Shown in pieces: positions 1 through 64,000 of a stretch of DNA of 64,000 nt. The translations under genes and the position numbers were made by a program. The DNA comes from Microbispora sp. NBC_01189 (GTDB lineage Bacteria; Actinomycetota; Actinomycetes; Streptosporangiales; Streptosporangiaceae): assembly GCF_036010665.1 (NCBI RefSeq), contig NZ_CP108581.1, positions 875,501 through 939,500 on the forward strand. The letters are read 5' to 3'. Under the pieces are notes generated by a model. That model saw only the letters and a program-made list of their open reading frames with translations. It searched no databases and was not told where the DNA came from. Every line of letters starts with the position of its first letter. Within the stretch, counting starts at the first letter, position 1.

Positions 1-1009
1 CGTAGTCGGACAGCACGTAGTCGGCGGCCCAGACGGGGATGCGCTCCCCGCTGACCGGGTTGACCGCGTAGACGCCCAGGAAGACGCCGGTCTTCTCCTT
101 CTCGGTGGACAGCCGCTCGATGTCGGAGAGCTTGGCGACCTCGGCGCGGTAGGCGGCCAGCGCCTCGGCCTGCTCGGGGGCGACGATCTCCTCCGCCAGC
201 GGGGCGTCCGCGGCGACGACGAAGAACGTCGCGCCGTACAGCGTGTCGGGGCGGGTCGTGTAGACGGTGACCGGCTCGTCGCGGCCCTCGATCTCGAACC
301 GGACGTCGGCTCCGGTGGAGCGGCCGATCCAGTGGCGCTGCATCGTCAGGATGCGCTCGGGCCAGCCGTCCTCGATCCGCGCCATGTCGTCGAGCAGGCG
401 GTCGGCGTACTCAGTGATCTTGAAGTACCACTGGGTCAGCTCGCGGCGGACCACGTCGGCGCCGCAGCGCTCGCACTTGCCCCCCACGACCTGCTCGTTC
501 GCCAGCACGGTCTGGTCCTGGGGGCACCAGTTGACCAGGCCGCCCTTGCGGTAGGCCAGACCCCGGTCGTAGAAGCGGGTGAACAGCCACTGGTTCCAGT
601 GGTAGTACTCCGGGTCGCTGGTGTGCAGGCGGCGCGACCAGTCGAAGGAGATCGCGTACCGCTTGAACGAGTTCGCCTGCGTCTCGATGTTCGCGTACGT
701 CCACTCGGCCGGGTGGGCGTTGCGCTTGATCGCGGCGTTCTCGGCGGGCAGGCCGAAGGAGTCCCACCCGATGGGGTGCAGGACGTTGTAGCCCTGCTGG
801 AACCAGTACCGCGCGACGACGTCGCCGATCGCGAAGACCTCGCCGTGTCCCATGTGGAGGTCACCGGAGGGGTAGGGGAACATGTCGAGCATGTACTTGC
901 GCGGCCTGGTGTCCGCGGCGTCCTCGACCGCCGCGAAGGGGTTCGACTCCTCCCACCGCGGCAGCCACTTGGCCTGCAGCGCCTGCGGGTCGTACACCGG
1001 CTCGTCCAC
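1..1009 (-). CDS. leuS: Leucyl-tRNA synthetase, N-terminal part (cut by window edge)
   Basis: Charges tRNA-Leu in the cytoplasm. About 336 N-terminal residues are inside the window; the gene runs off the left edge, so the KMSKS loop and anticodon domain are not visible. The HIGH-type signature is present as DLHMGHG near residue 50, preceded by MFPYPSG, both typical of class Ia LeuRS. A cysteine pair in [12 protein letters not shown] fits the zinc-binding insertion, followed by the start of the editing domain (TTRPDT). The start is the GTG at 1009, five bases after a GAGGAG ribosome site; a GTG two codons upstream lies inside that site. Confidence 0.96.
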
Positions 1010-1315
1010 TTCCACTCCTCGCCCGGCGGCAGAATCAGGGTTGATGACGCCCGCCCGGGCAACCCCTGCCATACGATCGGGGTGGCCCGCGCCTGCGCGC
1101 TCTCACGCGCCGAGCGGTGAGACGGATGCCCCCGTGTGGGGTGGCCCAGTGCAGGTGACGCGGTGCAGGGTGGCGGCACGCGTGTCAAGCGTAGCGCAGT
1201 CGCCCACCTGGCCGCGGTTTCGATCACCCGGGGCTGACCTCGCATGTCAGAGTGCGATACCCGATGGTGATAGTTCCGTTGTGACCTCTTATGTCCGCTC
1301 GCTTACTGTGCTTTC
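1010..1315. other. Intergenic region between divergent leuS and membrane-protein gene
   Basis: About 300 bases without a supported gene. It must hold the leuS promoter (leftward) and that of the gene at 1316 (rightward). A TTGACA box on the minus strand (1183-1188) has no good -10 partner at normal spacing. I see no convincing riboswitch or terminator. Confidence 0.5.
1304..1309 (+). promoter_or_regulatory. Candidate -10 box (TACTGT) for a leaderless transcript
   Basis: TACTGT ends six bases before the GTG at 1316, which has no Shine-Dalgarno sequence. That spacing would start the RNA at the start codon. A TTGTGA -35-like box lies at 1279-1284, with a long 19-base spacer. Confidence 0.4.
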
Positions 1316-2722
1316 GTGGCCAACTTTTTCCCGCCTCCGGACTTGCCGATGCAGGACCCGCCCACCGACCCCACCGGTGAGCAGTTCCGCGGGGCATTCT
1401 CCGGTTTCGCTGCGGCAGCCCCCGGCTCCCATGAGATCATGCCAGGCACCCCCAATTCGGGCATGATCTCGGGAGGTAGCGTGCCCTCGGACCGCAGCGA
1501 GCCCCAGCGGGTGCCGGCCTGGCCGGAGGTCCCCCCGGCCTGGCCCGAGATCCCTCCGTCGGCCTCCTTCACGCCCACGGTGCGCTCCTTCGTCGAAGGG
1601 GCGCCGCGCGACACGGACGCGGCGACCATGGCGGGTCCCCCGCCCGGCGCGGCTCCGCGCATGCCCACCCCCGCCTTCGGCGAGCCCGGCCCGCCGCCGC
1701 GCTCCCCCGCGGGCCCGGCCGGCCCCGCCACCCCGGCCGCCCCGTTCACCCCCTCGGTCCGGTCGTACGCCGAGACCTCCCGGCCCGTGCACCCGCCGGT
1801 CTCCCCGCCGGTCTCCCCGCCGGTCTCCACGGCTCCGCCGCCCCCGCCCCAGCCGGACGACCCGTACCGGCCGTTCGTGACGGCGGGACAGATCAGCGGG
1901 CCCAAGACGCCTCCGGCGCACCGGCAGCAGGAGCTGTGGAACACGGTCTTCGGGGAGAACTACCGGGCGATCGACGAGTACGAGGACGACGGGCCCGGCC
2001 GTCCGGTCTGGCTGTACGCGCTGGTGGCCTCGGTCGTGGCCGTGCTCGTGGCGGTGCTGGTCTGGGCGTTCGGCGCCGGGCCGCTCAGCTCGGGCAGGTC
2101 GGCCGAGGCGGCGACCCCGCCCCAGCCCTCGGCCACCGCGCCCCGCGCCAGTGCCAGGCCACAGGCACAGGTGCCGCAGCTGCCCGTATACAAGGGCACC
2201 CCCTCGCCGGTGAACGGCGTGCTCACCGACACCGCCGGCGGGATCACGCTGCCGAGGCTCGGCGGCCCCTGGCAGGCGGACGCCGACCCCGCCCAGACCA
2301 AGGCGACGTACGGCTTCACCACCCGGCAGTACGTGCCGGCCGGCATGACCACCAAGGGCAAGCGGGAGTTCGCCGTGGTGATGTCGGGGCCGCTGGCGCA
2401 GTCGCTCGCGGTGAAGTACACGACGCCCGACAAGCTGGGCTCCGTCCTCAGCGCGGTCATGTACCGCGCCCGCCAGACGCAGTTCCCCAAGGACAACAAG
2501 GTCACCAAGACCGCCCAGCAGCGCCTGTCGCGGGGTGGCCTGACCGGCCTGCTGGCCTCCTACAAGGTGACCGCCGACGGCGGCTCCACCACGGTCGTGA
2601 TCGCCGCCGTCGACACCGGCGCCGACCTGCCCACGATCGTCTACATGGCGGTGCCGGAGCTGAAGAACGACCTGCTGCCCGACATCAACACGGTCGTCCG
2701 GTCGATCAAGCCGATCCGCTGA
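1316..2722 (+). CDS. Proline-rich single-pass membrane protein of unknown function
   Basis: 468 residues. The first about 225 are a low-complexity Pro/Ala/Ser region thought to be cytoplasmic, with a 12-bp DNA repeat encoding PPVS units near 1793-1829. One transmembrane helix follows (about 233-253, starting LYALVASVVAVL), then an exterior domain of about 190 residues. That domain shares its layout with the protein at 20351-21406: an LPR motif followed by a Trp, then an aromatic-TTRQ motif, and a C-terminal DIN-V-S-K motif. Start is uncertain: GTG 1316 suits a leaderless RNA, while in-frame GTG 1481 has a strong GGGAGG site four bases upstream and would remove 55 residues. I recognise no enzyme family. 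Confidence 0.8.
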   Translation: MANFFPPPDLPMQDPPTDPTGEQFRGAFSGFAAAAPGSHEIMPGTPNSGMISGGSVPSDRSEPQRVPAWPEVPPAWPEIPPSASFTPTVRSFVEGAPRDTDAATMAGPPPGAAPRMPTPAFGEPGPPPRSPAGPAGPATPAAPFTPSVRSYAETSRPVHPPVSPPVSPPVSTAPPPPPQPDDPYRPFVTAGQISGPKTPPAHRQQELWNTVFGENYRAIDEYEDDGPGRPVWLYALVASVVAVLVAVLVWAFGAGPLSSGRSAEAATPPQPSATAPRASARPQAQVPQLPVYKGTPSPVNGVLTDTAGGITLPRLGGPWQADADPAQTKATYGFTTRQYVPAGMTTKGKREFAVVMSGPLAQSLAVKYTTPDKLGSVLSAVMYRARQTQFPKDNKVTKTAQQRLSRGGLTGLLASYKVTADGGSTTVVIAAVDTGADLPTIVYMAVPELKNDLLPDINTVVRSIKPIR

Positions 2723-2752
2723 GGGACCGCCCCGCCGTCAGAACATGCGCCG

Positions 2753-4036
2753 TCAGAACGTGCAGGGCATGTGCTTGACACCGTTGATGAAGCCGGACAG
2801 CAGGCGCTCCGGCTCGCCCGCCTCGATGCGGGGGACCCGGCGCAGCAGTTCGCGGAACATCACGGTGATCTCGCGGCGGGCCAGGTGGGCGCCGAGGCAG
2901 AAGTGGGGGCCGGGGCCGCCGAACCCGACGTGCGGGTTGGGGTCGCGCAGGAGGTCGAACCGCAGCGGGTCGCCGAACACCCGCTCGTCCCGGTTGGCGG
3001 CCCAGTAGAACAGCAGCACCTTCTCGCCCTTGCGGTAGAACGTGCCGTTCATCTCATGGTCCCGGGTGACCTTGCGGCGCATGTAGTTGACCGGCGCCGC
3101 CAGCCGGACGATCTCCTCGACGGCGCGCGGCGCGCGGCCCTCGAAGTCCTCCAGCCAGAGCCGCCGCTGATCGGGGTTGAGGGTGAGCAGGCGCATGCCG
3201 GAGGAGATGGCGTTGCGGGTCGTCTCGTTGCCCGCCACGACGAGCAGGATGAAGAACGAGGCGAGTTCCTGCGTGGTCAGCCGCTCCCCGTCGATGTTGG
3301 CGTTGACCAGCGACGAGATGAGATCGCCGGTGGGCCGCCCGGTCCGGTGGGCGGCGAGGTCCTGCACCAGCTGCTGCAGCTCCATCGCGGCGGTGAGCAG
3401 CGCGTGCGCGATGCCCTGCGGATCGCCGCCGTACTCGGGGTCGGTGGCACCGAGGATGACGTTCGACCGGTCGAAGACGAAGCCGTAGTCCTTCTCCGGG
3501 ATGCCCGCCATGTCGCAGATGATCTTCAGTGGCAGCCTGGCGGCCACCTCGGTCACGAAGTCGCAGCCCGGCCCGGTCTCCAGCAGGTCGTCCACGATGC
3601 GGGATGCCGCCGCCTCGACGTCGGCCTCGAACTGCCTGATCATGCGTGGGGTGAACGCCCGGGAGACGATGCGCCGCAGGCGGGCGTGCCGCGGGTCGTC
3701 CATGTTGATCATCGAGCCGAAATACTCGGTGAACTCCGCGGGCAGGTCGGGGATGTTGGTCGCCCCGCCGTCGCCGGAGCAGAAGATCTCGGGCGTGCGG
3801 CTGGCCTCCAGGATGTCGGCGTGCCGCACGAGCGCGTGGTAGCCGGGGCCGCGCGTCCCGGCGAAGTTGACCTCGGGCTCGGCGAAGAAGGCCGGTGCGT
3901 CCAGATCGCGCAGCAGCCGGAAGGCGTGCTCCCGCTCCTCGTCCGGCCGGGCCCAGAAGTCCCAGCTCGACAGGTCGACGTCCGGCACGGAGGTGATGGG
4001 CGCCCGCCCCGTGGGCCGCGTGGGCCGCGTTGTCAT
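2753..4036 (-). CDS. Cytochrome P450, CYP124/125/142-like
   Basis: Soluble haem-thiolate monooxygenase of 427 residues. Visible motifs are the I-helix oxygen-activation site AGNETT, the K-helix ExxR (EEIVR) and the haem loop FGGPGPHFCLG with the Cys ligand. The C-terminal SGFINGVKH resembles the ending of actinobacterial CYP125/CYP124-type enzymes, which hydroxylate the terminal carbon of sterol side chains or methyl-branched lipids. The substrate here is an inference. The ATG at 4036 is chosen because GGGCGGG lies just upstream; the frame stays open further upstream without a better start. It diverges from an acyl-CoA ligase across a palindromic operator, so the two are probably co-regulated. 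No dedicated ferredoxin or reductase is adjacent. Confidence 0.92.
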   Translation of the reverse strand: MTTRPTRPTGRAPITSVPDVDLSSWDFWARPDEEREHAFRLLRDLDAPAFFAEPEVNFAGTRGPGYHALVRHADILEASRTPEIFCSGDGGATNIPDLPAEFTEYFGSMINMDDPRHARLRRIVSRAFTPRMIRQFEADVEAAASRIVDDLLETGPGCDFVTEVAARLPLKIICDMAGIPEKDYGFVFDRSNVILGATDPEYGGDPQGIAHALLTAAMELQQLVQDLAAHRTGRPTGDLISSLVNANIDGERLTTQELASFFILLVVAGNETTRNAISSGMRLLTLNPDQRRLWLEDFEGRAPRAVEEIVRLAAPVNYMRRKVTRDHEMNGTFYRKGEKVLLFYWAANRDERVFGDPLRFDLLRDPNPHVGFGGPGPHFCLGAHLARREITVMFRELLRRVPRIEAGEPERLLSGFINGVKHMPCTF

Positions 4037-4140
4037 GGACCCGCCCTTCGACGACGACCAGAACGACGTGGCCAGTCTGCCACAGCGACAGGGAAGGTGA
4101 TGAGCTCTCAAAATCGGGCGAACCAGCCGTTACGCTGAGG

Positions 4141-4156
4141 TACCTACCGGTTGGTA
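4141..4156. promoter_or_regulatory. 16-bp palindromic operator between P450 and acyl-CoA ligase
   Basis: TACCTACCGGTTGGTA is palindromic except for one symmetric position pair. It lies 35 bases before the ligase ATG and about 105 bases before the P450 start, in the divergent promoter region. Size and symmetry suit a TetR-family repressor (inference). No TetR gene is in the window. Confidence 0.6.
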
Positions 4157-4190
4157 TGGACCACGCGTCCGACAGAAAGAGGAGCGGCAG

Positions 4191-5726
4191 ATGCTCAACC
4201 TGGCCGTCGTGCTGGAGGACAGCGCACGTGACACGCCCGACGCCACCGCGGTCGTCTTCGGCGACCTCCGCCTGCCGTACTCACTCGTGGACACCATCGC
4301 CAACCAGGTCGCCAATCTGCTCACCGCCCGCGGTGTGGGCAGGGGCGACAAGGTCGCCCTTGCCTGCCCGAACCTGCCGTACTTCCCGTTCGTGTACTAC
4401 GGGATCCTCAAGGCGGGCGCGACCGTGGTCCCGCTGAACGTGCTGCTGCAGGCCAGGGAGATCGCCTATCACCTGGACGACTCCGACGCCAAGGCGTTCT
4501 TCTGCTTCGAGGGCACGCCGGAGCTGCCACTGGGCGAGCGCGGCCGGGCCGGGTTCGCCGAGGCCGGGCGGGCCGAGCATTTCGTCGTGCTGCCGGCAAC
4601 GCCGTTCGCCACCGAGTCCGCGTACGGCGAGACGCTGTGGGCGGCGCTGGACGGGATGCCCGGCGAGTTCGAGACCGTGCAGACCTCCCCGGAGGACACG
4701 GCGGTCATCCTCTACACGAGCGGCACCACCGGGCAGCCCAAGGGCGCCGAGCTGACCCACCAGAACATGGTGATGAACGCCGTCATCAGCGACGAGATGT
4801 TCCAGCGCCAGGACCGGAACGCCTACCTTGTGACGCTGCCGCTGTTCCACTCCTTCGGCCAGACCGTGCTGATGAACGCCGGGTTCCGGCGCCGCGCCAC
4901 GCTCGTGCTGATGCCGCGCTTCGAGCCGGCCGGGGCCCTCGCCCTGATGGAGCAGGAGGAGGTCACGCTCTTCGCCGGGGTGCCGACGATGTACTGGGCG
5001 ATGCTCACCGCGGTGCGCACAGGAGCCGCCGTGGTGCCGTCGTCGCTGGTCACCGCGGCCTCCGGCGGGTCCGCGCTGCCGGTCGAGGTGCTCAAGGACT
5101 TCAGCGCGACGTTCGGGGTGGACATCCTGGAGGGCTACGGCCTGTCGGAGACCTCGCCGGTGGCCTCGTTCAACCAGCCGGGCCGCCCCGCCAAGGCCGG
5201 CTCGATCGGCACCCCGATCTGGGGCGTCGAGATGAGGCTGGTGGACGCCGAGGGGAACACCGTCGGCGACGCGGACGGCATCGGCGAGATCGCCGTCCGC
5301 GGCCACAACGTCATGAAGGGCTACCACAACCGGCCCGAGGCGACCGCGGAGGTCATGCGGGACGGGTGGTTCCGGACCGGCGACATGGCCCGGCGCGACG
5401 AGGACGGTTACTACTTCATCGTCGACCGGGCCAAGGACATGATCATCAGGGGTGGGTTCAACGTCTATCCCCGGGAGATCGAGGAGGTCCTCATGACCCA
5501 CCCGGCGGTCTCGCTCGCCGCGGTCGTCGGGGTGCCCCACGAGTCGCACGGCGAGGAGGTCAAGGCGTACGTCATCCGCACGCCCGGCGACACGACCACC
5601 GAGGAGGAGCTGGTGGCGTGGAGCAGGGAGACGATGGCGGCCTACAAGTACCCGCGGATCGTGGAGTTCCGCGAGTCCCTGCCGATGACCGCCACCGGCA
5701 AGATCCTCAAGCGTGAGCTGCGGTAG
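4191..5726 (+). CDS. Long-chain fatty-acid/acyl-CoA ligase (FadD-like)
   Basis: ANL-superfamily adenylating enzyme, 511 residues, expected to convert a carboxylic acid, ATP and CoA to acyl-CoA through an acyl-AMP. The P-loop motif YTSGTTGQPKG (near 176), GYGLSETSP (near 315), FRTGDMARRDEDGYY with the ribose-binding Asp, DRAKDMIIRGGFNVYPREIE and the terminal catalytic lysine in TGKILKREL are all intact. The ATG at 4191 follows a GAGGAG ribosome site. It diverges from the P450 and converges on tmsB with only six bases between the stop codons. Likely substrates are fatty or methyl-branched acids, from the neighbourhood; a substrate cannot be read from the motifs. Confidence 0.93.
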   Translation: MLNLAVVLEDSARDTPDATAVVFGDLRLPYSLVDTIANQVANLLTARGVGRGDKVALACPNLPYFPFVYYGILKAGATVVPLNVLLQAREIAYHLDDSDAKAFFCFEGTPELPLGERGRAGFAEAGRAEHFVVLPATPFATESAYGETLWAALDGMPGEFETVQTSPEDTAVILYTSGTTGQPKGAELTHQNMVMNAVISDEMFQRQDRNAYLVTLPLFHSFGQTVLMNAGFRRRATLVLMPRFEPAGALALMEQEEVTLFAGVPTMYWAMLTAVRTGAAVVPSSLVTAASGGSALPVEVLKDFSATFGVDILEGYGLSETSPVASFNQPGRPAKAGSIGTPIWGVEMRLVDAEGNTVGDADGIGEIAVRGHNVMKGYHNRPEATAEVMRDGWFRTGDMARRDEDGYYFIVDRAKDMIIRGGFNVYPREIEEVLMTHPAVSLAAVVGVPHESHGEEVKAYVIRTPGDTTTEEELVAWSRETMAAYKYPRIVEFRESLPMTATGKILKRELR

Positions 5727-5732
5727 GACCCG

Positions 5733-6989
5733 TCACGGCCAGTCGAGGGACGGGCGGAGCGGCACGTGCGACCGTCCCTCGTCGAGCCGGACACCGAGCA
5801 CCTGGTGGAGCTGCACCTTGTTGCGCTCGAACCCGACCACGCACCCGGCCATGTAGAGCCGCCAGACCCGGGCGGTGCCCTGGCCGACCTCCTCCACGGC
5901 CTCCTCCCAGTGCTCGTCGAGGTTCCTGCACCACTCACGCAGGGTCAGCGCGTAGTGCTCGCGCAGGTTCTCCTCGTGCCGGACCTCGTAGCCGATGTCC
6001 TCCATCTGACGGATCAGGTGGCCGACCGACTCGAGCTCGCCGTCGGGGAAGACGTAGCGGTTGATGAAGCCACCCTTGTTCAGGGTCTTCTCCGTGCTGG
6101 TCGGGCGGGTGATGCAGTGGTTGAGGAGGCGCCCGCCCGGCTTGAGCTTGCCGTAGAGGAAGGAGAAGTAGGACGGCAGGTTGTCCTTGCCGATGTGCTC
6201 GGTGAGGCCGATCGAGCTGACCCGGTCGAAACCGGTTTCCGCGACGTCGCGGTAGTCCGTGAAACGGACCTCGGCGAGCTCCGACAGCCCGGCCTCGGCG
6301 ATGGCCTTCTGCGCGTACTCGGCCTGCTGGCGCGACAGCGTGACGCCGAGGCCCTTCACGCCGTACTCCCTGGCCGCGTGCATGACCATGCCGCCCCAGC
6401 CGCAGCCGACGTCGAGCAGCCGCATGCCGGGCTTGAGGTCCAGCTTCCTGGCGACCAGGTCGAACTTGGTGTGCTGCGCCTCCTCCAGCGTCGCGTCCGG
6501 CCGGGGGAAGACCGCGCAGGTGTACGCCATGGAGGGGCCGAGCACCCACTCGTAGAACTGGTTGGAGACGTCGTAGTGGTGGTGGATCACCTCGGCGTCG
6601 CGCTGCTTGGCGTGCCGGCTGCCGAGCTTCGCCAGCGTGCTCCGCCGCGCCTCCTGCGGCGGCGGCGGAACGCGCATCAGCAGCGGCTTGAGCCCGAGCG
6701 AGCGGACGGCGGCCACCTTCTCCCCGAGGGGAAGGTCGTTGATCGTCAGCGACCACATACGGTCGAGCAGGGTGTACATGTCACCGTGCACGTCCATGTG
6801 CCCCGCGATGTACGCGCGGGCGAGACCGAGCTCTCCCGGCGCCTGCGCGAGGTAGGCCACCGCCGCCGGCGTCTTCACCTCGACGCGGACATCCGCGCCT
6901 GGGGATCCCGCCTTGCTGCCGTCGTAGGCGACGAACTCGACGCCCGCGTCAGGACCGACGATCTTCTCGAAGATCTCCGCAAGAGTCAT
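5733..6989 (-). CDS. tmsB: TmsB-type fatty-acyl phospholipid methyltransferase (CFA synthase family)
   Basis: SAM-dependent enzyme of 418 residues in the cyclopropane-fatty-acid synthase family. The SAM site LLDVGCGWGG is near residue 185, followed by TEHIGKDNLPSYF and the C-terminal YFxxG-like region. In actinobacteria a Cfa homologue paired with a FAD-linked oxidoreductase (TmsB/TmsA, also called BfaB/BfaA) methylates oleate in phospholipids to 10-methylene-stearate, the first step to tuberculostearic acid. The partner gene lies 29 bases upstream on the same strand, which is the basis for the specific name over plain cfa. The ATG at 6989 follows GGGAGAGG. Confidence 0.88.
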   Translation of the reverse strand: MTLAEIFEKIVGPDAGVEFVAYDGSKAGSPGADVRVEVKTPAAVAYLAQAPGELGLARAYIAGHMDVHGDMYTLLDRMWSLTINDLPLGEKVAAVRSLGLKPLLMRVPPPPQEARRSTLAKLGSRHAKQRDAEVIHHHYDVSNQFYEWVLGPSMAYTCAVFPRPDATLEEAQHTKFDLVARKLDLKPGMRLLDVGCGWGGMVMHAAREYGVKGLGVTLSRQQAEYAQKAIAEAGLSELAEVRFTDYRDVAETGFDRVSSIGLTEHIGKDNLPSYFSFLYGKLKPGGRLLNHCITRPTSTEKTLNKGGFINRYVFPDGELESVGHLIRQMEDIGYEVRHEENLREHYALTLREWCRNLDEHWEEAVEEVGQGTARVWRLYMAGCVVGFERNKVQLHQVLGVRLDEGRSHVPLRPSLDWP

Positions 6990-7018
6990 TGCACCTCTCC
7001 CGACGTCTTGACGCCCAC

Positions 7019-8389
7019 CTACCTGGCCCTGACGCACTTGTCGTACAGGTCCAGCAGCCGGCCGCCCGGGTCGTAGGCACTCTTGACCGGCCAGTAGGCG
7101 TCCCCGTTGTAGAGCCGCCAGAACTCCTCACGACCGTAGAAGGAGGTGGAGTACAGCGACTTGTGGCCGTCGAGCGCGTGCACGGCACGCTCGATCAGCC
7201 GGTTGTGATACCCGTCGTACTGGCCGCGCGGCAGCGGCACCATCCCCCAGAAGCCGAAGTTCACGTACAGGCGGCCGGGTTCGAGGGGATAGAGCGACCA
7301 CTCGCCGGTCGCCCTGAGCGGGCACATCCAGACCGGGGTCATGCCGACCTCGCGGTGGAAGACCTCCAGGAACTCCGCGCCCCGCTCGACCGGGACCTCG
7401 ACGTCCTGGATCACCGACTCGTGCACGGGGTTGTTCCGCCAGCGGTCGATCCTGGCCGTCAGGCCGTACCTCTGGTCGAGGCCGACGAGCCTGCGGTAGA
7501 CGTCCGAGCGCATCCACCGGCGCGGCAGGAGCGAGCGGACCAGCGGCTGCTGCACCCCGAAGGCGCGCGAGCACCAGAACCAGTCGGTGTCCCAGCGCCA
7601 CAGGTAGTCGCGGACGGTGAGCCAGTCGCGGGCGCGGCTGCGGATCGACTGGTAGTAGATCCGCATGCCGGTGTAGTCGGAAGTGTAGGGCGCCCGGTCG
7701 GAGAACGAGCCGACGGTGACGTACAGCTCGTCGGGACCGAAGAACGTGCCGTCGACGAAGTCGATCGGCTCGCCGTCGTACTCACGGCTCTCGCAGATCT
7801 CCTGCATGGCGAGCATGCACTTGTGGGCGTCGCCGAAGCGGATGTGGGTCAGCTTGACGTACGGCTTGACCCGGGCCAGCTTGATGCGGATGCGCAGGGC
7901 GTAGCCGAGCGTGCCGTAGGAGTTGGGAAAGGACCGGAACAGGTCCGCGTACTCGTTGTCGGCCCGGGCCACCACGATCCGCCCGTCGCCGGTGAGGATC
8001 TCCAGTTCCTCCACCGACTCGTGCGGCAGGCCGTCCCGGAAGCTGCTCGACTCGATGCCGAGCCCGGTGACCGCGCCACCGAGCGTGATCGTCTTCAGCT
8101 GCGGCACGACGTACGGCATGAGCCCGTGCGGCAGCGTGGCGTCCACCAGGTTCTCGTACGTCGTCATGCCCTGGACCTCTGCCGTCATGGTCACCGGGTC
8201 GACGTGGATGACCTGGTCCAGGTCACGGGCGGACAGCGCCGCCGTCTTGGCCGGCGCGCGGAAGCGGAACAGGTTCGTCGTGGCCTTGGCCAGCCGAGGA
8301 GCGGCGTCTTCGGGGATGGCGGCGTAGGAGTCCCTGATCTGCTCGACGGCTTTTGTATGGGCGGTCATACTGGCCGTGCGCTCTGGCAT
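7019..8389 (-). CDS. tmsA: TmsA-type FAD-linked reductase for 10-methyl fatty acids
   Basis: 456 residues, FAD-binding type 4 (PCMH-like) fold in the first half, with LGGAVTGLGIESSSFRDGLPH near 108-128 as the flavin-contact loop, and a DWARF1/DHCR24-like C-terminal half. In characterised Tms/Bfa pairs this flavoprotein reduces 10-methylene-acyl phospholipid to the 10-methyl chain. It is first in a two-gene operon with tmsB. The ATG at 8389 has a weak GGGGTGG site; a second ATG at 8368 has no better signal. Divergent from the racemase gene across 235 bases. Confidence 0.87.
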   Translation of the reverse strand: MPERTASMTAHTKAVEQIRDSYAAIPEDAAPRLAKATTNLFRFRAPAKTAALSARDLDQVIHVDPVTMTAEVQGMTTYENLVDATLPHGLMPYVVPQLKTITLGGAVTGLGIESSSFRDGLPHESVEELEILTGDGRIVVARADNEYADLFRSFPNSYGTLGYALRIRIKLARVKPYVKLTHIRFGDAHKCMLAMQEICESREYDGEPIDFVDGTFFGPDELYVTVGSFSDRAPYTSDYTGMRIYYQSIRSRARDWLTVRDYLWRWDTDWFWCSRAFGVQQPLVRSLLPRRWMRSDVYRRLVGLDQRYGLTARIDRWRNNPVHESVIQDVEVPVERGAEFLEVFHREVGMTPVWMCPLRATGEWSLYPLEPGRLYVNFGFWGMVPLPRGQYDGYHNRLIERAVHALDGHKSLYSTSFYGREEFWRLYNGDAYWPVKSAYDPGGRLLDLYDKCVRAR

Positions 8390-8624
8390 GACACCACCCC
8401 CATGGATCGTAGTGATCGCCTCTTGGCACGCTATCCCCGGACGGGGACGCTGACCAGAGTAGACACGTTACGCCCGCGAAAACTATCGAGTAGCCTCGCG
8501 ACACCCCGTCGGCACAGATCGTATCCTTCCCGTGTTCTTCGCCTCGCGCGCCCCTGCCGTAACTGTGGAAACCGTCAGGACCTGGGCCGACGGGTGTGTT
8601 CCACTGGGTGGTGAGGAGGAACGC

Positions 8625-9752
8625 ATGGAGAGGTCACCGGGGCCGCTGGCGGGGATCCGGGTGCTGGAGCTGGCCGGGCTCGCGCCCGGGCCGTTCGCCG
8701 GGATGATGCTCGCCGACCACGGCGCCGAGGTGCTGCGCGTCGACAGGGTGGCCGCGGTGGCCGCGGTGGGCGACGAGCCCCGGCGGGAGGTGATGGACCG
8801 CGGCAAGCGGACCATCGGCCTCGACCTCAAGTCGCCCGAGGGCGCGGCGGCGTTCCGGCGGCTGGCGGAGCGGGCCGACGTGGTGATCGAGGTGTTCCGC
8901 CCGGGCGTCGCCGAGCGGCTCGGCATCGGGCCCGCCGACCTGCGCGCCGTCAACGAGCGGCTCGTGTACGGCCGGCTGACCGGCTGGGGCCAGGACGGCC
9001 CGCTCGCCCACACCGCGGGGCACGACATCGACTACATCGCGATCGCGGGAGTGCTGTCGATGCTGGGCCGCGCGGGCGGCAGGCCCACCCCGCCCGTCAA
9101 CGTCCTCGGCGACTTCGCCGGCGGCGGGCTCATGCTCGCGTACGGCGTGCTGCTGGCCCTGATCGAGCGGGAGCGGACCGGCCGCGGCCGGGTGGTGGAC
9201 GCCGCGATGGTCGACGGCGCGGCGCTGCTGTTCTCGATGTTCCACGGCGCGGTGCACGGCGGGCAGTGGGGTCCGCGCGGGACCAACCTCCTCGACACCG
9301 GCGCCCCCATGTACGACACGTACGAGACGGCCGACGGCGGGTTCCTCGCGGTGGGCGCGCTGGAACCGCGGTTCTGGGCGGAGATGCTCGGCCGCATGGG
9401 CATCGGCGACCTGCCCGCCCGCGACGACCGGGCCAACTGGCCGGTCATCCGCGAACGGCTGGCCGAGGCGTTCCGGTCCCGTACGCGGGCCGAGTGGGAG
9501 GAGGTCTTCGAGGGCTCCGACGCCTGCGTGGTCCCGGTGCTCGACCCGCGCGAGGCGGCCCGGCACCCGCACAACGTGGCGCGCGGCACGTTCGTGGAGG
9601 TCGGCGGGGTTCCGCAGGCCGCGCCCGCGCCCCGGCTGCCCGGCGCCGGGCACGGCGACCTGTCCCCCGCCACCCGGTTGCACGACCTGAGCGCGTGGGG
9701 GCTGTCCGGCGACGAGGCGGACGCGCTGCGCGCCGCCGGCGTCCTGGCCTGA
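8625..9752 (+). CDS. mcr: Alpha-methylacyl-CoA racemase (CaiB/BaiF family)
   Basis: 375-residue family III CoA-transferase fold. It keeps the signature and catalytic positions of alpha-methylacyl-CoA racemase: GHDIDY (catalytic His), VLGDFAGGG (Asp) and VGALEPRFW (Glu), plus N-terminal GPFAGMMLADHGAEVLRVD and the DAAMVDG segment. The enzyme interconverts (R)- and (S)-2-methylacyl-CoA, which lets methyl-branched chains enter beta-oxidation. The ATG at 8625 follows GAGGAGGA four bases upstream. Its position beside tmsAB and the acyl-CoA ligase fits a branched-lipid role. The CaiB/BaiF family is broad, but these residues favour racemase. Confidence 0.88.
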   Translation: MERSPGPLAGIRVLELAGLAPGPFAGMMLADHGAEVLRVDRVAAVAAVGDEPRREVMDRGKRTIGLDLKSPEGAAAFRRLAERADVVIEVFRPGVAERLGIGPADLRAVNERLVYGRLTGWGQDGPLAHTAGHDIDYIAIAGVLSMLGRAGGRPTPPVNVLGDFAGGGLMLAYGVLLALIERERTGRGRVVDAAMVDGAALLFSMFHGAVHGGQWGPRGTNLLDTGAPMYDTYETADGGFLAVGALEPRFWAEMLGRMGIGDLPARDDRANWPVIRERLAEAFRSRTRAEWEEVFEGSDACVVPVLDPREAARHPHNVARGTFVEVGGVPQAAPAPRLPGAGHGDLSPATRLHDLSAWGLSGDEADALRAAGVLA

Positions 9753-9765
9753 TCAGGCCGGCTGA

Positions 9766-9774
<9 letters not shown>
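9749..9774. repeat. Tandem 13-bp repeat at two convergent stop codons
   Basis: CTGATCAGGCCGG occurs twice in direct succession, and each copy carries palindromic TGATCA. The stop codon of the racemase (plus strand) and that of the next gene (minus strand) both fall in the repeat. It may act as a short two-way terminator or simply reflect duplication. Confidence 0.7.
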
Positions 9775-11819
<2,045 letters not shown>

Positions 11820-11914
11820 CCGCGCCGATTCCCGGCAGGAATATCGGGCTCCGCCGGGGTAGTGGGGTTCCTCGTACCGGCCGCACTATCCCGGATCGTC
11901 CAGCGGAGGCGCTC

Positions 11915-12625
11915 ATGCAGTACTCACCGGCCGCGGAGCCGGCCAGTCCGGCGGTCGACAGACGGCTGCTGGTCAGCTACGACAACTACGCCGCGGCGCA
12001 GCGCGCCGTCGACACCCTGTCCGACGCCGGTTTCCCGGTGGAGAACAGCGCGATCATCGGTAGTGACCTGCGCCTGGAGGAGACCGTCACCGGGCGGCTC
12101 ACCAACGGCAGGGCCGCGCTGACCGGCCTGATCAGCGGCGCCGTCTTCGGACTCATCGTCGGCATGTTCCTCGGGCTGTTCACCTCGACCACGACCTCGT
12201 TCTTCGGGCTCGTGCTGTGGTCGATCCTGTGGGGGGCCATCGCGGGCGCCGCCTTCGGCTTCGTCGGCCACGCCTTCACCGGCGGGACGCGCGACTTCTC
12301 CTCCCGGAGCTCGATCGTCGCCGGGCGCTACGACGTGCTGGTGGCCTCCCCCATGCTGGACCAGGCGCAGGCCCTGCTGCAGGGCGGGGTGCGGCCGGCC
12401 GACACCGTCGTCGTCCCACGGCCGCCGTCCGCAGGGCCCGCCACACCGTCCGCCACGCCGCCCGTCACCGTACCTGTGACGCCGCCTCCACCGGTCTCCG
12501 GCGACACCGCCCCGCAGGAGGACCTCCGTACGGACGAGGAGCGCGCGGAGGACGTCCTCGACGAGGACGCCCGCGACAGGGAGACGCGGGACGAGTCCGG
12601 GCTGTCGAGGGGCCGCAGGATGTGA
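11915..12625 (+). CDS. General stress protein-like membrane protein (YflT/DUF1269 type)
   Basis: 236 residues. Residues about 17-60 form a short alpha/beta unit (RRLLVSYDNYAAAQRAVDTL) typical of heat-induced or general-stress membrane proteins. A Gly-rich double hydrophobic stretch follows (about 72-125), then a second alpha/beta unit (YDVLVASPMLDQAQALL) and a Pro-rich and acidic tail. ATG 11915 follows a GGAGG site. A strong terminator lies 28 bases downstream. Biochemical role is unknown for the family. Confidence 0.75.
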   Translation: MQYSPAAEPASPAVDRRLLVSYDNYAAAQRAVDTLSDAGFPVENSAIIGSDLRLEETVTGRLTNGRAALTGLISGAVFGLIVGMFLGLFTSTTTSFFGLVLWSILWGAIAGAAFGFVGHAFTGGTRDFSSRSSIVAGRYDVLVASPMLDQAQALLQGGVRPADTVVVPRPPSAGPATPSATPPVTVPVTPPPPVSGDTAPQEDLRTDEERAEDVLDEDARDRETRDESGLSRGRRM

Positions 12626-12653
12626 CGTCCCCCCGCGCGCTCTCACGCGAACG

Positions 12654-12700
12654 ACGACGCCTTCCCCGCCTGCTTCCGGACCCGGCGGGGAAGGCGTCGT
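12654..12700 (+). terminator. Strong hairpin terminator
   Basis: Perfect 17-bp stem (12654-12670 with 12684-12700) and a 13-base loop, directly after the stress-protein gene and before the FKBP gene. There is no long T run, as is usual in high-GC actinobacteria. Confidence 0.85.
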
Positions 12701-12791
12701 GTCGGCCGCCGTCGCGGGATCACCGCACGAGCCTGGCGGGTAGAGTCGTCTGCCGCCGGAACGTCCGGCACGGACAGAACAGGAGACCCAC

Positions 12792-13166
12792 GTGGCACTG
12801 GAGAAGCCCGAGATCGACTTCCCCGAGGGCGAGCCGCCCGCCGACCTGGAGATCGCCGATCTCGTGGAGGGGACCGGCCCGGAGGCCAGGCCGGGGCAGA
12901 ACGTGACCGTCCACTACGTCGGAGTGGCGTTCTCCTCGGGTGAGGAGTTCGACGCCTCCTGGAACCGCGGGCAGCCGTTCCAGTTCCCGCTCGGCGGCGG
13001 CCGGGTCATCGCCGGCTGGGACCGCGGCGTGGCCGGCATGAAGGTCGGCGGCCGCCGGCGGCTGACGATCCCCCCGCACCTCGGGTACGGCAACCGCGGC
13101 GCGGGCACCGTCATCAAGCCGGGCGAGACGCTCATCTTCGTGGTCGACCTGCTCGGCGTCGGCTGA
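12792..13166 (+). CDS. FKBP-type peptidyl-prolyl cis-trans isomerase
   Basis: 124-residue single-domain FKBP with VTVHYVG, FDASWNRG, FPLGGGRVIAGWDRGVAGM, the PPHLGYG loop and terminal LIFVVDLL, all standard parts of the active-site cleft. It has no signal peptide, so it is cytoplasmic. It speeds proline isomerisation during folding. GTG 12792 has an AGGAG ribosome site, and the gene stands alone after the upstream terminator. Confidence 0.95.
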   Translation: MALEKPEIDFPEGEPPADLEIADLVEGTGPEARPGQNVTVHYVGVAFSSGEEFDASWNRGQPFQFPLGGGRVIAGWDRGVAGMKVGGRRRLTIPPHLGYGNRGAGTVIKPGETLIFVVDLLGVG

Positions 13167-13317
13167 CCGCTCCCCCGCCGTCCGGCCACGCGTGCCCCGG
13201 GACGTCCGGGCGTCCGGGGCCGGCAGCTGGGGTCGGGCGTCCGGTGCGGGTCCGGGACCGGGGGACGCCGCCCGGCGGAGCCTGTGAGGTCCCGGCCGCA
13301 TCGGGGATGATTGCCGT

Positions 13318-14925
13318 ATGACCGGCGATCCCCCTCCTGACGGCTCCTCTCACGACGTCTCCTCTCATGACGGTCCCCGTGTGGCCGAGCCTCCGAGCGC
13401 CGGGGCGGGCGCCCCGGCGAGCACCGTGTCCCCCGCGCAGCCAACCCCCGCGCAGCCGCTCCCCAGCCGGCCATCCCTCGTCCGGCCGCCCCGGGCCGTG
13501 GTCGCGCTCGCCGCCGCGGTCGTGGCCGTGCTGCTCGCGGTGAGCCCCTGGTATGGCTATCACCGCGACGAGCTGTACTTCCGCATGCTGGGCGAGCGCC
13601 CCCGGCTCGGATACTTCGACACGCCGCCGCTCACCCCGATGATCGCCCGGCTGTCGACGGCGGTCTTCGGGGACACGGTCGTCGCGCTCCGGATCGTCCC
13701 CGCCCTGTGCGCCGGGGCGCTGGTCGTCCTCGCCGCGCTGGTCGCCCGGGAGCTGGGCGCCCGGGATTCGGACACAGGCCGCGCCGCGCAGGTCCTCGCC
13801 GCGGCCGGCACGGCGGGCGCGGTGCTTCCGCTGATCGCGGGACACTCGCTGCTGACCCTCACCCCCGATCTCGTGCTGTGGCTCGCGGTCACGCTGTGCC
13901 TGCTCCGGGTGCTGCTGCGCGGCGACGGCCGTTACTGGCTCTGGACGGGGCTGCTGGCCGGGATCGCGTCCTACAACCGCGACCTGATCGTGCTGCTGCT
14001 CGGCTGCGCCGGCCTGGGCCTCGTCGTCGCCGGCCCGCGCGAGGCGCTGCGGGACAGGCGCCTGTGGCTCGGGGCCCTCCTGGCCCTGGCGATCGCCTCG
14101 CCCAACCTGGCCTACCAGGTCACCCATGCCTGGCCGCAACTCCAGATGGCCGAGGCCCTGCGCATCGACGAGGGGGCCGACAACCGCGCCGCCTTCGTCC
14201 CCCTCCAGATCCTGCTGCTGGGTCCTCCTCAAGCGGTGGTGTGCGTGGCGGGCTGGCTGCGGCTCTGGCGTGACCGGCGGGTCCGCTCGCTCGCCCTGGC
14301 CTACCCCGTGGCCTGCGCCCTGATCCTGTTCTCGGGCGGCCGCCCCGACTACGCCGGCGCCTTCCTGCTCTACCTGTTCGCGGCCGGGTGCGTGACGGCG
14401 GCCGGATGGCGGAGGCGGCCCGTCCTCGTCGTGGCGCTGGCGCTCAACGCCGTGGTCGCGGTGGTCCTGGCGCTGCCGGTCGTCCCGGCCGCGTCCCTCG
14501 CGGGCACGCCGGTCGCGGCGATCAACGAGGTCGCCCGCGAGTCGGTGGGCATGCGAGACCTGGCGGCGCAGGCCGGGCGGGTGGTGGGCACGCTGCCCGC
14601 CGGCGAGCGGGCGGGGGCGGTGCTGCTCGCGGGGAACTACGGCGAGGCCGGCGCGCTGCGCCGCTGGGCGGGTGACTTCGGCCTGCCGGCGGTCTACAGC
14701 GGCCACAACGAGCTGTGGTGGTGGGGCCCGCCGCCGGAGGGGACCCGGGTGGCGGTCTCCGTCGGCTATCCGCCCGACGGTCTCCGCACGGTCTTCGCCG
14801 AATGCTCGGTCGCGGGCACGGTGACCGGGATGCCGGGCGAGGAGCAGGGCAGGCCGATCACGGTCTGCCGCGATCCCCTCCGGCCCTGGCGCGAGCTGTG
14901 GCCGCTCGTGCGTCACTACAGCTGA
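13318..14925 (+). CDS. ArnT/PMT-like (GT39/GT83) integral membrane glycosyltransferase
   Basis: 535 residues: a Pro/Ser-rich N-terminal tail of about 55, then around ten hydrophobic helices and an exterior C-terminal domain. YHRDELYFRMLGE followed by GYFDTPPLTPMIARL is the conserved first exterior loop of the polyprenyl-sugar-dependent mannosyltransferase (PMT_2) group, with the acidic pair that acts in catalysis. Expected to move a sugar from a lipid carrier to an exported acceptor; donor and acceptor are unknown. ATG 13318 has only a weak GGGGAT site. Confidence 0.85.
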   Translation: MTGDPPPDGSSHDVSSHDGPRVAEPPSAGAGAPASTVSPAQPTPAQPLPSRPSLVRPPRAVVALAAAVVAVLLAVSPWYGYHRDELYFRMLGERPRLGYFDTPPLTPMIARLSTAVFGDTVVALRIVPALCAGALVVLAALVARELGARDSDTGRAAQVLAAAGTAGAVLPLIAGHSLLTLTPDLVLWLAVTLCLLRVLLRGDGRYWLWTGLLAGIASYNRDLIVLLLGCAGLGLVVAGPREALRDRRLWLGALLALAIASPNLAYQVTHAWPQLQMAEALRIDEGADNRAAFVPLQILLLGPPQAVVCVAGWLRLWRDRRVRSLALAYPVACALILFSGGRPDYAGAFLLYLFAAGCVTAAGWRRRPVLVVALALNAVVAVVLALPVVPAASLAGTPVAAINEVARESVGMRDLAAQAGRVVGTLPAGERAGAVLLAGNYGEAGALRRWAGDFGLPAVYSGHNELWWWGPPPEGTRVAVSVGYPPDGLRTVFAECSVAGTVTGMPGEEQGRPITVCRDPLRPWRELWPLVRHYS

Positions 14926-14990
14926 CCGCGACTTCCTGCGATTCGCCCCCTGCCTGGGCACGTGCCCATCCGGTAGGGCAGGATTACGTT

Positions 14991-16577
14991 GTGTTGCTGA
15001 TCGACCTTGCCCGGACGTCCGCGGCCGTGGCGGCGGATTCGGCGCGGCTGGCAAAGATCAGGCACCTGGCCGAGCTGCTCGGCCGGGTGGGCCCGGACGA
15101 GGCCGAGATCGCCATCGCCTACCTGTCGGGAGAGCTGCCGCAGCGTCAGATCGGCGTGGGCTGGCGGAGCCTCTCCGACCTTCCCGAGCCCCGCCAGATC
15201 GCGACGGCGACCCTCGGCCAGATCGACGCGCTGATCGAACGCATCAAGGCCCAGTCGGGGACGGGTTCGCAGGCCGCGCGCCGGGAACTGCTCGGTGAGC
15301 TGTTCGGCGCCGTGACGCGGCAGGAGCAGTCGTTCCTGCACCGGCTGCTGACGGGCGAGCTGCGCCAGGGGGCGCTCGACGGCGTGATGATCGAGGCGAT
15401 CGCCAGGGCGGCGGACGTGCCCTCCGCCGAGGTGCGCCGGGCCCTGACCCTGCGCGGCTCGCTGCCGGCCGTCGGGGCGGCGGCGCTGCGCGGCGGGGTG
15501 GCGGAGCTCAAGGCGTTCCATCTGGAGGTCGGGCGGGCCGTCGCGCCGATGCTCGCACAGAGCGCGGCCAGTGTGACCGCCGCGCTGGAGAAGGCCGGCG
15601 CTCCCGCCGCGGTCGAGTGGAAGCTCGACGGCGTACGGGTCCAGGCGCATCGGTCGGGCGACGACGTCGCCGTCTTCACCCGTACGCTCGACGACATCAC
15701 CGGTCAGGTTCCGGAGCTGGTCGAGGCGGTGCTGGGCCTGCCCGGCACCGATCTGGTCCTGGACGGCGAGGTCCTCGCTCTGCGTCCCGACGGCCGTCCC
15801 GAGCCGTTCCAGGTCACCTCGGGGCGGGTGGCCAGCAGGACCGGCGTCGCGTCGCTGCGGGAGGCCGTGCCGCTGACCGTCTTCTTCTTCGACGCCCTGC
15901 GGGTGGACGGGGCCGACCTGCTCGACCTGCCCGACCGGGAGCGGCACGCCGCGCTGGAGACGGCGGTCCCGGCCGGGTTGATCACCCCGCGCCTGGTCAC
16001 CGGGGACGCCGGGGAGGCCGAGGCGTTCTTCGGCGACGCGGTGCGACGAGGGCACGAGGGCGTCGTCGTGAAGTCGCTGGGCACGCCGTACGCCGCGGGC
16101 CGGCGGGGAGCGGGCTGGATCAAGGTGAAGCCCCGGCACACCATGGACCTGGTCGTGCTGGCCGCCGAATGGGGCAGCGGACGACGCCGGGGCTGGCTGT
16201 CGAACCTGCACCTCGGCGCCTACGACCCGGAGACGGGCGGCTTCGTGATGCTCGGCAAGACGTTCAAGGGCCTCACCGACGAACTGCTGACCTGGCAGAC
16301 CGAGCAGTTCCTGCGAATCGCCGAGAGCCCCGCGGGCAGCCCTGCCGACGGCCCCGCAGGCGGCTCTGGGGATGGCTCTGGGGACGGCCCCGAGGGCGGC
16401 CACGTCGTCATGCTCCCGCCCGCGCTGGTGGTGGAGATCGCCTTCGACGGGGTGCAACGGTCCAGCCGCTATCCCGGGGGCATGGCGCTGCGGTTCGCCC
16501 GGGTGCTGCGCTACCGCCCGGACAAGCGGCCGGAGGAGGCCGACACCGTCGCCGCCGTCCGCGCGATCATGCCCTGA
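14991..16577 (+). CDS. ligB: ATP-dependent DNA ligase LigB
   Basis: 528 residues resembling mycobacterial LigB, an accessory ATP-dependent ligase beside the NAD-dependent LigA. An N-terminal DNA-binding domain (WLSGELPQR-like ELPQRQIGVGW near 44) is followed by the adenylation domain with the AMP-lysine motif EWKLDGVR (near 210), LDGEVLAL, EGVVVKS and GWIKVKP, then an OB fold. A Gly/Asp-rich stretch of about 18 residues (near 447-466) interrupts the OB fold, which is unusual. GTG 14991 matches the family N-terminus (VLL-D-A) and has AGGA seven bases before it. Confidence 0.94.
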   Translation: MLLIDLARTSAAVAADSARLAKIRHLAELLGRVGPDEAEIAIAYLSGELPQRQIGVGWRSLSDLPEPRQIATATLGQIDALIERIKAQSGTGSQAARRELLGELFGAVTRQEQSFLHRLLTGELRQGALDGVMIEAIARAADVPSAEVRRALTLRGSLPAVGAAALRGGVAELKAFHLEVGRAVAPMLAQSAASVTAALEKAGAPAAVEWKLDGVRVQAHRSGDDVAVFTRTLDDITGQVPELVEAVLGLPGTDLVLDGEVLALRPDGRPEPFQVTSGRVASRTGVASLREAVPLTVFFFDALRVDGADLLDLPDRERHAALETAVPAGLITPRLVTGDAGEAEAFFGDAVRRGHEGVVVKSLGTPYAAGRRGAGWIKVKPRHTMDLVVLAAEWGSGRRRGWLSNLHLGAYDPETGGFVMLGKTFKGLTDELLTWQTEQFLRIAESPAGSPADGPAGGSGDGSGDGPEGGHVVMLPPALVVEIAFDGVQRSSRYPGGMALRFARVLRYRPDKRPEEADTVAAVRAIMP

Positions 16578-16588
16578 CGTTTCCGGCG

Positions 16589-16630
16589 TTACTTCACCAG
16601 GCTTACTTCACGAGGCTTACTTCACCAGGC
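16589..16630. repeat. Triplicated 14-bp repeat over a stop codon
   Basis: Three tandem copies of TTACTTCACCAGGC (the middle one with a single change) run from the ligB 3' flank into the last codons of the DUF1707 gene. Each copy encodes Leu-Val-Lys-stop on the minus strand, so the terminal codons were apparently duplicated outward. Confidence 0.9.
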
Positions 16631-17207
16631 GGACCGTCAGCGGATAGCGGAACTCGGTGGCGGCGATCGCCGACACTCCGCCGACGACGGACAGGACCAG
16701 CCCGAGGACCCAGACCACCGGCACCAGCACGACCCCGACGACGGTGAACGGCAGCAGGATGGTCGCGCCGATCACGGTGAGGTGGAAGTTGAGCGCCTCC
16801 ACCGCGTGCCGCCTGATGTAGGGGGACGTGCGGCCCGCGGTCACCATCATCAGCAGGGGGCCGACGACGAAGAAGCCCGCCAGCGCGAACAGGTGCGCGG
16901 CCGCCGCTCCGGCCCGGTCGCCTCCCTCCACGGCGGAGGCGGGAGCGAAGGACGCGGGCGGCCTGGGCACGTACGCCGGCCGGGCGCCGTACAGGTCGTT
17001 CATGATCGGCATGAGGTCGGCGTGAGTGCGGGCGGTCATCGCCCGGTCCAGCCGCTCGTCCATCTCGTGCTTGTCGAGCCTGCCCTCGGCGTAGGCCGCC
17101 TTGACGTGCTCGACCACCTGTTCACGGTCCTGGTTCGTCACGCGCAACTGAGGGTGCGGCATGGGGGCCGGGCGGCCCTGCCACGGTGGTGTCGCTGTCG
17201 CGGGCAT
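16617..17207 (-). CDS. DUF1707 plus DUF4870-like membrane protein
   Basis: 196 residues. The N-terminal DUF1707 helix bundle (LRVTNQDREQVVEHVKAAYAEGRL.. with ERLDRAMTART) is a common cytoplasmic module of actinobacterial membrane proteins. A linker and a hydrophobic DUF4870-like half follow, with three helices and the PYIRRHAVEALNFHL motif. Function unknown. Start is taken at ATG 17207 (GGAAGG about 10 bases upstream); ATG 17162 is a shorter alternative without a ribosome site. Confidence 0.82.
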   Translation of the reverse strand: MPATATPPWQGRPAPMPHPQLRVTNQDREQVVEHVKAAYAEGRLDKHEMDERLDRAMTARTHADLMPIMNDLYGARPAYVPRPPASFAPASAVEGGDRAGAAAAHLFALAGFFVVGPLLMMVTAGRTSPYIRRHAVEALNFHLTVIGATILLPFTVVGVVLVPVVWVLGLVLSVVGGVSAIAATEFRYPLTVRLVK

Positions 17208-17353
17208 CAGAAATATCGCCTTCCGTCGACGGCCTGCTCGGCTTGTCTCCAGTCTGCCTCCATCCTGCTCCGGAGAGGCGCCCCCGGCATCAGGGACATC
17301 CCCGACATGGCCCCGAGACCGTTCCCTTAACACCATCGTGATCCGCGGCACGG

Positions 17354-17359
17354 TATACA
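17354..17359 (+). promoter_or_regulatory. Candidate -10 box (TATACA)
   Basis: TATACA ends seven bases before ATG 17367, which has no Shine-Dalgarno sequence; fits a leaderless RNA. No clear -35 box at 16-18 bases. Confidence 0.45.
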
Positions 17360-17366
17360 AGCACTT

Positions 17367-17717
17367 ATGAGATGGCGAGATCGTTACGGGCTCCGGCGGC
17401 GCCGCGGTGTCCGCGTGGCCAAGTTCGACCGCGAGGCGACCGACGCCGACATCGAGGCGCTCATCGAGTTCGCCAAGACCCGGCGTGGTGTGGAGTTCTA
17501 CGTCGAGCCCGAGACCTTCGCCACCGACACCACGGCGGTGGCCGTGGCCCACGACGGGGAGTGGACCCGCCGCCGCGTCGGATCGCCCGCCGTCATCGCC
17601 AAGGTCGCCAGAGATCTCGCCCTGCCGGTCTACGACGTGCAGCTCACCGGGTATCCCGCGCGGATGCGCGCCTACAACGAGCGCCGTCGTCAGGCTCAGG
17701 ACAGCGACCCGGTCTGA
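17367..17717 (+). CDS. Conserved actinobacterial small protein, unknown function
   Basis: 116 residues: a basic N-terminus (MRWRDRYGLRRRR), then a compact alpha/beta domain with AKFDREATDADIEALIEFA, GVEFYVEPETFATDT, DGEWTRRRVGSP and a C-terminal VYDVQLTGYPARM. I recall similar short proteins as widespread hypothetical proteins in actinobacteria, but no activity is known to me. It converges with and overlaps the DUF4192 gene by 22 bases. Confidence 0.75.
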   Translation: MRWRDRYGLRRRRGVRVAKFDREATDADIEALIEFAKTRRGVEFYVEPETFATDTTAVAVAHDGEWTRRRVGSPAVIAKVARDLALPVYDVQLTGYPARMRAYNERRRQAQDSDPV

Positions 17718-18796
17718 GCCGGCGCCAGCAGCGCGCGCAGCGGCGTGAGCCAGACGGCTCTCGGGGGGCCCATCTCGTCGTCGAGTTCCGCCGGGGTGGG
17801 CATGCGGTCGCGGAGCATGGCGGGAGACATCATGTGCGTCAGCGCCTGCCGGAGCAGCAGCGCCATCGAGTAGCCCGGATCAGCGGCGAGGGCCCGCTCC
17901 AGCGCCATGCCGGCGAGCGCGCACTCCCCCCGGTGCCACGCGGCCGCCGCCAGCAGCGAGGCCGCGGGCGCGGCGTGGCGCGGCTCCAGCCGCCGGGTGA
18001 GGTCACGCCACAATGCGAGGTGCGCGTCCCGGTCGTCGATCAGCGCCCACGCCTCGTCCCGCACCCTGATCACGGCGAGGTCCAGCCCGAGCCGCGCGGC
18101 CTCCTCGTCGCCGAGCCTGCCCCCCGAGTCGTACAGGCCGATCGCGGCGCGCACCCGCTCCAGCGCCTCGCCGACGAACCGCGCGACCTCCTCGTCCAGG
18201 TCCGCCGCCGAAGTCGCCGCCTCAGTCGCCGCCTCGGCCACTGCGTGACGGGCCGCGAGGCGCGTGCGCAGGGCCGCCACGACGCGGAGCGTGGCCTGCC
18301 GCATCCGCGTCCCGCCGGACGGCTGGACGGAGCGGCGCAGGCTGCCCCGGTCGGGCAGCGCGACCAGCCCGTGCATCACCGCCGTGGCCGCGACCCGGCT
18401 GCCGCCGGTGTCGTACGGCGTGCCCTCGGCCGGGCAGCAGGTCGCGCTGCCGCAGGAGTAGGACCAGTAGCGCCCGCCCTCGGCCCGCAGGCTCTCCGTC
18501 ACGCGGATGTCCCCGGCCCGCAGTAGCCGGGTCACCTCGTCGACGACGGGGGTCACGAGGGCGCCCGGGCCGTAGCCCACGAGGAACGCGGAGGACACCG
18601 CCTCGCGGCGGAGTAACGGGACCAGCCGGTCGAGCTCCCCGGGATCGGCCGGGAGGTCCCACCGCGTCGTCAGCCGCACCTCGGGACCGGTGGACCCGGT
18701 CACCACGAGGCTGTCGGCCGGGTGGAAACCGACGAGGTAGGGCACGGCGGAGAGGATGTCCGCCGGGGTCGAGAGCACGAGCTTCGGAGTCGTCAT
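17696..18796 (-). CDS. DUF4192 domain protein
   Basis: 366 residues. The N-terminus (STPADILSAVPYLVGFHPADSLVV) is the signature of DUF4192, a cytoplasmic family largely confined to actinobacteria. GALVTPVVDEV and a Cys-containing YSCGSATCCPAEG loop follow, then an Ala-rich helical tail with a tetratricopeptide-like look (AWHRGECALAGMALERALAADPGYSMAL). Function unknown. ATG 18796 is the family start; its ribosome site is weak. Confidence 0.85.
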   Translation of the reverse strand: MTTPKLVLSTPADILSAVPYLVGFHPADSLVVTGSTGPEVRLTTRWDLPADPGELDRLVPLLRREAVSSAFLVGYGPGALVTPVVDEVTRLLRAGDIRVTESLRAEGGRYWSYSCGSATCCPAEGTPYDTGGSRVAATAVMHGLVALPDRGSLRRSVQPSGGTRMRQATLRVVAALRTRLAARHAVAEAATEAATSAADLDEEVARFVGEALERVRAAIGLYDSGGRLGDEEAARLGLDLAVIRVRDEAWALIDDRDAHLALWRDLTRRLEPRHAAPAASLLAAAAWHRGECALAGMALERALAADPGYSMALLLRQALTHMMSPAMLRDRMPTPAELDDEMGPPRAVWLTPLRALLAPAQTGSLS

Positions 18797-18907
18797 GGCG
18801 GACAGCCTCGCCGGACGGCGCCCCGCCCGGACGGCCGTCATCCGGCCCTGGGGACAACCCGCCACCTGTGGAGGGCCGGGTGGGCGCCCGGACCCCGTCG
18901 GCCCCAG

Positions 18908-19714
18908 TCAGACGGGTTTCGTGTCCCTGGCCTGGCCTCCCGGCAGGGCCGCGGGCGCGAGCCGGAGGCGCACGAGCATGGCGGCGCCGGCGACGGCGCC
19001 CGGCATCAGAACCACGCTCAGGAACGGCACCATGAACGCGACGAAGAGCGGCACGCCGAACCCGAGCGAGGCGGACAGGTTCGACCGGAGCAGGGCGAAG
19101 CGCTCCTTGCGCCGCAGGCCCCGCCGCTCCATGGCGAGGGCGGTCAGCTCGACCGTGAGGAAGAATCCGGAGACGAACGCGCCGGCCACGGGCACCACGG
19201 TCTGGCCCACGACCGGCACGAACCCGAGCACGAACAGCGGCACCGTGAACAGCACGACGTACCACAGCGTGACGAGGCTGTCGCGGACCGACCGGAGCAG
19301 CGACGACCAGAAGGGCAGGTCGACGCCGGGAACTCCACCCAGATCCTCCTCGACCTTCTCCGAGAGCTTCTCGTAGAACGGGTCGCCGATCACGAGGGTG
19401 ACGGCGGTGAACGTCAGCACGGCGAGCGCGAGACCCACCACGACGATCATCACGCCGACCAGCGTGCGGAACACGTCGCGCCAGCTCCAGTCGTCGGCGA
19501 ACGGCGTCACCCAGGCCGCGACGTCGGTGGCGTGCGTGCCCAGCCACCCCAGCGCCGCGACGTAGAGCACGAGCGCGATCAGGGCCGGGATCAGCCCGAA
19601 CACCCACCAGCGGGGATGCCGGGCGACCCACGCGAGACCCCGCAAGCAGAAGCCGATCCCCTCGGCGAAACCGCCGACGCCACGCCGCCCGGCGGGCCGC
19701 TCGATGCCACTCAT
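18908..19714 (-). CDS. EI24/CysZ-like membrane protein
   Basis: 268 residues with about five hydrophobic segments. The N-terminal GFAEGIGFCLRGLAWVARHPRWW and the internal DPFYEKLSEKVEEDLG loop are the marks of the EI24 domain family, which includes the CysZ sulfate transporters. In actinobacteria the substrate is usually unassigned, so transport of sulfate is not claimed. A TAGCCT box (19722-19727) seven bases before ATG 19714 suggests a leaderless start. Confidence 0.85.
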   Translation of the reverse strand: MSGIERPAGRRGVGGFAEGIGFCLRGLAWVARHPRWWVFGLIPALIALVLYVAALGWLGTHATDVAAWVTPFADDWSWRDVFRTLVGVMIVVVGLALAVLTFTAVTLVIGDPFYEKLSEKVEEDLGGVPGVDLPFWSSLLRSVRDSLVTLWYVVLFTVPLFVLGFVPVVGQTVVPVAGAFVSGFFLTVELTALAMERRGLRRKERFALLRSNLSASLGFGVPLFVAFMVPFLSVVLMPGAVAGAAMLVRLRLAPAALPGGQARDTKPV

Positions 19715-19721
19715 GGCGGGC

Positions 19722-19727
19722 AGGCTA
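19722..19727 (-). promoter_or_regulatory. Candidate -10 box (TAGCCT) of the EI24-type gene
   Basis: On the minus strand TAGCCT ends seven bases before ATG 19714 and overlaps the maf stop codon; no Shine-Dalgarno sequence is present. Supports a leaderless start. Confidence 0.4.
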
Positions 19728-20312
19728 GCGCCAAAGGCGCGTCACCGGCACGCCGAGATCGGCGAGCAGGCGGCGGAGCAGCGGAAGCGAGATGCCGAGC
19801 ACGTTGCCGTGGTCGCCCTCGATGCCCTCCACGAACCAGCCGCCCAGGCCGTCGAGGGTGAACGCCCCCGCCACCCGCAGCGGCTCGCCGCTCGCGACGT
19901 ACGTGCCGATCTCCTCGTCCGACGGGGTGCCAAACCGCACCATGGTCGCGGCGACCTCGGACCGCGTGCCGCCCCCGGCGACGTCCATGACGCAGTGCCC
20001 GGTCAGCAACCGGCCGGTCCTGCCGCGCATCATGTGCCAGCGGCGCACCGCCTCCTCGGGCGTCCCCGGCTTGCCGTACGCGACGCCGTCGAGTTCGAGC
20101 ACCGAGTCGCAGCCGATCACGTAGCCGTCGCCGAGCGTCCGCGACACCGCGACGGCCTTGGCCACGGCCAGCTTCAGGCAGAGCTCCTCGGGAGTGGCGG
20201 CCGTGATCGCGTCCTCGTCGACCCCGCTGACGATCACCTTGGGGTCGAGCCCGGCCGACCGCAGGACGCCCAGCCGGGCGGGTGAGGCGGAGGCGAGTAT
20301 CAGTTCCGTCAC
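19725..20312 (-). CDS. maf: Maf-type nucleoside triphosphate pyrophosphatase
   Basis: 195 residues. [17 protein letters not shown] is the N-terminal Maf signature, with the ser-ala-ser-ser/ala-R phosphate site. [10 protein letters not shown] carries the catalytic Asp, and [19 protein letters not shown] completes the pocket. Maf proteins remove modified or non-canonical nucleotides (dTTP/UTP or m5UTP, depending on subtype) from the pool. GTG 20312 is chosen from the family start [10 protein letters not shown]; no ribosome site is present. Confidence 0.93.
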
Positions 20313-20319
20313 ACCGCGA

Positions 20320-20325
20320 AGCTTA
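20320..20325 (-). promoter_or_regulatory. Candidate -10 box (TAAGCT) of maf
   Basis: On the minus strand TAAGCT ends seven bases before GTG 20312. With no ribosome site before that GTG, this suits a leaderless maf transcript started in the 38-base gap after the preceding gene. Confidence 0.4.
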
Positions 20326-20350
20326 GTGCCGCGCGCAGCGGATCCGGGTC

Positions 20351-21406
20351 TCAGAGCGCCTTGACGGAGGACATCACGGCGTTGATGTCGCGCCAGCGCT
20401 TCTTCTGGCTGTCGGGGATCGTGACGAACACGACGGCGGGCTTCCTGTCCGGGACGTCCACGAGGGCGAGCGCCGCCGCCGAGGTCCGCTTCTTGCCCTT
20501 CACCGTGTAGTGCACGGTGTATCCCAGCAGCCAGCCCTCCCGCTTGCCCGCCTTCATCGGCTGGGAGGCGGTCCAGGTGATCGTCGCGCCGGACGGATGG
20601 TGGTTGAGCGTCCACCGCGCCGCCAGGAAGGCGGTGTCGCGCAGCGTCGCCTGCTGCGGGATCGGCACCGGGCAGGAGACCAGCAGCCCCCGGTACGACA
20701 TCCCCTTGACCTTCGGCAGCACCTGCCGGGAGGCGAACGGGCTCGCCTTGGCGAGCGTCCACGACTTGGTGAAGCGCGGCAGGGCGACGCCGGAACGCCG
20801 GTCCTTGACCAGGCCGCGGATGTGGGCCGGATGCCCGGGCCGGCGGCGCAGCTCGCGCTCGTTCGCGGGCAGCGTGGGCACCCGGGGATCGTGCAGGGCC
20901 GCCGCCATCGCGGTGTCGGGCGAGCCCGGCGAGGGCTCGGGGCTCACACCGGGCGGGCTCACACCGGCCTGCGGGCTGGCATTGAGCGGGCTGGCATTGA
21001 GCGGGCTGGCACTGGACAGCGGGCTCAGGCCGGGCGTGGCCACGGCTTCGGTCGCCGTGCCGATCCCCCCGCCGGTTCCCACGTCGCCCGCCACCGCGGC
21101 CGGGCTGGCCACCCCGCTCGGCAGGCCCACCTGCTGCGTCGCTCCCTGCTGGGCGGCCCCCTGGGCGACCGGAGCGGGAGCGCCCCGGCCGAGCACCACG
21201 AAGGCGACACCCGCGCCCAGGATGCCGACCCCCGCGGCCACGACGACCGCCCGATAGACCACCCGCATCGGCAGGTCCCCGAGGCCCTTGCCGGAGTTCG
21301 ACGCCGGTGCCGGCGGCGGGACCGTGATCTTCGGCAGTGGCGTGGTCTCGGCCTCGGCCGCTATGTAGGAAGGCACGGCCTTCGTCCCATTGTCCCCAGG
21401 TGACAC
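20351..21406 (-). CDS. Membrane-anchored protein, paralogue in layout of the 1316-2722 product
   Basis: 351 residues: a short cytoplasmic Pro-rich part, one transmembrane helix at about 50-70 ([21 protein letters not shown]), an Ala/Ser/Pro-rich linker with an LNASP repeat from a 15-bp DNA repeat, and an exterior domain of about 170 residues. The exterior domain has [20 protein letters not shown] and a terminal [12 protein letters not shown], which align in order with the protein at 1316-2722. Function unknown. GTG or ATG at 21406 as start is supported only by the open frame. Confidence 0.75.
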
Positions 21407-21452
21407 GATCGGGAGCGTACGGCATATCCCGGTTTTTCGGGTGCCTTCCCCA

Positions 21453-22154
21453 TCACAGATCGGGAACGCCCGCCCGCAGCCAGGGGGCGTCCACGACGAT
21501 CGTCGCCGAGCCGGGTTCGATCTCCGTGAACCCGGCGTCCCGGACCACCGGCAGGCCGCTCGCGGCCAGCGCGTCCCACCGGCCGGGACCCGCCGTCCGG
21601 ACGCGTACGGCGAAGCCGCGCCCGCGCCAGGCCGCCCTGTCCGCCTCGCCCGCGCCCCACCAGGCGAACTGCGCGCCGTGGCCCGCCTGGGCCATCGCCT
21701 TGCCCGCCGTCATCGTCAGCCGGGGGTTGACCCAGAGCACCACGTCATCGGGGCCGGGCTCCGGCGGAACGGCGTCGTCGGGGGCGTCCGCCAGATCGGT
21801 GCCCGACACCTGGAGCCGGGCGAGGTCACGCGGCCAGTCGTCCAGCGGCACCGGCGGATGCACCCGCACCTCGGCCGTGCGCACGGTGACGGTGATCCCG
21901 GGCAGGGCGAGCGCCCGCCGCCACTCGGCCCCACGGGCCCGCCTGACCACCTTCCTGATCCGGCCGTCCTGCCACTCGGCGATCTCCCTGTCCCACTCGT
22001 CCCCGTCCCACTCGTCCCCGTCCCACTCGTGCCCGTTCTCCGCGTGGTCGAGCAGCCGGGGCACGGCGGTCGCCGCCGCCTCCAGCGCGTCGGTGCGGCG
22101 CGGCGGCGCCGCCCGCTCGATGCGTACGACCAGGGGAAGAACGCGCTCGGTCAC
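21453..22154 (-). CDS. Peptidyl-tRNA hydrolase of the PTH2 type
   Basis: 233 residues. The C-terminal half resembles PTH2-fold hydrolases: NPRLTMTAGKAMAQAGHGAQ carries the Lys and the AQAxHA-like motif, followed by FAVRVRTAG and IEPGSATIVVDAPW. The family frees tRNA from stalled peptidyl-tRNA. The N-terminal half is specific to actinobacteria and includes an acidic Trp repeat (DGDEWDGDEWD) from three tandem 15-bp units at 21991-22035. GTG 22154 overlaps the stop codon of the upstream MFS gene as GTGA, which fixes the start and implies translational coupling. Confidence 0.85.
   Translation of the reverse strand: MTERVLPLVVRIERAAPPRRTDALEAAATAVPRLLDHAENGHEWDGDEWDGDEWDREIAEWQDGRIRKVVRRARGAEWRRALALPGITVTVRTAEVRVHPPVPLDDWPRDLARLQVSGTDLADAPDDAVPPEPGPDDVVLWVNPRLTMTAGKAMAQAGHGAQFAWWGAGEADRAAWRGRGFAVRVRTAGPGRWDALAASGLPVVRDAGFTEIEPGSATIVVDAPWLRAGVPDL
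21991..22035. repeat. Three 15-bp tandem repeats inside the PTH2-type gene
   Basis: Units of TCCCACTCGTCCCCG (last copy with one change), in frame, encode repeated acidic-Trp pentapeptides. Such repeats can change copy number without breaking the frame. Confidence 0.9.
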
Positions 22155-23410
22155 CCGACAAGGATCGCAGCATCGCGGCGGTCCCGGACACGCGTGACGA
22201 CACGGGACGACATGAGCGCCGCGAGCAGGCACAGCGCACCGGCGCCGTACCACGCCAGGTCGTAGTTCCCCAGATGGTCGCGGGTGACGCCGGCCACGGT
22301 GGCGACGACGGCCGCGCCGACCTGGTGGGAGGCGAAGACCCAGCCGAACACCACCGCGCCGTCCGCGCCGAAGATCCTGCGGCACAGGGCCACGGTCGGC
22401 GGCACGGTGGCCACCCAGTCGAGGCCGTAGAAGACGATGAACACCAGCATGCTCGGCTCGGTCGTGGCGGCGAACAACCGCGGCAGGACCAGCAGCGACA
22501 GCCCGCGCAGGGCGTAGTAGACGACGAGCAGGAGCCGCGCGTCCACGCGGTCGCTCAGCCACCCGGAGAAGATCGTGCCGGCGATGTCGAACACGCCGAT
22601 GACGGCCAGCAGCGAGGCCGCGACGGTCTCGGGCATGCCGTGGTCGTGGGCGGCCGGGATGAAGTGGGTGCCGACCAGGCCGTTGGTGCTCGCGCCGCAG
22701 ATGGCGAAGCCCCCGGCGAGGTACCAGAAGGAGCGGGTGCGCGCCGCGTCCCGCAGCACCCGTACGGCCCGCGCGGCGGCGCCCCCTCCCGGCGTACGGA
22801 CGACCGGCCCGTCGGCACCCAGGGCGGTCAGGCCGATCTCCTCGGGGGTGTCCCTGAGCAGGAACCACACGAGGGGAACGACGGCGAGCGCGGCCCCGGC
22901 CACCGTGAGCGAGGCCGGCCGCCAGCCCCGCTCCTCCACGAGGTGGGCGAGCAGTGGGAGGAAGACCAGCTGCCCGGTGGCACCGCCGGCCGTGAGCACG
23001 CCCGTGACCAGGCCGCGGTGCCGGACGAACCAGCGGTCGGTCAGCGTGGCGGCGAAGACGAGCGCCATCGAGCCGGAGCCCGCCCCGACCAGGACCCCCC
23101 AGAGCGCGACGAGCTGCCAGCTCGCGGTCATGAACACGGTGAGGCCGCTGCCGACGGCCACCATCAGCAGAGCGCAGGCGACCACCCGGCGCATGCCGAA
23201 GCGGTCCATCAGGGCCGCCGCGAACGGCGCGCACAGCCCGTAGAGCATGAGGTTGACCGACACCGCCAGCGAGATGGTGCCCCTCGTCCAGCCGAACTCG
23301 TCCTGCAGCGGCATGATCAGCACGCCGGGCGTCGCCCGGAAGCCGGCCGCCCCGATGATCGCGACGAAGGCGACGGCGGCCACTGTCCAGGCACGGTGTA
23401 TCGACTTCAT
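22151..23410 (-). CDS. MFS transporter, monocarboxylate/oxalate-formate antiporter-like
   Basis: 419 residues with twelve hydrophobic segments and MFS loop motifs (MDRFGMRRVV after helix 2; SGWLSDRVDARL after helix 8). The N-terminal GVLIMPLQDEFGWTRGTISLAVS is typical of the MCT/OFA-like branch that carries small carboxylates. Start at ATG 23410, nine bases after GGGAGG; an ATG three codons earlier abuts that site. Divergent from an AraC-type regulator, which may control it. Substrate unknown. Confidence 0.88.
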   Translation of the reverse strand: MKSIHRAWTVAAVAFVAIIGAAGFRATPGVLIMPLQDEFGWTRGTISLAVSVNLMLYGLCAPFAAALMDRFGMRRVVACALLMVAVGSGLTVFMTASWQLVALWGVLVGAGSGSMALVFAATLTDRWFVRHRGLVTGVLTAGGATGQLVFLPLLAHLVEERGWRPASLTVAGAALAVVPLVWFLLRDTPEEIGLTALGADGPVVRTPGGGAAARAVRVLRDAARTRSFWYLAGGFAICGASTNGLVGTHFIPAAHDHGMPETVAASLLAVIGVFDIAGTIFSGWLSDRVDARLLLVVYYALRGLSLLVLPRLFAATTEPSMLVFIVFYGLDWVATVPPTVALCRRIFGADGAVVFGWVFASHQVGAAVVATVAGVTRDHLGNYDLAWYGAGALCLLAALMSSRVVTRVRDRRDAAILVG

Positions 23411-23481
23411 GGCGAGCATCCTCCCGTCGCGCCCGCCGGGCGGACAGTGGCCGGGAGGCCAACATATGAAAGAATCCGGCC

Positions 23482-24516
23482 ATGCATTCCGTGCCGCACC
23501 CCGTGCCGCACCCCGCGCCGCATTCCGGCCCGCACCGCGTCGCCGTAATGGTCCTGGACCACTTCGCGCCGCTCGACCTGGGCATCCCCGGGCAGGTGTT
23601 CCCGGCCGCTCGCAGCCATGCCCCCGGACGCGCCCCCGGACGTGGGCCGCTCTACGAGGTCGTCACCTGCTCCCCGGGGGGCCGGCCGGTGCGGACCCGG
23701 GCGGGCTACCGCGTCCTCCCCGACCACGACCTGGACGTGCTCGCCACGGCGCACACGGTGGTGGTCCCGGGCGTACACGACGGGCGCGCGCTGACGGACG
23801 GCACGCTCGACGAGGAGGTGCGCGAGGCGCTGCTGGCGGTCGCCGGGCGGGCCCGGCTGATCTCGATCTGCACCGGCGCCTTCGTGCTCGCCGCCGCCGG
23901 TCTGCTGGACGGGCGGCCCGCGACGACCCACTGGCGCAACGCCGCGGCCTTCCGCGCCCTCTTCCCCCGCGTACGGCTCGATCCGGACGTGCTGTTCATC
24001 GACGACGGCGATGTGCTGACCTCCGCCGGGGTGGCGGCGGGCATCGACCTGTGCCTGCACGTGATCCGGCGCGACCACGGCACGGAGGTGGCCAACCGTA
24101 CCGCCCGCCGGTGCGTGACGCCGCCGTTCCGCGAGGGCGGGCAGGCCCAGTACATCGAGCGGCCGCTGCCCGACCCGGCGGGGACGACCACCGCCCCCAC
24201 CCGGACGTGGATGCTGGAACATCTGGCGGAACCGGTCGACCTGACCGTCCTCGCCGCGCACGCCCGCATGAGCGTGCGGACCTTCACCCGGAGGTTCCGG
24301 GAGGAGACCGGCCTCAGCCCGGCCAGGTGGCTCACCGGGCAGCGCGTCGCGCACGCCCGCCATCTGCTGGAGACCACCGACCTGCCGGTCGACGCGATCG
24401 CCGGGAAGGCGGGGTTCGGCAGCGCGGTCTCACTCCGGCAGCACCTGCACGCCGCCGTCGGGGTGTCCCCACTCGCCTACCGGCAGACGTTCCGCACCCC
24501 GGCCGCGCTCTCCTGA
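23482..24516 (+). CDS. GATase1/DJ-1-like AraC-family transcription regulator
   Basis: 344 residues. A DJ-1/PfpI-like sensor domain spans about 18-185 (VAVMVLDHFAPLDLG; SICTGAFVLAAAGLLDG with the nucleophile-elbow Cys; TSAGVAAGIDLCLH) and is followed by an AraC HTH pair (LAAHARMSVRTFTRRFREE and AIAGKAGFGSAVSLRQH). The layout is that of FtrA/CdhR/GlxA-type regulators. A 7-bp inverted repeat, TGGCCGG with CCGGCCA, sits just before the start and may be an operator. The N-terminal His-Pro repeat is low complexity, and no ribosome site is evident. Confidence 0.9.
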   Translation: MHSVPHPVPHPAPHSGPHRVAVMVLDHFAPLDLGIPGQVFPAARSHAPGRAPGRGPLYEVVTCSPGGRPVRTRAGYRVLPDHDLDVLATAHTVVVPGVHDGRALTDGTLDEEVREALLAVAGRARLISICTGAFVLAAAGLLDGRPATTHWRNAAAFRALFPRVRLDPDVLFIDDGDVLTSAGVAAGIDLCLHVIRRDHGTEVANRTARRCVTPPFREGGQAQYIERPLPDPAGTTTAPTRTWMLEHLAEPVDLTVLAAHARMSVRTFTRRFREETGLSPARWLTGQRVAHARHLLETTDLPVDAIAGKAGFGSAVSLRQHLHAAVGVSPLAYRQTFRTPAALS

Positions 24517-24523
24517 GGACTGA

Positions 24524-24730
24524 TCAGCGGCGGCCGCCCGCGACCGGCCTCCGCCGGTCGTACCGGTCGTCCGACCGGCGGCCCGGCGCGCGGCGCACCT
24601 GGGTCTGCGCCTGCTGCCGCTGATCCGCGCGCCGCTTGCGCGCGAACAGCCAGCCGAGGCCGAGCACGACCATCCCGATCGGCGTACGGGCCAGCCAGCG
24701 GGTGACGACGAGCTGAAGGATTCTCTTCAT
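24524..24730 (-). CDS. Small basic single-helix membrane protein
   Basis: 68 residues: one hydrophobic helix (about 8-30, LVVTRWLARTPIGMVVLGLGWLF) and an Arg/Gln/Asp-rich tail. ATG 24730 with a weak GGCGAG site. Its last codons converge on the AraC gene. No family recognised; the start and helix make it a plausible real gene. Confidence 0.6.
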   Translation of the reverse strand: MKRILQLVVTRWLARTPIGMVVLGLGWLFARKRRADQRQQAQTQVRRAPGRRSDDRYDRRRPVAGGRR

Positions 24731-24775
24731 GACGCTCGCCCCTACCCGGGACGGGCGCGATAATCGCTGTTTCGG

Positions 24776-24848
24776 TGGAGCTATGGGGACTCGAACCCCA
24801 GACCCCCTCCATGCCATGGAGGTGCGCTACCAGCTGCGCTATAGCCCC
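24776..24848 (-). tRNA. tRNA-Ala (GGC anticodon), copy 1
   Basis: 73-nt cloverleaf read leftward. The acceptor pair GGGGCTA/TAGCTCC holds the G3:U70 wobble that marks alanine tRNAs. The anticodon stem CCTCC/GGAGG has loop ATGGCAT, giving GGC, and the T arm is GGGGTTCGAGTCCCC. Discriminator is A; the CCA end is not encoded. Sequence is identical to copies at 27319 and 49540. Confidence 0.98.
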
Positions 24849-24879
24849 TTACCCACGCCGCCCAGCGGCGCGTCGCCAG

Positions 24880-24907
24880 TGTATAGGACTTCCGGGGCAG
24901 CGCCTAA
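24880..24907 (-). promoter_or_regulatory. Promoter of tRNA-Ala copy 1
   Basis: Minus strand TTAGGC (24902-24907), 16-base spacer, TATACA (24880-24885), about 30 bases before the tRNA. The block CCTATACACTGGC is shared with the promoter of copy 2. Confidence 0.65.
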
Positions 24908-24922
24908 CCGAAAAAGATCCCG

Positions 24923-26377
24923 TCAGCCGGGGATCGGCATCGAGAACCACACGGTCTTCCCACCCGCGACCCGGCTCGCCCCCCAGCGCTCGGCGAGCTG
25001 GCCCACGAGGTAGAGCCCTCTGCCGTCCTCGTCGAGCAGCCCGGGCTCGCGCTGCACCGGAAGACGGTGGTTGTCGTCGCTGACCTCGCACAGCAGGTGG
25101 TCGGTGCGCAGCAGCCTGATCGTCACGGGCCGCGACGTCTGCCGTACGGCGTTGGTGACGAGTTCCGACGCGAGCAGCTCGGCCACGGGGGTCATCGACG
25201 CGAGACCCCACGCGTCGAGCGTACGGCGGACCAGGCCGCGGACCCGCGACGGCGTCATCGGCTGGGGCTCCATCATCCACTGGGCGACGTGCTCACTCGG
25301 GATGCCGCGGAAACGGATGGCCAGCATGGTGACGTCGTCGGCCCGGGCAGCCGACAGCACGGCGTCGGTCAGGTCCTCGATCGGGGTCCCGTCCGAGAGC
25401 CGGCGGCGCAGATCCTCCACCTTCTGGCCGATGTCCTCCCCACGTTCCTCCACGAGCCCGTCGGTGTAGAGGACGAGCATGCTGCCGTCCTCCGCCGCGA
25501 TCTCCATCGTCTCGAACGGAGTGCGACCCAGCCCGATCGGCGGGCACCGAGGCGGCGACAGCACCTCCGCCCGGCCGTCCGCGCCCAGGAGGATCGGCGG
25601 CAGGTGGCCCGCGCTCGCGATCGTGCACCGGCGCAGCACCGGGTCGTACACGCAGTAGACGCAGGTCGTGATGGTCTGCTCGGCCAGCCGCTGCGCCACG
25701 TCGTCGAGCGAGTGGAGCACCTGCTCGGCCGGGAGGTCGAGCGCGGCCAGGGTCTGCACGACCGTGCGCAGCCGGCCCATCACGGCCGCGGCGGCGGGCC
25801 CGTGCCCCATCACGTCGCCGACGACCAGGGCCACCCTGCTGCCCGGCAGTGGGATCACGTCGTACCAGTCGCCGCCCACCCGCTCGGCCGCCGGCCGGTA
25901 CCGGTAGGAGATCTCCAGCCCGGGCAGGTCGGGCGGGGCGCCCGGGCGCATGTCACGCTCCAGCGTCTCGACGATCTCGACCTGGCTGCGGTCGCGCCGG
26001 CCGTGGAAGATCGTGAGCGCCACGGGCACGGCGAACTGTCCCGCGGCGAACAGGTCCGCCGGGCCGAAGGGCGGCCGCCCGGCGTCGCGCGCCAGCAGCA
26101 CGCAGCCCACGACCGTTCCGTACGCCCGGAGCGGCACGGCGAGCAGGCGCCCGTCGAGCAGGGCGGTCTCACCGGCCCATTCACCGGCGTCGTCGCCGGT
26201 CCACCGCAGCGGGAGCCGTTCGCCGGGATCGACCCGGTGCCAGACGGCGCCGTCCACGTAGACCGCGGCGGCGTCGGCCAGCCCCGGCACCGCCGCCTCG
26301 CACAGGGCCCTGGTCGCCTCCTCCGGGCCGGGGCTGTCGCCCACGGCCCGGACGATCGCGCTGACGTCGTGCAGCAT
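24923..26377 (-). CDS. GAF - PP2C/SpoIIE phosphatase - HATPase regulator
   Basis: 484 residues. An N-terminal GAF-like sensor (about 20-130) is followed by the SpoIIE/RsbU-type PP2C domain (about 150-345), with metal-binding GGDWYDVIPLPGSRVALVVGDVMGHG and LYTDGLVEERG. A C-terminal HATPase_c/RsbW-like domain carries the N box ELVTNAVRQ and DEDGRGLYLV. This fused layout belongs to anti-sigma/anti-anti-sigma switch proteins common in actinobacteria. It may both dephosphorylate an antagonist and act as a kinase. ATG 26377 is the likely start. Downstream of a methyltransferase gene with a gap of about 40 bases. Confidence 0.9.
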   Translation of the reverse strand: MLHDVSAIVRAVGDSPGPEEATRALCEAAVPGLADAAAVYVDGAVWHRVDPGERLPLRWTGDDAGEWAGETALLDGRLLAVPLRAYGTVVGCVLLARDAGRPPFGPADLFAAGQFAVPVALTIFHGRRDRSQVEIVETLERDMRPGAPPDLPGLEISYRYRPAAERVGGDWYDVIPLPGSRVALVVGDVMGHGPAAAAVMGRLRTVVQTLAALDLPAEQVLHSLDDVAQRLAEQTITTCVYCVYDPVLRRCTIASAGHLPPILLGADGRAEVLSPPRCPPIGLGRTPFETMEIAAEDGSMLVLYTDGLVEERGEDIGQKVEDLRRRLSDGTPIEDLTDAVLSAARADDVTMLAIRFRGIPSEHVAQWMMEPQPMTPSRVRGLVRRTLDAWGLASMTPVAELLASELVTNAVRQTSRPVTIRLLRTDHLLCEVSDDNHRLPVQREPGLLDEDGRGLYLVGQLAERWGASRVAGGKTVWFSMPIPG

Positions 26378-26416
26378 GGTCGACGGATCCCCGTCTCCCC
26401 ACACGGATGCGGCCGT

Positions 26417-27094
26417 TCAGCGATGGTCACGCCGGCAGTTGACGAAGAGCTGGATCTCCGGCGGCGCCTGCGTGGTCGCCGGCGCGTACGAGATGTGGTT
26501 CTCCGACAGCACGGTGAATCCCGCGGCCTCGACGATCCCGCGCAACTCGTCGCGCAGATACCCCGTCACCCGCACCGGCGCGCCGAGGAACTGGAAGGGC
26601 ACGTCGTCGAGGTCGATCTCCACCATGCTCAGCGAGAACAGGCCACCGGGCGCGAGCACGGCGTGGATCCGGCCGAGCGCCCGCTCGATCTGCGGCCGGG
26701 GCAGCATGAGCAGGCTGAAGAAGGCCGTCACGGCGTCGAACGTGCCGAGCGAGGCGTCGAGGTCGAGCACGTCGGTCTCGAAGAACGTGCCGACCGGCAC
26801 GTTCTTCCTGGCTATGTCGAGCATGACCGGGGAGATGTCGATGCCGGTGACCTCGCAGCCCGCCTCGGCGAACTGCTGCGCGGTGGGAGCGCCGGTGCCG
26901 CAGCCCACGTCGAGGACCCGCGCTCCCGGCTGGAGCTGCTTGATCAACCATTCACCGGCGGTGACCTGTCCCTCCTTGTGTGGGAACGCCTCGTCGTACC
27001 GGGCGCCGATGCGATTGAACGCCTCGGCCTGCATGGCCCGGTACTCCTGACGCGGATTGTCCGGTCCTGACTCGATTGTCATCATGGCCGCCAT
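26417..27094 (-). CDS. Class I SAM-dependent methyltransferase
   Basis: 225 residues. The SAM motif VLDVGCGTGAPT is near 60, VTGIDISPVMLDIAR near 83 and a post-motif GTFDAVTAFFSLLMLPR near 120; APGGLFSLSMVE completes the Rossmann core. The acceptor is unknown. It is first in a likely two-gene unit with the SpoIIE-type phosphatase and has a clear promoter just upstream. ATG 27094 is used; an ATG at 27082 is possible. Confidence 0.85.
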   Translation of the reverse strand: MAAMMTIESGPDNPRQEYRAMQAEAFNRIGARYDEAFPHKEGQVTAGEWLIKQLQPGARVLDVGCGTGAPTAQQFAEAGCEVTGIDISPVMLDIARKNVPVGTFFETDVLDLDASLGTFDAVTAFFSLLMLPRPQIERALGRIHAVLAPGGLFSLSMVEIDLDDVPFQFLGAPVRVTGYLRDELRGIVEAAGFTVLSENHISYAPATTQAPPEIQLFVNCRRDHR

Positions 27095-27121
27095 TGGTGA
27101 TCAGCTGTATTTGCTTTCTTC

Positions 27122-27151
27122 TAGATAGGGGGCTTCGCCCGACCAAGTCAA
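27122..27151 (-). promoter_or_regulatory. Vegetative-type promoter of the methyltransferase-phosphatase unit
   Basis: Minus strand TTGACT (27146-27151), 18-base spacer, TATCTA (27122-27127), about 28 bases before ATG 27094. The area 27100-27230 is unusually AT-rich for this genome and has no gene. Confidence 0.65.
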
Positions 27152-27248
27152 GACATACCGAAGCTATTTAGGCTTTTTGGCAGGAAATCGAGTCAATGAT
27201 CATTGTCAACCCTTATGCCGCCGGTGTGTCTGACCAGCCGGGGAACGA

Positions 27249-27299
27249 CGCCGAAGGGCGGCCGGACCGCGTGTCACGCGGTCCGGCCGCCCTTCGGCG
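27249..27299 (-). terminator. Very strong terminator after tRNA-Ala copy 2
   Basis: Perfect 23-bp stem (27249-27271 with 27277-27299) around loop TGTCA, starting 20 bases past the tRNA 3' end in its direction of transcription. Confidence 0.85.
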
Positions 27300-27318
27300 A
27301 TCCTGTGTGTTCCTTGTG

Positions 27319-27391
27319 TGGAGCTATGGGGACTCGAACCCCAGACCCCCTCCATGCCATGGAGGTGCGCTACCAGCTGCGCTATAGCCCC
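27319..27391 (-). tRNA. tRNA-Ala (GGC anticodon), copy 2
   Basis: Identical over 73 nt to copy 1, with the G3:U70 pair and GGC anticodon. It has its own promoter at 27407-27435 and its own terminator. It lies between the araA terminator and the methyltransferase gene. Confidence 0.98.
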
Positions 27392-27406
27392 GTGCGACGC
27401 AGCCAG

Positions 27407-27435
27407 TGTATAGGAGTCCGCGCGGAGGCGGGTAA
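27407..27435 (-). promoter_or_regulatory. Promoter of tRNA-Ala copy 2
   Basis: Minus strand TTACCC (27430-27435), 17-base spacer, TATACA (27407-27412), inside the same CCTATACACTGGC block found before copy 1. Confidence 0.65.
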
Positions 27436-27445
27436 CCGGCGGACG

Positions 27446-27485
27446 GGCCCCTCCCCCGGGAAGCCCCTGAGAAGGGGGAAGGGCC
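27446..27485 (-). terminator. Terminator of the ara operon
   Basis: 12-bp stem with one mismatch (27446-27457 with 27474-27485), starting just after the araA stop codon in the direction of transcription. Confidence 0.7.
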
Positions 27486-27494
27486 GTGCGGACG

Positions 27495-28976
27495 TCAGAA
27501 TCCCTGCGCGAGCCGGTAGTAGGCCTGGTTCCACCGCAGTTCCTTCGCGAACTGCCGGGGAGTGGTCGCCTCGTCGATGACGAGCAGTTCGACGCCGAGC
27601 ATGTCGGCGAAGTCGGTCAGCTCATCCGCCCCGACGGCCGACGACAGCACGGTGTGGTGCGGGGCGCCCGCGGTGATCCAGGACTCGGCGGAGGTGCGCA
27701 GGTCGGGCCGGGGCCGCCAGACGGCCCGCGCGACCGGCAGGGCTGGCAGCGGCTCGGGCGGGGCGACCACGTCGATCTCGTTGGCCACCAGCCGGAACCG
27801 CTCGCCCATGTCGGACAGGCCGACCACCACGGCGGAGCCGGGCTCGGCGTCGAACACGAGCCGGACCGGGTCCTCGCGCCCGCCGATGCCGAGCGGGTGG
27901 ATCTCGCAGGAGGGGGTGTCCGACGCGATCGTCGGGCAGACCTCCAGCATGTGCGCGCCGAGGATGACCTCCTCGCCGGGGGTGAGGTGATAGGTGTAGT
28001 CCTCCATGAAGGAGGTGCCGCCGGGCAGGCCCGCCGACATCACCTTGAGCGTGCGGAGCAGCACCGACGTCTTCCAGTCGCCCTCGCCGCCGAAGCCGTA
28101 GCCGTCGGCCATCAGCCGCTGTACGGCCAGGCCGGGAAGCTGGCGCAACCCGCCGAGGTCCTCGAAGTTGGTGGTGAAGGCCTTGAAGCCGCCGCCCTCC
28201 AGGAAGTGGCGCAGGCCCAGCTCGATGCGCGCCGCGTAGCGCAGCGACTCGTGCCGGTCGCCGCCCACGCGCAGCTCGGGCGCCATCCGGTAGAGGTCGT
28301 CGTACTCCTTGACCAGGGCGGAGACGTCGGCGTCCGAGGCGGCGTCCACGGCCTCGACCAGCTCGTTGACACCGTAGGTGTTCACCGACACCCCGAACCG
28401 CAGCTGCGCCTCGACCTTGTCGCCCTCGGTCACCGCCACGTCGCGCATGTTGTCGCCGAAGCGGGCCAGGCGCAGCGAGCCGACCTCCGCCCGGCCGGCC
28501 GCCGCCCGCGCCCAGGTGCCGATCCGCGCCACCACCGCGGGGTCGCTGACGTGCCCGGCGACGGTCTTGCGCGGCACGCCCAGCCGGGACTGGATGTAGC
28601 CGAACTCGCGGTCGCCGTGGGCCGCCTGGTTGAGGTTCATGAAGTCCATGTCGATGGAGCTCCACGGCAGTTCCACGTTCGCCTGCGTGTGCAGGTGCAG
28701 CAGCGGCTTGCGCAGCGCGTCCAGGCCCGCGATCCACATCTTGGCCGGGGAGAACGTGTGCATCCACGCGATCAGGCCGACGCACTCGTCGTCGGCGTTC
28801 GCCTCCAGGCACACCCGGCGGATCGCCGCCGCGTCGGTGAGCACCGGCCGCCACTCGAGCTCGAACGGCAGGCCCTCGCCGAGGGTCTCGGCGATGCGCT
28901 GGGACTGCTCGGCCACCTGCCGCAGCGTGTCCTCGCCGTACAGGCCCTGGCTGCCGGTCAGGAACCAAAACCTCAC
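27495..28976 (-). CDS. araA: L-arabinose isomerase
   Basis: 493 residues, full family length. Converts L-arabinose to L-ribulose. The N-terminal [31 protein letters not shown] and the metal/catalytic positions in [28 protein letters not shown] and APHHTVLSS are intact. GTG 28976 follows GAGGAG and overlaps the araD stop codon as GTGA, so the two are translationally coupled. Last gene of the arabinose operon. Confidence 0.98.
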
Positions 28977-29632
28977 AGGTGACTCCTCTGTCCATAGACG
29001 TTCTGATAGCGGTCGTACAAGCTGTCGACGTCGCCGGAGGCGATCGGCAGCGGCTCACCGAGCTGGCGGGAGATGTGGACGGTGCGGGCGACGTCCTCGC
29101 ACATGACGGCGGCCTTGACCGCCGCCTTCGGCGACTCCCCGATGGTGAACACTCCATGGTTCTGCATCAGCACCGCACGGGAACGGTGACCTGTCAAGGT
29201 CTCCACGATCCCCTTGCCGATGTCGTCGTTGCCGATCAGCGCGAACGGCCCGACCGGGATCTCGCCGCCGAACTCGTCGGCCATGGCGGTGAGCACGCAC
29301 GGGATCGCCTCCCCGCGGGCCGACCAGGCCGAGGCGTACGTGGAGTGCGTGTGCACGACGCCGTTCACCTCCGGCATGTGCCGGTAGACGTAGGCGTGCG
29401 CCGCCGTGTCGCTGGAGGGCGCGAGGTCGCCCTCGACGAGATGGCCGTCCAGGTCGCACACCACGATCGACTCGGGCGTCAGGTCGTCGTACGACACGCC
29501 GCTCGGCTTGATGACGAACAGGTCCTCCCCGGGCACCCGGCCCGAGACGTTGCCCGCCGTCCACGCCACCAGGCCGTACCGCACCAGCTCGGCGTGGAGC
29601 CCGCACACGGTCCTGCGCAGTTCTTCGATCAT
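28973..29632 (-). CDS. araD: L-ribulose-5-phosphate 4-epimerase
   Basis: 219-residue class II aldolase-fold enzyme that makes D-xylulose 5-phosphate for the pentose phosphate pathway. Zinc ligands are visible in VVHTHSTYA and MQNHGVF; GNVSGR and [11 protein letters not shown] form the phosphate pocket. ATG 29632 overlaps the araB stop as ATGA, and its own stop overlaps the araA start. Confidence 0.97.
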
Positions 29633-31278
29633 GCACTGGCCTCGTTCCTGATCGCGCGGAGCCGGTGCAGGAGATCACCGTCCGCGAAGTGGTCGTGCAG
29701 CCTCCGGTACTCGGCGTACAGCCGGTCGTAGGCGTCGGCCCGCTCCTTGTCGGGCGCGAACACCGCGGTATCGCGCTTGCCCATCGCCGCCGCGGCGGCG
29801 GTGATGTCGGGGTAGTCCCCGGCGGCGACGGCGGCGTGGATCGCCGAGCCCAGCGCCGGTCCCTGGTCGGAGCCGATCACCGACAGCGGGCGGCGCAGCA
29901 CGTCGGCGTAGATCTGCATGAGGAACCGGTTCTTCAGCAGGCCGCCGGCGACCACGAACTCCTCGACCGGCACCCCGGCGGCCTCGAAGGTCTCCACGAT
30001 CGTGCGTGCGCCGTACGCGGTGGCCTCGATGAGCGCGCGGTAGACGTCCTCGGGGCGGGTGGCGAGCGTCTGCCCGACGACGACCCCCGACAGGGTGTGG
30101 TCGACCAGGACCGAACGGTTGCCGCCGTGCCAGTCGAGCGCGACCAGCCCGTGCTGCCCGACCTTCTGCCCGGCCGCGAGCGAGGTCAGGTACTCGTGCA
30201 GCCCGAGCCCCGCCTCCGCGGCCCGCTCGGCGTACGAGGCGGGCACGCAGTTGTCCACGAACCAGGCGAAGATGTCGCCGACGGCGGACTGGCCCGCCTC
30301 GTAGCCCCACAGCCCGGGGACGATGCCGTCGCGCACGACGCCGCACATGCCGGGCACCTCGGCGAGCTGGTCGGAGCACATGACGTGGCAGGTGGAGGTG
30401 CCCATGATGGCGACCATCTGACCCGGCCGCACGGCGTCGGCCGCGGCCGCGGTGACGTGCGCGTCGACGTTGCCGACCGCGACGGCGATCCCCTCGGGCA
30501 GGCCCGTCCACTCGGCCGCCCGCGCGGTCAGCCGGCCGGCGAGGCCGCCGAGCGGCGCCAGGTCGGCGCCCAGCTTCCCGGCGAAACCCGCGAAGCCGGG
30601 ATTGAGCGCGGCCAGGAAGTCCTCCGACGGGTAGGCGCCGTCCTGGAAGATCCCCTTGTATCCGGCGGTGCAGACGTTGCGGGTCTCCACGCCGGCGAGC
30701 TGCCAGATGATCCAGTCGGCCGCCTCGATCCACCGGTCGGCCAGGCCGTAGAGCTCCGGGTCCTCCTCCAGCAGTTGCAGGCCCTTGGCGAACTGCCACT
30801 CCGAGGAGATCTTGCCGCCGTACCGCGGCAGCCACGGCTCGCCGCGCTCGGCGGCCAGGGCGTTGATCCGGTCGGCGTGGGGCTGGGCCGCGTGGTGCTT
30901 CCAGAGCTTCGGCCAGGCGTGCGGCCGCTCGGGGAAGCGCTCGCACAGCGGGTGGCCGTCGGCGGTGACGGGCAGGATCGTACAGGCGGTGAAGTCGGTG
31001 CCGATGCCGACCACCCGCTCGGCCGGGACCTGCGCGGCGGCCAGGGCCTTCGGCACCGCGTGCCGCAATACGTCGATCCAGTCCGCCGGCGACTGCAGCG
31101 CCCAGTCGGGCCCGAGGCGGACCCCGGAGCCCGGCAGCGCCTCCTCGATCACCCGATGGGCGTACTCGTGGACGGCGCCGCCCACTTCCTCGCCGTCGCT
31201 CACCCGCACCACCACGGCACGGCCGGACAGTGTGCCGTAGTCGACGCCGATGACGTAACGCTCGCTGTTAGCGCTCAC
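29629..31278 (-). CDS. araB: L-ribulokinase
   Basis: 549 residues, FGGY kinase family, phosphorylating L-ribulose. GVDYGTLSGRAVVV is the N-terminal phosphate loop, GNVDAHVTAAAADA and MGTSTCHVM follow, and EEFVVAGGLLKNRFLMQI is the C-terminal FGGY signature region. The start is GTG 31278 with GGAG five bases upstream; a GTG two codons earlier is also in frame. A repressor operator (31266-31279) covers the start codon. Confidence 0.97.
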   Translation of the reverse strand: MSANSERYVIGVDYGTLSGRAVVVRVSDGEEVGGAVHEYAHRVIEEALPGSGVRLGPDWALQSPADWIDVLRHAVPKALAAAQVPAERVVGIGTDFTACTILPVTADGHPLCERFPERPHAWPKLWKHHAAQPHADRINALAAERGEPWLPRYGGKISSEWQFAKGLQLLEEDPELYGLADRWIEAADWIIWQLAGVETRNVCTAGYKGIFQDGAYPSEDFLAALNPGFAGFAGKLGADLAPLGGLAGRLTARAAEWTGLPEGIAVAVGNVDAHVTAAAADAVRPGQMVAIMGTSTCHVMCSDQLAEVPGMCGVVRDGIVPGLWGYEAGQSAVGDIFAWFVDNCVPASYAERAAEAGLGLHEYLTSLAAGQKVGQHGLVALDWHGGNRSVLVDHTLSGVVVGQTLATRPEDVYRALIEATAYGARTIVETFEAAGVPVEEFVVAGGLLKNRFLMQIYADVLRRPLSVIGSDQGPALGSAIHAAVAAGDYPDITAAAAAMGKRDTAVFAPDKERADAYDRLYAEYRRLHDHFADGDLLHRLRAIRNEASA

Positions 31279-31279
31279 A
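31266..31279. promoter_or_regulatory. LacI-type operator at the araB start
   Basis: TGTTAGCGCTCACA differs from the perfect palindrome at 35966 by one base. It covers the araB start codon inside the 45-base gap after the permease gene, so bound repressor could block a local araBDA promoter or act as a roadblock. Confidence 0.75.
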
Positions 31280-31323
31280 AGCACTCCAAACCAGGGAGAA
31301 GGGAGAGGGGACCCGGGCCCGCG

Positions 31324-32310
31324 CTATCTGCGCCTGGCGGTGATCACCCGCTGCAGCAGGATGAAGGCGAACAGGAGCAGGCCGATGAAGATCTTGGTCC
31401 ACCACGAGCTCAGCGTGCCCTCGAAACTGATGATCGTCTGGATCAGGCCGAGCACGAGCACGCCGAGAACGGTGCCGAGCAGGTAGCCGCTGCCCCCGGT
31501 GAGCAGCGTGCCGCCGATGACGACCGCGGCGATCGCGTCCAGCTCCATGCCGACGGCGCTCAGCCCGTATCCCGACAGCGAGTAGAAGGCGAACAGCAGG
31601 CCGCCGAGCGCCGAGCAGAACCCGCTGACGGTGTAGACAGCGATCTTCGTCCGGGCCACCGGAAGGCCCATCAGCAGGGCCGACTGCTCGCTGCCCCCGG
31701 TGGCGTACACGTTGCGCCCGAGCCGGGTGTAGTGCAGCACGTACGCCGCGCCCAGCACGACCACGAGCGCGATCAGCACGCTCGGCGAGACCCACATGTC
31801 GCCGCCGAGGTCGATCCGCGTCTGGGCGATCGCCGTGAACGCCGAGTTCTCGATCGGGATCGAGTCGGTGCTGATCGTGTAGCAGAGGCCGCGGGCGAGG
31901 AACATCCCGGCGAGCGTCACGATGAACGGCTGGATCTCGAAATAGTGGATGATCGCGCCCATGCCCAGGCCGAGCAGCGCGCCGATCACCAGCACCAGGG
32001 CCATGACCCCGAACGCCGGCCAGCCGTCTTTCAGCAGGCTGGCGCTGACCATCGTGGAGAGCCCGACCACCGATCCGACGGACAGGTCGATGCCGCCGGT
32101 GAGGATGACGAACGTCATCCCGACCGCGACGACCAGCAGGAACGCGTTGTCGATGAAGACGTTGAGGACGATCTGCCCGGTGGCGAAGCCCCGGTAGCGG
32201 ATGCCGCCCGCGACGAACATCGCGACGAACAGACCCGCCGTCACCATGACGGGGATGTACTTCTGCGGGACCGTGCGGCGGAGGTCCAGCAGACCGGTGA
32301 CGCTCGTCAT
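31324..32310 (-). CDS. Furanose ABC transporter permease, YjfF-like
   Basis: 328 residues with eight to ten hydrophobic segments. It aligns closely in motif order with E. coli YjfF: FIDNAFLLVVAVGMTFVI, GGIDLSVGSVVGLS, LDAIAAVVIGGTLLTGG and near-terminal GTLSSWWTKIFIG. It forms the membrane channel with the other permease. ATG 32310 overlaps the preceding stop as ATGA. Last transporter gene before araB. Confidence 0.93.
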   Translation of the reverse strand: MTSVTGLLDLRRTVPQKYIPVMVTAGLFVAMFVAGGIRYRGFATGQIVLNVFIDNAFLLVVAVGMTFVILTGGIDLSVGSVVGLSTMVSASLLKDGWPAFGVMALVLVIGALLGLGMGAIIHYFEIQPFIVTLAGMFLARGLCYTISTDSIPIENSAFTAIAQTRIDLGGDMWVSPSVLIALVVVLGAAYVLHYTRLGRNVYATGGSEQSALLMGLPVARTKIAVYTVSGFCSALGGLLFAFYSLSGYGLSAVGMELDAIAAVVIGGTLLTGGSGYLLGTVLGVLVLGLIQTIISFEGTLSSWWTKIFIGLLLFAFILLQRVITARRR

Positions 32311-33353
32311 GCCGAGACCCTCACCTTCTCTTCGGGCACCGGGCTCGGCGCCTGCGGGCGCCTGCGGCGGTGGAACACCTTCTCGCGGAAGGCCGGGGAC
32401 TGCAGCAGGCAGACGATCGTCACCACGAGCGCCTTGAACAGCAGCGTGGTCTCCGGCGGGACGCCGATGGAGTAGATGGTGGTGGTCAGCGTCTGGATGA
32501 TGAGCGCGCCGAGCACCGTCCCGCCGAGCGAGAAGCGGCCGCCCGCCAGGGAGGTGCCGCCGATCACGACGGCGAGGATGGCGTCGAGCTCGATCCACAG
32601 ACCGGCGTTGTTGCCGTCGGCGCTGGAGACGTTCGAGCTGATCATCAGTCCGGCGATGCCCGCGCACAGCCCGCAGAACGCGTACACCGTGATGAGCACG
32701 CCGCGGGCGCTGATGCCCGACAGGCGGCTCGCCTCGGCGTTGCCGCCGACCGACTCGATGAGCAGGCCCAGCGCGAGGCGCCGGGTGAGGAACGCGGTGA
32801 GCGCGAGCACGACCGCCACGATGATGATCGAGAACGGCAGCGTGAGCCAGTAGCCGCCGCCGATCAGCTTGTACGGCGAGCTGTTGACCGTGGTGATCTG
32901 GCCGTCGGTGATGAGCTGGGCCAGCCCGCGCCCGGCGACCATCAGGATCAGCGTGGCGATGATGGGCTGGATGCCGATGCCCGCGACCAGGAGGCCGTTC
33001 CACACGCCGAGCACGGCCGAGAGCGCCAGCGCGATCCCGACCGCTCCGAGGACCCCGCCGATCGAGTTCTGGTCGCCCAGGTCGCTGATGCGCAGACAGG
33101 CCAGCGCGCCGGCGATGGCGACGACCGACCCCACCGACAGGTCGATGCCGCTGGTGGCGATGACCAGCGTCATGCCGATCGAGACGAGGATCAGCGGAGC
33201 GCCGAAGCGGACGATGTCGATGAGGCTGCCGTAGAGGTGGCCGTCCTTCATCTGCACCCGGAAGAAGTTGTCGGTGAAGACGAGGTTGAGCGCCAGCAGG
33301 GCGACCAGGATGACGACGGGCCAGAACAGCCGGTGTCTGAGGAACCGCGTCAT
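32307..33353 (-). CDS. Furanose ABC transporter permease, YtfT-like
   Basis: 348 residues, BPD_transp_2 family. SIGMTLVIATSGIDLSVGSV and LDAILAVVIGGTSLAGG are the conserved membrane motifs of ribose/furanose permeases. The C-terminus is extended and basic. ATG 33353 overlaps the ATPase stop as ATGA, and its own stop overlaps the next permease start, so the three are coupled. Confidence 0.93.
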   Translation of the reverse strand: MTRFLRHRLFWPVVILVALLALNLVFTDNFFRVQMKDGHLYGSLIDIVRFGAPLILVSIGMTLVIATSGIDLSVGSVVAIAGALACLRISDLGDQNSIGGVLGAVGIALALSAVLGVWNGLLVAGIGIQPIIATLILMVAGRGLAQLITDGQITTVNSSPYKLIGGGYWLTLPFSIIIVAVVLALTAFLTRRLALGLLIESVGGNAEASRLSGISARGVLITVYAFCGLCAGIAGLMISSNVSSADGNNAGLWIELDAILAVVIGGTSLAGGRFSLGGTVLGALIIQTLTTTIYSIGVPPETTLLFKALVVTIVCLLQSPAFREKVFHRRRRPQAPSPVPEEKVRVSA

Positions 33354-34861
33354 GAGATGGCTCCGCTCGCGATCGTCTCCGTGAGTCTGTCGGTGGTCAG
33401 GCCCTCGTCGTTGTCCAGCTCGGCGACCAGCCGGCGGTCGCGCAGCACGCCGACCTTGTGGCTGAGCCGCAGCACCTCCTCCAACTCGGCGGAGATGAAC
33501 AGCACGGCCATCCCGCCGTCCGACAGCTCGGCGACCAGACGCTGGATCTCCGCCTTGGCGCCGACGTCGATGCCCCGGGTGGGCTCGTCGAGGATGAGCA
33601 GGCGGGGCTCCAGGATCAGCCAGCGGGCCAGCAGCACCTTCTGCTGGTTGCCGCCGCTCAGGTTCCGGACCAGCTGCTCGGGATTGGCCGGGCGGATGTT
33701 CAGCGCGGAGATGTACTTGTCGACCAGCTCGTCCTGCCTGCGTCGCGGGATCGGCCTGGTCCAGCCCCGGGCCGCCTGCAGCGCCAGGATGACGTTCTCC
33801 CGGACCGTGAGGTCGGGGATGAGCCCCTCCGTCCGCCGGTTCTCCGAGCAGAAAGCGATCTTGCGGGCGACCGCCGAACGGGGCGTGCGCAGGCTGACCG
33901 CCTGACCGTCGATCTTCAGTGCGCCGGTGCCCGCGTGGTCGGCGCCGAACAGCAGCCGGGCGATCTCCGTACGGCCCGAGCCGAGCAGCCCGGCCAGGCC
34001 GACGACCTCCCCCTCGTGGATGGTGAGCGTGAACGGCTCGATCGCACCGGACCGCCCCAGCAGCTCGGCCTCGACCAGCGGCGCGGCCTCATGGGCGGGC
34101 GGGCGGCCCTCCAGCTTCTCCAGGTCGGCCAGCTCGCGGCCGATCATCTTGCCGACCAGCTCGACCTGGCTCAGCTCCTTGGTGAGGTACTCCCCCACGA
34201 GCGTGCCGTTGCGCAGGATCGTCATGCGGTCGGAGATCTCGTAGATCTGGTCGAGGAAGTGCGAGACGAACAGGATCGCGATGCCCTGCTCCTTGAGCCG
34301 GCGCATCACCCGGAAGAGCTGGGCGACCTCCCCCGCGTCCAGGCTGGAGGTGGGCTCGTCCAGGATGAGCACCTTCGCGTCGATGTCCACCGCCCGCGCG
34401 ATCGCGACCATCTGCTGGATGGCCAGCGAGTACGACGACAGCGGCGCCGACACGTCGAGGTCGAGGTCGAGACGGGAGAGGATCTCCTCCGCCCGGCGGC
34501 GCGTCTTCTTCCACTGGATCCGGCCGAGCCGGCGCGGCTCACGGCCGATGAAGATGTTCTCCGCCACCGAGAGGTTGGCGCAGAGGTTGACCTCCTGGTA
34601 GACGGTGCTGATGCCCGCCTGCTGGGCGGCCAGCGGGCTGGAGAAGGCGACCCGCCTTCCCTCCAGCTCGATCTCGCCGGCGTCGATGTCGTAGACGCCG
34701 GTCAGCACCTTGATGAGCGTCGACTTGCCGGCGCCGTTCTCACCCATCAGGGCGTGCACCTCTCCCGGCAGCAGCCGGAAGTCGACGTCGTCCAGCGCCT
34801 TCACGCCGGGGAACTGCTTGCCGATCCCGCTCATCCGCAGGATCGGCGCGGGCGCGGCCAT
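33350..34861 (-). CDS. Double-domain sugar ABC ATPase (YtfR/AraG/RbsA type)
   Basis: 503 residues with two nucleotide-binding domains. Domain 1 (about 7-245) has Walker A GENGAGKST and Walker B VLILDEPTSSL with a degenerate signature (SYSLAIQQM). Domain 2 (about 260-500) has a degenerate Walker A (GLLGSGRTE) but an intact LSGGNQQK and LLILDEPTRGIDVG. This asymmetry is normal for pentose importers. Start ATG 34861 follows GAGAGGGG. A 12-bp intercistronic hairpin separates it from the binding-protein gene. Confidence 0.95.
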   Translation of the reverse strand: MAAPAPILRMSGIGKQFPGVKALDDVDFRLLPGEVHALMGENGAGKSTLIKVLTGVYDIDAGEIELEGRRVAFSSPLAAQQAGISTVYQEVNLCANLSVAENIFIGREPRRLGRIQWKKTRRRAEEILSRLDLDLDVSAPLSSYSLAIQQMVAIARAVDIDAKVLILDEPTSSLDAGEVAQLFRVMRRLKEQGIAILFVSHFLDQIYEISDRMTILRNGTLVGEYLTKELSQVELVGKMIGRELADLEKLEGRPPAHEAAPLVEAELLGRSGAIEPFTLTIHEGEVVGLAGLLGSGRTEIARLLFGADHAGTGALKIDGQAVSLRTPRSAVARKIAFCSENRRTEGLIPDLTVRENVILALQAARGWTRPIPRRRQDELVDKYISALNIRPANPEQLVRNLSGGNQQKVLLARWLILEPRLLILDEPTRGIDVGAKAEIQRLVAELSDGGMAVLFISAELEEVLRLSHKVGVLRDRRLVAELDNDEGLTTDRLTETIASGAIS

Positions 34862-34897
34862 AGCGGAGCCCCTCTCTCGTCCTCATCACTGTCGCGG

Positions 34898-34930
34898 CAC
34901 CGGGCCGCCCCGGGAAGAGGCGGCCCGGTG
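34898..34930 (-). terminator. Intercistronic hairpin after the binding-protein gene
   Basis: Perfect 12-bp stem CACCGGGCCGCC/GGCGGCCCGGTG with a 9-base loop and no T run. Likely a partial terminator or an mRNA-end stabiliser that leaves more binding protein than membrane parts (inference). Confidence 0.65.
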
Positions 34931-34949
34931 AGGAAAGCAGTGCTTACGA

Positions 34950-35945
34950 TCAGTACTGGCGGTTGGGCAGGGCCTCCTTGGCCTGCTCCTGGGTGAAGGT
35001 GGTCTCCTCGGTCACCACGCGCGGCGGAACCTGCTCGCCCTTGACGACCTTCTTCGCGAGGTCCATCAGCTGGGGGCCAAGCAGCGGGGAGCACTCGACG
35101 ATGTAGTTGATCTTTCCGTCGGCGAGGGCCTGCATGCCGTCGTGCACCGCGTCAACGGTGATGATCTTGATGTCCTTGCCCGGGACCTTGCCCGCGCCCT
35201 CGATCGCCTCGATGGCGCCGAGGCCCATGTCGTCGTTGTGCGCGTAGAGCACGTCGATCTTGGGGTTGGACTTGAGGAAGGCCTCCATGACCTCCTTGCC
35301 CTTGGCCCGGGTGAAGTCGCCGCTCTGCGAAGCGATGACCTTGAACTTCGGATCGGCCGAGATGACGTCGCCGAAGCCCGCCTTGCGGTCGTTGGCGGGC
35401 GCCGAGCCGGTGGTGCCCTGCAGCTCGACGATGTTCACCGTGTCCTTGCTGTCCTTGTACTCGTCGACCAGCCACTGGCCGGCCTTCTTGCCCTCCTCGA
35501 CGAAGTCGGAGCCGAGGAAGGTCTTGTACAGGCTGGTGTCCTTGGAATCCACGGCCCGGTCGGTCAGGATGACCGGAATCTTCGCGGTCTGGGCTTCCTT
35601 GAGCACGGTGTCCCAGCCCGACTCCACGACCGGCGAGAAGGCGATCACGTCGACCTTCTGCTGGATGTAGGAGCGGATGGCCTTGATCTGGTTTTCCTGC
35701 TTCTGCTGGGCGTCGGAGAACTTCAGGTCGACGCCGGCCTCCTTGGCCGACTCCTGGACGGACTTGGTGTTGGCGGTACGCCAGCCACTCTCCGCGCCGA
35801 CCTGCGAGAAGCCCATAACGATCTTGTCGTCGCCACCGCCGGACGAGCCGCCGCTGGCCGACGTGTCGCCGTCGCCACCGCCACATCCGGCCATCGTCAG
35901 GGCGGTAGCGCCCGCCAGGATCAGTGCCGAGATCCTCTTCAACAC
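34950..35945 (-). CDS. Furanose-binding lipoprotein, YtfQ-like
   Basis: 331 residues. An N-terminal signal with lipobox LTMAGC, so it is anchored to the outer face of the membrane. The mature part closely follows E. coli YtfQ, which binds galactofuranose and arabinofuranose: GFSQVGAESGWR, QQKQENQIKAIRS, ILTDRAVDSKD, VELQGTTGS and SQSGDFTRAKGKEVMEAFL. Linkage to araBDA argues for L-arabinose in its furanose form. GTG 35945 has AAAGGA eight bases upstream. A perfect operator lies 20 bases before the start. Confidence 0.94.
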   Translation of the reverse strand: MLKRISALILAGATALTMAGCGGGDGDTSASGGSSGGGDDKIVMGFSQVGAESGWRTANTKSVQESAKEAGVDLKFSDAQQKQENQIKAIRSYIQQKVDVIAFSPVVESGWDTVLKEAQTAKIPVILTDRAVDSKDTSLYKTFLGSDFVEEGKKAGQWLVDEYKDSKDTVNIVELQGTTGSAPANDRKAGFGDVISADPKFKVIASQSGDFTRAKGKEVMEAFLKSNPKIDVLYAHNDDMGLGAIEAIEGAGKVPGKDIKIITVDAVHDGMQALADGKINYIVECSPLLGPQLMDLAKKVVKGEQVPPRVVTEETTFTQEQAKEALPNRQY

Positions 35946-35965
35946 TGGGGGGATCCTTTCATCGC

Positions 35966-35979
35966 TGTTAGCGCTAACA
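35966..35979. promoter_or_regulatory. LacI-type operator before the transporter-ara operon
   Basis: TGTTAGCGCTAACA is a perfect 14-bp palindrome. It sits between the repressor stop and the binding-protein start, next to a TTGATC -35-like box (about 36000-36005), where it would overlap the -10 region. Confidence 0.85.
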
Positions 35980-36024
35980 CAGGTCAGGTGGTCAGCGCCG
36001 ATCAATTGGTTGATTTCCGTACGG

Positions 36025-37047
36025 CTAGCGCACGCCGGTCGTGCTTCCCCTTCGTACGAACTGGGGAGGCACCACGAGCCGTTCATAGGGCAACGGCTCG
36101 TTCGACTCGATCTGCCGGAGCAGCACGTCGATGCTGCGCCTGCCGACGGCCCCGAAGTCCTGTCTTATGGTGGTGAGCGGTGGGGAGAAGAACTCCGACT
36201 CAGGGATGTCGTCGAAGCCCACGATGCTGATCTGCTCGGGGACCTTCACCCCCTCCTCCGTGAACGCCCGCAGCAGGCCGAGCGCCATCTGGTCGTTGGC
36301 GACGAACACCGCGGTGACGTCGCCGACCATCGCGGCGAGGTGCTTTCCGGCCTGGTAGCCCGATCGAGGACTCCAGTCTCCGGTCAGCAGGTCGGGTACG
36401 CGGCGCCCCGCCTCGGTCAGCACCGCGCGCCAGCCCTCACATCGCCCTTCGGCCTCCAGCCAGTCAGCGGGGCCGCTGACATGCCAGACGGTCTCGTGGC
36501 CGAGGCCGAGCAGGTGCGAGGTCGCCAGCCTGGCTCCCTCGACCTGGTCGACGCTCACCACGGAGACGTCGCCCTGATGCCAGCCCTCGACGGCCACGGC
36601 GGGCATGCCCGCCGGCAGGTCGTCGAGCGCACGGGCCGCCGATCGCTGCGGAGCGACGACGACGATGCCGTCGACGCCCTGCTCGGCGAGGTAGCCGATC
36701 GCGTCGTTCACGCCGGCCCTGTCAATGGTCCGCAGGCTCACGATGCTCACGAAGTAGCCCGCGTCCCTGGCGGCCTGCTCGATTCCGTATACCGTGCTCG
36801 CCGGGCCGTACAGCGTCGTATCGAAGCTGACGACGCCGAGCGTGCGCGAGTGCTTGGTGACCAGTGCCCGGGCGACGAGGTTGCGGCGGTATCCGAGCTG
36901 GTCGATGGCCCGCATGACCCGGGTGCGGGTCTCTGCGCGGACGTTCGGGTGATCGTTGAGCACCCGCGAGACCGTCTGGTGCGACACTCCGGCCAGCCTG
37001 GCCACGTCGGCCATGACGGGCGGGCGGCGCTCGACGCTGGGTCCCAC
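36025..37047 (-). CDS. LacI-family arabinose repressor (AraR-type)
   Basis: 340 residues. N-terminal LacI HTH (MADVARLAGVSHQTVSRVLN) and hinge, then a periplasmic-binding-like sensor with GVVSFDTTLYGPAST, VFVANDQMALGLLRAF and GFDDIPESEFFSPPLTTIRQD. It is the natural owner of the five 14-bp operators around the ara genes, including one in front of itself. Arabinose as inducer is inferred. GTG 37047 has GAGAGGAG five bases upstream. A paralogue lies at 40396. Confidence 0.93.
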   Translation of the reverse strand: MGPSVERRPPVMADVARLAGVSHQTVSRVLNDHPNVRAETRTRVMRAIDQLGYRRNLVARALVTKHSRTLGVVSFDTTLYGPASTVYGIEQAARDAGYFVSIVSLRTIDRAGVNDAIGYLAEQGVDGIVVVAPQRSAARALDDLPAGMPAVAVEGWHQGDVSVVSVDQVEGARLATSHLLGLGHETVWHVSGPADWLEAEGRCEGWRAVLTEAGRRVPDLLTGDWSPRSGYQAGKHLAAMVGDVTAVFVANDQMALGLLRAFTEEGVKVPEQISIVGFDDIPESEFFSPPLTTIRQDFGAVGRRSIDVLLRQIESNEPLPYERLVVPPQFVRRGSTTGVR

Positions 37048-37077
37048 GGTCGCTCCTCTCAACTGCTTGGCAAGAAC

Positions 37078-37091
37078 TGTGAGCGTTAACA
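37078..37091. promoter_or_regulatory. LacI-type operator before the repressor gene
   Basis: TGTGAGCGTTAACA, 31 bases upstream of the repressor GTG; it matches the perfect site at 35966 at 12 of 14 positions. Suggests autoregulation. Confidence 0.75.
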
Positions 37092-37203
37092 CAACCCTGC
37101 GTCAAGGAGGTCGCCGGTCACGGTCCGGTTACGCCGAAACATCCTGGTAACACCTTATTGACGGACATGCCGCATGGACCTTTACTGATGACCGAAACTC
37201 GGC

Positions 37204-37248
37204 TGTTAACGCTCACCCATCGTCCCGGACGCTATGTTATCGTTAACA
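37204..37248 (+). promoter_or_regulatory. Pair of LacI-type operators at a rightward promoter
   Basis: TGTTAACGCTCACC (37204-37217) and TGTTATCGTTAACA (37235-37248), spaced 31 bases centre to centre, follow a TTGACG box near 37156. An ATG with a good ribosome site is at 37272. This is the layout of a repressed arabinose-responsive promoter reading rightward. Confidence 0.7.
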
Positions 37249-37271
37249 GAACCATTTGAGGAGCGCATCGC

Positions 37272-37652
37272 ATGACCGGAAACACCTGTTCACCGGCCTC
37301 GCGGGCATCCGCGGTGGTTACTTGGCGTGATGATGGGATCGTCCTGAGCGGTGGCAGTGGGCGCCGGCGCGGGCGGCATCCCAGCGGCATCCCATCCGTG
37401 CCCGAAACCATCGCCCCGCTCCCAGCGGATCCAGCCGCCGACCCACTTGGGCATGCCTGCTCGTTACCGGCATTCCGGTCGCTACCCGCCCTTCGAGGCC
37501 GCCGCCATCGGCCTTCAGACGGACCCCCGGGGGCAGAACCACGGCGAGCAGGAAGCTCGGCGAACAGAGCGACGCACTTCCGCGCCGGTCGCCGCTTCCA
37601 CTCCTGCGGGCACGGCTTCCACTCCTGCGGGCGCCGATCCACGTGTCGGTGA
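37272..37652 (+). pseudogene. ORF after the orphan ara-type promoter; probable remnant
   Basis: 126-codon frame. ATG 37272 has a GAGGAG-like site and lies 24 bases after the second operator, so translation start signals are good. The product (MTGNTCSPASRASAVVTWRD, then Arg/Pro/Ser-rich) resembles no family, has atypical codons and ends against the HNH gene on the other strand. I read it as the 5' end of a lost arabinose-regulated gene, or a chance frame. The stretch 37300-37650 holds nothing else I recognise. Confidence 0.35.
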
Positions 37653-37653
37653 C

Positions 37654-40215
37654 TCATTCGCGTCGCCGGGGGGTGCGGGGGTTGCGGTAGGTGAAGGCCC
37701 AGCGGTCGTCGCCGATCTTTCGGCGGGTGTAGCGGGTGGGGTGGCGGTAGCGGTCGCGGTTGTGGAACTGGCAGGCCGGCCCGAGCAGCTTGAGGTCGGT
37801 CAGCCCGCCGCTGCACCAGTCCTCGGAATGGTCGATCTGGCACAGGGTGGCGGGCAGGGGGCAGCCGTCGACCCAGCAGGTGGCGTACCGGGCGAAGACG
37901 GCCCGGCGCTGGGCGGGGGTGGCCAGGCGGACCTTGCGGCCCATGTCCAGGACCTGCCCGGCGGCGTCCATGACGATCCGGACAAGGGTGCTGGTGCGGG
38001 CCAGCCGGTGCACGCTGACAACGGGCAGCAGGTGCCCGGTCGCCAGGATCAGCCCCGGCAACCCCCGCAACCACACCCCCGGCGGCACATTGCCGCGCGC
38101 TCCCGGCGGACAGTTCACCCCCACCCCCGGCGGAGCATCCGCTCCCACCCCCGCCCAGGCATCACTGCCAGGCCAAGCGTCGCCTCCCGGGCAGGCGCTC
38201 CCTTCCGCATCCGGCGGGGCGTCGGGCCCGGGTGGGGGATCAGGGGCATGCGTCTGCTGCGGGCGTGCCTGCTGTGGGCGTGCCTGCTGCGGGGGTGCCT
38301 GCTGCGGGCGCCGCGCTCGGTTTCTGCGGTGTCCTCGCTCGATGCCCTCTTCCTGAGTGCCGGGGTCGTCGTCAGAGTCGTCGTCAGAGTCGTCGTCAGG
38401 GTCGGCGTCAGGGTCGGCGTCAGGGTCGGCGGCGTGGTCCTGCTCGACGTCATCGCAGTCGCGCAGGTCGCCGCGCTCGTGGCCGCGCTCGTGGCCGCGC
38501 TCGTGGCCGCGCTCGTGGCCGCCGGTCGGGTCGAAGTGCGGCCAGGCGGCAGCCGGACCGTCCATGGGCGAGCTACCGGCGGCCGCGCGGCCGGTGACAG
38601 GCTCCAGCCCGTCAGCGCCCCCACACGCGCCCACACCCGCGGCGGCATCCGCGCCCGCACCCGCGGCGGCATCCGCGCCCGCACCCGCGGCGGCATGGGA
38701 GGCGGCACTGGGCGCGGCAGGGGAGGTGTCGTCTCCTGCGGAGGACGCGACGGCCGAGCTACCGTCCTCGCCGGCTGAGCGATCCCCGCCCGCCGGGGGC
38801 ACAGTGGCTGTGCGTTCGGGGCCGATGGCTGTGCGTTCGGGGCTGACGGCCGATGGCCGTGTGCCCGGCTCCGCACCCGCTGGCTCTTCGTCTGGCTCTT
38901 CGTGTGGTTCTTCGCCGGCGGGCTCCTCAATGGTGGGCTCGCCATCGTCGATGATGGGCTCATCGACGTCCGAGGGAGTGCCACTCGGAGGGTCGTCGGG
39001 GAGGGACTCGGCGTTGACCAGCACCAGAAGCTCGGTCACGATCTTGTTCTCCAGGAACGCGATCAACGCGTCCGCGTTCCGCACACTCAACGGCCGGTCG
39101 TCACCCTCGGCCTTGGGCTTGGCGTAGACGTCCAGCATGTGCTGCAACCGCGCGGCGGCCTCCACCGGCAGGTAGAACTCCCCCTCCAGCCCGCCGCCCT
39201 TACGCCGGCGTACCCGGAAGAACCGGCGATCGAAATCCGCCTGCTCGTCCTTCTCATGCCCGTCAGGGTCGAGCACCGCGCGTAGGTACCGCCCCGCCTT
39301 GGCCACCTCCGCCGCACCCGCCGACTTCGCCAACTCCAGCAGAATCCGCTCAGCCGTCGCCGCCTGCTCATCGGTCAACCCCGCGGTGGCCGTGCAGATC
39401 GCCTCCACGACCCCCTCCGCCAGGCCACCCTCCGCGAACCGGCGGCGGACCTTCGGCAGACGGGGCAGTTCCGTGCTCATCGTCAACAGGCGCCCCGCCC
39501 CCGCGGGCGTCATCCCCCCAGCGCTGCGCAGCCACAACTTCGTGGACGCATGCCCATGGTGCTTCGCCTCCCCGGCCCGGTGGACACGGCCCACCCGGGC
39601 CGCCAACGCCGAAGTGATCCGATCACGGACCGCAAGCAACTCCTCGGCCTCGGCCAGACACACACCCGCGTCCTCAGGCACCGGCACCAACGCCACCGCC
39701 CGCGCCGCCTCGACAAGAGCCGCCACCGCCACCCACGACGACGACCCCGCGCCAGAAGCACCACCGGCAGCGCCACCAGGGACGTCACCGGGCGCGCTGC
39801 CGCCATCCCGATCACGTTCCGCACCCCGATTCCGGCCAGCGTCGCCCCGGCCAGCGCCAGAGACGCCGTCAGACACGCCATCGGAAGCACCAGCCGAAAC
39901 GCCACCGGACGCATCACCGCCACCCCGAGGAGTGCCATCAGGAGAAGCGTCACTCGCGGTTTCGTCGCCGTCGACGAGGTCGTCACCGGGAGCGGCACCG
40001 GAACGAGTCGCGAATACCTTAATCAAGGCGGGATTCGCCGGGGCATCGAGCCGGCCGGCGCGCTTTCGCCCTTCGGAATCGGCGATCGGTACGAATTCAC
40101 GGGCCAGAGAACCCTCTGAAGACCACAGTGGTGAGCCGGCGACCAGACGATCCCACCAGTCGTCGGCGATATCTGAATCATGCGGGTGATCAGGACCGAA
40201 GTCGGACAGATCCAT
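37654..40215 (-). CDS. DUF222-HNH endonuclease family protein (13E12-like), low-complexity expanded
   Basis: 853 residues. DUF222 (about 185-400) includes the GEAKHHGHASTKLWL and RMLTxST-like LLTMSTELPRLP segments. The C-terminal HNH nuclease (about 775-835) has CWVDGCPLPA, CQIDHSEDW, CSGGLTDL and CQFHNRDR, with the paired cysteines and His residues intact. Between DUF222 and the HNH approach lie about 300 residues of Pro/Ala/Asp/Gly repeats not usual for the family. ATG 40215 follows AAGGGG. The family resembles mycobacterial REP13E12 proteins, which are repeated and linked to prophage insertion; cell role is unknown. Codons end mostly in G, unlike neighbours. Confidence 0.85.
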   Translation of the reverse strand: MDLSDFGPDHPHDSDIADDWWDRLVAGSPLWSSEGSLAREFVPIADSEGRKRAGRLDAPANPALIKVFATRSGAAPGDDLVDGDETASDASPDGTPRGGGDASGGVSAGASDGVSDGVSGAGRGDAGRNRGAERDRDGGSAPGDVPGGAAGGASGAGSSSWVAVAALVEAARAVALVPVPEDAGVCLAEAEELLAVRDRITSALAARVGRVHRAGEAKHHGHASTKLWLRSAGGMTPAGAGRLLTMSTELPRLPKVRRRFAEGGLAEGVVEAICTATAGLTDEQAATAERILLELAKSAGAAEVAKAGRYLRAVLDPDGHEKDEQADFDRRFFRVRRRKGGGLEGEFYLPVEAAARLQHMLDVYAKPKAEGDDRPLSVRNADALIAFLENKIVTELLVLVNAESLPDDPPSGTPSDVDEPIIDDGEPTIEEPAGEEPHEEPDEEPAGAEPGTRPSAVSPERTAIGPERTATVPPAGGDRSAGEDGSSAVASSAGDDTSPAAPSAASHAAAGAGADAAAGAGADAAAGVGACGGADGLEPVTGRAAAGSSPMDGPAAAWPHFDPTGGHERGHERGHERGHERGDLRDCDDVEQDHAADPDADPDADPDDDSDDDSDDDPGTQEEGIERGHRRNRARRPQQAPPQQARPQQARPQQTHAPDPPPGPDAPPDAEGSACPGGDAWPGSDAWAGVGADAPPGVGVNCPPGARGNVPPGVWLRGLPGLILATGHLLPVVSVHRLARTSTLVRIVMDAAGQVLDMGRKVRLATPAQRRAVFARYATCWVDGCPLPATLCQIDHSEDWCSGGLTDLKLLGPACQFHNRDRYRHPTRYTRRKIGDDRWAFTYRNPRTPRRRE
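38246..38700. repeat. Cluster of in-frame tandem repeats inside the DUF222-HNH gene
   Basis: Successive arrays: a 15-bp CTGCGGGCGTGC-type repeat (about 38250-38310), a 12-bp GTCGTCGTCAGA-type repeat encoding DDDS/DADP (about 38365-38435), a 12-bp CGCTCGTGGCCG repeat encoding HERG (about 38470-38520), and GC-rich units encoding AGADAA (about 38625-38695). All keep the frame. Confidence 0.85.
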
Positions 40216-40395
40216 CACATCCCCTTCGCCGATTCGAAATCCTGTACTAATTTTTCCACGAACCGGCATCAGGCGACAACCGCGCACCGGGATATGTTGG
40301 AGCTACAGGCGATGGACGATAGCGGCGACGCAGATGTTTCTATTCAGCCCATTGGTACTGAGATAGCCGACCTTTGAAAACGACCCGCGTCCCGG

Positions 40396-41442
40396 TTACG
40401 CCGAGGACGGTGGAGCGGCGGCCGTGCTCTCCCTGACCACGAGTTCAGGCTCGACCAGGCGCGCCGGCCCGACGTCACGGTCGGCGATGCGGTGCAGCAG
40501 GAGCCGGAACGCCTGCCGGCCTAGCTCGCCGAAGTCCTGCCGCACCGTGGTCAGCGGCGGCCAGAAATACGCCGCCTCCGGCACGTCGTCGAACCCCGCC
40601 ACGCTCACATCCTCGGGCACCCGCCGCCCCGCCTCCCGCAACGCCCGCAACACCCCCATCGCCATATGGTCATTGGCCACGAACACCGCCGTCACCCCGC
40701 CATCGGCCGCCAGCCGCCGCCCCAGCTCATAACCCGACGACGCCGTCCAATCACCCACCAACGGCTCGGGCACCACCCGGCCCTCCGCCTCCAGCACCGA
40801 CCGCCACCCCGAAAGACGACCACGCGAATCCACCCAGTTCGGCGGACCCGCCACATGCCACACCGTCCGATGCCCCAAACTCAGCAGATGCCGCGTCGCC
40901 CGCGCCGCCCCCGCCACCTGATCGACCGCCACCACCGGCACCGGCACATCCCCGCCCCCACCCACCACCACCACCGGCAACCCCGCCGGAAGCTGCCGCA
41001 CCCCCTCGGCCGCCGACTCATGCGGCGCCACCACGATCACCCCGTCCACCGACTGCGACCGCAGCCGATCCACCCCCCGCCCGATCCACCGCCGATCCAG
41101 CACCGGCAAACTCGCGATGCTCACCAGATAGTCACTGTCCCGGGCCGCCTGCTCCACCCCGAACAACGTCGACGCCGGCCCGTACAACGTGGTGTCGAAA
41201 CACACCACCCCCAGCACCCCCGACCGCCCGGTCACCAGCATCCGCGCCGCCGAGTTCGGCCGGTAGTCCAGCTCCCGCACCGCCGCCAGCACCCGCTCCC
41301 GCGTCTCCGGACGCACCTTCTCCGGAGCGTTCAGCACCCGCGACACCGTCATCGCCGACACCCCCGCCAGCTCCGCGACGTCTTCCATGACCGCCGCCCT
41401 CGGGCGCTCGGCCGGGCTCTCTCCAGGCCGCACCATCGTCAT
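40396..41442 (-). CDS. Second LacI-family regulator, paralogue of the ara repressor
   Basis: 348 residues. MEDVAELAGVSAMTVSRVLN HTH, then a sensor domain that follows the 36025 protein motif by motif (GVVCFDTTLYGPAST, VFVANDHMAMGVLRAL, GFDDVPEAAYFWPPLTTVRQD). Codons strongly favour G at the third base (GTG, GCG, CGG, GGG), while the first repressor favours C. This points to a separate origin. Start ATG 41442, with ATG 41436 possible. Target genes are unknown; only a weak operator-like site lies upstream at 41708. Confidence 0.9.
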   Translation of the reverse strand: MTMVRPGESPAERPRAAVMEDVAELAGVSAMTVSRVLNAPEKVRPETRERVLAAVRELDYRPNSAARMLVTGRSGVLGVVCFDTTLYGPASTLFGVEQAARDSDYLVSIASLPVLDRRWIGRGVDRLRSQSVDGVIVVAPHESAAEGVRQLPAGLPVVVVGGGGDVPVPVVAVDQVAGAARATRHLLSLGHRTVWHVAGPPNWVDSRGRLSGWRSVLEAEGRVVPEPLVGDWTASSGYELGRRLAADGGVTAVFVANDHMAMGVLRALREAGRRVPEDVSVAGFDDVPEAAYFWPPLTTVRQDFGELGRQAFRLLLHRIADRDVGPARLVEPELVVRESTAAAPPSSA

Positions 41443-41480
41443 CCCCCGCGTCCCCGCTCTTTCCGATCAGTCGCCCTGAA

Positions 41481-41560
41481 CGAACCAGCCACGAACCGCC
41501 ACGACTCGCCACGACCCGCAGCGACCCGCAGCGACCCGCCACGAACCGCTACGAGTCCGT
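41481..41560. repeat. Decameric tandem repeat upstream of the second LacI gene
   Basis: Eight units of a 10-bp motif close to CCACGAACCG/CAGCGACCCG in exact 10-base register, about 40 bases before the LacI start. A 10-base period equals one helical turn. The rest of 41443-41707 holds no gene. Confidence 0.8.
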
Positions 41561-41707
41561 CACGACGAGTCCGCCACTGGTCCAACGCGCTGCCGACGCG
41601 ATGCCGGCACCGGCGGACGGTGTGAGCACCGGCGGCGATCACCGCGGGACACGCCCCGAAAAGGACCGTTCCGCCTGGTGATCGCACGCTTCACACCACC
41701 CACCTGA

Positions 41708-41721
41708 TGGTACCGTTAACA
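41708..41721. promoter_or_regulatory. Weak LacI-type operator-like site
   Basis: TGGTACCGTTAACA matches the perfect ara site at 11 of 14 positions, and CGTTAACAG is shared exactly with the site at 37241-37249. It overlaps the stop codon of the EamA gene, so it may be functional, a boundary scar or chance. Confidence 0.35.
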
Positions 41722-42609
41722 GCTCGGCTTCCCTGGTCGTGACCCCCGCACCGGTCCATCGCGCAACTCCGCGCGGGCGAGCCAGGCGAGGGCGCACAGG
41801 AGGAGGGCTCCCCCACCCACCTGTACGGCGGTCATGCGCTCCCCCAGCAGGACGACACCGGCGACGGCCGCGACGAGGGGTTCGAGCAACGAGACCAGCG
41901 ACGCGGTGACGCCACCCACGACGCCCAGGCCGGTGAAGAACAACCGGTACGCGAGCGCGGTCGGCACGATCGCCAGATAGCCGAGCAGCAGCACGCTGGT
42001 CATCGTGTGCCCGGTGGGCAGCAGTCCCCCGCCCACGGCGAGCGGGAGCAGGCACAGCGCGCCCCCGGCGAAGCCCCACACCGCCACGCCCTCCGCGGGC
42101 ATGCGGCGGGTCGCGAGGGTGACGAAGGAGTAGGCGGCGGCCGACACCAGGCAGTAGACGACGCCTGCCGGACCGGCCGGGGCGGCCGCTCCTCCCGTGA
42201 GCATGGCCAGCCCGGCGAGCGCGAGCCCGGCGCAGGCGAGAGCCGTACGGCCCAGGGGCTCGCGCAGGAAGATCCGGCCGCCGGCCGCCACGAAGAGCGG
42301 AGCCGCCCCCATGGTGATCATGGTCGCGACCGCGACGCCGGTCTCGGCGATCGCCGCGAAGTAGGCGGCCTGGCACACCGCCATGGCCGGGCCGACGAGC
42401 AGCACCGCCCGCCAGGAAGGGCGGCCGCGCGCGACCAGGAGCAGAAGCGCCGCCCCGCAGGTGAAGCGCCAGAAGGACACGGCGACGGGGCTCAGCCGGC
42501 CCGCGTCGTGGAGCATCGCCCCCGCCGCGCCGCCGGTCCCCCAGGCGGCCGCGGCGGTGGACACGTAGACAAGACCCTGCCGTACGGACAGGGCTGGAGC
42601 ATGGTTCAT
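41716..42609 (-). CDS. EamA/DMT-family exporter (RhaT-like)
   Basis: 297 residues, ten hydrophobic helices in two EamA repeats (about 15-140 and 150-285). The repeat ends are visible as LFVAAGGRIFLREPLG and LLEPLVAAVAGVVLLGERM. Predicted exporter of a small metabolite; substrate unknown. ATG 42609 has GGAGAG seven bases upstream. Confidence 0.88.
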   Translation of the reverse strand: MNHAPALSVRQGLVYVSTAAAAWGTGGAAGAMLHDAGRLSPVAVSFWRFTCGAALLLLVARGRPSWRAVLLVGPAMAVCQAAYFAAIAETGVAVATMITMGAAPLFVAAGGRIFLREPLGRTALACAGLALAGLAMLTGGAAAPAGPAGVVYCLVSAAAYSFVTLATRRMPAEGVAVWGFAGGALCLLPLAVGGGLLPTGHTMTSVLLLGYLAIVPTALAYRLFFTGLGVVGGVTASLVSLLEPLVAAVAGVVLLGERMTAVQVGGGALLLCALAWLARAELRDGPVRGSRPGKPSC

Positions 42610-42846
42610 CGATGTCTCTCCGGTGAGGTGGGCCCGATTCCCGTACGCGGGCAGGGGCCACCGGCCGGGCCCTCCGGGCCCGGCTCACCTGATGACGCCG
42701 CCCGCTATCGGGCGGGCGGCGGAGAGACGATCATTGGCACGCGGGCCACACTAACGGGCTCTCCCGAAACACGACATCGGCTTTTCCGGCATTTTGGGGG
42801 TGCCGGTGCGCGCGGCCGGACATCGAAGTCGTAGTCTTGGCATCGT
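42610..42846. other. Upstream region of the EamA gene
   Basis: No gene seen between the EamA start and the terminator at 42847. A short hairpin with CCGCCCG/CGGGCGG arms lies near 42700; I find no convincing promoter boxes. Confidence 0.4.
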
Positions 42847-42883
42847 GACAGCCCGAGGCGAGGTCAGGTCGCCTCGGGCTGTC
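42847..42883 (-). terminator. Terminator of the dienelactone hydrolase gene
   Basis: Perfect 15-bp stem (42847-42861 with 42869-42883) and a 7-base loop, about 55 bases past the stop codon at 42937. Confidence 0.85.
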
Positions 42884-42936
42884 CGCTGTCCGGCCCCCGG
42901 TGGCACGGCAGCACAACGGCAGCGCGGCAGCTCTGC

Positions 42937-43713
42937 TCAGGGCCGAGCAGGCACGCCTTCCAGGAATCCGAGGATGCGCGACCACGCGTCGGCGCAGGCC
43001 TCCGCCAGTTCCGGCCGGCCGAGCTCGAAGAAGCTGTGCGGTGCTCCCGGATAGGTGACGAACTCGTGCTCGACGCCCGCGCCGTCCAGCGCCTCGTTAA
43101 AGGCCTTCACCACCTCGGGGGAGATGCCCTCGTCCGCGCCGCCCAACAGCCCGAGGATCGGGCCGCACAGCTCGCCGGCCAGCTGGGTCGGGCCGGGGTT
43201 GCCGAAGATCGTGTCCGGATATCCGTACAGGCCGATGACGCCGCGGAATCCGAACTCGGGGCGGGCCGCCAAAAACGCGAGCCTGCCGCCGAAGCAGAAG
43301 CCGAGCGTGACGACGTCCTGATGCCCCTCTGCCCGCAGGTATCGCGCCCCGGCGGCGATGTCGGCGAAAAGGGTGTCCTTGTGCGCCCTGCCCAGGTGCT
43401 CCATGTGCGGGAAGCCGGCCGGCCGCGGGCCGGTCCCCGCCGTACGGCCGAAGTAGTCGATCACGAGCGCTGGATGCCCCTGCTCGGCGAGGCGTACGGT
43501 CAGCTGCTCGTAGAACCCGGACAGGCCCCGATTGTCGGGCAGGACGAGCACGGCGGCGCCGGTGGGTGTTCCGGGACGGGACAGGAACGCCGCGAATTCC
43601 TCCCCGTCGCCCGAGATCAGGACGAGGCGCTCGGACGACGTGGTCGTGCGCGGAGCACCGTGAACGGGAGGTACGGCGTCGGCGTCATAGCACACGGGCG
43701 GGCATCCCTTCAT
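42937..43713 (-). CDS. Dienelactone hydrolase family protein
   Basis: 258 residues, alpha/beta-hydrolase fold. The nucleophile elbow reads GFCFGG, with the Cys typical of dienelactone hydrolase; acid and base are likely in GGADEGISPE and PGAPHSFFE. VVLPDNRGL and DYFGRTAG mark the entry loops. It hydrolyses a lactone or ester; no aromatic-degradation genes are adjacent, so the substrate is open. Start ATG 43713. The AT-rich upstream stretch has TTGTCA (43767-43772) and TGTTAT (43742-43747), 19 bases apart on the minus strand. Confidence 0.9.
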   Translation of the reverse strand: MKGCPPVCYDADAVPPVHGAPRTTTSSERLVLISGDGEEFAAFLSRPGTPTGAAVLVLPDNRGLSGFYEQLTVRLAEQGHPALVIDYFGRTAGTGPRPAGFPHMEHLGRAHKDTLFADIAAGARYLRAEGHQDVVTLGFCFGGRLAFLAARPEFGFRGVIGLYGYPDTIFGNPGPTQLAGELCGPILGLLGGADEGISPEVVKAFNEALDGAGVEHEFVTYPGAPHSFFELGRPELAEACADAWSRILGFLEGVPARP

Positions 43714-43818
43714 AATCAGAATGAACGACGCCCGAAAGGCTATAACACTCTAATCCCATCATATCATGACAAAATAAATTGCCGATAATCCTCGAATTCC
43801 GGCTTGATAACGAGAAAC

Positions 43819-43852
43819 AGGCCCATCTCCCCGTCCCTCGGGAGATGGGCCT
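43819..43852 (-). terminator. Terminator of the SRPBCC gene
   Basis: Perfect 12-bp stem AGGCCCATCTCC/GGAGATGGGCCT with a 10-base loop, followed on the minus strand by a T-rich stretch. It lies about 30 bases past the stop codon. Confidence 0.85.
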
Positions 43853-43884
43853 CTCGGATCCCACGCGCCTCGTCGGCCGTAGGC

Positions 43885-44601
43885 CTAGATGACCGGGCCG
43901 GGCGTGTCCCGCGGCGGCAGCGGTCCGCTGCCGGGAAGCGGGCCCGTACCGGGCGCCGGCGGGATCGGTCCGCTACCGGGCGCCGGCGGGATCGGTCCGC
44001 TACCGGGCGCCGGAAGCGGCGTCTCGCGCGGGTAGTCCGGGTTCACGGTCTGCGGCGGCATCGGCTCGCCGATGTCGTAGCCCGTGCCGGAACCCCCGCC
44101 GGAGACACCGCCGGACACGCCGCCGGAACCCGTTCCGCCCTGCTGGTGCGGGCCGGGCACGTCGCCGCGCCAGGCGCCGGTCTCGCCGCCGCGTGACTCG
44201 ATGAAGGCCTTGAAACGCTCCAGGTCGCCCTTGACGCGCATGCGCACGAGCTGAAGAGCGTCGGCCGCCTTCTCGATGAAGCCCTCGGGGTCGTACTCCA
44301 TCTGGAGGGTGACGCGGGTGGTGTCGTCGCCGAGCCGGTGGAACGTGACGACCCCGGCCTGCCGGGGCGTGTCCAGTGAGCGCCAGGCCACGCGCTCGTC
44401 GGGGTGCTGCTCGGTGATCTCCGCCTGGAACTCCCGGCGGACTCCCGCGATCTCGACGACCCAGTCGGTGCGCGTGTCGCCGATCTGCTTGACCGACTCG
44501 ACGCCTTCCATGAACTCCGGGAAGCTCTCGAACTGCGTCCACTGGTTGTACGCGGTACGGATCGGGACATTCACATCGATGGACTGTTCGATCGAGCTCA
44601 T
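43885..44601 (-). CDS. SRPBCC (cyclase/dehydrase-like) protein with Pro/Gly tail
   Basis: 238 residues. Residues 1-145 form a START-like ligand-binding fold (SIDVNVPIRTAYNQWTQFESFPEFMEGV, ending in an amphipathic LERFKAFIESRG helix). The rest is a disordered Gly/Pro tail with APGSGPIPP repeats from 27-bp tandem DNA units near 43950-44015. Related proteins bind hydrophobic ligands; the role is unknown. ATG 44601 follows AAGGAGGAGG. Single gene with its own terminator. Confidence 0.85.
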   Translation of the reverse strand: MSSIEQSIDVNVPIRTAYNQWTQFESFPEFMEGVESVKQIGDTRTDWVVEIAGVRREFQAEITEQHPDERVAWRSLDTPRQAGVVTFHRLGDDTTRVTLQMEYDPEGFIEKAADALQLVRMRVKGDLERFKAFIESRGGETGAWRGDVPGPHQQGGTGSGGVSGGVSGGGSGTGYDIGEPMPPQTVNPDYPRETPLPAPGSGPIPPAPGSGPIPPAPGTGPLPGSGPLPPRDTPGPVI

Positions 44602-44654
44602 GCCTCCTCCTTCTCTCTTCGGCTGCACGACAAGCCCTGCCCCATGAGGGCGGC

Positions 44655-45914
44655 CTAAACCCGGAGGGGAGAGGCCCCGGCAGCGCCCGCGTCCTCCAGC
44701 GTCCGGTCGCCGCCCGCGTACCATCCGGTGACGACCTGTACGGCGAGCGCGGCGAACAGCAGGCCGAACGGCAGCGCCCAGCCACCGCTCACCTGGTGGA
44801 GGAGACCGAACGTGATCGGGCCCGCGCCCGCGATGAGGTATCCGGCGCTCTGCCCGAAGGCGGACAGGGCGGCGGTGCCCGGCGCCGTCCGGGTCCGCAG
44901 AGCCAGCATCGCCAGCGCCAGCGGGAAGGTGCCGCCGCCGAGCGCCACGAGCATCGCCCACGCCCACATCGCGTGCCCGGTCAGCATCCCTGCGAAGCCG
45001 GCCGCGTACAGGACCGCGAACGCGATCACCAGCGGGCGCTGCCCGGACAGCCGGGTCGCCAGCGTGGGCACCACCATCGAGATCGGGATGCCGAGCCCGG
45101 TGAACACGGCGAGCACCACCCCGGCCTGTCCGCTGGTGTAGCCGTTGTCCCGCAGCAGCAGCGGCAGCCAGCCGAACATGACGTAGGCGATGAGCGACTG
45201 CGACCCGAAGTAACCGGCCACGGCCCAGGCGAGCCTGCTGCGCAGGAGGCTCTCGCCGGCCGCCCGGGCGGGGGTGCTACGCCGCTCCGGCTCACCGCGC
45301 CTGAGCGCGAGCCACGGAATCGCGGCCACGGCGGCCAGGGCCGCCCACACCCCGAGTGCCACGTGCCAGTTGCCGCCCGCGGCCTGCTGCACGGGGACGG
45401 TCGCGGCGGCGGCCACCATCGTCCCGGCCGCGAGGGCGGTCGAGTAGACGGTCGTCATGGCGCCCGACCGCCGTGGGAAGTGCTTCTTGATCAGTGTGGG
45501 GATGACGACGTTGCCGACCGCGCCGCCCGCCAGCGCGACCGTGCTCGCGGCCATGAACGGCGCCGCCGAGTCGACGAGGGAACGGACGGCCTGACCCGCG
45601 GCGAGCAGCACGATGGCGGTCAGCAGCAGCCGGTGCTCACCCATCCTCCGGGACATGGCCGGTGTCAGCGCCCCGAACAGCGCGAAGCTCACCACCGGCA
45701 GCGTGGTCAGCAGCGCGGTCGTCGCGCCGGACATGCCGAGCCCGGTGCTCACCTCGTCGAGGACGGTGCCCACGCTGGTCACCGCGGTGCGGAGGTTCAG
45801 CGCGGCGAGGGCGATGCCGCCGGCGATCAGCCACGCCATCGACCCGCCCGGCGCTCTCCACGCGGCCCTCCATGGAGCCCCACCGGTGGCCCTCCGCGTG
45901 ACGACGGCACTCAT
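44655..45914 (-). CDS. MFS transporter, CynX/NimT-like
   Basis: 419 residues, twelve helices. ALNLRTAVTSVGTVLDEV near the first helix and PTLIKKHFPRRSGAMTTVYS are signatures of the cyanate/2-nitroimidazole (CynX/NimT) branch. Substrate unknown. ATG 45914 is preferred, with GAGGAG 11 bases upstream; ATG 45935 is alternative. Just upstream, an inverted repeat GTTTGA/TCAAAC (45949-45976) could bind a regulator. Confidence 0.87.
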   Translation of the reverse strand: MSAVVTRRATGGAPWRAAWRAPGGSMAWLIAGGIALAALNLRTAVTSVGTVLDEVSTGLGMSGATTALLTTLPVVSFALFGALTPAMSRRMGEHRLLLTAIVLLAAGQAVRSLVDSAAPFMAASTVALAGGAVGNVVIPTLIKKHFPRRSGAMTTVYSTALAAGTMVAAAATVPVQQAAGGNWHVALGVWAALAAVAAIPWLALRRGEPERRSTPARAAGESLLRSRLAWAVAGYFGSQSLIAYVMFGWLPLLLRDNGYTSGQAGVVLAVFTGLGIPISMVVPTLATRLSGQRPLVIAFAVLYAAGFAGMLTGHAMWAWAMLVALGGGTFPLALAMLALRTRTAPGTAALSAFGQSAGYLIAGAGPITFGLLHQVSGGWALPFGLLFAALAVQVVTGWYAGGDRTLEDAGAAGASPLRV

Positions 45915-46042
45915 CGCCGCAACAACTCCTCTCATCCGGTCATCCTACGTTTGACACCCTACCAAAGGCCTCAAACTCCTCGTTTGTTCCCGGTTCTGAG
46001 AGTCGTGGAGAGGGGTCGTGGAGAGGGTCGTGCAGAGGACTG

Positions 46043-46429
46043 TCAGCGGCGGACGCCGCGCAGCAGCCACAGCAGGCCGACCACGGGCAACACGAGCGGC
46101 ACGAAGCCGTACCCGCTGCCGTACCCCGACCACACCGTGGCGTGCGGGAAGGCGGCCGGGTCGGCCAGGCTGAGCGTGCCGACGACCAGCACGCCGATCA
46201 GTTCGACCAGGCAGGCGGCGAGCGCCGCCCGGGCGGCGCCGCGGGCCAGCGCCACCGTCAGGGCGAGGTAGACGACCGCCGCGAACGCCGACAGCGCGTA
46301 CGCCAGGGGCGCCTCGGCGAACCGCGTGGCGATCTGCACGGCGGCGCGGGAGGTCGCGGCCAGCGCGAAGACGCCGTACACGGCCACGAGCACCCGCCCG
46401 GGCCCGGACCGTACGGCCGCGTCACTCAC
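46043..46429 (-). CDS. Small four-helix membrane protein B
   Basis: 128 residues with four hydrophobic segments and basic end GLLWLLRGVRR. GTG 46429 overlaps the stop of the gene before it as GTGA, so the two are coupled and probably form a complex. No family with a known job recognised. Confidence 0.75.
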   Translation of the reverse strand: MSDAAVRSGPGRVLVAVYGVFALAATSRAAVQIATRFAEAPLAYALSAFAAVVYLALTVALARGAARAALAACLVELIGVLVVGTLSLADPAAFPHATVWSGYGSGYGFVPLVLPVVGLLWLLRGVRR

Positions 46430-46779
46430 AGGACCATGTCCCAGACCTGCAGCAGCCGCCCGGTCATGACGGCCACGGTGAAGGCGGCCACGGCGATGAC
46501 GCCGGGGCCCCAGCGCGTGCGCTCCGCCCGGCCCCACCACACCGCGGCGGGCGGGATCACCACGGTCCCCGCCAGATATCCGACAAAGGTCGCCTTCTCC
46601 GCGACGCGCCCGATCCCGGCGAGGGCGAACCCCGCCTGCGCGAGCACGGCGATCTCCAGCAGCCCCAGCCCCACCAGCAGCACCGGCCCCATCGGCCGGT
46701 TCCGTACGGTGGTGACCACGGCGGCCAGCGCCAGCAGCAGGGCCGCGCCGATCAGCCAGCCCGAGTAGGCGCCGTTCAT
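46426..46779 (-). CDS. Small four-helix membrane protein A
   Basis: 117 residues with four hydrophobic segments (start GAYSGWLIGAALLLALAAVV). First of a coupled pair with the gene at 46043-46429. Similar pairs occur in actinobacteria as hypothetical integral membrane proteins; function unknown. Confidence 0.75.
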   Translation of the reverse strand: MNGAYSGWLIGAALLLALAAVVTTVRNRPMGPVLLVGLGLLEIAVLAQAGFALAGIGRVAEKATFVGYLAGTVVIPPAAVWWGRAERTRWGPGVIAVAAFTVAVMTGRLLQVWDMVL

Positions 46780-46881
46780 GCCGTGCTCAGGGGATGGGCG
46801 GACAGTGGAGGCATGGCCAGAAGGTTATCGGCCCGACCACCCACCCCCTCACGCGGCCCGGTCCGCGTTCGGCAGCGCGCA

Positions 46882-47976
46882 TCAGCTCTGCCGGGTCTCC
46901 GCGAGCAGCAGGTCGACCGCGTCCTCGGCCCTGCCGTTGACGGCGAACGCCCCCCGCTGGCGGGAGGCGGAGCTGCCGCGGAGCAGTGCCTCGTTGGCGA
47001 GCTCCGACACGATCTCCCAGTCGCCGAGCTCCTCCAGGGTCGGCCGCAGCTCCTCCAGCATCCACGCGACGAGCCGCGGCGCCGGCGTCGGCCGGCTGGT
47101 CACGGGTGACAACAGCTCGCCCTCCAGCCCGTCGCGGGCCGCCCGCCAGTTGGCCGCCCGCAGCAGCGCGAGACGCTGCTCCCCCGCCGGCGGCTCGCCC
47201 CGCTCCACGGCCTCGATCTCCTTGCTCATGAGGGCCCGGAAGAGCCCGGCCAGCAGCACCACGTCGTCCGCCAGGGGGCAGGAGTCGCAGACGCGCATCT
47301 CCACCGTCGGCACGTGGGCGCTGAGCCGCAGGTCGTAATAGATCATGCCAGCGTCCTTGATCACCCCGGAGGCGACCAGGTCCTCGGCCGTCCTGTCGTA
47401 CTCGGAGGCGTCGGCGAACGGGCCGATCGGCCCGGCCGTCGGCCACCGTTGCCAGGTCAGCGCCCGGCTGCTGGCGTAGCCGCTGTCCTCGTTCATCCAG
47501 AACGGCGAGCTGGCGCTGAGGGCGAGCAGCGGGGGAAGCCAGGCCTCGACACGCTGGGCGGCGAGCACCGCCACGTCCCTGTCGTGGATCTCCACGTGCA
47601 CCTGCGCCCCGCAGATGAGCTGCTCCTCGGCCAGGAACCGGTAGGACTCCGACAGGTAGCGGTAGCGCTCCCCCGGGGTGAAGGTGTAGCCCTCGATGCC
47701 CGTGTTGGGGGTCGTCCCGGCGGCGATGACGCCCACGCCCAGCGGCTCGCCGGCCGCGACGAGCGCCTGGCGCAGCCGTACGATCTCGGCCCGTACGTCG
47801 CTCAGGTCCTCCAACGGGGTGCTGTTCGTCTCCACGACCGATCGCTGCAACTCGGCCGAGAACCCCTCGTCCGGCAGCCGCTCCAGCATCGACTCCGCCA
47901 GCGGCGTAAGGCGCCGGGACTGGAGGTCGACGACAAGGAACTCCTCTTCAACGCCGACAGGCCGTCTCTTCATCAT
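46882..47976 (-). CDS. YbdK-type carboxylate-amine ligase (GCS2 family)
   Basis: 364 residues. GVEEEFLVVDLQSRRLTP is the ATP/Mg entry motif of glutamate-cysteine ligase family 2, with CGAQVHVEI, RPT-like SSPFWMNEDSGYASSR and VEMRVCDSC following. These ATP-dependent enzymes join a carboxylate to an amine; glutamate-cysteine activity is known for YbdK but weak, so the product here is open. Start ATG 47976 (a second ATG follows at once). Divergent from the Dyp peroxidase across about 150 bases. Confidence 0.88.
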   Translation of the reverse strand: MMKRRPVGVEEEFLVVDLQSRRLTPLAESMLERLPDEGFSAELQRSVVETNSTPLEDLSDVRAEIVRLRQALVAAGEPLGVGVIAAGTTPNTGIEGYTFTPGERYRYLSESYRFLAEEQLICGAQVHVEIHDRDVAVLAAQRVEAWLPPLLALSASSPFWMNEDSGYASSRALTWQRWPTAGPIGPFADASEYDRTAEDLVASGVIKDAGMIYYDLRLSAHVPTVEMRVCDSCPLADDVVLLAGLFRALMSKEIEAVERGEPPAGEQRLALLRAANWRAARDGLEGELLSPVTSRPTPAPRLVAWMLEELRPTLEELGDWEIVSELANEALLRGSSASRQRGAFAVNGRAEDAVDLLLAETRQS

Positions 47977-48127
47977 GGCCGGTTCACTACCCACGTCACG
48001 GAAAGTAGGCCTGGCCTGAGCGGACCGGCGACCGCCGCCGATTCCCCTGTACGCCGAACCTTTTCCGTGGATGATGGCTCTCATCGGTAGGGGGCCCGAC
48101 ATTTCCACTACGGGGAAAGGAACCGAC

Positions 48128-49513
48128 ATGCCGGTCAACCTGTCCAACGGAAAGCCGCTCGCCTGGGACTCGGCGAAACTGGACGCCGACACCAAGGCGA
48201 TGCTCGACAACCTGCAGCCGAACATCCTGCAGGCGCACGTACGCGAGAGCATGTCCCTGCTGCTCTTGCATTTCGGCGACGGCGCGGACGGCAGGCGGTT
48301 CCTGCGCGCCCTGGTGCCGCTCATGAAGTCGGCCAGGAAACACCTGGAAGAGGTGCGCGACTTCAACCGCTCGAAGAAGCGGGGCACGCCGTACGTCGGC
48401 GTCGGCATCAGCAAGCCCGGTTATCTTAAACTGGGCGAATCCACCACCAAGTTCACCGACAACGCGTTCAAGTCAGGGATGAAACGGCGCAAAGACACCC
48501 TGAGTGACCCGGCGGTCGGCGCGTGGGAGAAGCACTACCAAGGAGAGATCCACGCGGTCGTGCTGATCGGGGACGCCACCCCCGAACCTGTCGCCGCGAC
48601 GCGCACGCGCGTCCTCGCGCTGCTGCCGAAGACCGCGAAGATCCTCGGCGAGGAGAAGGGCGAGGGTCTGCGCGACGCCCAGGGCCGGGGCATCGAGCAC
48701 TTCGGCTACGTGGACGGCCGCAGCCAGCCGCTGTTCCTCGCCGACCAGGTGACCGCCGAGCCCGGCGCCAACTGGAACCCGTTCTTCCCGCTGAGCCACG
48801 TGCTCGCCGCCGACCCCCTCGCCCCGCACCCGAGCCGCCACTTCGGCACCTACCTCGTGCTGCGCAAGCTGGAGCAGAACGTCCGCGCGTTCCGCGAGGC
48901 CGAGGAGGCCCTCGCCGACGCGCTCGGCTTCAAGGGAGAGGACCGGCCGCTCGCCGGCGCGATGCTGGTGGGCCGGTTCCGCAACGGCACGCCGCTGCGG
49001 CTGCACGGCAGGCCGAGCGCCGATGGCCACCCGGTGCAGAACGACTTCAACTACCGTGACGACCCCGGGTCCAGATGCCCGGTGAGCGCGCACATCCGCA
49101 AGGCCAACCCCCGTGACTCCCGCGACGGCGGGCTGGAGCGGGCGCTCGGGGTCATGATGGCGCGGCGCGGGCAGACGTACGGCAGGCGCACCGACAAGCC
49201 GTGGGACGACGCGCCCCCGGCGACCCGGCCGACCGGTGGCGTGGGGCTGCTGTTCATGGCGTTCAACTCCAGCCTGCAGTCCCAGTTCGAGTTCACCCAG
49301 CAGAGCTGGGCCGACGAGCCCGGCTTCCCCGCCGCGGGCACCGGCCACGACCCCGTGATCGGCCAGGGCGGCCGGGAGGTCAAGGTGCGCTTCCCCACAG
49401 CGTGGGACGGCAAGAAGCTGAGCGCTCCCCAGAAGCAGGTTCCTCAGACGGTGACGATGAAGGGAGGCGAATACTTCTTCATGCCGTCGCTCGCCTACCT
49501 CAAGAGCCTGTGA
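48128..49513 (+). CDS. Dyp-type haem peroxidase
   Basis: 461 residues. The distal motif GxxDG appears as GYVDGRSQP (near 200), and the proximal haem His lies in PVSAHIRKANPR (near 325), with the conserved Arg. No Tat signal and no obvious encapsulin-targeting tail are seen, so it is taken as cytoplasmic. Uses peroxide to oxidise dyes, phenols or an unknown native substrate. ATG 48128 has AAAGGA six bases upstream; the frame is open back to 48071 but without a ribosome site. Converges on tRNA-Ala copy 3. Confidence 0.93.
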   Translation: MPVNLSNGKPLAWDSAKLDADTKAMLDNLQPNILQAHVRESMSLLLLHFGDGADGRRFLRALVPLMKSARKHLEEVRDFNRSKKRGTPYVGVGISKPGYLKLGESTTKFTDNAFKSGMKRRKDTLSDPAVGAWEKHYQGEIHAVVLIGDATPEPVAATRTRVLALLPKTAKILGEEKGEGLRDAQGRGIEHFGYVDGRSQPLFLADQVTAEPGANWNPFFPLSHVLAADPLAPHPSRHFGTYLVLRKLEQNVRAFREAEEALADALGFKGEDRPLAGAMLVGRFRNGTPLRLHGRPSADGHPVQNDFNYRDDPGSRCPVSAHIRKANPRDSRDGGLERALGVMMARRGQTYGRRTDKPWDDAPPATRPTGGVGLLFMAFNSSLQSQFEFTQQSWADEPGFPAAGTGHDPVIGQGGREVKVRFPTAWDGKKLSAPQKQVPQTVTMKGGEYFFMPSLAYLKSL

Positions 49514-49539
49514 CGTCCCACTGATCGCCACCGAGTGGG

Positions 49540-49612
49540 TGGAGCTATGGGGACTCGAACCCCAGACCCCCTCCATGCCATGGAGGTGCGCTACCAGCTG
49601 CGCTATAGCCCC
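49540..49612 (-). tRNA. tRNA-Ala (GGC anticodon), copy 3
   Basis: Identical over 73 nt to the copies at 24776 and 27319. The 3' end lies 27 bases from the Dyp stop codon. Flanks differ from the other copies outside the gene. Confidence 0.98.
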
Positions 49613-49653
49613 TTGCCACCGCTCCGAGTCCTCCCGGCGCGGCGCTCGGAGAG

Positions 49654-49682
49654 CATATATCCATGCCCTTCCGTTTACCTAA
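49654..49682 (-). promoter_or_regulatory. Promoter of tRNA-Ala copy 3
   Basis: Minus strand TTAGGT (49677-49682), 17-base spacer, TATATG (49654-49659). Same box types as copies 1 and 2, but about 15 bases further from the tRNA. Confidence 0.6.
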
Positions 49683-49721
49683 TCGTCACCGGTCACATCT
49701 GTAACACCGGTGACAGGCGTA

Positions 49722-50360
49722 TCAGCCGTCCGCGGTGGCGGCGGGGCTGTCGTCGCTGCTGACCGGCTCGGGCAGGGTGCCCGCGTTGTGCTCCGTCAGG
49801 CGCCATCCCCGGCGGCCCTCCTCCAGCACCGACCACGAGCAGTTGCCCAGGCTGCCGAGCGCCGACCACAGCTCCTGCGGCAGCCCGAGCAGGCGGCAGA
49901 GGCCGAGCCGCAGCGCGGCGCCGTGCGAGGCGATCACCAGCAGGCCGTCGTCGGCCAGGCGGCCCGCCCAGCGCTCGACCGCCTCGGCCACCCGGTCGGC
50001 GACGTGCGCGACGTCCTCGCCGCCCGGCGCCTCCCACGCCTCGTACTCGACCGGCCAGCCCGCCCTGATCTCGTCGCGGGTCAGGCCCTCCCACTCCCCG
50101 CCGCCGCGTTCGCGCAGGTCCTTGTCGACCATGACGTCGAGGCCGGTGAGCCGGCCGAGGGCGGAGGCGGTGTCGTAGGCGCGGCGAAGGTCGGAGGCGA
50201 CGAGCATCGTCGGCCGCAGGGCCGCGAGCAGGGAGGCCGCCCGGGCGGCCTGCGCGATCCCCGTCTCGTCCAGCGCGATGTCGGTGTGCCCCTGGAAGCG
50301 TTTCTCCACGTTCCACAACGTCTGCCCGTGCCGCAGGCAGACCACGCGGCGGCCCATCAC
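49722..50360 (-). CDS. Histidine phosphatase (phosphoglycerate-mutase-like)
   Basis: 212 residues. LRHGQT near the N-terminus supplies the phospho-His, SDLRRAYDTA the second Arg, ERGGGEWEG the acid and VIASHGAALR the second His. In actinobacteria a gene of this kind follows rsfS; some act as glucosyl-3-phosphoglycerate or similar sugar-phosphate phosphatases. Substrate not fixed. GTG 50360 or ATG 50357 as start; 22 bases after the rsfS stop. Confidence 0.9.
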   Translation of the reverse strand: MMGRRVVCLRHGQTLWNVEKRFQGHTDIALDETGIAQAARAASLLAALRPTMLVASDLRRAYDTASALGRLTGLDVMVDKDLRERGGGEWEGLTRDEIRAGWPVEYEAWEAPGGEDVAHVADRVAEAVERWAGRLADDGLLVIASHGAALRLGLCRLLGLPQELWSALGSLGNCSWSVLEEGRRGWRLTEHNAGTLPEPVSSDDSPAATADG

Positions 50361-50382
50361 GCCGCCCTGGCGATGGCGTCCG

Positions 50383-50787
50383 TCACGGGTTCGCCCCGCG
50401 CCCGCGCTGGGCGGCGACCCGCCTTACGCTCTCCGGCAGCTCGATGGACGGGCAGTCCTTCCACAGGCGCTCCAGCGCGTAGAAGGCGCGGTCCTCCTCG
50501 TGCTGCACGTGGACCACGATGTCGAGGTAGTCGAGCAGGACCCAGCGGCCCTCCCGCTCGCCCTCCCGGCGTACGGGCTTGGCGTCGGCCTCGACGCGCA
50601 GCCGCTCCTCGACCTCGTCGACGATCGCGCGGACCTGCCGGTCGTTGGACGCGGAGCAGAGAAGGAAGGCGTCGGTGATGACGAGCTGTTCGCTGACGTC
50701 GTAGGCGATGATGTCGTCGGCCAGCTTCTCGGCGGCGGCCTCGGCCGCCACCCGCACAAGCTCTGCCGCTCTCTCGGTTGCTGTCAC
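50383..50787 (-). CDS. rsfS: Ribosome silencing factor RsfS
   Basis: 134 residues, the usual size. DIIAYDVSEQLVITDAFLLCSASNDRQVRAIVDEVEE and LLDYLDIVVHVQHEEDRAFYALERLW are the RsfS/Iojap core. Binds ribosomal protein L14 and blocks subunit joining when nutrients are low. GTG 50787 is the family start; a GGAGGA lies 12 bases upstream, a long spacing. Normally follows nadD, as here with one small ORF between. Confidence 0.95.
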   Translation of the reverse strand: MTATERAAELVRVAAEAAAEKLADDIIAYDVSEQLVITDAFLLCSASNDRQVRAIVDEVEERLRVEADAKPVRREGEREGRWVLLDYLDIVVHVQHEEDRAFYALERLWKDCPSIELPESVRRVAAQRGRGANP

Positions 50788-50962
50788 GATTCGGTTCTGT
50801 CCTCCGTTGACGGGTTCTTCAAGGGTGCACAGTCCGCGGCCCCCGTACAACCCGCTTTTCCGTGGAGACCCTACCGCCACACCCTGTCGATACCGGAGTT
50901 ATGCCCGGGATCGGAAATTCAACGTCCTTCCGCGCCCGATGATTCCGCCGGAGAGACGCGCA

Positions 50963-51030
50963 CGGCCCCGCGCCCGTACGGGTGCGGGGCCGCATCGGAC
51001 CGGTCGCCCGCGGAACCGCGCGGGCCGGTC
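50963..51030 (-). terminator. Two adjacent hairpins after the nadD-side transcript
   Basis: Hairpin 1 has 14-bp arms 50963-50976 and 50979-50992 with one G-T pair. Hairpin 2 (50998-51030) has GACCGG/CCGGTC outside and GCCCGCG/CGCGGGC inside. They directly follow the small ORF at 51032. No other gene is seen in 50788-50960. Confidence 0.7.
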
Positions 51031-51031
51031 G

Positions 51032-51265
51032 TCAGTGGTGGTGGTGATGCCTGGTCCTGTGGTGATTCCTGGTCGGCTTGACGTGCGGGACCCGCTGCGA
51101 CTGGCCGGTTCCGGTGCCGTGTCCCGTGCCGGCATCGCGCCTCGCGGCCGTACTCCGATCCTGTATCGCCGAGCCCGAAGGTTTCCAGGGAGTTGACGCA
51201 AGCCTGCCCGGTGACCTCGGGACATTTGACCACGGAGAGCGATCCGGCGGGCGCGGGGCGTCCAT
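51032..51265 (-). CDS. Small ORF with His-rich C-terminus, between nadD and rsfS
   Basis: 77 codons ending in a Thr-Arg-His-rich tail (HHRTRHHHHH). ATG 51265 lies 38 bases after the nadD stop, with AGGGA upstream. The second half has the C/G third-base bias of real genes here; the first half is mixed. Hairpin terminators follow immediately. A metal-binding tail is suggested by composition only. It could also be untranslated operon sequence. Confidence 0.4.
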   Translation of the reverse strand: MDAPRPPDRSPWSNVPRSPGRLASTPWKPSGSAIQDRSTAARRDAGTGHGTGTGQSQRVPHVKPTRNHHRTRHHHHH

Positions 51266-51303
51266 GACCACGCGTCCCTTGCCCCCCTTGGTTCCACCCC
51301 TGT

Positions 51304-51915
51304 TCAGCCGGCCGGGTCCCGGTAGAGGCGGCGCTTGTTGATGTACTGCACGATGCCGTCGGGAACGAGATACCAGATGGGTTCCCCGGCGGCCACGCGG
51401 TCGCGGCACTCGGAGGAGGAGATCGCCAGGGCGGGGATCTCGACCAGGCTCACCTTCCCGGCCGGCAGGCCCGGGTCCTGCAGCGGGTGACCGGGCCGGG
51501 TGCAGCCGACGAAGTGCGCGGTGTCGAAGAGCTCGCCGGCGTCGCGCCAGCTCAGGATCTGCGCGAGCGCGTCGGCCCCGGTGATGAAGTAGAGATCGAC
51601 GTCCGGCCCGTACGCGGCGGCGACGTCGCGCAGGGTGTCGATCGTGTACGTGGGCCCCGGCCGGTCGATGTCCACCCGGCTCACGGAGAAGCGGGGGTTC
51701 GACGCGGTCGCGATGACGGTCATCAGGTAACGGTCCTCGCTGGACGAGACGCGCTGGTCCGCCTTCTGCCACGGCTGCCCGGTCGGGACGAAGACCACCT
51801 CGTCCAGATCGAAGTGGTGCGCCACCTCGCTCGCCGCCACCAGGTGGCCGTGGTGGATCGGGTCGAACGTCCCGCCCATCACACCCAGCCGCCGGATCTC
51901 CGTCCCGATTCGCAT
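51304..51915 (-). CDS. nadD: Nicotinate-nucleotide adenylyltransferase
   Basis: 203 residues. [15 protein letters not shown] carries the nucleotide-binding HxGH motif, and ISSSECR the C-terminal phosphate loop. Makes nicotinate adenine dinucleotide in NAD synthesis. ATG 51915 is preferred; a TAGGGT box seven bases upstream with no Shine-Dalgarno site suggests a leaderless transcript. Divergent from the M48 gene. Confidence 0.96.
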
Positions 51916-51922
51916 GAAACGG

Positions 51923-51928
51923 ACCCTA
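51923..51928 (-). promoter_or_regulatory. Candidate -10 box (TAGGGT) of nadD
   Basis: On the minus strand TAGGGT ends seven bases before ATG 51915; no ribosome site between. The divergent M48 gene shows the same arrangement (52019-52024). Confidence 0.45.
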
Positions 51929-52018
51929 ACGTCCTCACCCAGCCGGTCCGTGAACCGCCCTCCCGGGGCGCCGTCCGGGCTCCTCACGGCGTCCCGCGCG
52001 CGTCCGTCCCCTGAGACA

Positions 52019-52024
52019 TAGCAT
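52019..52024 (+). promoter_or_regulatory. Candidate -10 box (TAGCAT) of the M48 gene
   Basis: TAGCAT ends seven bases before ATG 52032, which lacks a ribosome site; fits a leaderless RNA. Confidence 0.45.
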
Positions 52025-52031
52025 TCGGAAC

Positions 52032-53042
52032 ATGACCACTCCCGATCGCAACCGCGTGCAGCTGCCCGGCATCAGCTCACGGGCCTACGAACATCCCGCC
52101 GACCGGTCCGCGCTGGTCGCGATGCGTTCGCTCTCAGGCTTCGACGCGGTGCTCAAGCGCACGTCCGGCCTGTTCAGCGAGCGCAGGCTCCGCCTGATGT
52201 TCCTCGCCTCCGCCGTGCGCACGACCGACACCCAGTTCCGCGCCCTGTACGACATGGGCCGCGACAGCGCCTACATCCTCGACCTGCACCGGATTCCCGA
52301 GATCTACGTGCAGCAGGACCCCAAGGCGTACGCGATGGCGATCGGTTTCGACGAGCCGTTCATCATCGTCTCGACGGGCCTGCTCGACCTCATGGACTCC
52401 GAGGAGCTGCGCTTCGTCGTCGGCCACGAGACCTCCCACATCCTGTCGGGCCACGCCGTCTACGGCACGATGCTCGCGATCCTGACCCGGCTGGCCACGC
52501 GGGTCGCCTGGATCCCGCTCGGCTACATCGGCCTGCGGATCATCGTCGCGGCCCTGGAGGAGTGGCAGCGCAAGGCGGAGATGTCCGCCGACCGGGGCGG
52601 CCTGCTCGCCGGGCAGGACCCCGACGCCGCGCTGCGCGCGCTCATGAAGCTCGCCGGCGGCTCGCGCCTGCACGAGATGAACATCGAGGCGTTCCTCGAC
52701 CAGGCCAGGGAGTACGACACCGCGGGCGACGTCCGCGACGGCCTGCTCAAGGTCCTCAACATGCTCGGCACGACCCACCCGTTCGCCGTGACCCGGGTCG
52801 CCGAACTCGACCGCTGGCGCCGCACCGGCGAGTACGACCGCATCCTCGCCGGGGACTATCCCCGCCGCGAGGACGACGCCGACGCCCGGCTCACCGACGA
52901 GATCAAGGCCGCGGCCAACTCCTACCGGGAGTCGTGGGCGCAGTCGCAGGACCCGTTCATCGGCGTGCTGCGCGACGTCGCGGAGGGCGCGGTCAACGCG
53001 GGCGAGCGCATCTTCAACCGATTCGCCCGGCGGGAGAACTGA
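52032..53042 (+). CDS. M48-family zinc metallopeptidase
   Basis: 336 residues. The zinc site is [11 protein letters not shown] (HExxH, near 137), with the third ligand in [10 protein letters not shown] (near 183). A hydrophobic stretch between them ([25 protein letters not shown]) may be a membrane-associated helix pair. Probable membrane protein quality-control or stress protease. Converges with the kinase gene. Confidence 0.9.
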
Positions 53043-53072
53043 CCCGGCCGCTCGGAAGATGTCAGCAGAAGG

Positions 53073-54662
53073 TCAGAAAAAGTAGGAGACGGCGCGTACG
53101 GCGGCCGCGCACAGCGGCACGAAGCCGCCGAGCACGGCGAGCGCCCGCAGGCCCTCCCGGCGCAGGCCCGGTATGGTCCCGCCGGCGCGCTCGATCTCCC
53201 GCCCGACGAGCCCGCCGCTGACCACCCCGAAGGCGACCCCGGCGATCGTGACCGGCACCACCTGAGACCACCAGTCGGGCGCAAGGTTCGCGCCGGAACC
53301 CACCCAGATCGCGGCGAACGCCGCCGCGGCGGCCGGCAGGCCCGGCCACACCACGGCCGACAACGCCGAGCCCGACAGGGTGAGGGGGAAGAGCAGCACC
53401 CGCAGGAAGGTGCGCCCCCGGCCGGGCCGGCGTGTTCGCACCAGCCAGTGGCTCGTCCAGATCGCCCTGGTCACCACGGCGAACGTCGCGGTGATCACGA
53501 AGGTGGCCGGCGGGTAGATCACCGCCGTCACCACGCACGGCACCGCGAGCAGCGCGACCAGGACCAGCGCCGCGTTCCCGGTCGGAATACCGAGCGCCCC
53601 CTCGGGCGCGGCCGGGCCGGGCGCCGGCTTCGCCTGGGTGCGCGCCGAGGCCTTCACCGGAGTTCTCAACGGGGTCCGCAACCGGGGGCTCGGGCCGGGC
53701 CGGGCCGGGCCGGTGCGGGCGGCGGCCTCCGCGGAGGCGCGCACCTGTACGGCCGGCCCGCCCGCGCCGTTCTCCCTGCCGTGTTCCCGGCCGTTCTCCC
53801 GGCCGCGCTGCGGGGCGGACGGCGTGGCGGACGGCGTGGCAGTGGCACGGTCCGGCGGGTCGACGGCGGCCCGCGCGAGCCTGGACAGGCGGTCCGCGAT
53901 CAGCGCGGCCGTGGGACGGCGGGCGGGGTCGCGGTGCAGCGCCGCGCGCACCAGCGGCAGCAGCGCGGGGGGCACCCCCACGAGATCGGCCTTGCCGTTC
54001 AGCACGGCGTACATCTGCGACTCGGCGGTGCCCCGGCCGAAGGTGGGCCGCCCGGTGGCCGCGAACGCGACCGTGGCGGCCCAGCCGTGCACGTCGGCGG
54101 GCTCTCCCACCGTCTCGTCGGAGAACACCTCCGGCGCGCAGTAGCCGGGCGTGCCGAGGAAAGTGCCGGTCATCGTGACCCGTGTCGCGTCGAGCACCTG
54201 GGCGATCCCGAAGTCGATCAGAACCGGCCCGTCCTCGCCGAGCAGCACGTTGGCCGGTTTGACGTCGCGGTGCACGATCCCGCCCGCGTGGATGATCGCC
54301 AGCGCCGCGGCGAGCCCCTGCGCCAGCGTGATCAGCTGTGGCCCCCTGAGCGGGCCGCCGCGCCGTACGGCGTCGAGCAGGTTCTCCCCCTCGATGTACT
54401 CCATCACGAGGTACGGATGGTCGCCCGACAGGTCCGCGTCGAGCACCTGGGCGACGTACGGGCTCTCCACCCTGCGCAGCGCCCGCACCTCGCGCTCGAG
54501 GCGTAAGCGCGCGTCCGGGTCGTTCTCGATGGGGTCGCGGAGCATCTTGACGGCGACGCGGTCGCCCCGGCGGCCGTCGGCGAGGTACACCTCGCCCATG
54601 CCACCCCGGCCCAGCCGCTCCAGCAGCGTGTAGGGGCCGACCCGCCCGAGACGTCCAGCCAT
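53073..54662 (-). CDS. Membrane Ser/Thr protein kinase (PknB-like kinase domain)
   Basis: 529 residues. The Hanks kinase domain spans about 8-265: LGRGGMGEVYLA loop, VAVKML lysine, HRDVKPANVLL, LIDFGIA and GYCAPEV. A disordered Pro/Arg linker follows (265-365), then about five hydrophobic helices with no exterior PASTA domain. Start is taken at ATG 54662 (AGRLGRVGPYTLL); ATG 54677 would add five residues. Divergent from a NarL-type regulator. Confidence 0.92.
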   Translation of the reverse strand: MAGRLGRVGPYTLLERLGRGGMGEVYLADGRRGDRVAVKMLRDPIENDPDARLRLEREVRALRRVESPYVAQVLDADLSGDHPYLVMEYIEGENLLDAVRRGGPLRGPQLITLAQGLAAALAIIHAGGIVHRDVKPANVLLGEDGPVLIDFGIAQVLDATRVTMTGTFLGTPGYCAPEVFSDETVGEPADVHGWAATVAFAATGRPTFGRGTAESQMYAVLNGKADLVGVPPALLPLVRAALHRDPARRPTAALIADRLSRLARAAVDPPDRATATPSATPSAPQRGRENGREHGRENGAGGPAVQVRASAEAAARTGPARPGPSPRLRTPLRTPVKASARTQAKPAPGPAAPEGALGIPTGNAALVLVALLAVPCVVTAVIYPPATFVITATFAVVTRAIWTSHWLVRTRRPGRGRTFLRVLLFPLTLSGSALSAVVWPGLPAAAAAFAAIWVGSGANLAPDWWSQVVPVTIAGVAFGVVSGGLVGREIERAGGTIPGLRREGLRALAVLGGFVPLCAAAVRAVSYFF

Positions 54663-54799
54663 AGGAGCGCCAACCATAGCGGGCCCTGCGCCCGAATCGG
54701 CGGAGGCGCGCCGAGGTCCGATACAAGCCAACACCAACCGTCCCACAAGTGCGGCCCGGCAGAGTGTGCTCCGGAAACACAGGTACGACGGAGACAGCG

Positions 54800-55462
54800 A
54801 TGCCGATGACCGACTCCTCCGGCCCGATCACCGTCGTGGTCGCCGCCGACAAGCCCCTGCTCGCCGAGGGCATCCGATCCGCCCTCGACCAGGCGGCCGG
54901 CCTCCGCGTCGCGGGCACGGCGTGCGACGACCTCGACGCCCTCCGCCTGTGCGTACGGCTGTCGCCGCGGGTGCTGCTGGCCGACCTGGCCATGCTGGGC
55001 GCGCTGGAGTCCCTGCCCCGCCGCTGCCCCGCCGTACGGGTGCTCGCGCTCGGCGCCGACGACGGCGAGGCGGGCTTCACGGGCGCGCTCCGCGCCGGGG
55101 CGTACGGCTACCTGCTCACCGGGTCACGCCCCTCGGAGATCGCGGCGGCGGTCACGTCGGTGGCCCACGGGCAGGTCGTCTTCGGCGGCGGGCTGGCCCC
55201 CCGGCTGCTGGACCGCCTGACCACGCCGCCGGCCCGCAGCCCGTTTCCCGGCCTCACCCAGCGGGAGCACGAGATCCTGGAGCGGCTGGCCGACGGCAGG
55301 TCGAACGCCGAGATCGCCCGCGAGCTGTGCCTGGCCACCAAGACCGTGCGCAACCACGTGAGCAACGTGCTGACCAAGCTGGAGGCGCCGAGCCGGGTGG
55401 ACGCGGCGCTGCGGGCGAGGGACGCGGGCCTCGGCTCGCGTCCCGTGCTCACCCGCGTCTGA
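54800..55462 (+). CDS. Atypical NarL/LuxR-type response regulator
   Basis: 220 residues. The receiver-like domain (about 9-120) keeps the Asp in LLADLAM, but the N-terminal acidic pair is reduced to AD (VVAADKPLLAEG) and the conserved Lys is a Thr (GYLLTGS). The LuxR HTH is complete (LTQREHEILERLADG, NAEIARELCLATKTVRNHVSNVL). The altered switch residues suggest control other than ordinary phosphotransfer. ATG 54800 has GGAG six bases upstream. No histidine kinase gene is near; the neighbour is the Ser/Thr kinase. Confidence 0.9.
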   Translation: MPMTDSSGPITVVVAADKPLLAEGIRSALDQAAGLRVAGTACDDLDALRLCVRLSPRVLLADLAMLGALESLPRRCPAVRVLALGADDGEAGFTGALRAGAYGYLLTGSRPSEIAAAVTSVAHGQVVFGGGLAPRLLDRLTTPPARSPFPGLTQREHEILERLADGRSNAEIARELCLATKTVRNHVSNVLTKLEAPSRVDAALRARDAGLGSRPVLTRV

Positions 55463-55477
55463 GCCCGGGTCTCAGGG

Positions 55478-56782
55478 TCACACCCGGATGTGCCCGTCCC
55501 CGATGTAGATCCACTTGGTGGAGGTGAGCTCCGGCAGGCCCATCGGCCCGCGGGCGTGCAGCTTCTGGGTGGAGATGCCGATCTCCGCGCCGAAGCCGAA
55601 CTCGCCGCCGTCGGTGAAGCGGGTCGAGGCGTTGACCGCCACCGCGGCACTGTCCACGGTCGCGACGAACCTGCGGGCGGCCTGCTGGGACCGGGTCACG
55701 ATGGCGTCGGTGTGGGCCGAGCCGTACCGCCGGATGTGCGCGACCGCGTCGTCGAGCGAGTCGACCACCGCGGCGGCGACGTCGAGCGAGAGATACTCGG
55801 TGGTGAAGTCCTCCTCGGTGGCCGGCACGACGTCGGCGCCGTAGGACCGCACCCGCTCGTCGCCGTGGACGGTCACCCCCGCGTCCTTGAGTACCGTCAG
55901 CGCCTTGGGGACGAACTCGTCGGCGATCGCGGCGTGCACCAGGAACGTCTCGGCGGCGTTGCACACCGAGGGCCGCTGCGCCTTGGCGTTCACCAGGATC
56001 TTCAGGGCGGTCTCGACGTCGGCGTCGGCGTCCACGTAGACGTGGCAGTTGCCCACCCCGGTCTCGATGACCGGCACCGTCGACTCCTCGACCACGCTGT
56101 TGATCAGCGACGCGCCGCCGCGCGGGATCAGCACGTCGACCAGCCCCCGGGCGCGCATGAGGTGCCGGACCGACTCGCGGGTCTGTCCGGGCACGAGCCG
56201 TACGGCGTCCGCCGGCACCTCGGTCGCCGCCAGCGCCTCCCGCATGATCCGCACGAGCGCGGTGTTGGAGGAGTACGCGCTGGACGACCCGCGCAGCAGC
56301 ACGGCGTTGCCGCTCTTGAGGCACAGCGCCGCCGCGTCCACGGTGACGTTGGGCCTGCCCTCGTAGATGATGCCGATGACCCCGAGGGGCACCCGCACCT
56401 GACGCAGCTCCAGGCCGTTCGGCAGTGTGCTGCCGCGCACGACCTCGCCGACCGGGTCGGGCAGGTCGGCCACCTCGCGGACGGCGGCGGCGATGTTCGC
56501 GATCCGGGCGGCGTCCAGCCGCAGCCGGTCGATCATCGCCTCGGGCACGCCGTTCGCCCTGGCCTGGTCCACGTCGGCGGCGTTGGCCGCGACGATCTCG
56601 TCCGTGGCCGCCTCCAGCGCGTCGGCCACGGCACGCAGCGCCGCGTCCTTCGGCGCGCGCGGCAACGGCGCGAGCGCCGCCGCGGCGTCCTTGGCCGCCC
56701 GCGCGACCTCCAGGAACTCCTCTTTCTCGGACACAGCCCCGGTCACGGCCCCGGTCACAACCTCAGACACTGCCTCGGACAT
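55478..56782 (-). CDS. proA: Gamma-glutamyl phosphate reductase
   Basis: 434 residues, aldehyde-dehydrogenase fold; NADPH-dependent second step of proline synthesis. Catalytic Cys in [26 protein letters not shown] and IPRGGASLI are family marks. The N-terminus carries a short VTGAV repeat. Start ATG 56782, 45 bases after the proB stop. Confidence 0.97.
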
Positions 56783-56827
56783 TGCCTCGCGCTCCGTCGC
56801 TTCTTCTCGGTGGACTACAGGATGGGA

Positions 56828-57937
56828 CTACAGGATCACGATGTCGTCCCGGTGGATCAGCTCACGCTCGTACTCCGGGCCGAGTGCGCTGGCCAGCTCC
56901 CGGGTGGAGCGGCCGAGCAGGTCGGGGATCTCCCCCGCGTCGTAGTTGACCAGGCCGCGGGCGACCGCGACGCCCGTCGGCGCGCACAGGTCGACCGGGT
57001 CGCCGGCCGCGAAGTCGCCCTCGACCTTCACGACGCCGGCGGGCAGCAGCGACATCCGCCGCCCCACCACGGCCTCGACCGCGCCGGCGTCCAGGTGCAG
57101 CCGGCCGCGCCCGGTCGTCGCGTGGGCGAGCCACAGCAGCCGGGTGCCGGGGTGGCGGCCCCCCGGATGGAAGCAGGTGCCGATGTCGGCCCCCGCGAGC
57201 GCCTGGGCCGCGTGCGCCGCCGCCGTGAGCACGACCGGCACGCCCGCCCCGGTGGCGATGCGGGCCGCCTCCACCTTGGTGATCATGCCGCCGGTGCCGA
57301 CCCGGCCGGAGGTGCCGAGCTCGACGCCCTCCAGGTCCTCCGGTCCGCTGACCTCCGCGATGCGGGCGGCGCCCTCCTTGCGGGGATCTCCGTCGTACAA
57401 CGCGTCCACGTCCGACAGCAGCACCATGCCGTCTGCGTGGATGAGGTGGGCCACCAGCGCCGCCAGCCGGTCGTTGTCGCCGAACCGGATCTCGTCGGTG
57501 GCCACGGTGTCGTTCTCGTTCACGACGGGGACGATGCCGAGCTCAAGCAGCCGGGCCAGCGTCCGCTGGGCGTTGCGGTGGTGCGAGCGGCGCATCATGT
57601 CGTCGGCCGTCAGCAGCACCTGCCCCACGCGTAAGCCGTACCTGGCGAAGGAGGAGGTGTAACGGGCGATCAGCACGCCCTGCCCCACCGAGGCGGCGGC
57701 CTGCTGGGTGGCGAGGTCCTTGGGCCGGGCGCGCAGCCCGAGCGGGCCGAGCCCGGCGGCGATCGCCCCGGACGACACCAGCACGATCTGCGCGCCCGCC
57801 AGCCGCCGGGCGGCCAGCACGTCCACCAGCGCGTCGACCCGGTCGACGTCGATCGTGCCGCCGGGGGTCGTCAGCGACGACGATCCCACCTTGACCACCA
57901 GCCGCCCGGCCTCGCCGATCCGCTGCCTGCCCGTCAC
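56828..57937 (-). CDS. proB: Glutamate 5-kinase
   Basis: 369 residues. The amino-acid kinase domain (VVKVGSSSLT, VLVSSGAIAAG, PVVNENDTVATDEIRFGDND, GTGGMITKVEAA) is followed by a C-terminal PUA domain (about 280-360). First and usually feedback-controlled step of proline synthesis. GTG 57937 has GGGGGAG close upstream. Confidence 0.97.
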   Translation of the reverse strand: MTGRQRIGEAGRLVVKVGSSSLTTPGGTIDVDRVDALVDVLAARRLAGAQIVLVSSGAIAAGLGPLGLRARPKDLATQQAAASVGQGVLIARYTSSFARYGLRVGQVLLTADDMMRRSHHRNAQRTLARLLELGIVPVVNENDTVATDEIRFGDNDRLAALVAHLIHADGMVLLSDVDALYDGDPRKEGAARIAEVSGPEDLEGVELGTSGRVGTGGMITKVEAARIATGAGVPVVLTAAAHAAQALAGADIGTCFHPGGRHPGTRLLWLAHATTGRGRLHLDAGAVEAVVGRRMSLLPAGVVKVEGDFAAGDPVDLCAPTGVAVARGLVNYDAGEIPDLLGRSTRELASALGPEYERELIHRDDIVIL

Positions 57938-57984
57938 GTCGTCTCCCCCTCCCGCTCGTCTCCCCCTGCCACCGGCGTCTCCCG

Positions 57985-59334
57985 TCAGCCGAGCCGCAGG
58001 TCGGTGCCGCGCGGCCCGAGGACCGCCTCGGCGCCCCGCGACGGCTGCCAGTCGAAGACGTAGCCGCCCTCCATCGGTCCGATGACGACCTCCGCCCCGG
58101 CCGTCGCGCCGGCCTTGACCAGCTCATCTTCGACGCCGAGCCGGTCGAGCCGGTCGGCGAGGTAGCCGACGGCCTCGTCGTTGGAGAAGTCGGTCTGGCG
58201 GATCCACCGCTCGGGCTTCTCGCCGGTCACCTGGAAGCGGTTCTCGTCGATCCGGCGTACGGAGAACCCGGCCTCGCCGAGCTGCCTGGGCCGGATGACC
58301 AGGCGCGTGGGCTCCTCGACCGGGGCCTGCGCCCGGGCCGCCGCCACCATCTCGGCCATCGCGTACGACAGGGGCCGCAGGCCCTCGTGGCTGGCCGCGG
58401 AGATCTCGAAGACCCGTACGCCACGCTCCTCCAGAATGGGCGTGACGATGTCGGCCAGGTCCCGGCCGTCGGGGACGTCCACCTTGTTCAGCGCGACCAG
58501 GCGCGGCCGGTCCTGCAGGGAGCCGTACGCCGCGAGCTCGGCCTCGATCACGTCGAAGTCGGTCACCGGGTCGCGTCCCGGCTCCAGCGTGGCGCAGTCG
58601 AGCACGTGCACGATCGTCGAGCAGCGCTCGACGTGCCGCAGGAACTCGTGGCCGAGGCCCCGGCCCTCCGAGGCGCCGGGGATGAGCCCGGGCACGTCGG
58701 CGACCGTGAAGACGGTCTCTCCGGCCGTGACGACCCCGAGGTTCGGCACGAGGGTGGTGAACGGATAGTCGGCGATCTTCGGCCGGGCCGCGGAGAGCGC
58801 CGCGATCAGGGACGACTTGCCCGCGTTGGGGAAACCCACCAGCGCGACGTCGGCGACGGTCTTGAGTTCGAGCACGATCTCGGCCTCGTCACCCGGCTCC
58901 CCGAGCAGCGCGAAGCCCGGAGCCTTGCGCTTGGCGTTGGCGAGCGCGGCGTTGCCGAGGCCGCCGAAGCCGCCCTGCGCGGCGACGTACCGGGTGCCCG
59001 AGCCGATCAGGTCGACCAGCACCTCACCGGTCCTGGCGTTCTTCACGACCGTGCCGCCGGGCACCGGCAGGACGACGTCCTCGCCGTTGGCGCCGTCGCG
59101 GTTCGAGCCCGTGCCCTGCTTGCCGTTTCCCGCGCGGCGGTGCGGCCGGTGGTGGTATTCGAGCAGGGTCGAGGTGTTGGGGTCCACCTCGAGGATGACG
59201 TCCCCGCCGCGGCCGCCGTCGCCGCCGTCCGGCCCGCCCAGCGGCTTGAACTTCTCCCGGTGGATGGAGGCGCAGCCGTTGCCCCCGTCACCCGCCTTGA
59301 TGTGCAGGACGACGTGGTCCACGAAGTCGGCCAT
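57985..59334 (-). CDS. obgE: Obg-family GTPase (CgtA)
   Basis: 449 residues: Gly-rich Obg domain (1-158), G domain (about 159-330; [19 protein letters not shown]) and C-terminal OCT domain (about 350-430). Acts in 50S ribosome assembly and growth control. ATG 59334 follows GGGGGAG. A terminator-like hairpin separates it from rpmA. Confidence 0.97.
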
Positions 59335-59392
59335 CAGCCGCTCCCCCTTACTGCCGTGCCGGAACCGGCCGGAACGCGGCCGGAGAAAACGA

Positions 59393-59424
59393 ATGAGGCG
59401 GACCGAATGCTCGATCCGCCTCAT
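59393..59424 (-). terminator. Terminator/attenuator between rpmA and obgE
   Basis: 10-bp stem ATGAGGCGGA/TCCGCCTCAT with a 12-base loop, followed on the minus strand by a T-rich run (TCGTTTTCTCC). It would reduce read-through from the ribosomal protein genes into obgE. Confidence 0.8.
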
Positions 59425-59451
59425 CGTGCTGCTACAGGTGTCCGGGCGGAT

Positions 59452-59709
59452 CTACTCCGCGGCCGGGACGATGCTCACCGCGCGGCGACCGCGCTTGGTG
59501 CCGAACTGCACCCGGCCGGTGGCCAGGGCGAACAGCGTGTCGTCGCCGCCGCGGCCGACGTTGTCGCCGGGGTGGAAGTGCGTGCCGCGCTGACGGACGA
59601 TGATCTCGCCCGCGTTCACCAGCTGGCCGCCGAAGCGCTTCACGCCAAGGCGCTGGGCGTTCGAGTCACGGCCGTTCCGGGTGGACGAGGCGCCCTTCTT
59701 GTGTGCCAT
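59452..59709 (-). CDS. rpmA: 50S ribosomal protein L27
   Basis: 85 residues. [20 protein letters not shown] with [22 protein letters not shown] is the full L27 signature; there is no cleavable N-terminal extension. ATG 59709 has a GGGAGTG site. 44 bases after rplU. Confidence 0.99.
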
Positions 59710-59753
59710 GGTTCACTCCCTGTCGGGGGTAAGCCGGGGTATCCCCCGGGAGA

Positions 59754-60068
59754 CTACTTTCCGGGGTTGATATCGGTGACCTTGACCTGGGTGTACCGCT
59801 GGCGGTGACCCTGGCGCTTCTTGTAGCCACTCTTGTTCTTGTACTTCAGAATGCGGATCTTCGGTCCCTTGGTCTCGCCGAGGATCTCGGCGAGCACCTG
59901 GAACCGGGAGAGAGTGGCTGCGTCGGTGGTGACATCGCCGTCGTTGACGACGAGCACCGCCGGCAGCGACACCGAGGAGCCGACCTCACCGGCGACCTTG
60001 TCCACCTCGAGGACGTCTCCGACGGAGACCTTCTGCTGCCTGCCGCCGCAACGAACGATCGCGTACAC
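59754..60068 (-). CDS. rplU: 50S ribosomal protein L21
   Basis: 104 residues. [18 protein letters not shown], then [16 protein letters not shown], which is the L21 C-terminal RNA-binding signature. GTG 60068 follows AAGGG. First of the rplU-rpmA pair; a TAATAT -10-like box on the minus strand at 60128-60133 could start its transcript, though no -35 is clear. Confidence 0.98.
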
Positions 60069-60197
60069 CGCGGAACCCTTCTACTGGCTAATGCTGAGAT
60101 GCCGCGCCCCGCATCCAGCTGCTGTCGATATTACGACCGGCGGTCCGGGCAGGCGCGCGAAGCCGGGCACGCCAACACCAGGCGCACCGGATGACCA

Positions 60198-60218
60198 GGG
60201 TACCGGATATCCGGCACC
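60198..60218. repeat. Inverted repeat between rne and rplU
   Basis: GGGT-CCGGAT/ATCCGG-ACCC, a 21-base near-perfect palindrome 38 bases past the rne stop. It may be a weak rne terminator; no T run. The surrounding 60069-60255 has no gene. Confidence 0.5.
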
Positions 60219-60255
60219 CAGGTCGAACCGAGCGGACCGCCGGGTGAGGAAGTCG

Positions 60256-63200
60256 CTACTCCGCCGTCTTCCTGCGGGAACGTCGCCGTCCCCGGGAGGA
60301 CGGCGCGGAGCCTTCACTCTCGTCTGAGTCGATGGCGTCGGTCACGCTCTCACGCGCCGACGCCGACGCCGCGGCGACCGATCCCTCGTTCGCCGCCAGC
60401 TTGTCGGCCACCGCCTTCTCGACGGCCATCTTGCCCTGCGTGCCGCGCGGCTCGGGCTTGCCCTCGACCGGTTCGGTCGACACGATGATCCCGCGCCCGT
60501 GGCAGCAGTCGCATGGCGTGGAGAACGCCTCCAGCAGGCCCTGGCCGACCCGCTTGCGGGTCATCTGCACCAGGCCCAGCGAGGTGACCTCGGCCACCTG
60601 GTGCTTGGTGCGGTCCCGCGCCAGGCACTCCAGCAGCCGCCGGAGCACCAGGTCGCGGTTGCCCTCCAGCACCATGTCGATGAAGTCGATGACGATGATG
60701 CCGCCGATGTCCCGCAGCCTGAGCTGCCGGACGATCTCCTCGGCCGCCTCCAGGTTGTTGCGGGTGACCGTCTCCTCCAGGTTGCCGCCCTGCCCGGTGA
60801 ACTTGCCGGTGTTGACGTCGACGACGGTCATCGCCTCGGTCCGGTCGATCACCAGGGAGCCGCCGGACGGCAGCCAGACCTTGCGCTCCATCGCCTTGGC
60901 GATCTGCTCGTCGATCCGGTAGGCGGAGAAGGCGTCGGCCTCCTCCTGCCACTTCGACAGCCGCTCGGTGAGGTGCGGGGCGACGTAGCGGACGTACTCG
61001 TCCACGGTCGTCCACGCCTCGTCGCCCTCGACGACCAGCGAGGTGAAGTCCTCGTTGAACACATCGCGGACCACCCGGACGGTCAGGTCGGGCTCGCCCG
61101 ACAGCAGCTCCGGCGGGCTGGCCGACTTGGCCTTGCGCTGGATGTTCTCCCACTGGGCCGACAGCCGGGCCACGTCGCGGGCGAGCTCCTCCTCCGAGGC
61201 GCCCTCGGCGGCGGTGCGCACGATGACGCCCGCGTTCTCCGGCATGACCTTGCGCAGGATCTGCTTGAGCCGGGTCCTCTCCTTGTCGGGCAGCTTGCGG
61301 CTGATCCCGGTCATCGAGCCGTCCGGCACGTAGACGAGGTAGCGGCCGGGGAGGCTGATCTGGGAGGTCAGCCGGGCCCCCTTGTGGCCCATCGGGTCCT
61401 TGGTGACCTGCACCAGCACCGACTGCCCGGACTTCAGCGCCGCCTCGATCCGCTTCGGCTGGCCCTCCAGCCCGGCGGTGTCGAAGTTCACCTCGCCGGC
61501 GTACAGCACCGCGTTGCGGCCCTTGCCGATGTCGACGAACGCGGCCTCCATCGAGGGCAGCACGTTCTGGACCTTGCCCAGATAGACGTTGCCGACGTAC
61601 GACTGGCTCGACTCGCGGTTGACGTAGTGCTCGACGAGGACTCCGTCCTCCAGCACCGCGATCTGGGTGCGGCCGCCCTGGCGGCGCACCACCATGATCC
61701 GCTCGACCGACTCGCGCCGGGCCAGGAACTCCGACTCGGTGATGATCGGCGGCCGGCGGCGGCCCAGCTCGCGGCCCTCGCGGCGGCGCTGCTTCTTCGC
61801 CTCAAGCCGGGTCGATCCCCGTACGCCCTGGACCTCGTCGACGGACGTGGACCGGGTCGCGCGCGGCGCCCGGATGCGGACGACGGTGTTCGGCGGGTCG
61901 TCGGGGGTGGGCTCGGCCTCCTCGCTGCCCCTGCGGCGGCGACGGCGGCGGCGACGGGTGCCGCTCTGGCCGTCGGACTCGTCCTCGGCCTGTTCGCGGT
62001 CTTCGTCGTCGTCCTGCGCGGCCTGCGGCTCGTCGCCCTCGTCCTCGGACTCCTCGCCCTCGTCGGCGTCCCTCGTCCGGCTCCCCCGGCCCCGGCCGCC
62101 ACGGCGGCGGCGACGGCGACGGCCACTGCCGTCGGACTCGTCCTCGCCCTGCTCGCCCTGATCGGCGGACTCCTCCGGCTCCTCCAGCTCCTCGGGCTCC
62201 TCCTGCTCGATGTCCTCGTCGCCTGCCGTCACCGGTGCCGGGGCGGGCGCCGCGGGCCGCTGCACGGGCACCGCGAAGGGGTCGGGAGCCTGGAAGAGCG
62301 GATGGAACAGCGCCGACGGCGCCTGGAAGGTCACCGAGGGCGAGGGCTGCGACCGGGAGGACAGCCCGAAGGGGTCGGCCACGACGTCCGGCCGGCCGTT
62401 CTCCTCCTCGGTCTCACCGGTCTCCTCGACGTCGATGTCCTCGATGTCGAGCGGCTCGTCGTCCAGCGGTTCCTCGTCGGGCAGGTTGAGCCCCAGCGCG
62501 GCGGCAACCTCGGCCTCCGCGGCGCTCATCGCCCTGGATCGTTCCGGTGCGGACTCGTCCGCGCGGGCACGGCGGCGGCGGCGCGGCGCGGGTGTCTCCT
62601 CGGCCGGCGCGGGCGTCTCGGCCTGTTCGGCCTGTTCGGCCGGTTCGGCCTGCTCCGGCGCGTCCGTCCGCTTGCGGCTGCGGCGGCGCCGCGTGGGCGC
62701 GGCCGACTCGTCGTTCCCGCCGTCCACCGGCCCAGTGGTCGGGGTGCCGGTGGTCGGGGTGCCGGTGGTCGCGGGATCAGCGCTCGCGGTCCCGGTGTTC
62801 ACCGGCTCGGGAGCGGCGGCCGGGGCCACGTCGTCACCGGCCGGGGCCTGGGCGGGCACCGGCGTCTCCACAACCGGCGGCGCTTCCGCGACCGGCGTCT
62901 CCGCCGGGGCGGGCTCGGCGGCAGACTCTGTGGCCGGCGGCTCGGCGGTCTTGGCGCGGCGGCGGGTGACCCGCTTCGGCCGCTCCTGGACGACCGGCGC
63001 CTCCTGTCCCGGCTGCCCCTGCTCCGGCCGACCTGCCTGCTCCGGCACAGCGGGTCCGGTGGCCACAGCGGGCTCCGCCGCCCTGGGCGCGGCAGCGGCG
63101 GCCACCGTGGTCACCGGCGGCGGCAGTTCGTCCGGCTCGGGCGGTGGCCCGGCGGGCCGGCTCGCCGACCGGCGGCGTGGTGTGGACGCGCGGACCGCAC

Positions 63201-63297
63201 CGGAGGAAACCACGTTCCCCCCGGCCTGGCCGCGGTCTTCGGTTGTCGTTTCACCGTCAAGGCTCACAGCCCCGTCAGTGGGCTCGTTGTCGAGCAT
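60256..63297 (-). CDS. rne: Ribonuclease E/G
   Basis: 1013 residues. The first about 500 are disordered, with Ala/Pro-rich and then alternating acidic and Arg-rich blocks, the typical scaffold placement in actinobacteria. The S1 domain follows (about 540-640; SYVGNVYLGKVQNVLPSMEAAF in outline), then the catalytic DNase-I-like fold with metal Asp residues in VVDVNTGKF and VIDFIDM. The zinc-link appears as CDCCHGRG (near 927). Short basic tail. ATG 63297 has GGGAGAG eight bases upstream. Processes rRNA and mRNA. Confidence 0.96.
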   Translation of the reverse strand: MLDNEPTDGAVSLDGETTTEDRGQAGGNVVSSGAVRASTPRRRSASRPAGPPPEPDELPPPVTTVAAAAAPRAAEPAVATGPAVPEQAGRPEQGQPGQEAPVVQERPKRVTRRRAKTAEPPATESAAEPAPAETPVAEAPPVVETPVPAQAPAGDDVAPAAAPEPVNTGTASADPATTGTPTTGTPTTGPVDGGNDESAAPTRRRRSRKRTDAPEQAEPAEQAEQAETPAPAEETPAPRRRRRARADESAPERSRAMSAAEAEVAAALGLNLPDEEPLDDEPLDIEDIDVEETGETEEENGRPDVVADPFGLSSRSQPSPSVTFQAPSALFHPLFQAPDPFAVPVQRPAAPAPAPVTAGDEDIEQEEPEELEEPEESADQGEQGEDESDGSGRRRRRRRGGRGRGSRTRDADEGEESEDEGDEPQAAQDDDEDREQAEDESDGQSGTRRRRRRRRRGSEEAEPTPDDPPNTVVRIRAPRATRSTSVDEVQGVRGSTRLEAKKQRRREGRELGRRRPPIITESEFLARRESVERIMVVRRQGGRTQIAVLEDGVLVEHYVNRESSQSYVGNVYLGKVQNVLPSMEAAFVDIGKGRNAVLYAGEVNFDTAGLEGQPKRIEAALKSGQSVLVQVTKDPMGHKGARLTSQISLPGRYLVYVPDGSMTGISRKLPDKERTRLKQILRKVMPENAGVIVRTAAEGASEEELARDVARLSAQWENIQRKAKSASPPELLSGEPDLTVRVVRDVFNEDFTSLVVEGDEAWTTVDEYVRYVAPHLTERLSKWQEEADAFSAYRIDEQIAKAMERKVWLPSGGSLVIDRTEAMTVVDVNTGKFTGQGGNLEETVTRNNLEAAEEIVRQLRLRDIGGIIVIDFIDMVLEGNRDLVLRRLLECLARDRTKHQVAEVTSLGLVQMTRKRVGQGLLEAFSTPCDCCHGRGIIVSTEPVEGKPEPRGTQGKMAVEKAVADKLAANEGSVAAASASARESVTDAIDSDESEGSAPSSRGRRRSRRKTAE

Positions 63298-63400
63298 GCG
63301 GGCGCTCTCCCGTCAGCCCCCGGGCACGTCTCCGCGCCGCGCGGAGGCTCTCGTCTCTCGCGGTCCGCCGGGCCTCCTGTCGGCGCCGCGGCGGCAAGTC

Positions 63401-64000
63401 TTATCGTTCTTCGCCTGCCCGGTCGAGGTCGAACGGGTCGGCGGGCTCACCGGTCACCGCGTCGAGGGGCCCCTGCGCCAGCCTGGTCACCGCAGCGGGT
63501 GACGGCGGCGCGAAGCCTGCCACGAGACGCAGCCCCATGAGCACGTCATCGGGTCGTACGGCAGGTGTTTCGTGCCGAACAACCATACGAAGTATGACAC
63601 ACGGCTGAACAGGCTCCTGACCTGCCGTCTTCTCCGGCCCCTCCACGACGGTCAGCGTACGCACCGCGTGGCGGGCGTCGAACCGCCGCATTCCCTTCTT
63701 GGTCAGGCGTTCCACCTCGACGTGGCCGGCCGAGAGGAACTCCTTCACCGCCCGCTCGGCCTCCCCCGGTTCGGCTCCCGGGAGCCGCAACTCCCAGACC
63801 GAGCCCTCCAGCCGGTCCGCCAGGCCGCCGTCCCGCGCCTCGACCACGTCGAGCACGTCCAGGCCCGGCGGCAGCGAGGCGTCGAGGTCGTCGCGCACCC
63901 GGCGTGGATCGCACGCCCGGTTGACGCCGATCTCCAGGTATTCGGCCTCGCTCGCCACCCCGGTGGGGGCGGCGCCCGCGTAGGAGATCTTCGGGTGCGG
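63401..64000 (-). CDS. TIGR03936/DUF2344 protein, C-terminal part (cut by window edge)
   Basis: 200 codons are visible; the reading frame continues past the right edge, where HPKISYAGAAPTGVASEAEY is the family motif. TIGR03936 (DUF2344) proteins accompany a radical-SAM protein, usually encoded directly upstream and outside this window. Role in tRNA or metabolite modification is suspected, not shown. It precedes rne by about 100 bases on the same strand. Confidence 0.88.
   Translation of the reverse strand, partial: PHPKISYAGAAPTGVASEAEYLEIGVNRACDPRRVRDDLDASLPPGLDVLDVVEARDGGLADRLEGSVWELRLPGAEPGEAERAVKEFLSAGHVEVERLTKKGMRRFDARHAVRTLTVVEGPEKTAGQEPVQPCVILRMVVRHETPAVRPDDVLMGLRLVAGFAPPSPAAVTRLAQGPLDAVTGEPADPFDLDRAGEER

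What the first reader, a model, noticed from the sequence alone, without database searches (positions are those of the whole stretch)
37150..37653. Orphan arabinose-controlled promoter with no recognisable gene behind it
A TTGACG box, two operators and an ATG with a ribosome site form a complete start for a rightward gene. The following frame resembles no family and runs into the HNH block within 380 bases. A secreted arabinofuranosidase or similar gene would be expected in that place, so a gene may have been lost when the block arrived.
Basis: inference. Interest (0 to 1): 0.5.

Follow-up and report, generated by a model that had tools for sequence, protein, structure and literature searches.

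The report
Arabinose promoter outliving its lost enzyme
This is the probable arabinose-controlled on-switch of a secreted plant-sugar-releasing enzyme; the enzyme gene has been deleted here, as in several relatives, but the switch is still intact, which suggests that it may still have a job.

Summary
The window is from a Microbispora. Its araR1 gene (LacI family, beside araBDA and an ABC transporter) faces a rightward promoter: TTGACG 37158, TTTACT 37181, operators O1 37204 and O2 37235, ribosome site 37258, ATG 37272. In 7 of 15 Microbispora genomes the same control region precedes a secreted ~1270-aa GH51 alpha-L-arabinofuranosidase. Here only an eroded start remains; the 126-codon frame is not coding. 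The gene has eroded about ten times in the family; apart from this clade and G006, no HNH gene was found in the loss loci. Sister genome G011 lacks the HNH block and the enzyme too, so the block is not shown to be the cause. Unexpectedly, in three related genomes without the gene (window, G009, G011) the -35, both operators and ribosome site have 0 of 40 variable positions against 35 of 82 elsewhere (P=4e-8); three other loss lineages show no such protection. The relic may still be under selection, perhaps as auxiliary operators of araR1 (spacing 126 and 31 bp). That last part is inference.

The parts
36025..37092 (-). araR1, LacI-family repressor gene (longest frame; I think a start at GTG 37047 more likely, because the operator 37078-37091 lies upstream of it)
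   Evidence: Pfam LacI 1.7e-19, Peripla_BP_3 1.4e-31; orthologues at 85-99% in 13 of 14 other Microbispora genomes
37078..37091 (.). Operator in the araR1 promoter (TGTGAGCGTTAACA); by my reading it lies between the araR1 -35 (37100-37105, minus strand) and a weak -10
   Evidence: present in all 13 genomes scanned
37158..37163 (+). -35 hexamer TTGACG of the rightward promoter
   Evidence: contiguous in 11 of 13 aligned Microbispora genomes
37181..37186 (+). -10 hexamer TTTACT (TTAACT in the 12 other aligned genomes)
37204..37217 (.). Operator O1, TGTTAACGCTCACC
   Evidence: 126 bp from the araR1 operator in 12 of 13 genomes, 127 in G014
37235..37248 (.). Operator O2, TGTTATCGTTAACA
   Evidence: 31 bp from O1 in all 12 genomes where it was found (not in G006)
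37258..37263 (+). Ribosome-binding site GAGGAG of the lost gene
   Evidence: identical in 11 of 13 aligned genomes (not G006, G010)
37272..37301 (+). Remnant of the GH51 start and signal-peptide codons (23 of 30 bases identical to G013)
   Evidence: 1 of 3487 ATG/GTG-started 30-mers of the window reaches 23, consistent with the site itself; blastn matches to relatives run to 37299
37272..37652 (+). 126-codon open frame; judged not coding
   Evidence: GC at codon positions 0.69/0.73/0.69 against 0.72/0.48/0.89 for araR1; no Pfam match
37654..40287 (-).
   Evidence: Pfam DUF222 1.2e-25; 40 matches to PF02720 in this genome
40396..41442 (-). araR2, LacI-family paralogue that bounds the slot on the right
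   Evidence: Pfam LacI 1.4e-21; araR2 stands on the far side of the slot in the 11 other Microbispora loci where both regulators were found on one contig

Best explanation
The site is the former promoter of a secreted GH51 alpha-L-arabinofuranosidase, repressed by the divergent LacI-type regulator araR1 through O1 and O2 and presumably released by arabinose (inducer inferred). In the common ancestor of this species, G009 and G011 the gene was deleted and eroded, leaving a degenerate start. A multicopy DUF222/HNH gene now fills the slot here and in G009. The control elements were kept: they show no change in 40 positions while the sequence between them has drifted. The most likely reason (about 0.4) is that O1 and O2 still help araR1 control itself: three operators lie 126 and 31 bp apart, 12.0 and 2.95 helical turns, on one face of the DNA. 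Shown: the lost gene, its remnants, repeated loss, feature conservation. Inferred: the inducer, DNA looping, and the reason for retention.
For: The same promoter, operators and ribosome site precede an open GH51 frame of 1271-1291 codons in 7 of 15 Microbispora genomes (O2 has one mismatch in G002); Pfam ASD1_dom, Alpha-L-AF_C, GH43_C2; PDB MgGH51 1.5e-76. Start remnant. Decay series: G005 keeps residues 2-38 with a stop plus 1058-1193, and G010 keeps 6-38 and 200-234. Tree: G010 is sister to GH51+ G012 (100), and G006 to GH51+ G003/G008 (100), so these losses are separate from that of the trio. Family: of 34 genomes with an exact O1-O2 pair, 23 have the intact gene, 10 a broken or missing one, 1 another context. 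Retention: trio 0/40 against 35/82, P=3.9e-8; with the -10 added 1/46 against 34/76, P=4.7e-8; with the start codon too 2/49, P=1.8e-7; window-G011 pair alone P=8.9e-5; -35 plus ribosome site alone 0/12, P=0.002. Loss before the split: where the 7 intact genes agree, the window and G011 share the same changed base at 7 of 29 columns in the first 32 and 20 of 55 later, against 5 and 9 where only one of them differs. Other loss lineages against intact sisters: 6/40 vs 9/82, 3/40 vs 11/82, 12/40 vs 28/82, no protection. Spacing.
Against: The looping role does not explain why the -35 and ribosome site are also unchanged. G001 keeps araR1 without O1 and O2, so they are not essential there. Two Streptosporangium species with the relic show no significant protection (1 of 40 feature positions among 8 changes in 108, P=0.13), and pairs with a working gene give only P 0.013-0.45, so the test has little power outside the trio. 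The 40 positions were chosen after the alignment had been seen. In G006 the sequence past O1 may not be homologous at all. The spacers diverge about ten times faster than fourfold sites of araR1 (2.4% window-G011), which is unexplained. That the loss predates the G009 split rests on few shared changes (5 of 29 and 9 of 55 columns), in an alignment that is loose past the start.
Confidence: 0.85

Rival explanations
1. Plain relic: the promoter and operators are just not yet decayed and do nothing.
For: The gene is gone; in G010 and G006, and less clearly G005, the same elements change about as often as the spacers; the Streptosporangium relic shows no significant protection.
Against: In the trio 35 of 82 other columns vary but none of 40 feature columns, so there has been time for decay.
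Confidence: 0.3
2. The gene was lost separately and recently in each of the three genomes, so the elements are conserved because they worked until recently.
For: The G009 remnant shares only weak sequence with the window past the first 27 bases (E=0.06). Weak matches to the amino-terminal coding region of intact genes remain past the start (window with G003 and G002, E 0.002-0.014).
Against: Window and G011 share 146 bp of sequence from the start on (E=1.8e-21) and most of their changes against the intact genes (20 shared, 9 in only one of them); all three share 5 changed bases among 29 comparable columns at the start.
Confidence: 0.15
3. The rightward promoter still makes a useful transcript: an arabinose-induced antisense RNA against the HNH gene or araR2, or a leader RNA.
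For: The -35 and ribosome site are also unchanged (0 of 12, P=0.002); the next two genes to the right are on the other strand.
Against: No Rfam match at E 1; downstream sequence and frame are not conserved; the HNH target is absent in G011.
Confidence: 0.15
4. The 126-codon ORF is a real, novel gene.
For: It has a good ribosome site and ATG.
Against: No codon-position GC signal; 26 to 126 codons in the trio with indels; no Pfam family.
Confidence: 0.03
5. Arrival of the HNH block destroyed the gene.
For: The HNH gene occupies the slot in the window, G009 and G006, all without the enzyme gene.
Against: G011 has no block; eleven other loss loci have no HNH match in the stretches held: G001, G004, G005, G010, G101, G321, G324, G167, G177, G180, G205.
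Confidence: 0.15

Closest known systems
Secreted GH51 alpha-L-arabinofuranosidase locus of Microbispora and Nonomuraea (the intact relatives found here; MgGH51, PDB 6zps, is the closest solved sequence)
   Same: Same araR1-divergent promoter, operator pair and ribosome site
   Different: The enzyme gene is absent here
AraR of Corynebacterium glutamicum (recalled; Kawaguchi et al. 2009 seen only as a citation in a passage of PMC5928203) and AraQ of bifidobacteria (PMC5928203, passages seen)
   Same: Arabinose genes under a local repressor in Actinobacteria; AraQ is LacI-family and predicted on araBDA
   Different: Different regulons; binding motifs were not compared here
Divergent araR/araE control in Bacillus subtilis (recalled, no call)
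   Same: May work like it: repressor operators in both arms of a divergent region
   Different: That AraR has a GntR-type DNA-binding domain (recalled); no homology of the sites claimed
Loss of secreted enzymes as public goods (Black Queen idea; search listing and abstract starts only)
   Same: Uptake genes and a shorter GH51-like gene kept, secreted enzyme lost repeatedly
   Different: No fitness evidence here

Membership tests
Relic promoter of a lost GH51 gene | Same promoter precedes the intact gene in relatives | tested here: met
   7 of 15 Microbispora genomes
Relic promoter of a lost GH51 gene | Remnant of the gene at the site | tested here: met
   23 of 30 start bases; blastn matches run to 37299
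Relic promoter of a lost GH51 gene | No intact copy of this gene elsewhere in the genome | tested here: met
   the five matches in G000 are partial and weak (E 9e-10 or worse), four in two ORFs over 1700 codons (residues 34-251) and one in a 519-codon frame (residues 620-731)
Relic promoter of a lost GH51 gene | Control elements drift as if neutral | tested here: not met
   0 of 40 against 35 of 82; so 'relic' describes the origin, not certainly the present state
LacI-family AraR regulon | LacI DNA-binding and sugar-binding domains beside araBDA and an ABC transporter | tested here: met
   Pfam for araR1, the binding protein and araA; araB, araD, ATPase and permeases are read from the ORF translations
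LacI-family AraR regulon | Repressor binds these operators and is released by L-arabinose | not testable with these tools
   Needs gel shift and transcript data
Protein-coding gene (the 126-codon ORF) | Codon-position bias and conservation | tested here: not met

The most novel reading that the evidence does not exclude
The promoter has outlived its gene because it has been taken over: its operators (and possibly its transcription) now serve the repressor's own circuit, so that a clade keeps a complete, arabinose-controlled start signal with no gene as a working regulatory part.
Probability: 0.4. Interest if true: 0.6.

Novelty: new member of a known kind. Interest (0 to 1): 0.42.

Why it matters
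Gene erosion is common, but this slot is a replicated natural experiment: one regulated promoter, one secreted enzyme, about ten separate losses in one family, with repressor and transporter usually kept. It lets one ask how fast control sites decay once their gene is gone and whether some are retained for the regulator's own use. It may also be a case of losing a secreted public-good enzyme while keeping uptake, and it warns that an intact promoter with a ribosome site and ATG need not mean a gene.

Tried and rejected
The ORF as a new gene: rejected. A known RNA family at the site: none at E 1. A sigma-70 consensus scan listed no promoter. The same conservation test on two Streptosporangium species gave no signal (P=0.13; there the features were -35, -10, O1 and O2), and on five pairs with a working gene P 0.013-0.45. 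A species tree from rpoB was dropped because 5 of 15 genomes gave no match and four gave two; the tree uses up to five genes of the locus instead, with weak nodes (44, 47, 64, 64) around G014, G013, G005, G007 and G002. Whether the HNH copies at the slot in the window/G009 and in G006 come from one insertion was not settled. Regions L191 and L192 were fetched and not used. Literature: Microbispora with arabinofuranosidase and orphan-promoter/gene-loss wording gave listings with no evident report of this; absence is claimed for those two searches only, whose listings were capped at 10 of 14 and 8 of 26 papers.

Full report
What is there. On the minus strand stand araA, araD, araB, two ABC permeases, an ATPase, a sugar-binding protein and araR1, a LacI-family regulator (araA, the binding protein and the two regulators were checked against Pfam, the others are read from their translations). 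To the right of araR1, facing away from it, is the element in the finding: TTGACG 37158, 17 bp, TTTACT 37181, O1 37204, O2 37235, GAGGAG 37258, ATG 37272. A 126-codon frame ends at 37652; the DUF222/HNH gene (37654-40287, minus) and a second LacI gene, araR2 (40396-41442, minus), follow.

What used to be there. In 7 of 15 Microbispora genomes (G002, G003, G007, G008, G012, G013, G014) the space between araR1 and araR2 holds the same promoter, operators and ribosome site followed by an open frame of 1271-1291 codons (O2 has one mismatch in G002 and G014 has one extra base at the -35). It begins with a signal-peptide-like stretch (MSRKAWSLALSAA..., my reading) and carries ASD1_dom (6.5e-63), Alpha-L-AF_C, a GH43_C2-type domain and a bacterial Ig-like domain (two of the seven proteins tested). 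The closest solved sequence is MgGH51 (1.5e-76). So the missing gene is a secreted GH51 alpha-L-arabinofuranosidase. In G000 no substantial part of it is found. The first 30 bases at 37272 match the start in G013 at 23 positions; one of 3487 ATG/GTG-started 30-mers of the window reaches that value, which is what the site itself would give. Past that, weak matches to the amino-terminal coding region remain (E 0.002-0.04). A GH51-like frame of 506-589 codons is matched in all 15 genomes (residues about 619-794 of the query), so only the secreted enzyme was lost; that this frame is intracellular is my inference from its length.

How it was lost. The other genomes show stages of decay: G005 keeps residues 2-38 with a stop plus 1058-1193; G010 keeps 6-38 and 200-234; G006 has O1 but no O2, an HNH gene and a sugar-transporter operon; G001 has 211 bp and neither O1 nor O2; G004 has only a 51%-identical fragment of an araR1-like gene. 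On a tree of locus genes G010 is sister to intact G012 (100) and G006 to intact G003/G008 (100), apart from the window/G011/G009 trio (100). Outside the genus the intact gene stands beside araR1 in five Nonomuraea loci, while in Planotetraspora, Planobispora longispora and Planomonospora sp. ID67723 the first long frame behind the operators is a ChvE-like sugar-binding protein (name from its sequence, not tested). An exact search for the O1-O2 pair found 34 of 341 family genomes, reversed control 0. Of these 34, 23 have an intact gene (6 Microbispora, 17 Nonomuraea), 10 a broken or missing gene (the trio, Microtetraspora G101, Streptosporangium G321 and G324, Nonomuraea G167, G177, G180, G205), and one (G229) has neither the gene nor araR1 in the 3.2 kb read. 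In G157, G168 and G177 no araR1 was found in the stretch of up to 1.5 kb upstream, so these pairs may stand elsewhere. A search for exact pairs misses loss lineages in which the pair has decayed, such as G005, G006 and G010. The remnants differ from case to case, so about ten losses are independent; this number is my count, not a formal reconstruction.

The HNH block. In G011, the sister of the window genome, the sequence matching window 37421 is followed after 13 bases by the sequence matching 40391: no HNH gene, and no enzyme gene either. G009 has the HNH gene and shares about 60 bp of its 3' flank with the window, a flank that the other copies listed in G000 lack. The simplest reading is one insertion before the trio split and a loss in G011. 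Whether the enzyme gene went before or with that insertion cannot be told. Eleven other loss loci (G001, G004, G005, G010, G101, G321, G324, G167, G177, G180, G205) have no HNH match at E 1e-8 in the 6.5-13.5 kb held, so the block is not needed for the loss. The G011 and G009 contigs end inside araR2, probably because a second copy stands beside another transporter operon.

What is odd. Among the trio, the -35, O1, O2 and ribosome site have 0 variable columns of 40; the rest of 37150-37271 has 35 of 82; hypergeometric P=3.9e-8. I chose these positions after seeing the alignment and left out the -10 (1 of 6 variable) and the start codon (1 of 3); with them in, it is 2 of 49 against 34 of 76, P=1.8e-7. 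The window-G011 pair alone gives 0 of 40 against 21 of 82, P=8.9e-5. The operators alone give P=2.9e-6 and the -35 plus ribosome site alone P=0.002. There are no gap columns before the ATG and 39 in 37275-37420. Three other loss lineages compared with intact sisters show no protection: G010-G012 6/40 against 9/82 (P=0.82), G005-G012 3/40 against 11/82 (P=0.26), G006-G003 12/40 against 28/82 (P=0.4; past O1 G006 may not be homologous). So, as far as tested, only in the trio do the control elements look selected after the gene was gone. Limits: five pairs with a working gene give only P 0.013-0.45 because they are close, and the Streptosporangium pair gives P=0.13. The argument also needs the loss to predate the trio. 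For window and G011 this is well supported: they share 146 bp (E=1.8e-21) and, where the seven intact genes agree past the start, the same changed base at 20 of 55 columns against 9 where only one of them differs. For G009 it is weaker: all three share 5 of 29 columns at the start and 9 of 55 later. The spacers also diverge about ten times faster than araR1 fourfold sites, which I cannot explain.

How it may work now. The araR1 operator and O1 are 126 bp apart in 12 of the 13 genomes scanned and 127 in G014; O1 and O2 are 31 bp apart in the 12 that have O2. At 10.5 bp per turn these are 12.0 and 2.95 turns, so the three sites would face one side of the DNA in this genus. In Nonomuraea the spacing differs. 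O1 still fits the consensus TGTTARCGCTCACY in all six loss genomes that keep the region (window, G009, G011, G005, G006, G010). O2 or the ribosome site is damaged in G006 and G010, the -35 in G006, and G005 has one mismatch in O2, like intact G002. This suggests that O1, and in the trio both, may act as auxiliary operators for araR1. The unchanged -35 and ribosome site are not explained by that and leave room for a live transcript.

Verdict. The finding is real and well guessed: a relic of a known kind, with a modest and testable surprise in the retention of its control elements.

Noticed in passing
window 37118-37132: A direct repeat TYAC-N7-TYAC (TCACGGTCCGGTTAC and relatives) upstream of the araR1 -35 is conserved in the 14 Microbispora loci aligned and in several other genera, also in G001 which lacks the rightward promoter. 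Possible activator site; identity unknown.
   Followed up: partly
window 37654-40287: The DUF222/HNH gene belongs to a multicopy family: 40 matches in this genome, 51 in G010, 4 in G013. Listed copies in this genome resemble each other over the ORF but not over the flanks, as if the reading frame alone were homogenised or mobile.
   Followed up: partly
window 40396-41442 and G000:C1:6348435-6349430: araR2-like genes occur twice in this genome, one beside the slot and one beside a ChvE-type transporter operon; contigs of G009 and G011 break inside them.
   Followed up: partly
L064 / G101:C61: Microtetraspora fusca has the secreted GH51 reduced to a 95-codon frame that joins the signal-peptide region to the Ig-like end, with promoter and operators intact.
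   Followed up: no
L099: Bailinhaonella has a similar promoter, one operator, ribosome site and ATG in front of a 139-codon frame of unusual composition and then araR2: a possible further orphan start.
   Followed up: no
window 34200-37100: The arabinose genes are 97-100% identical between the window and G011 in most 100-bp steps (two steps at 93%), while the promoter and remnant next to them fall to 87-70%.
   Followed up: no
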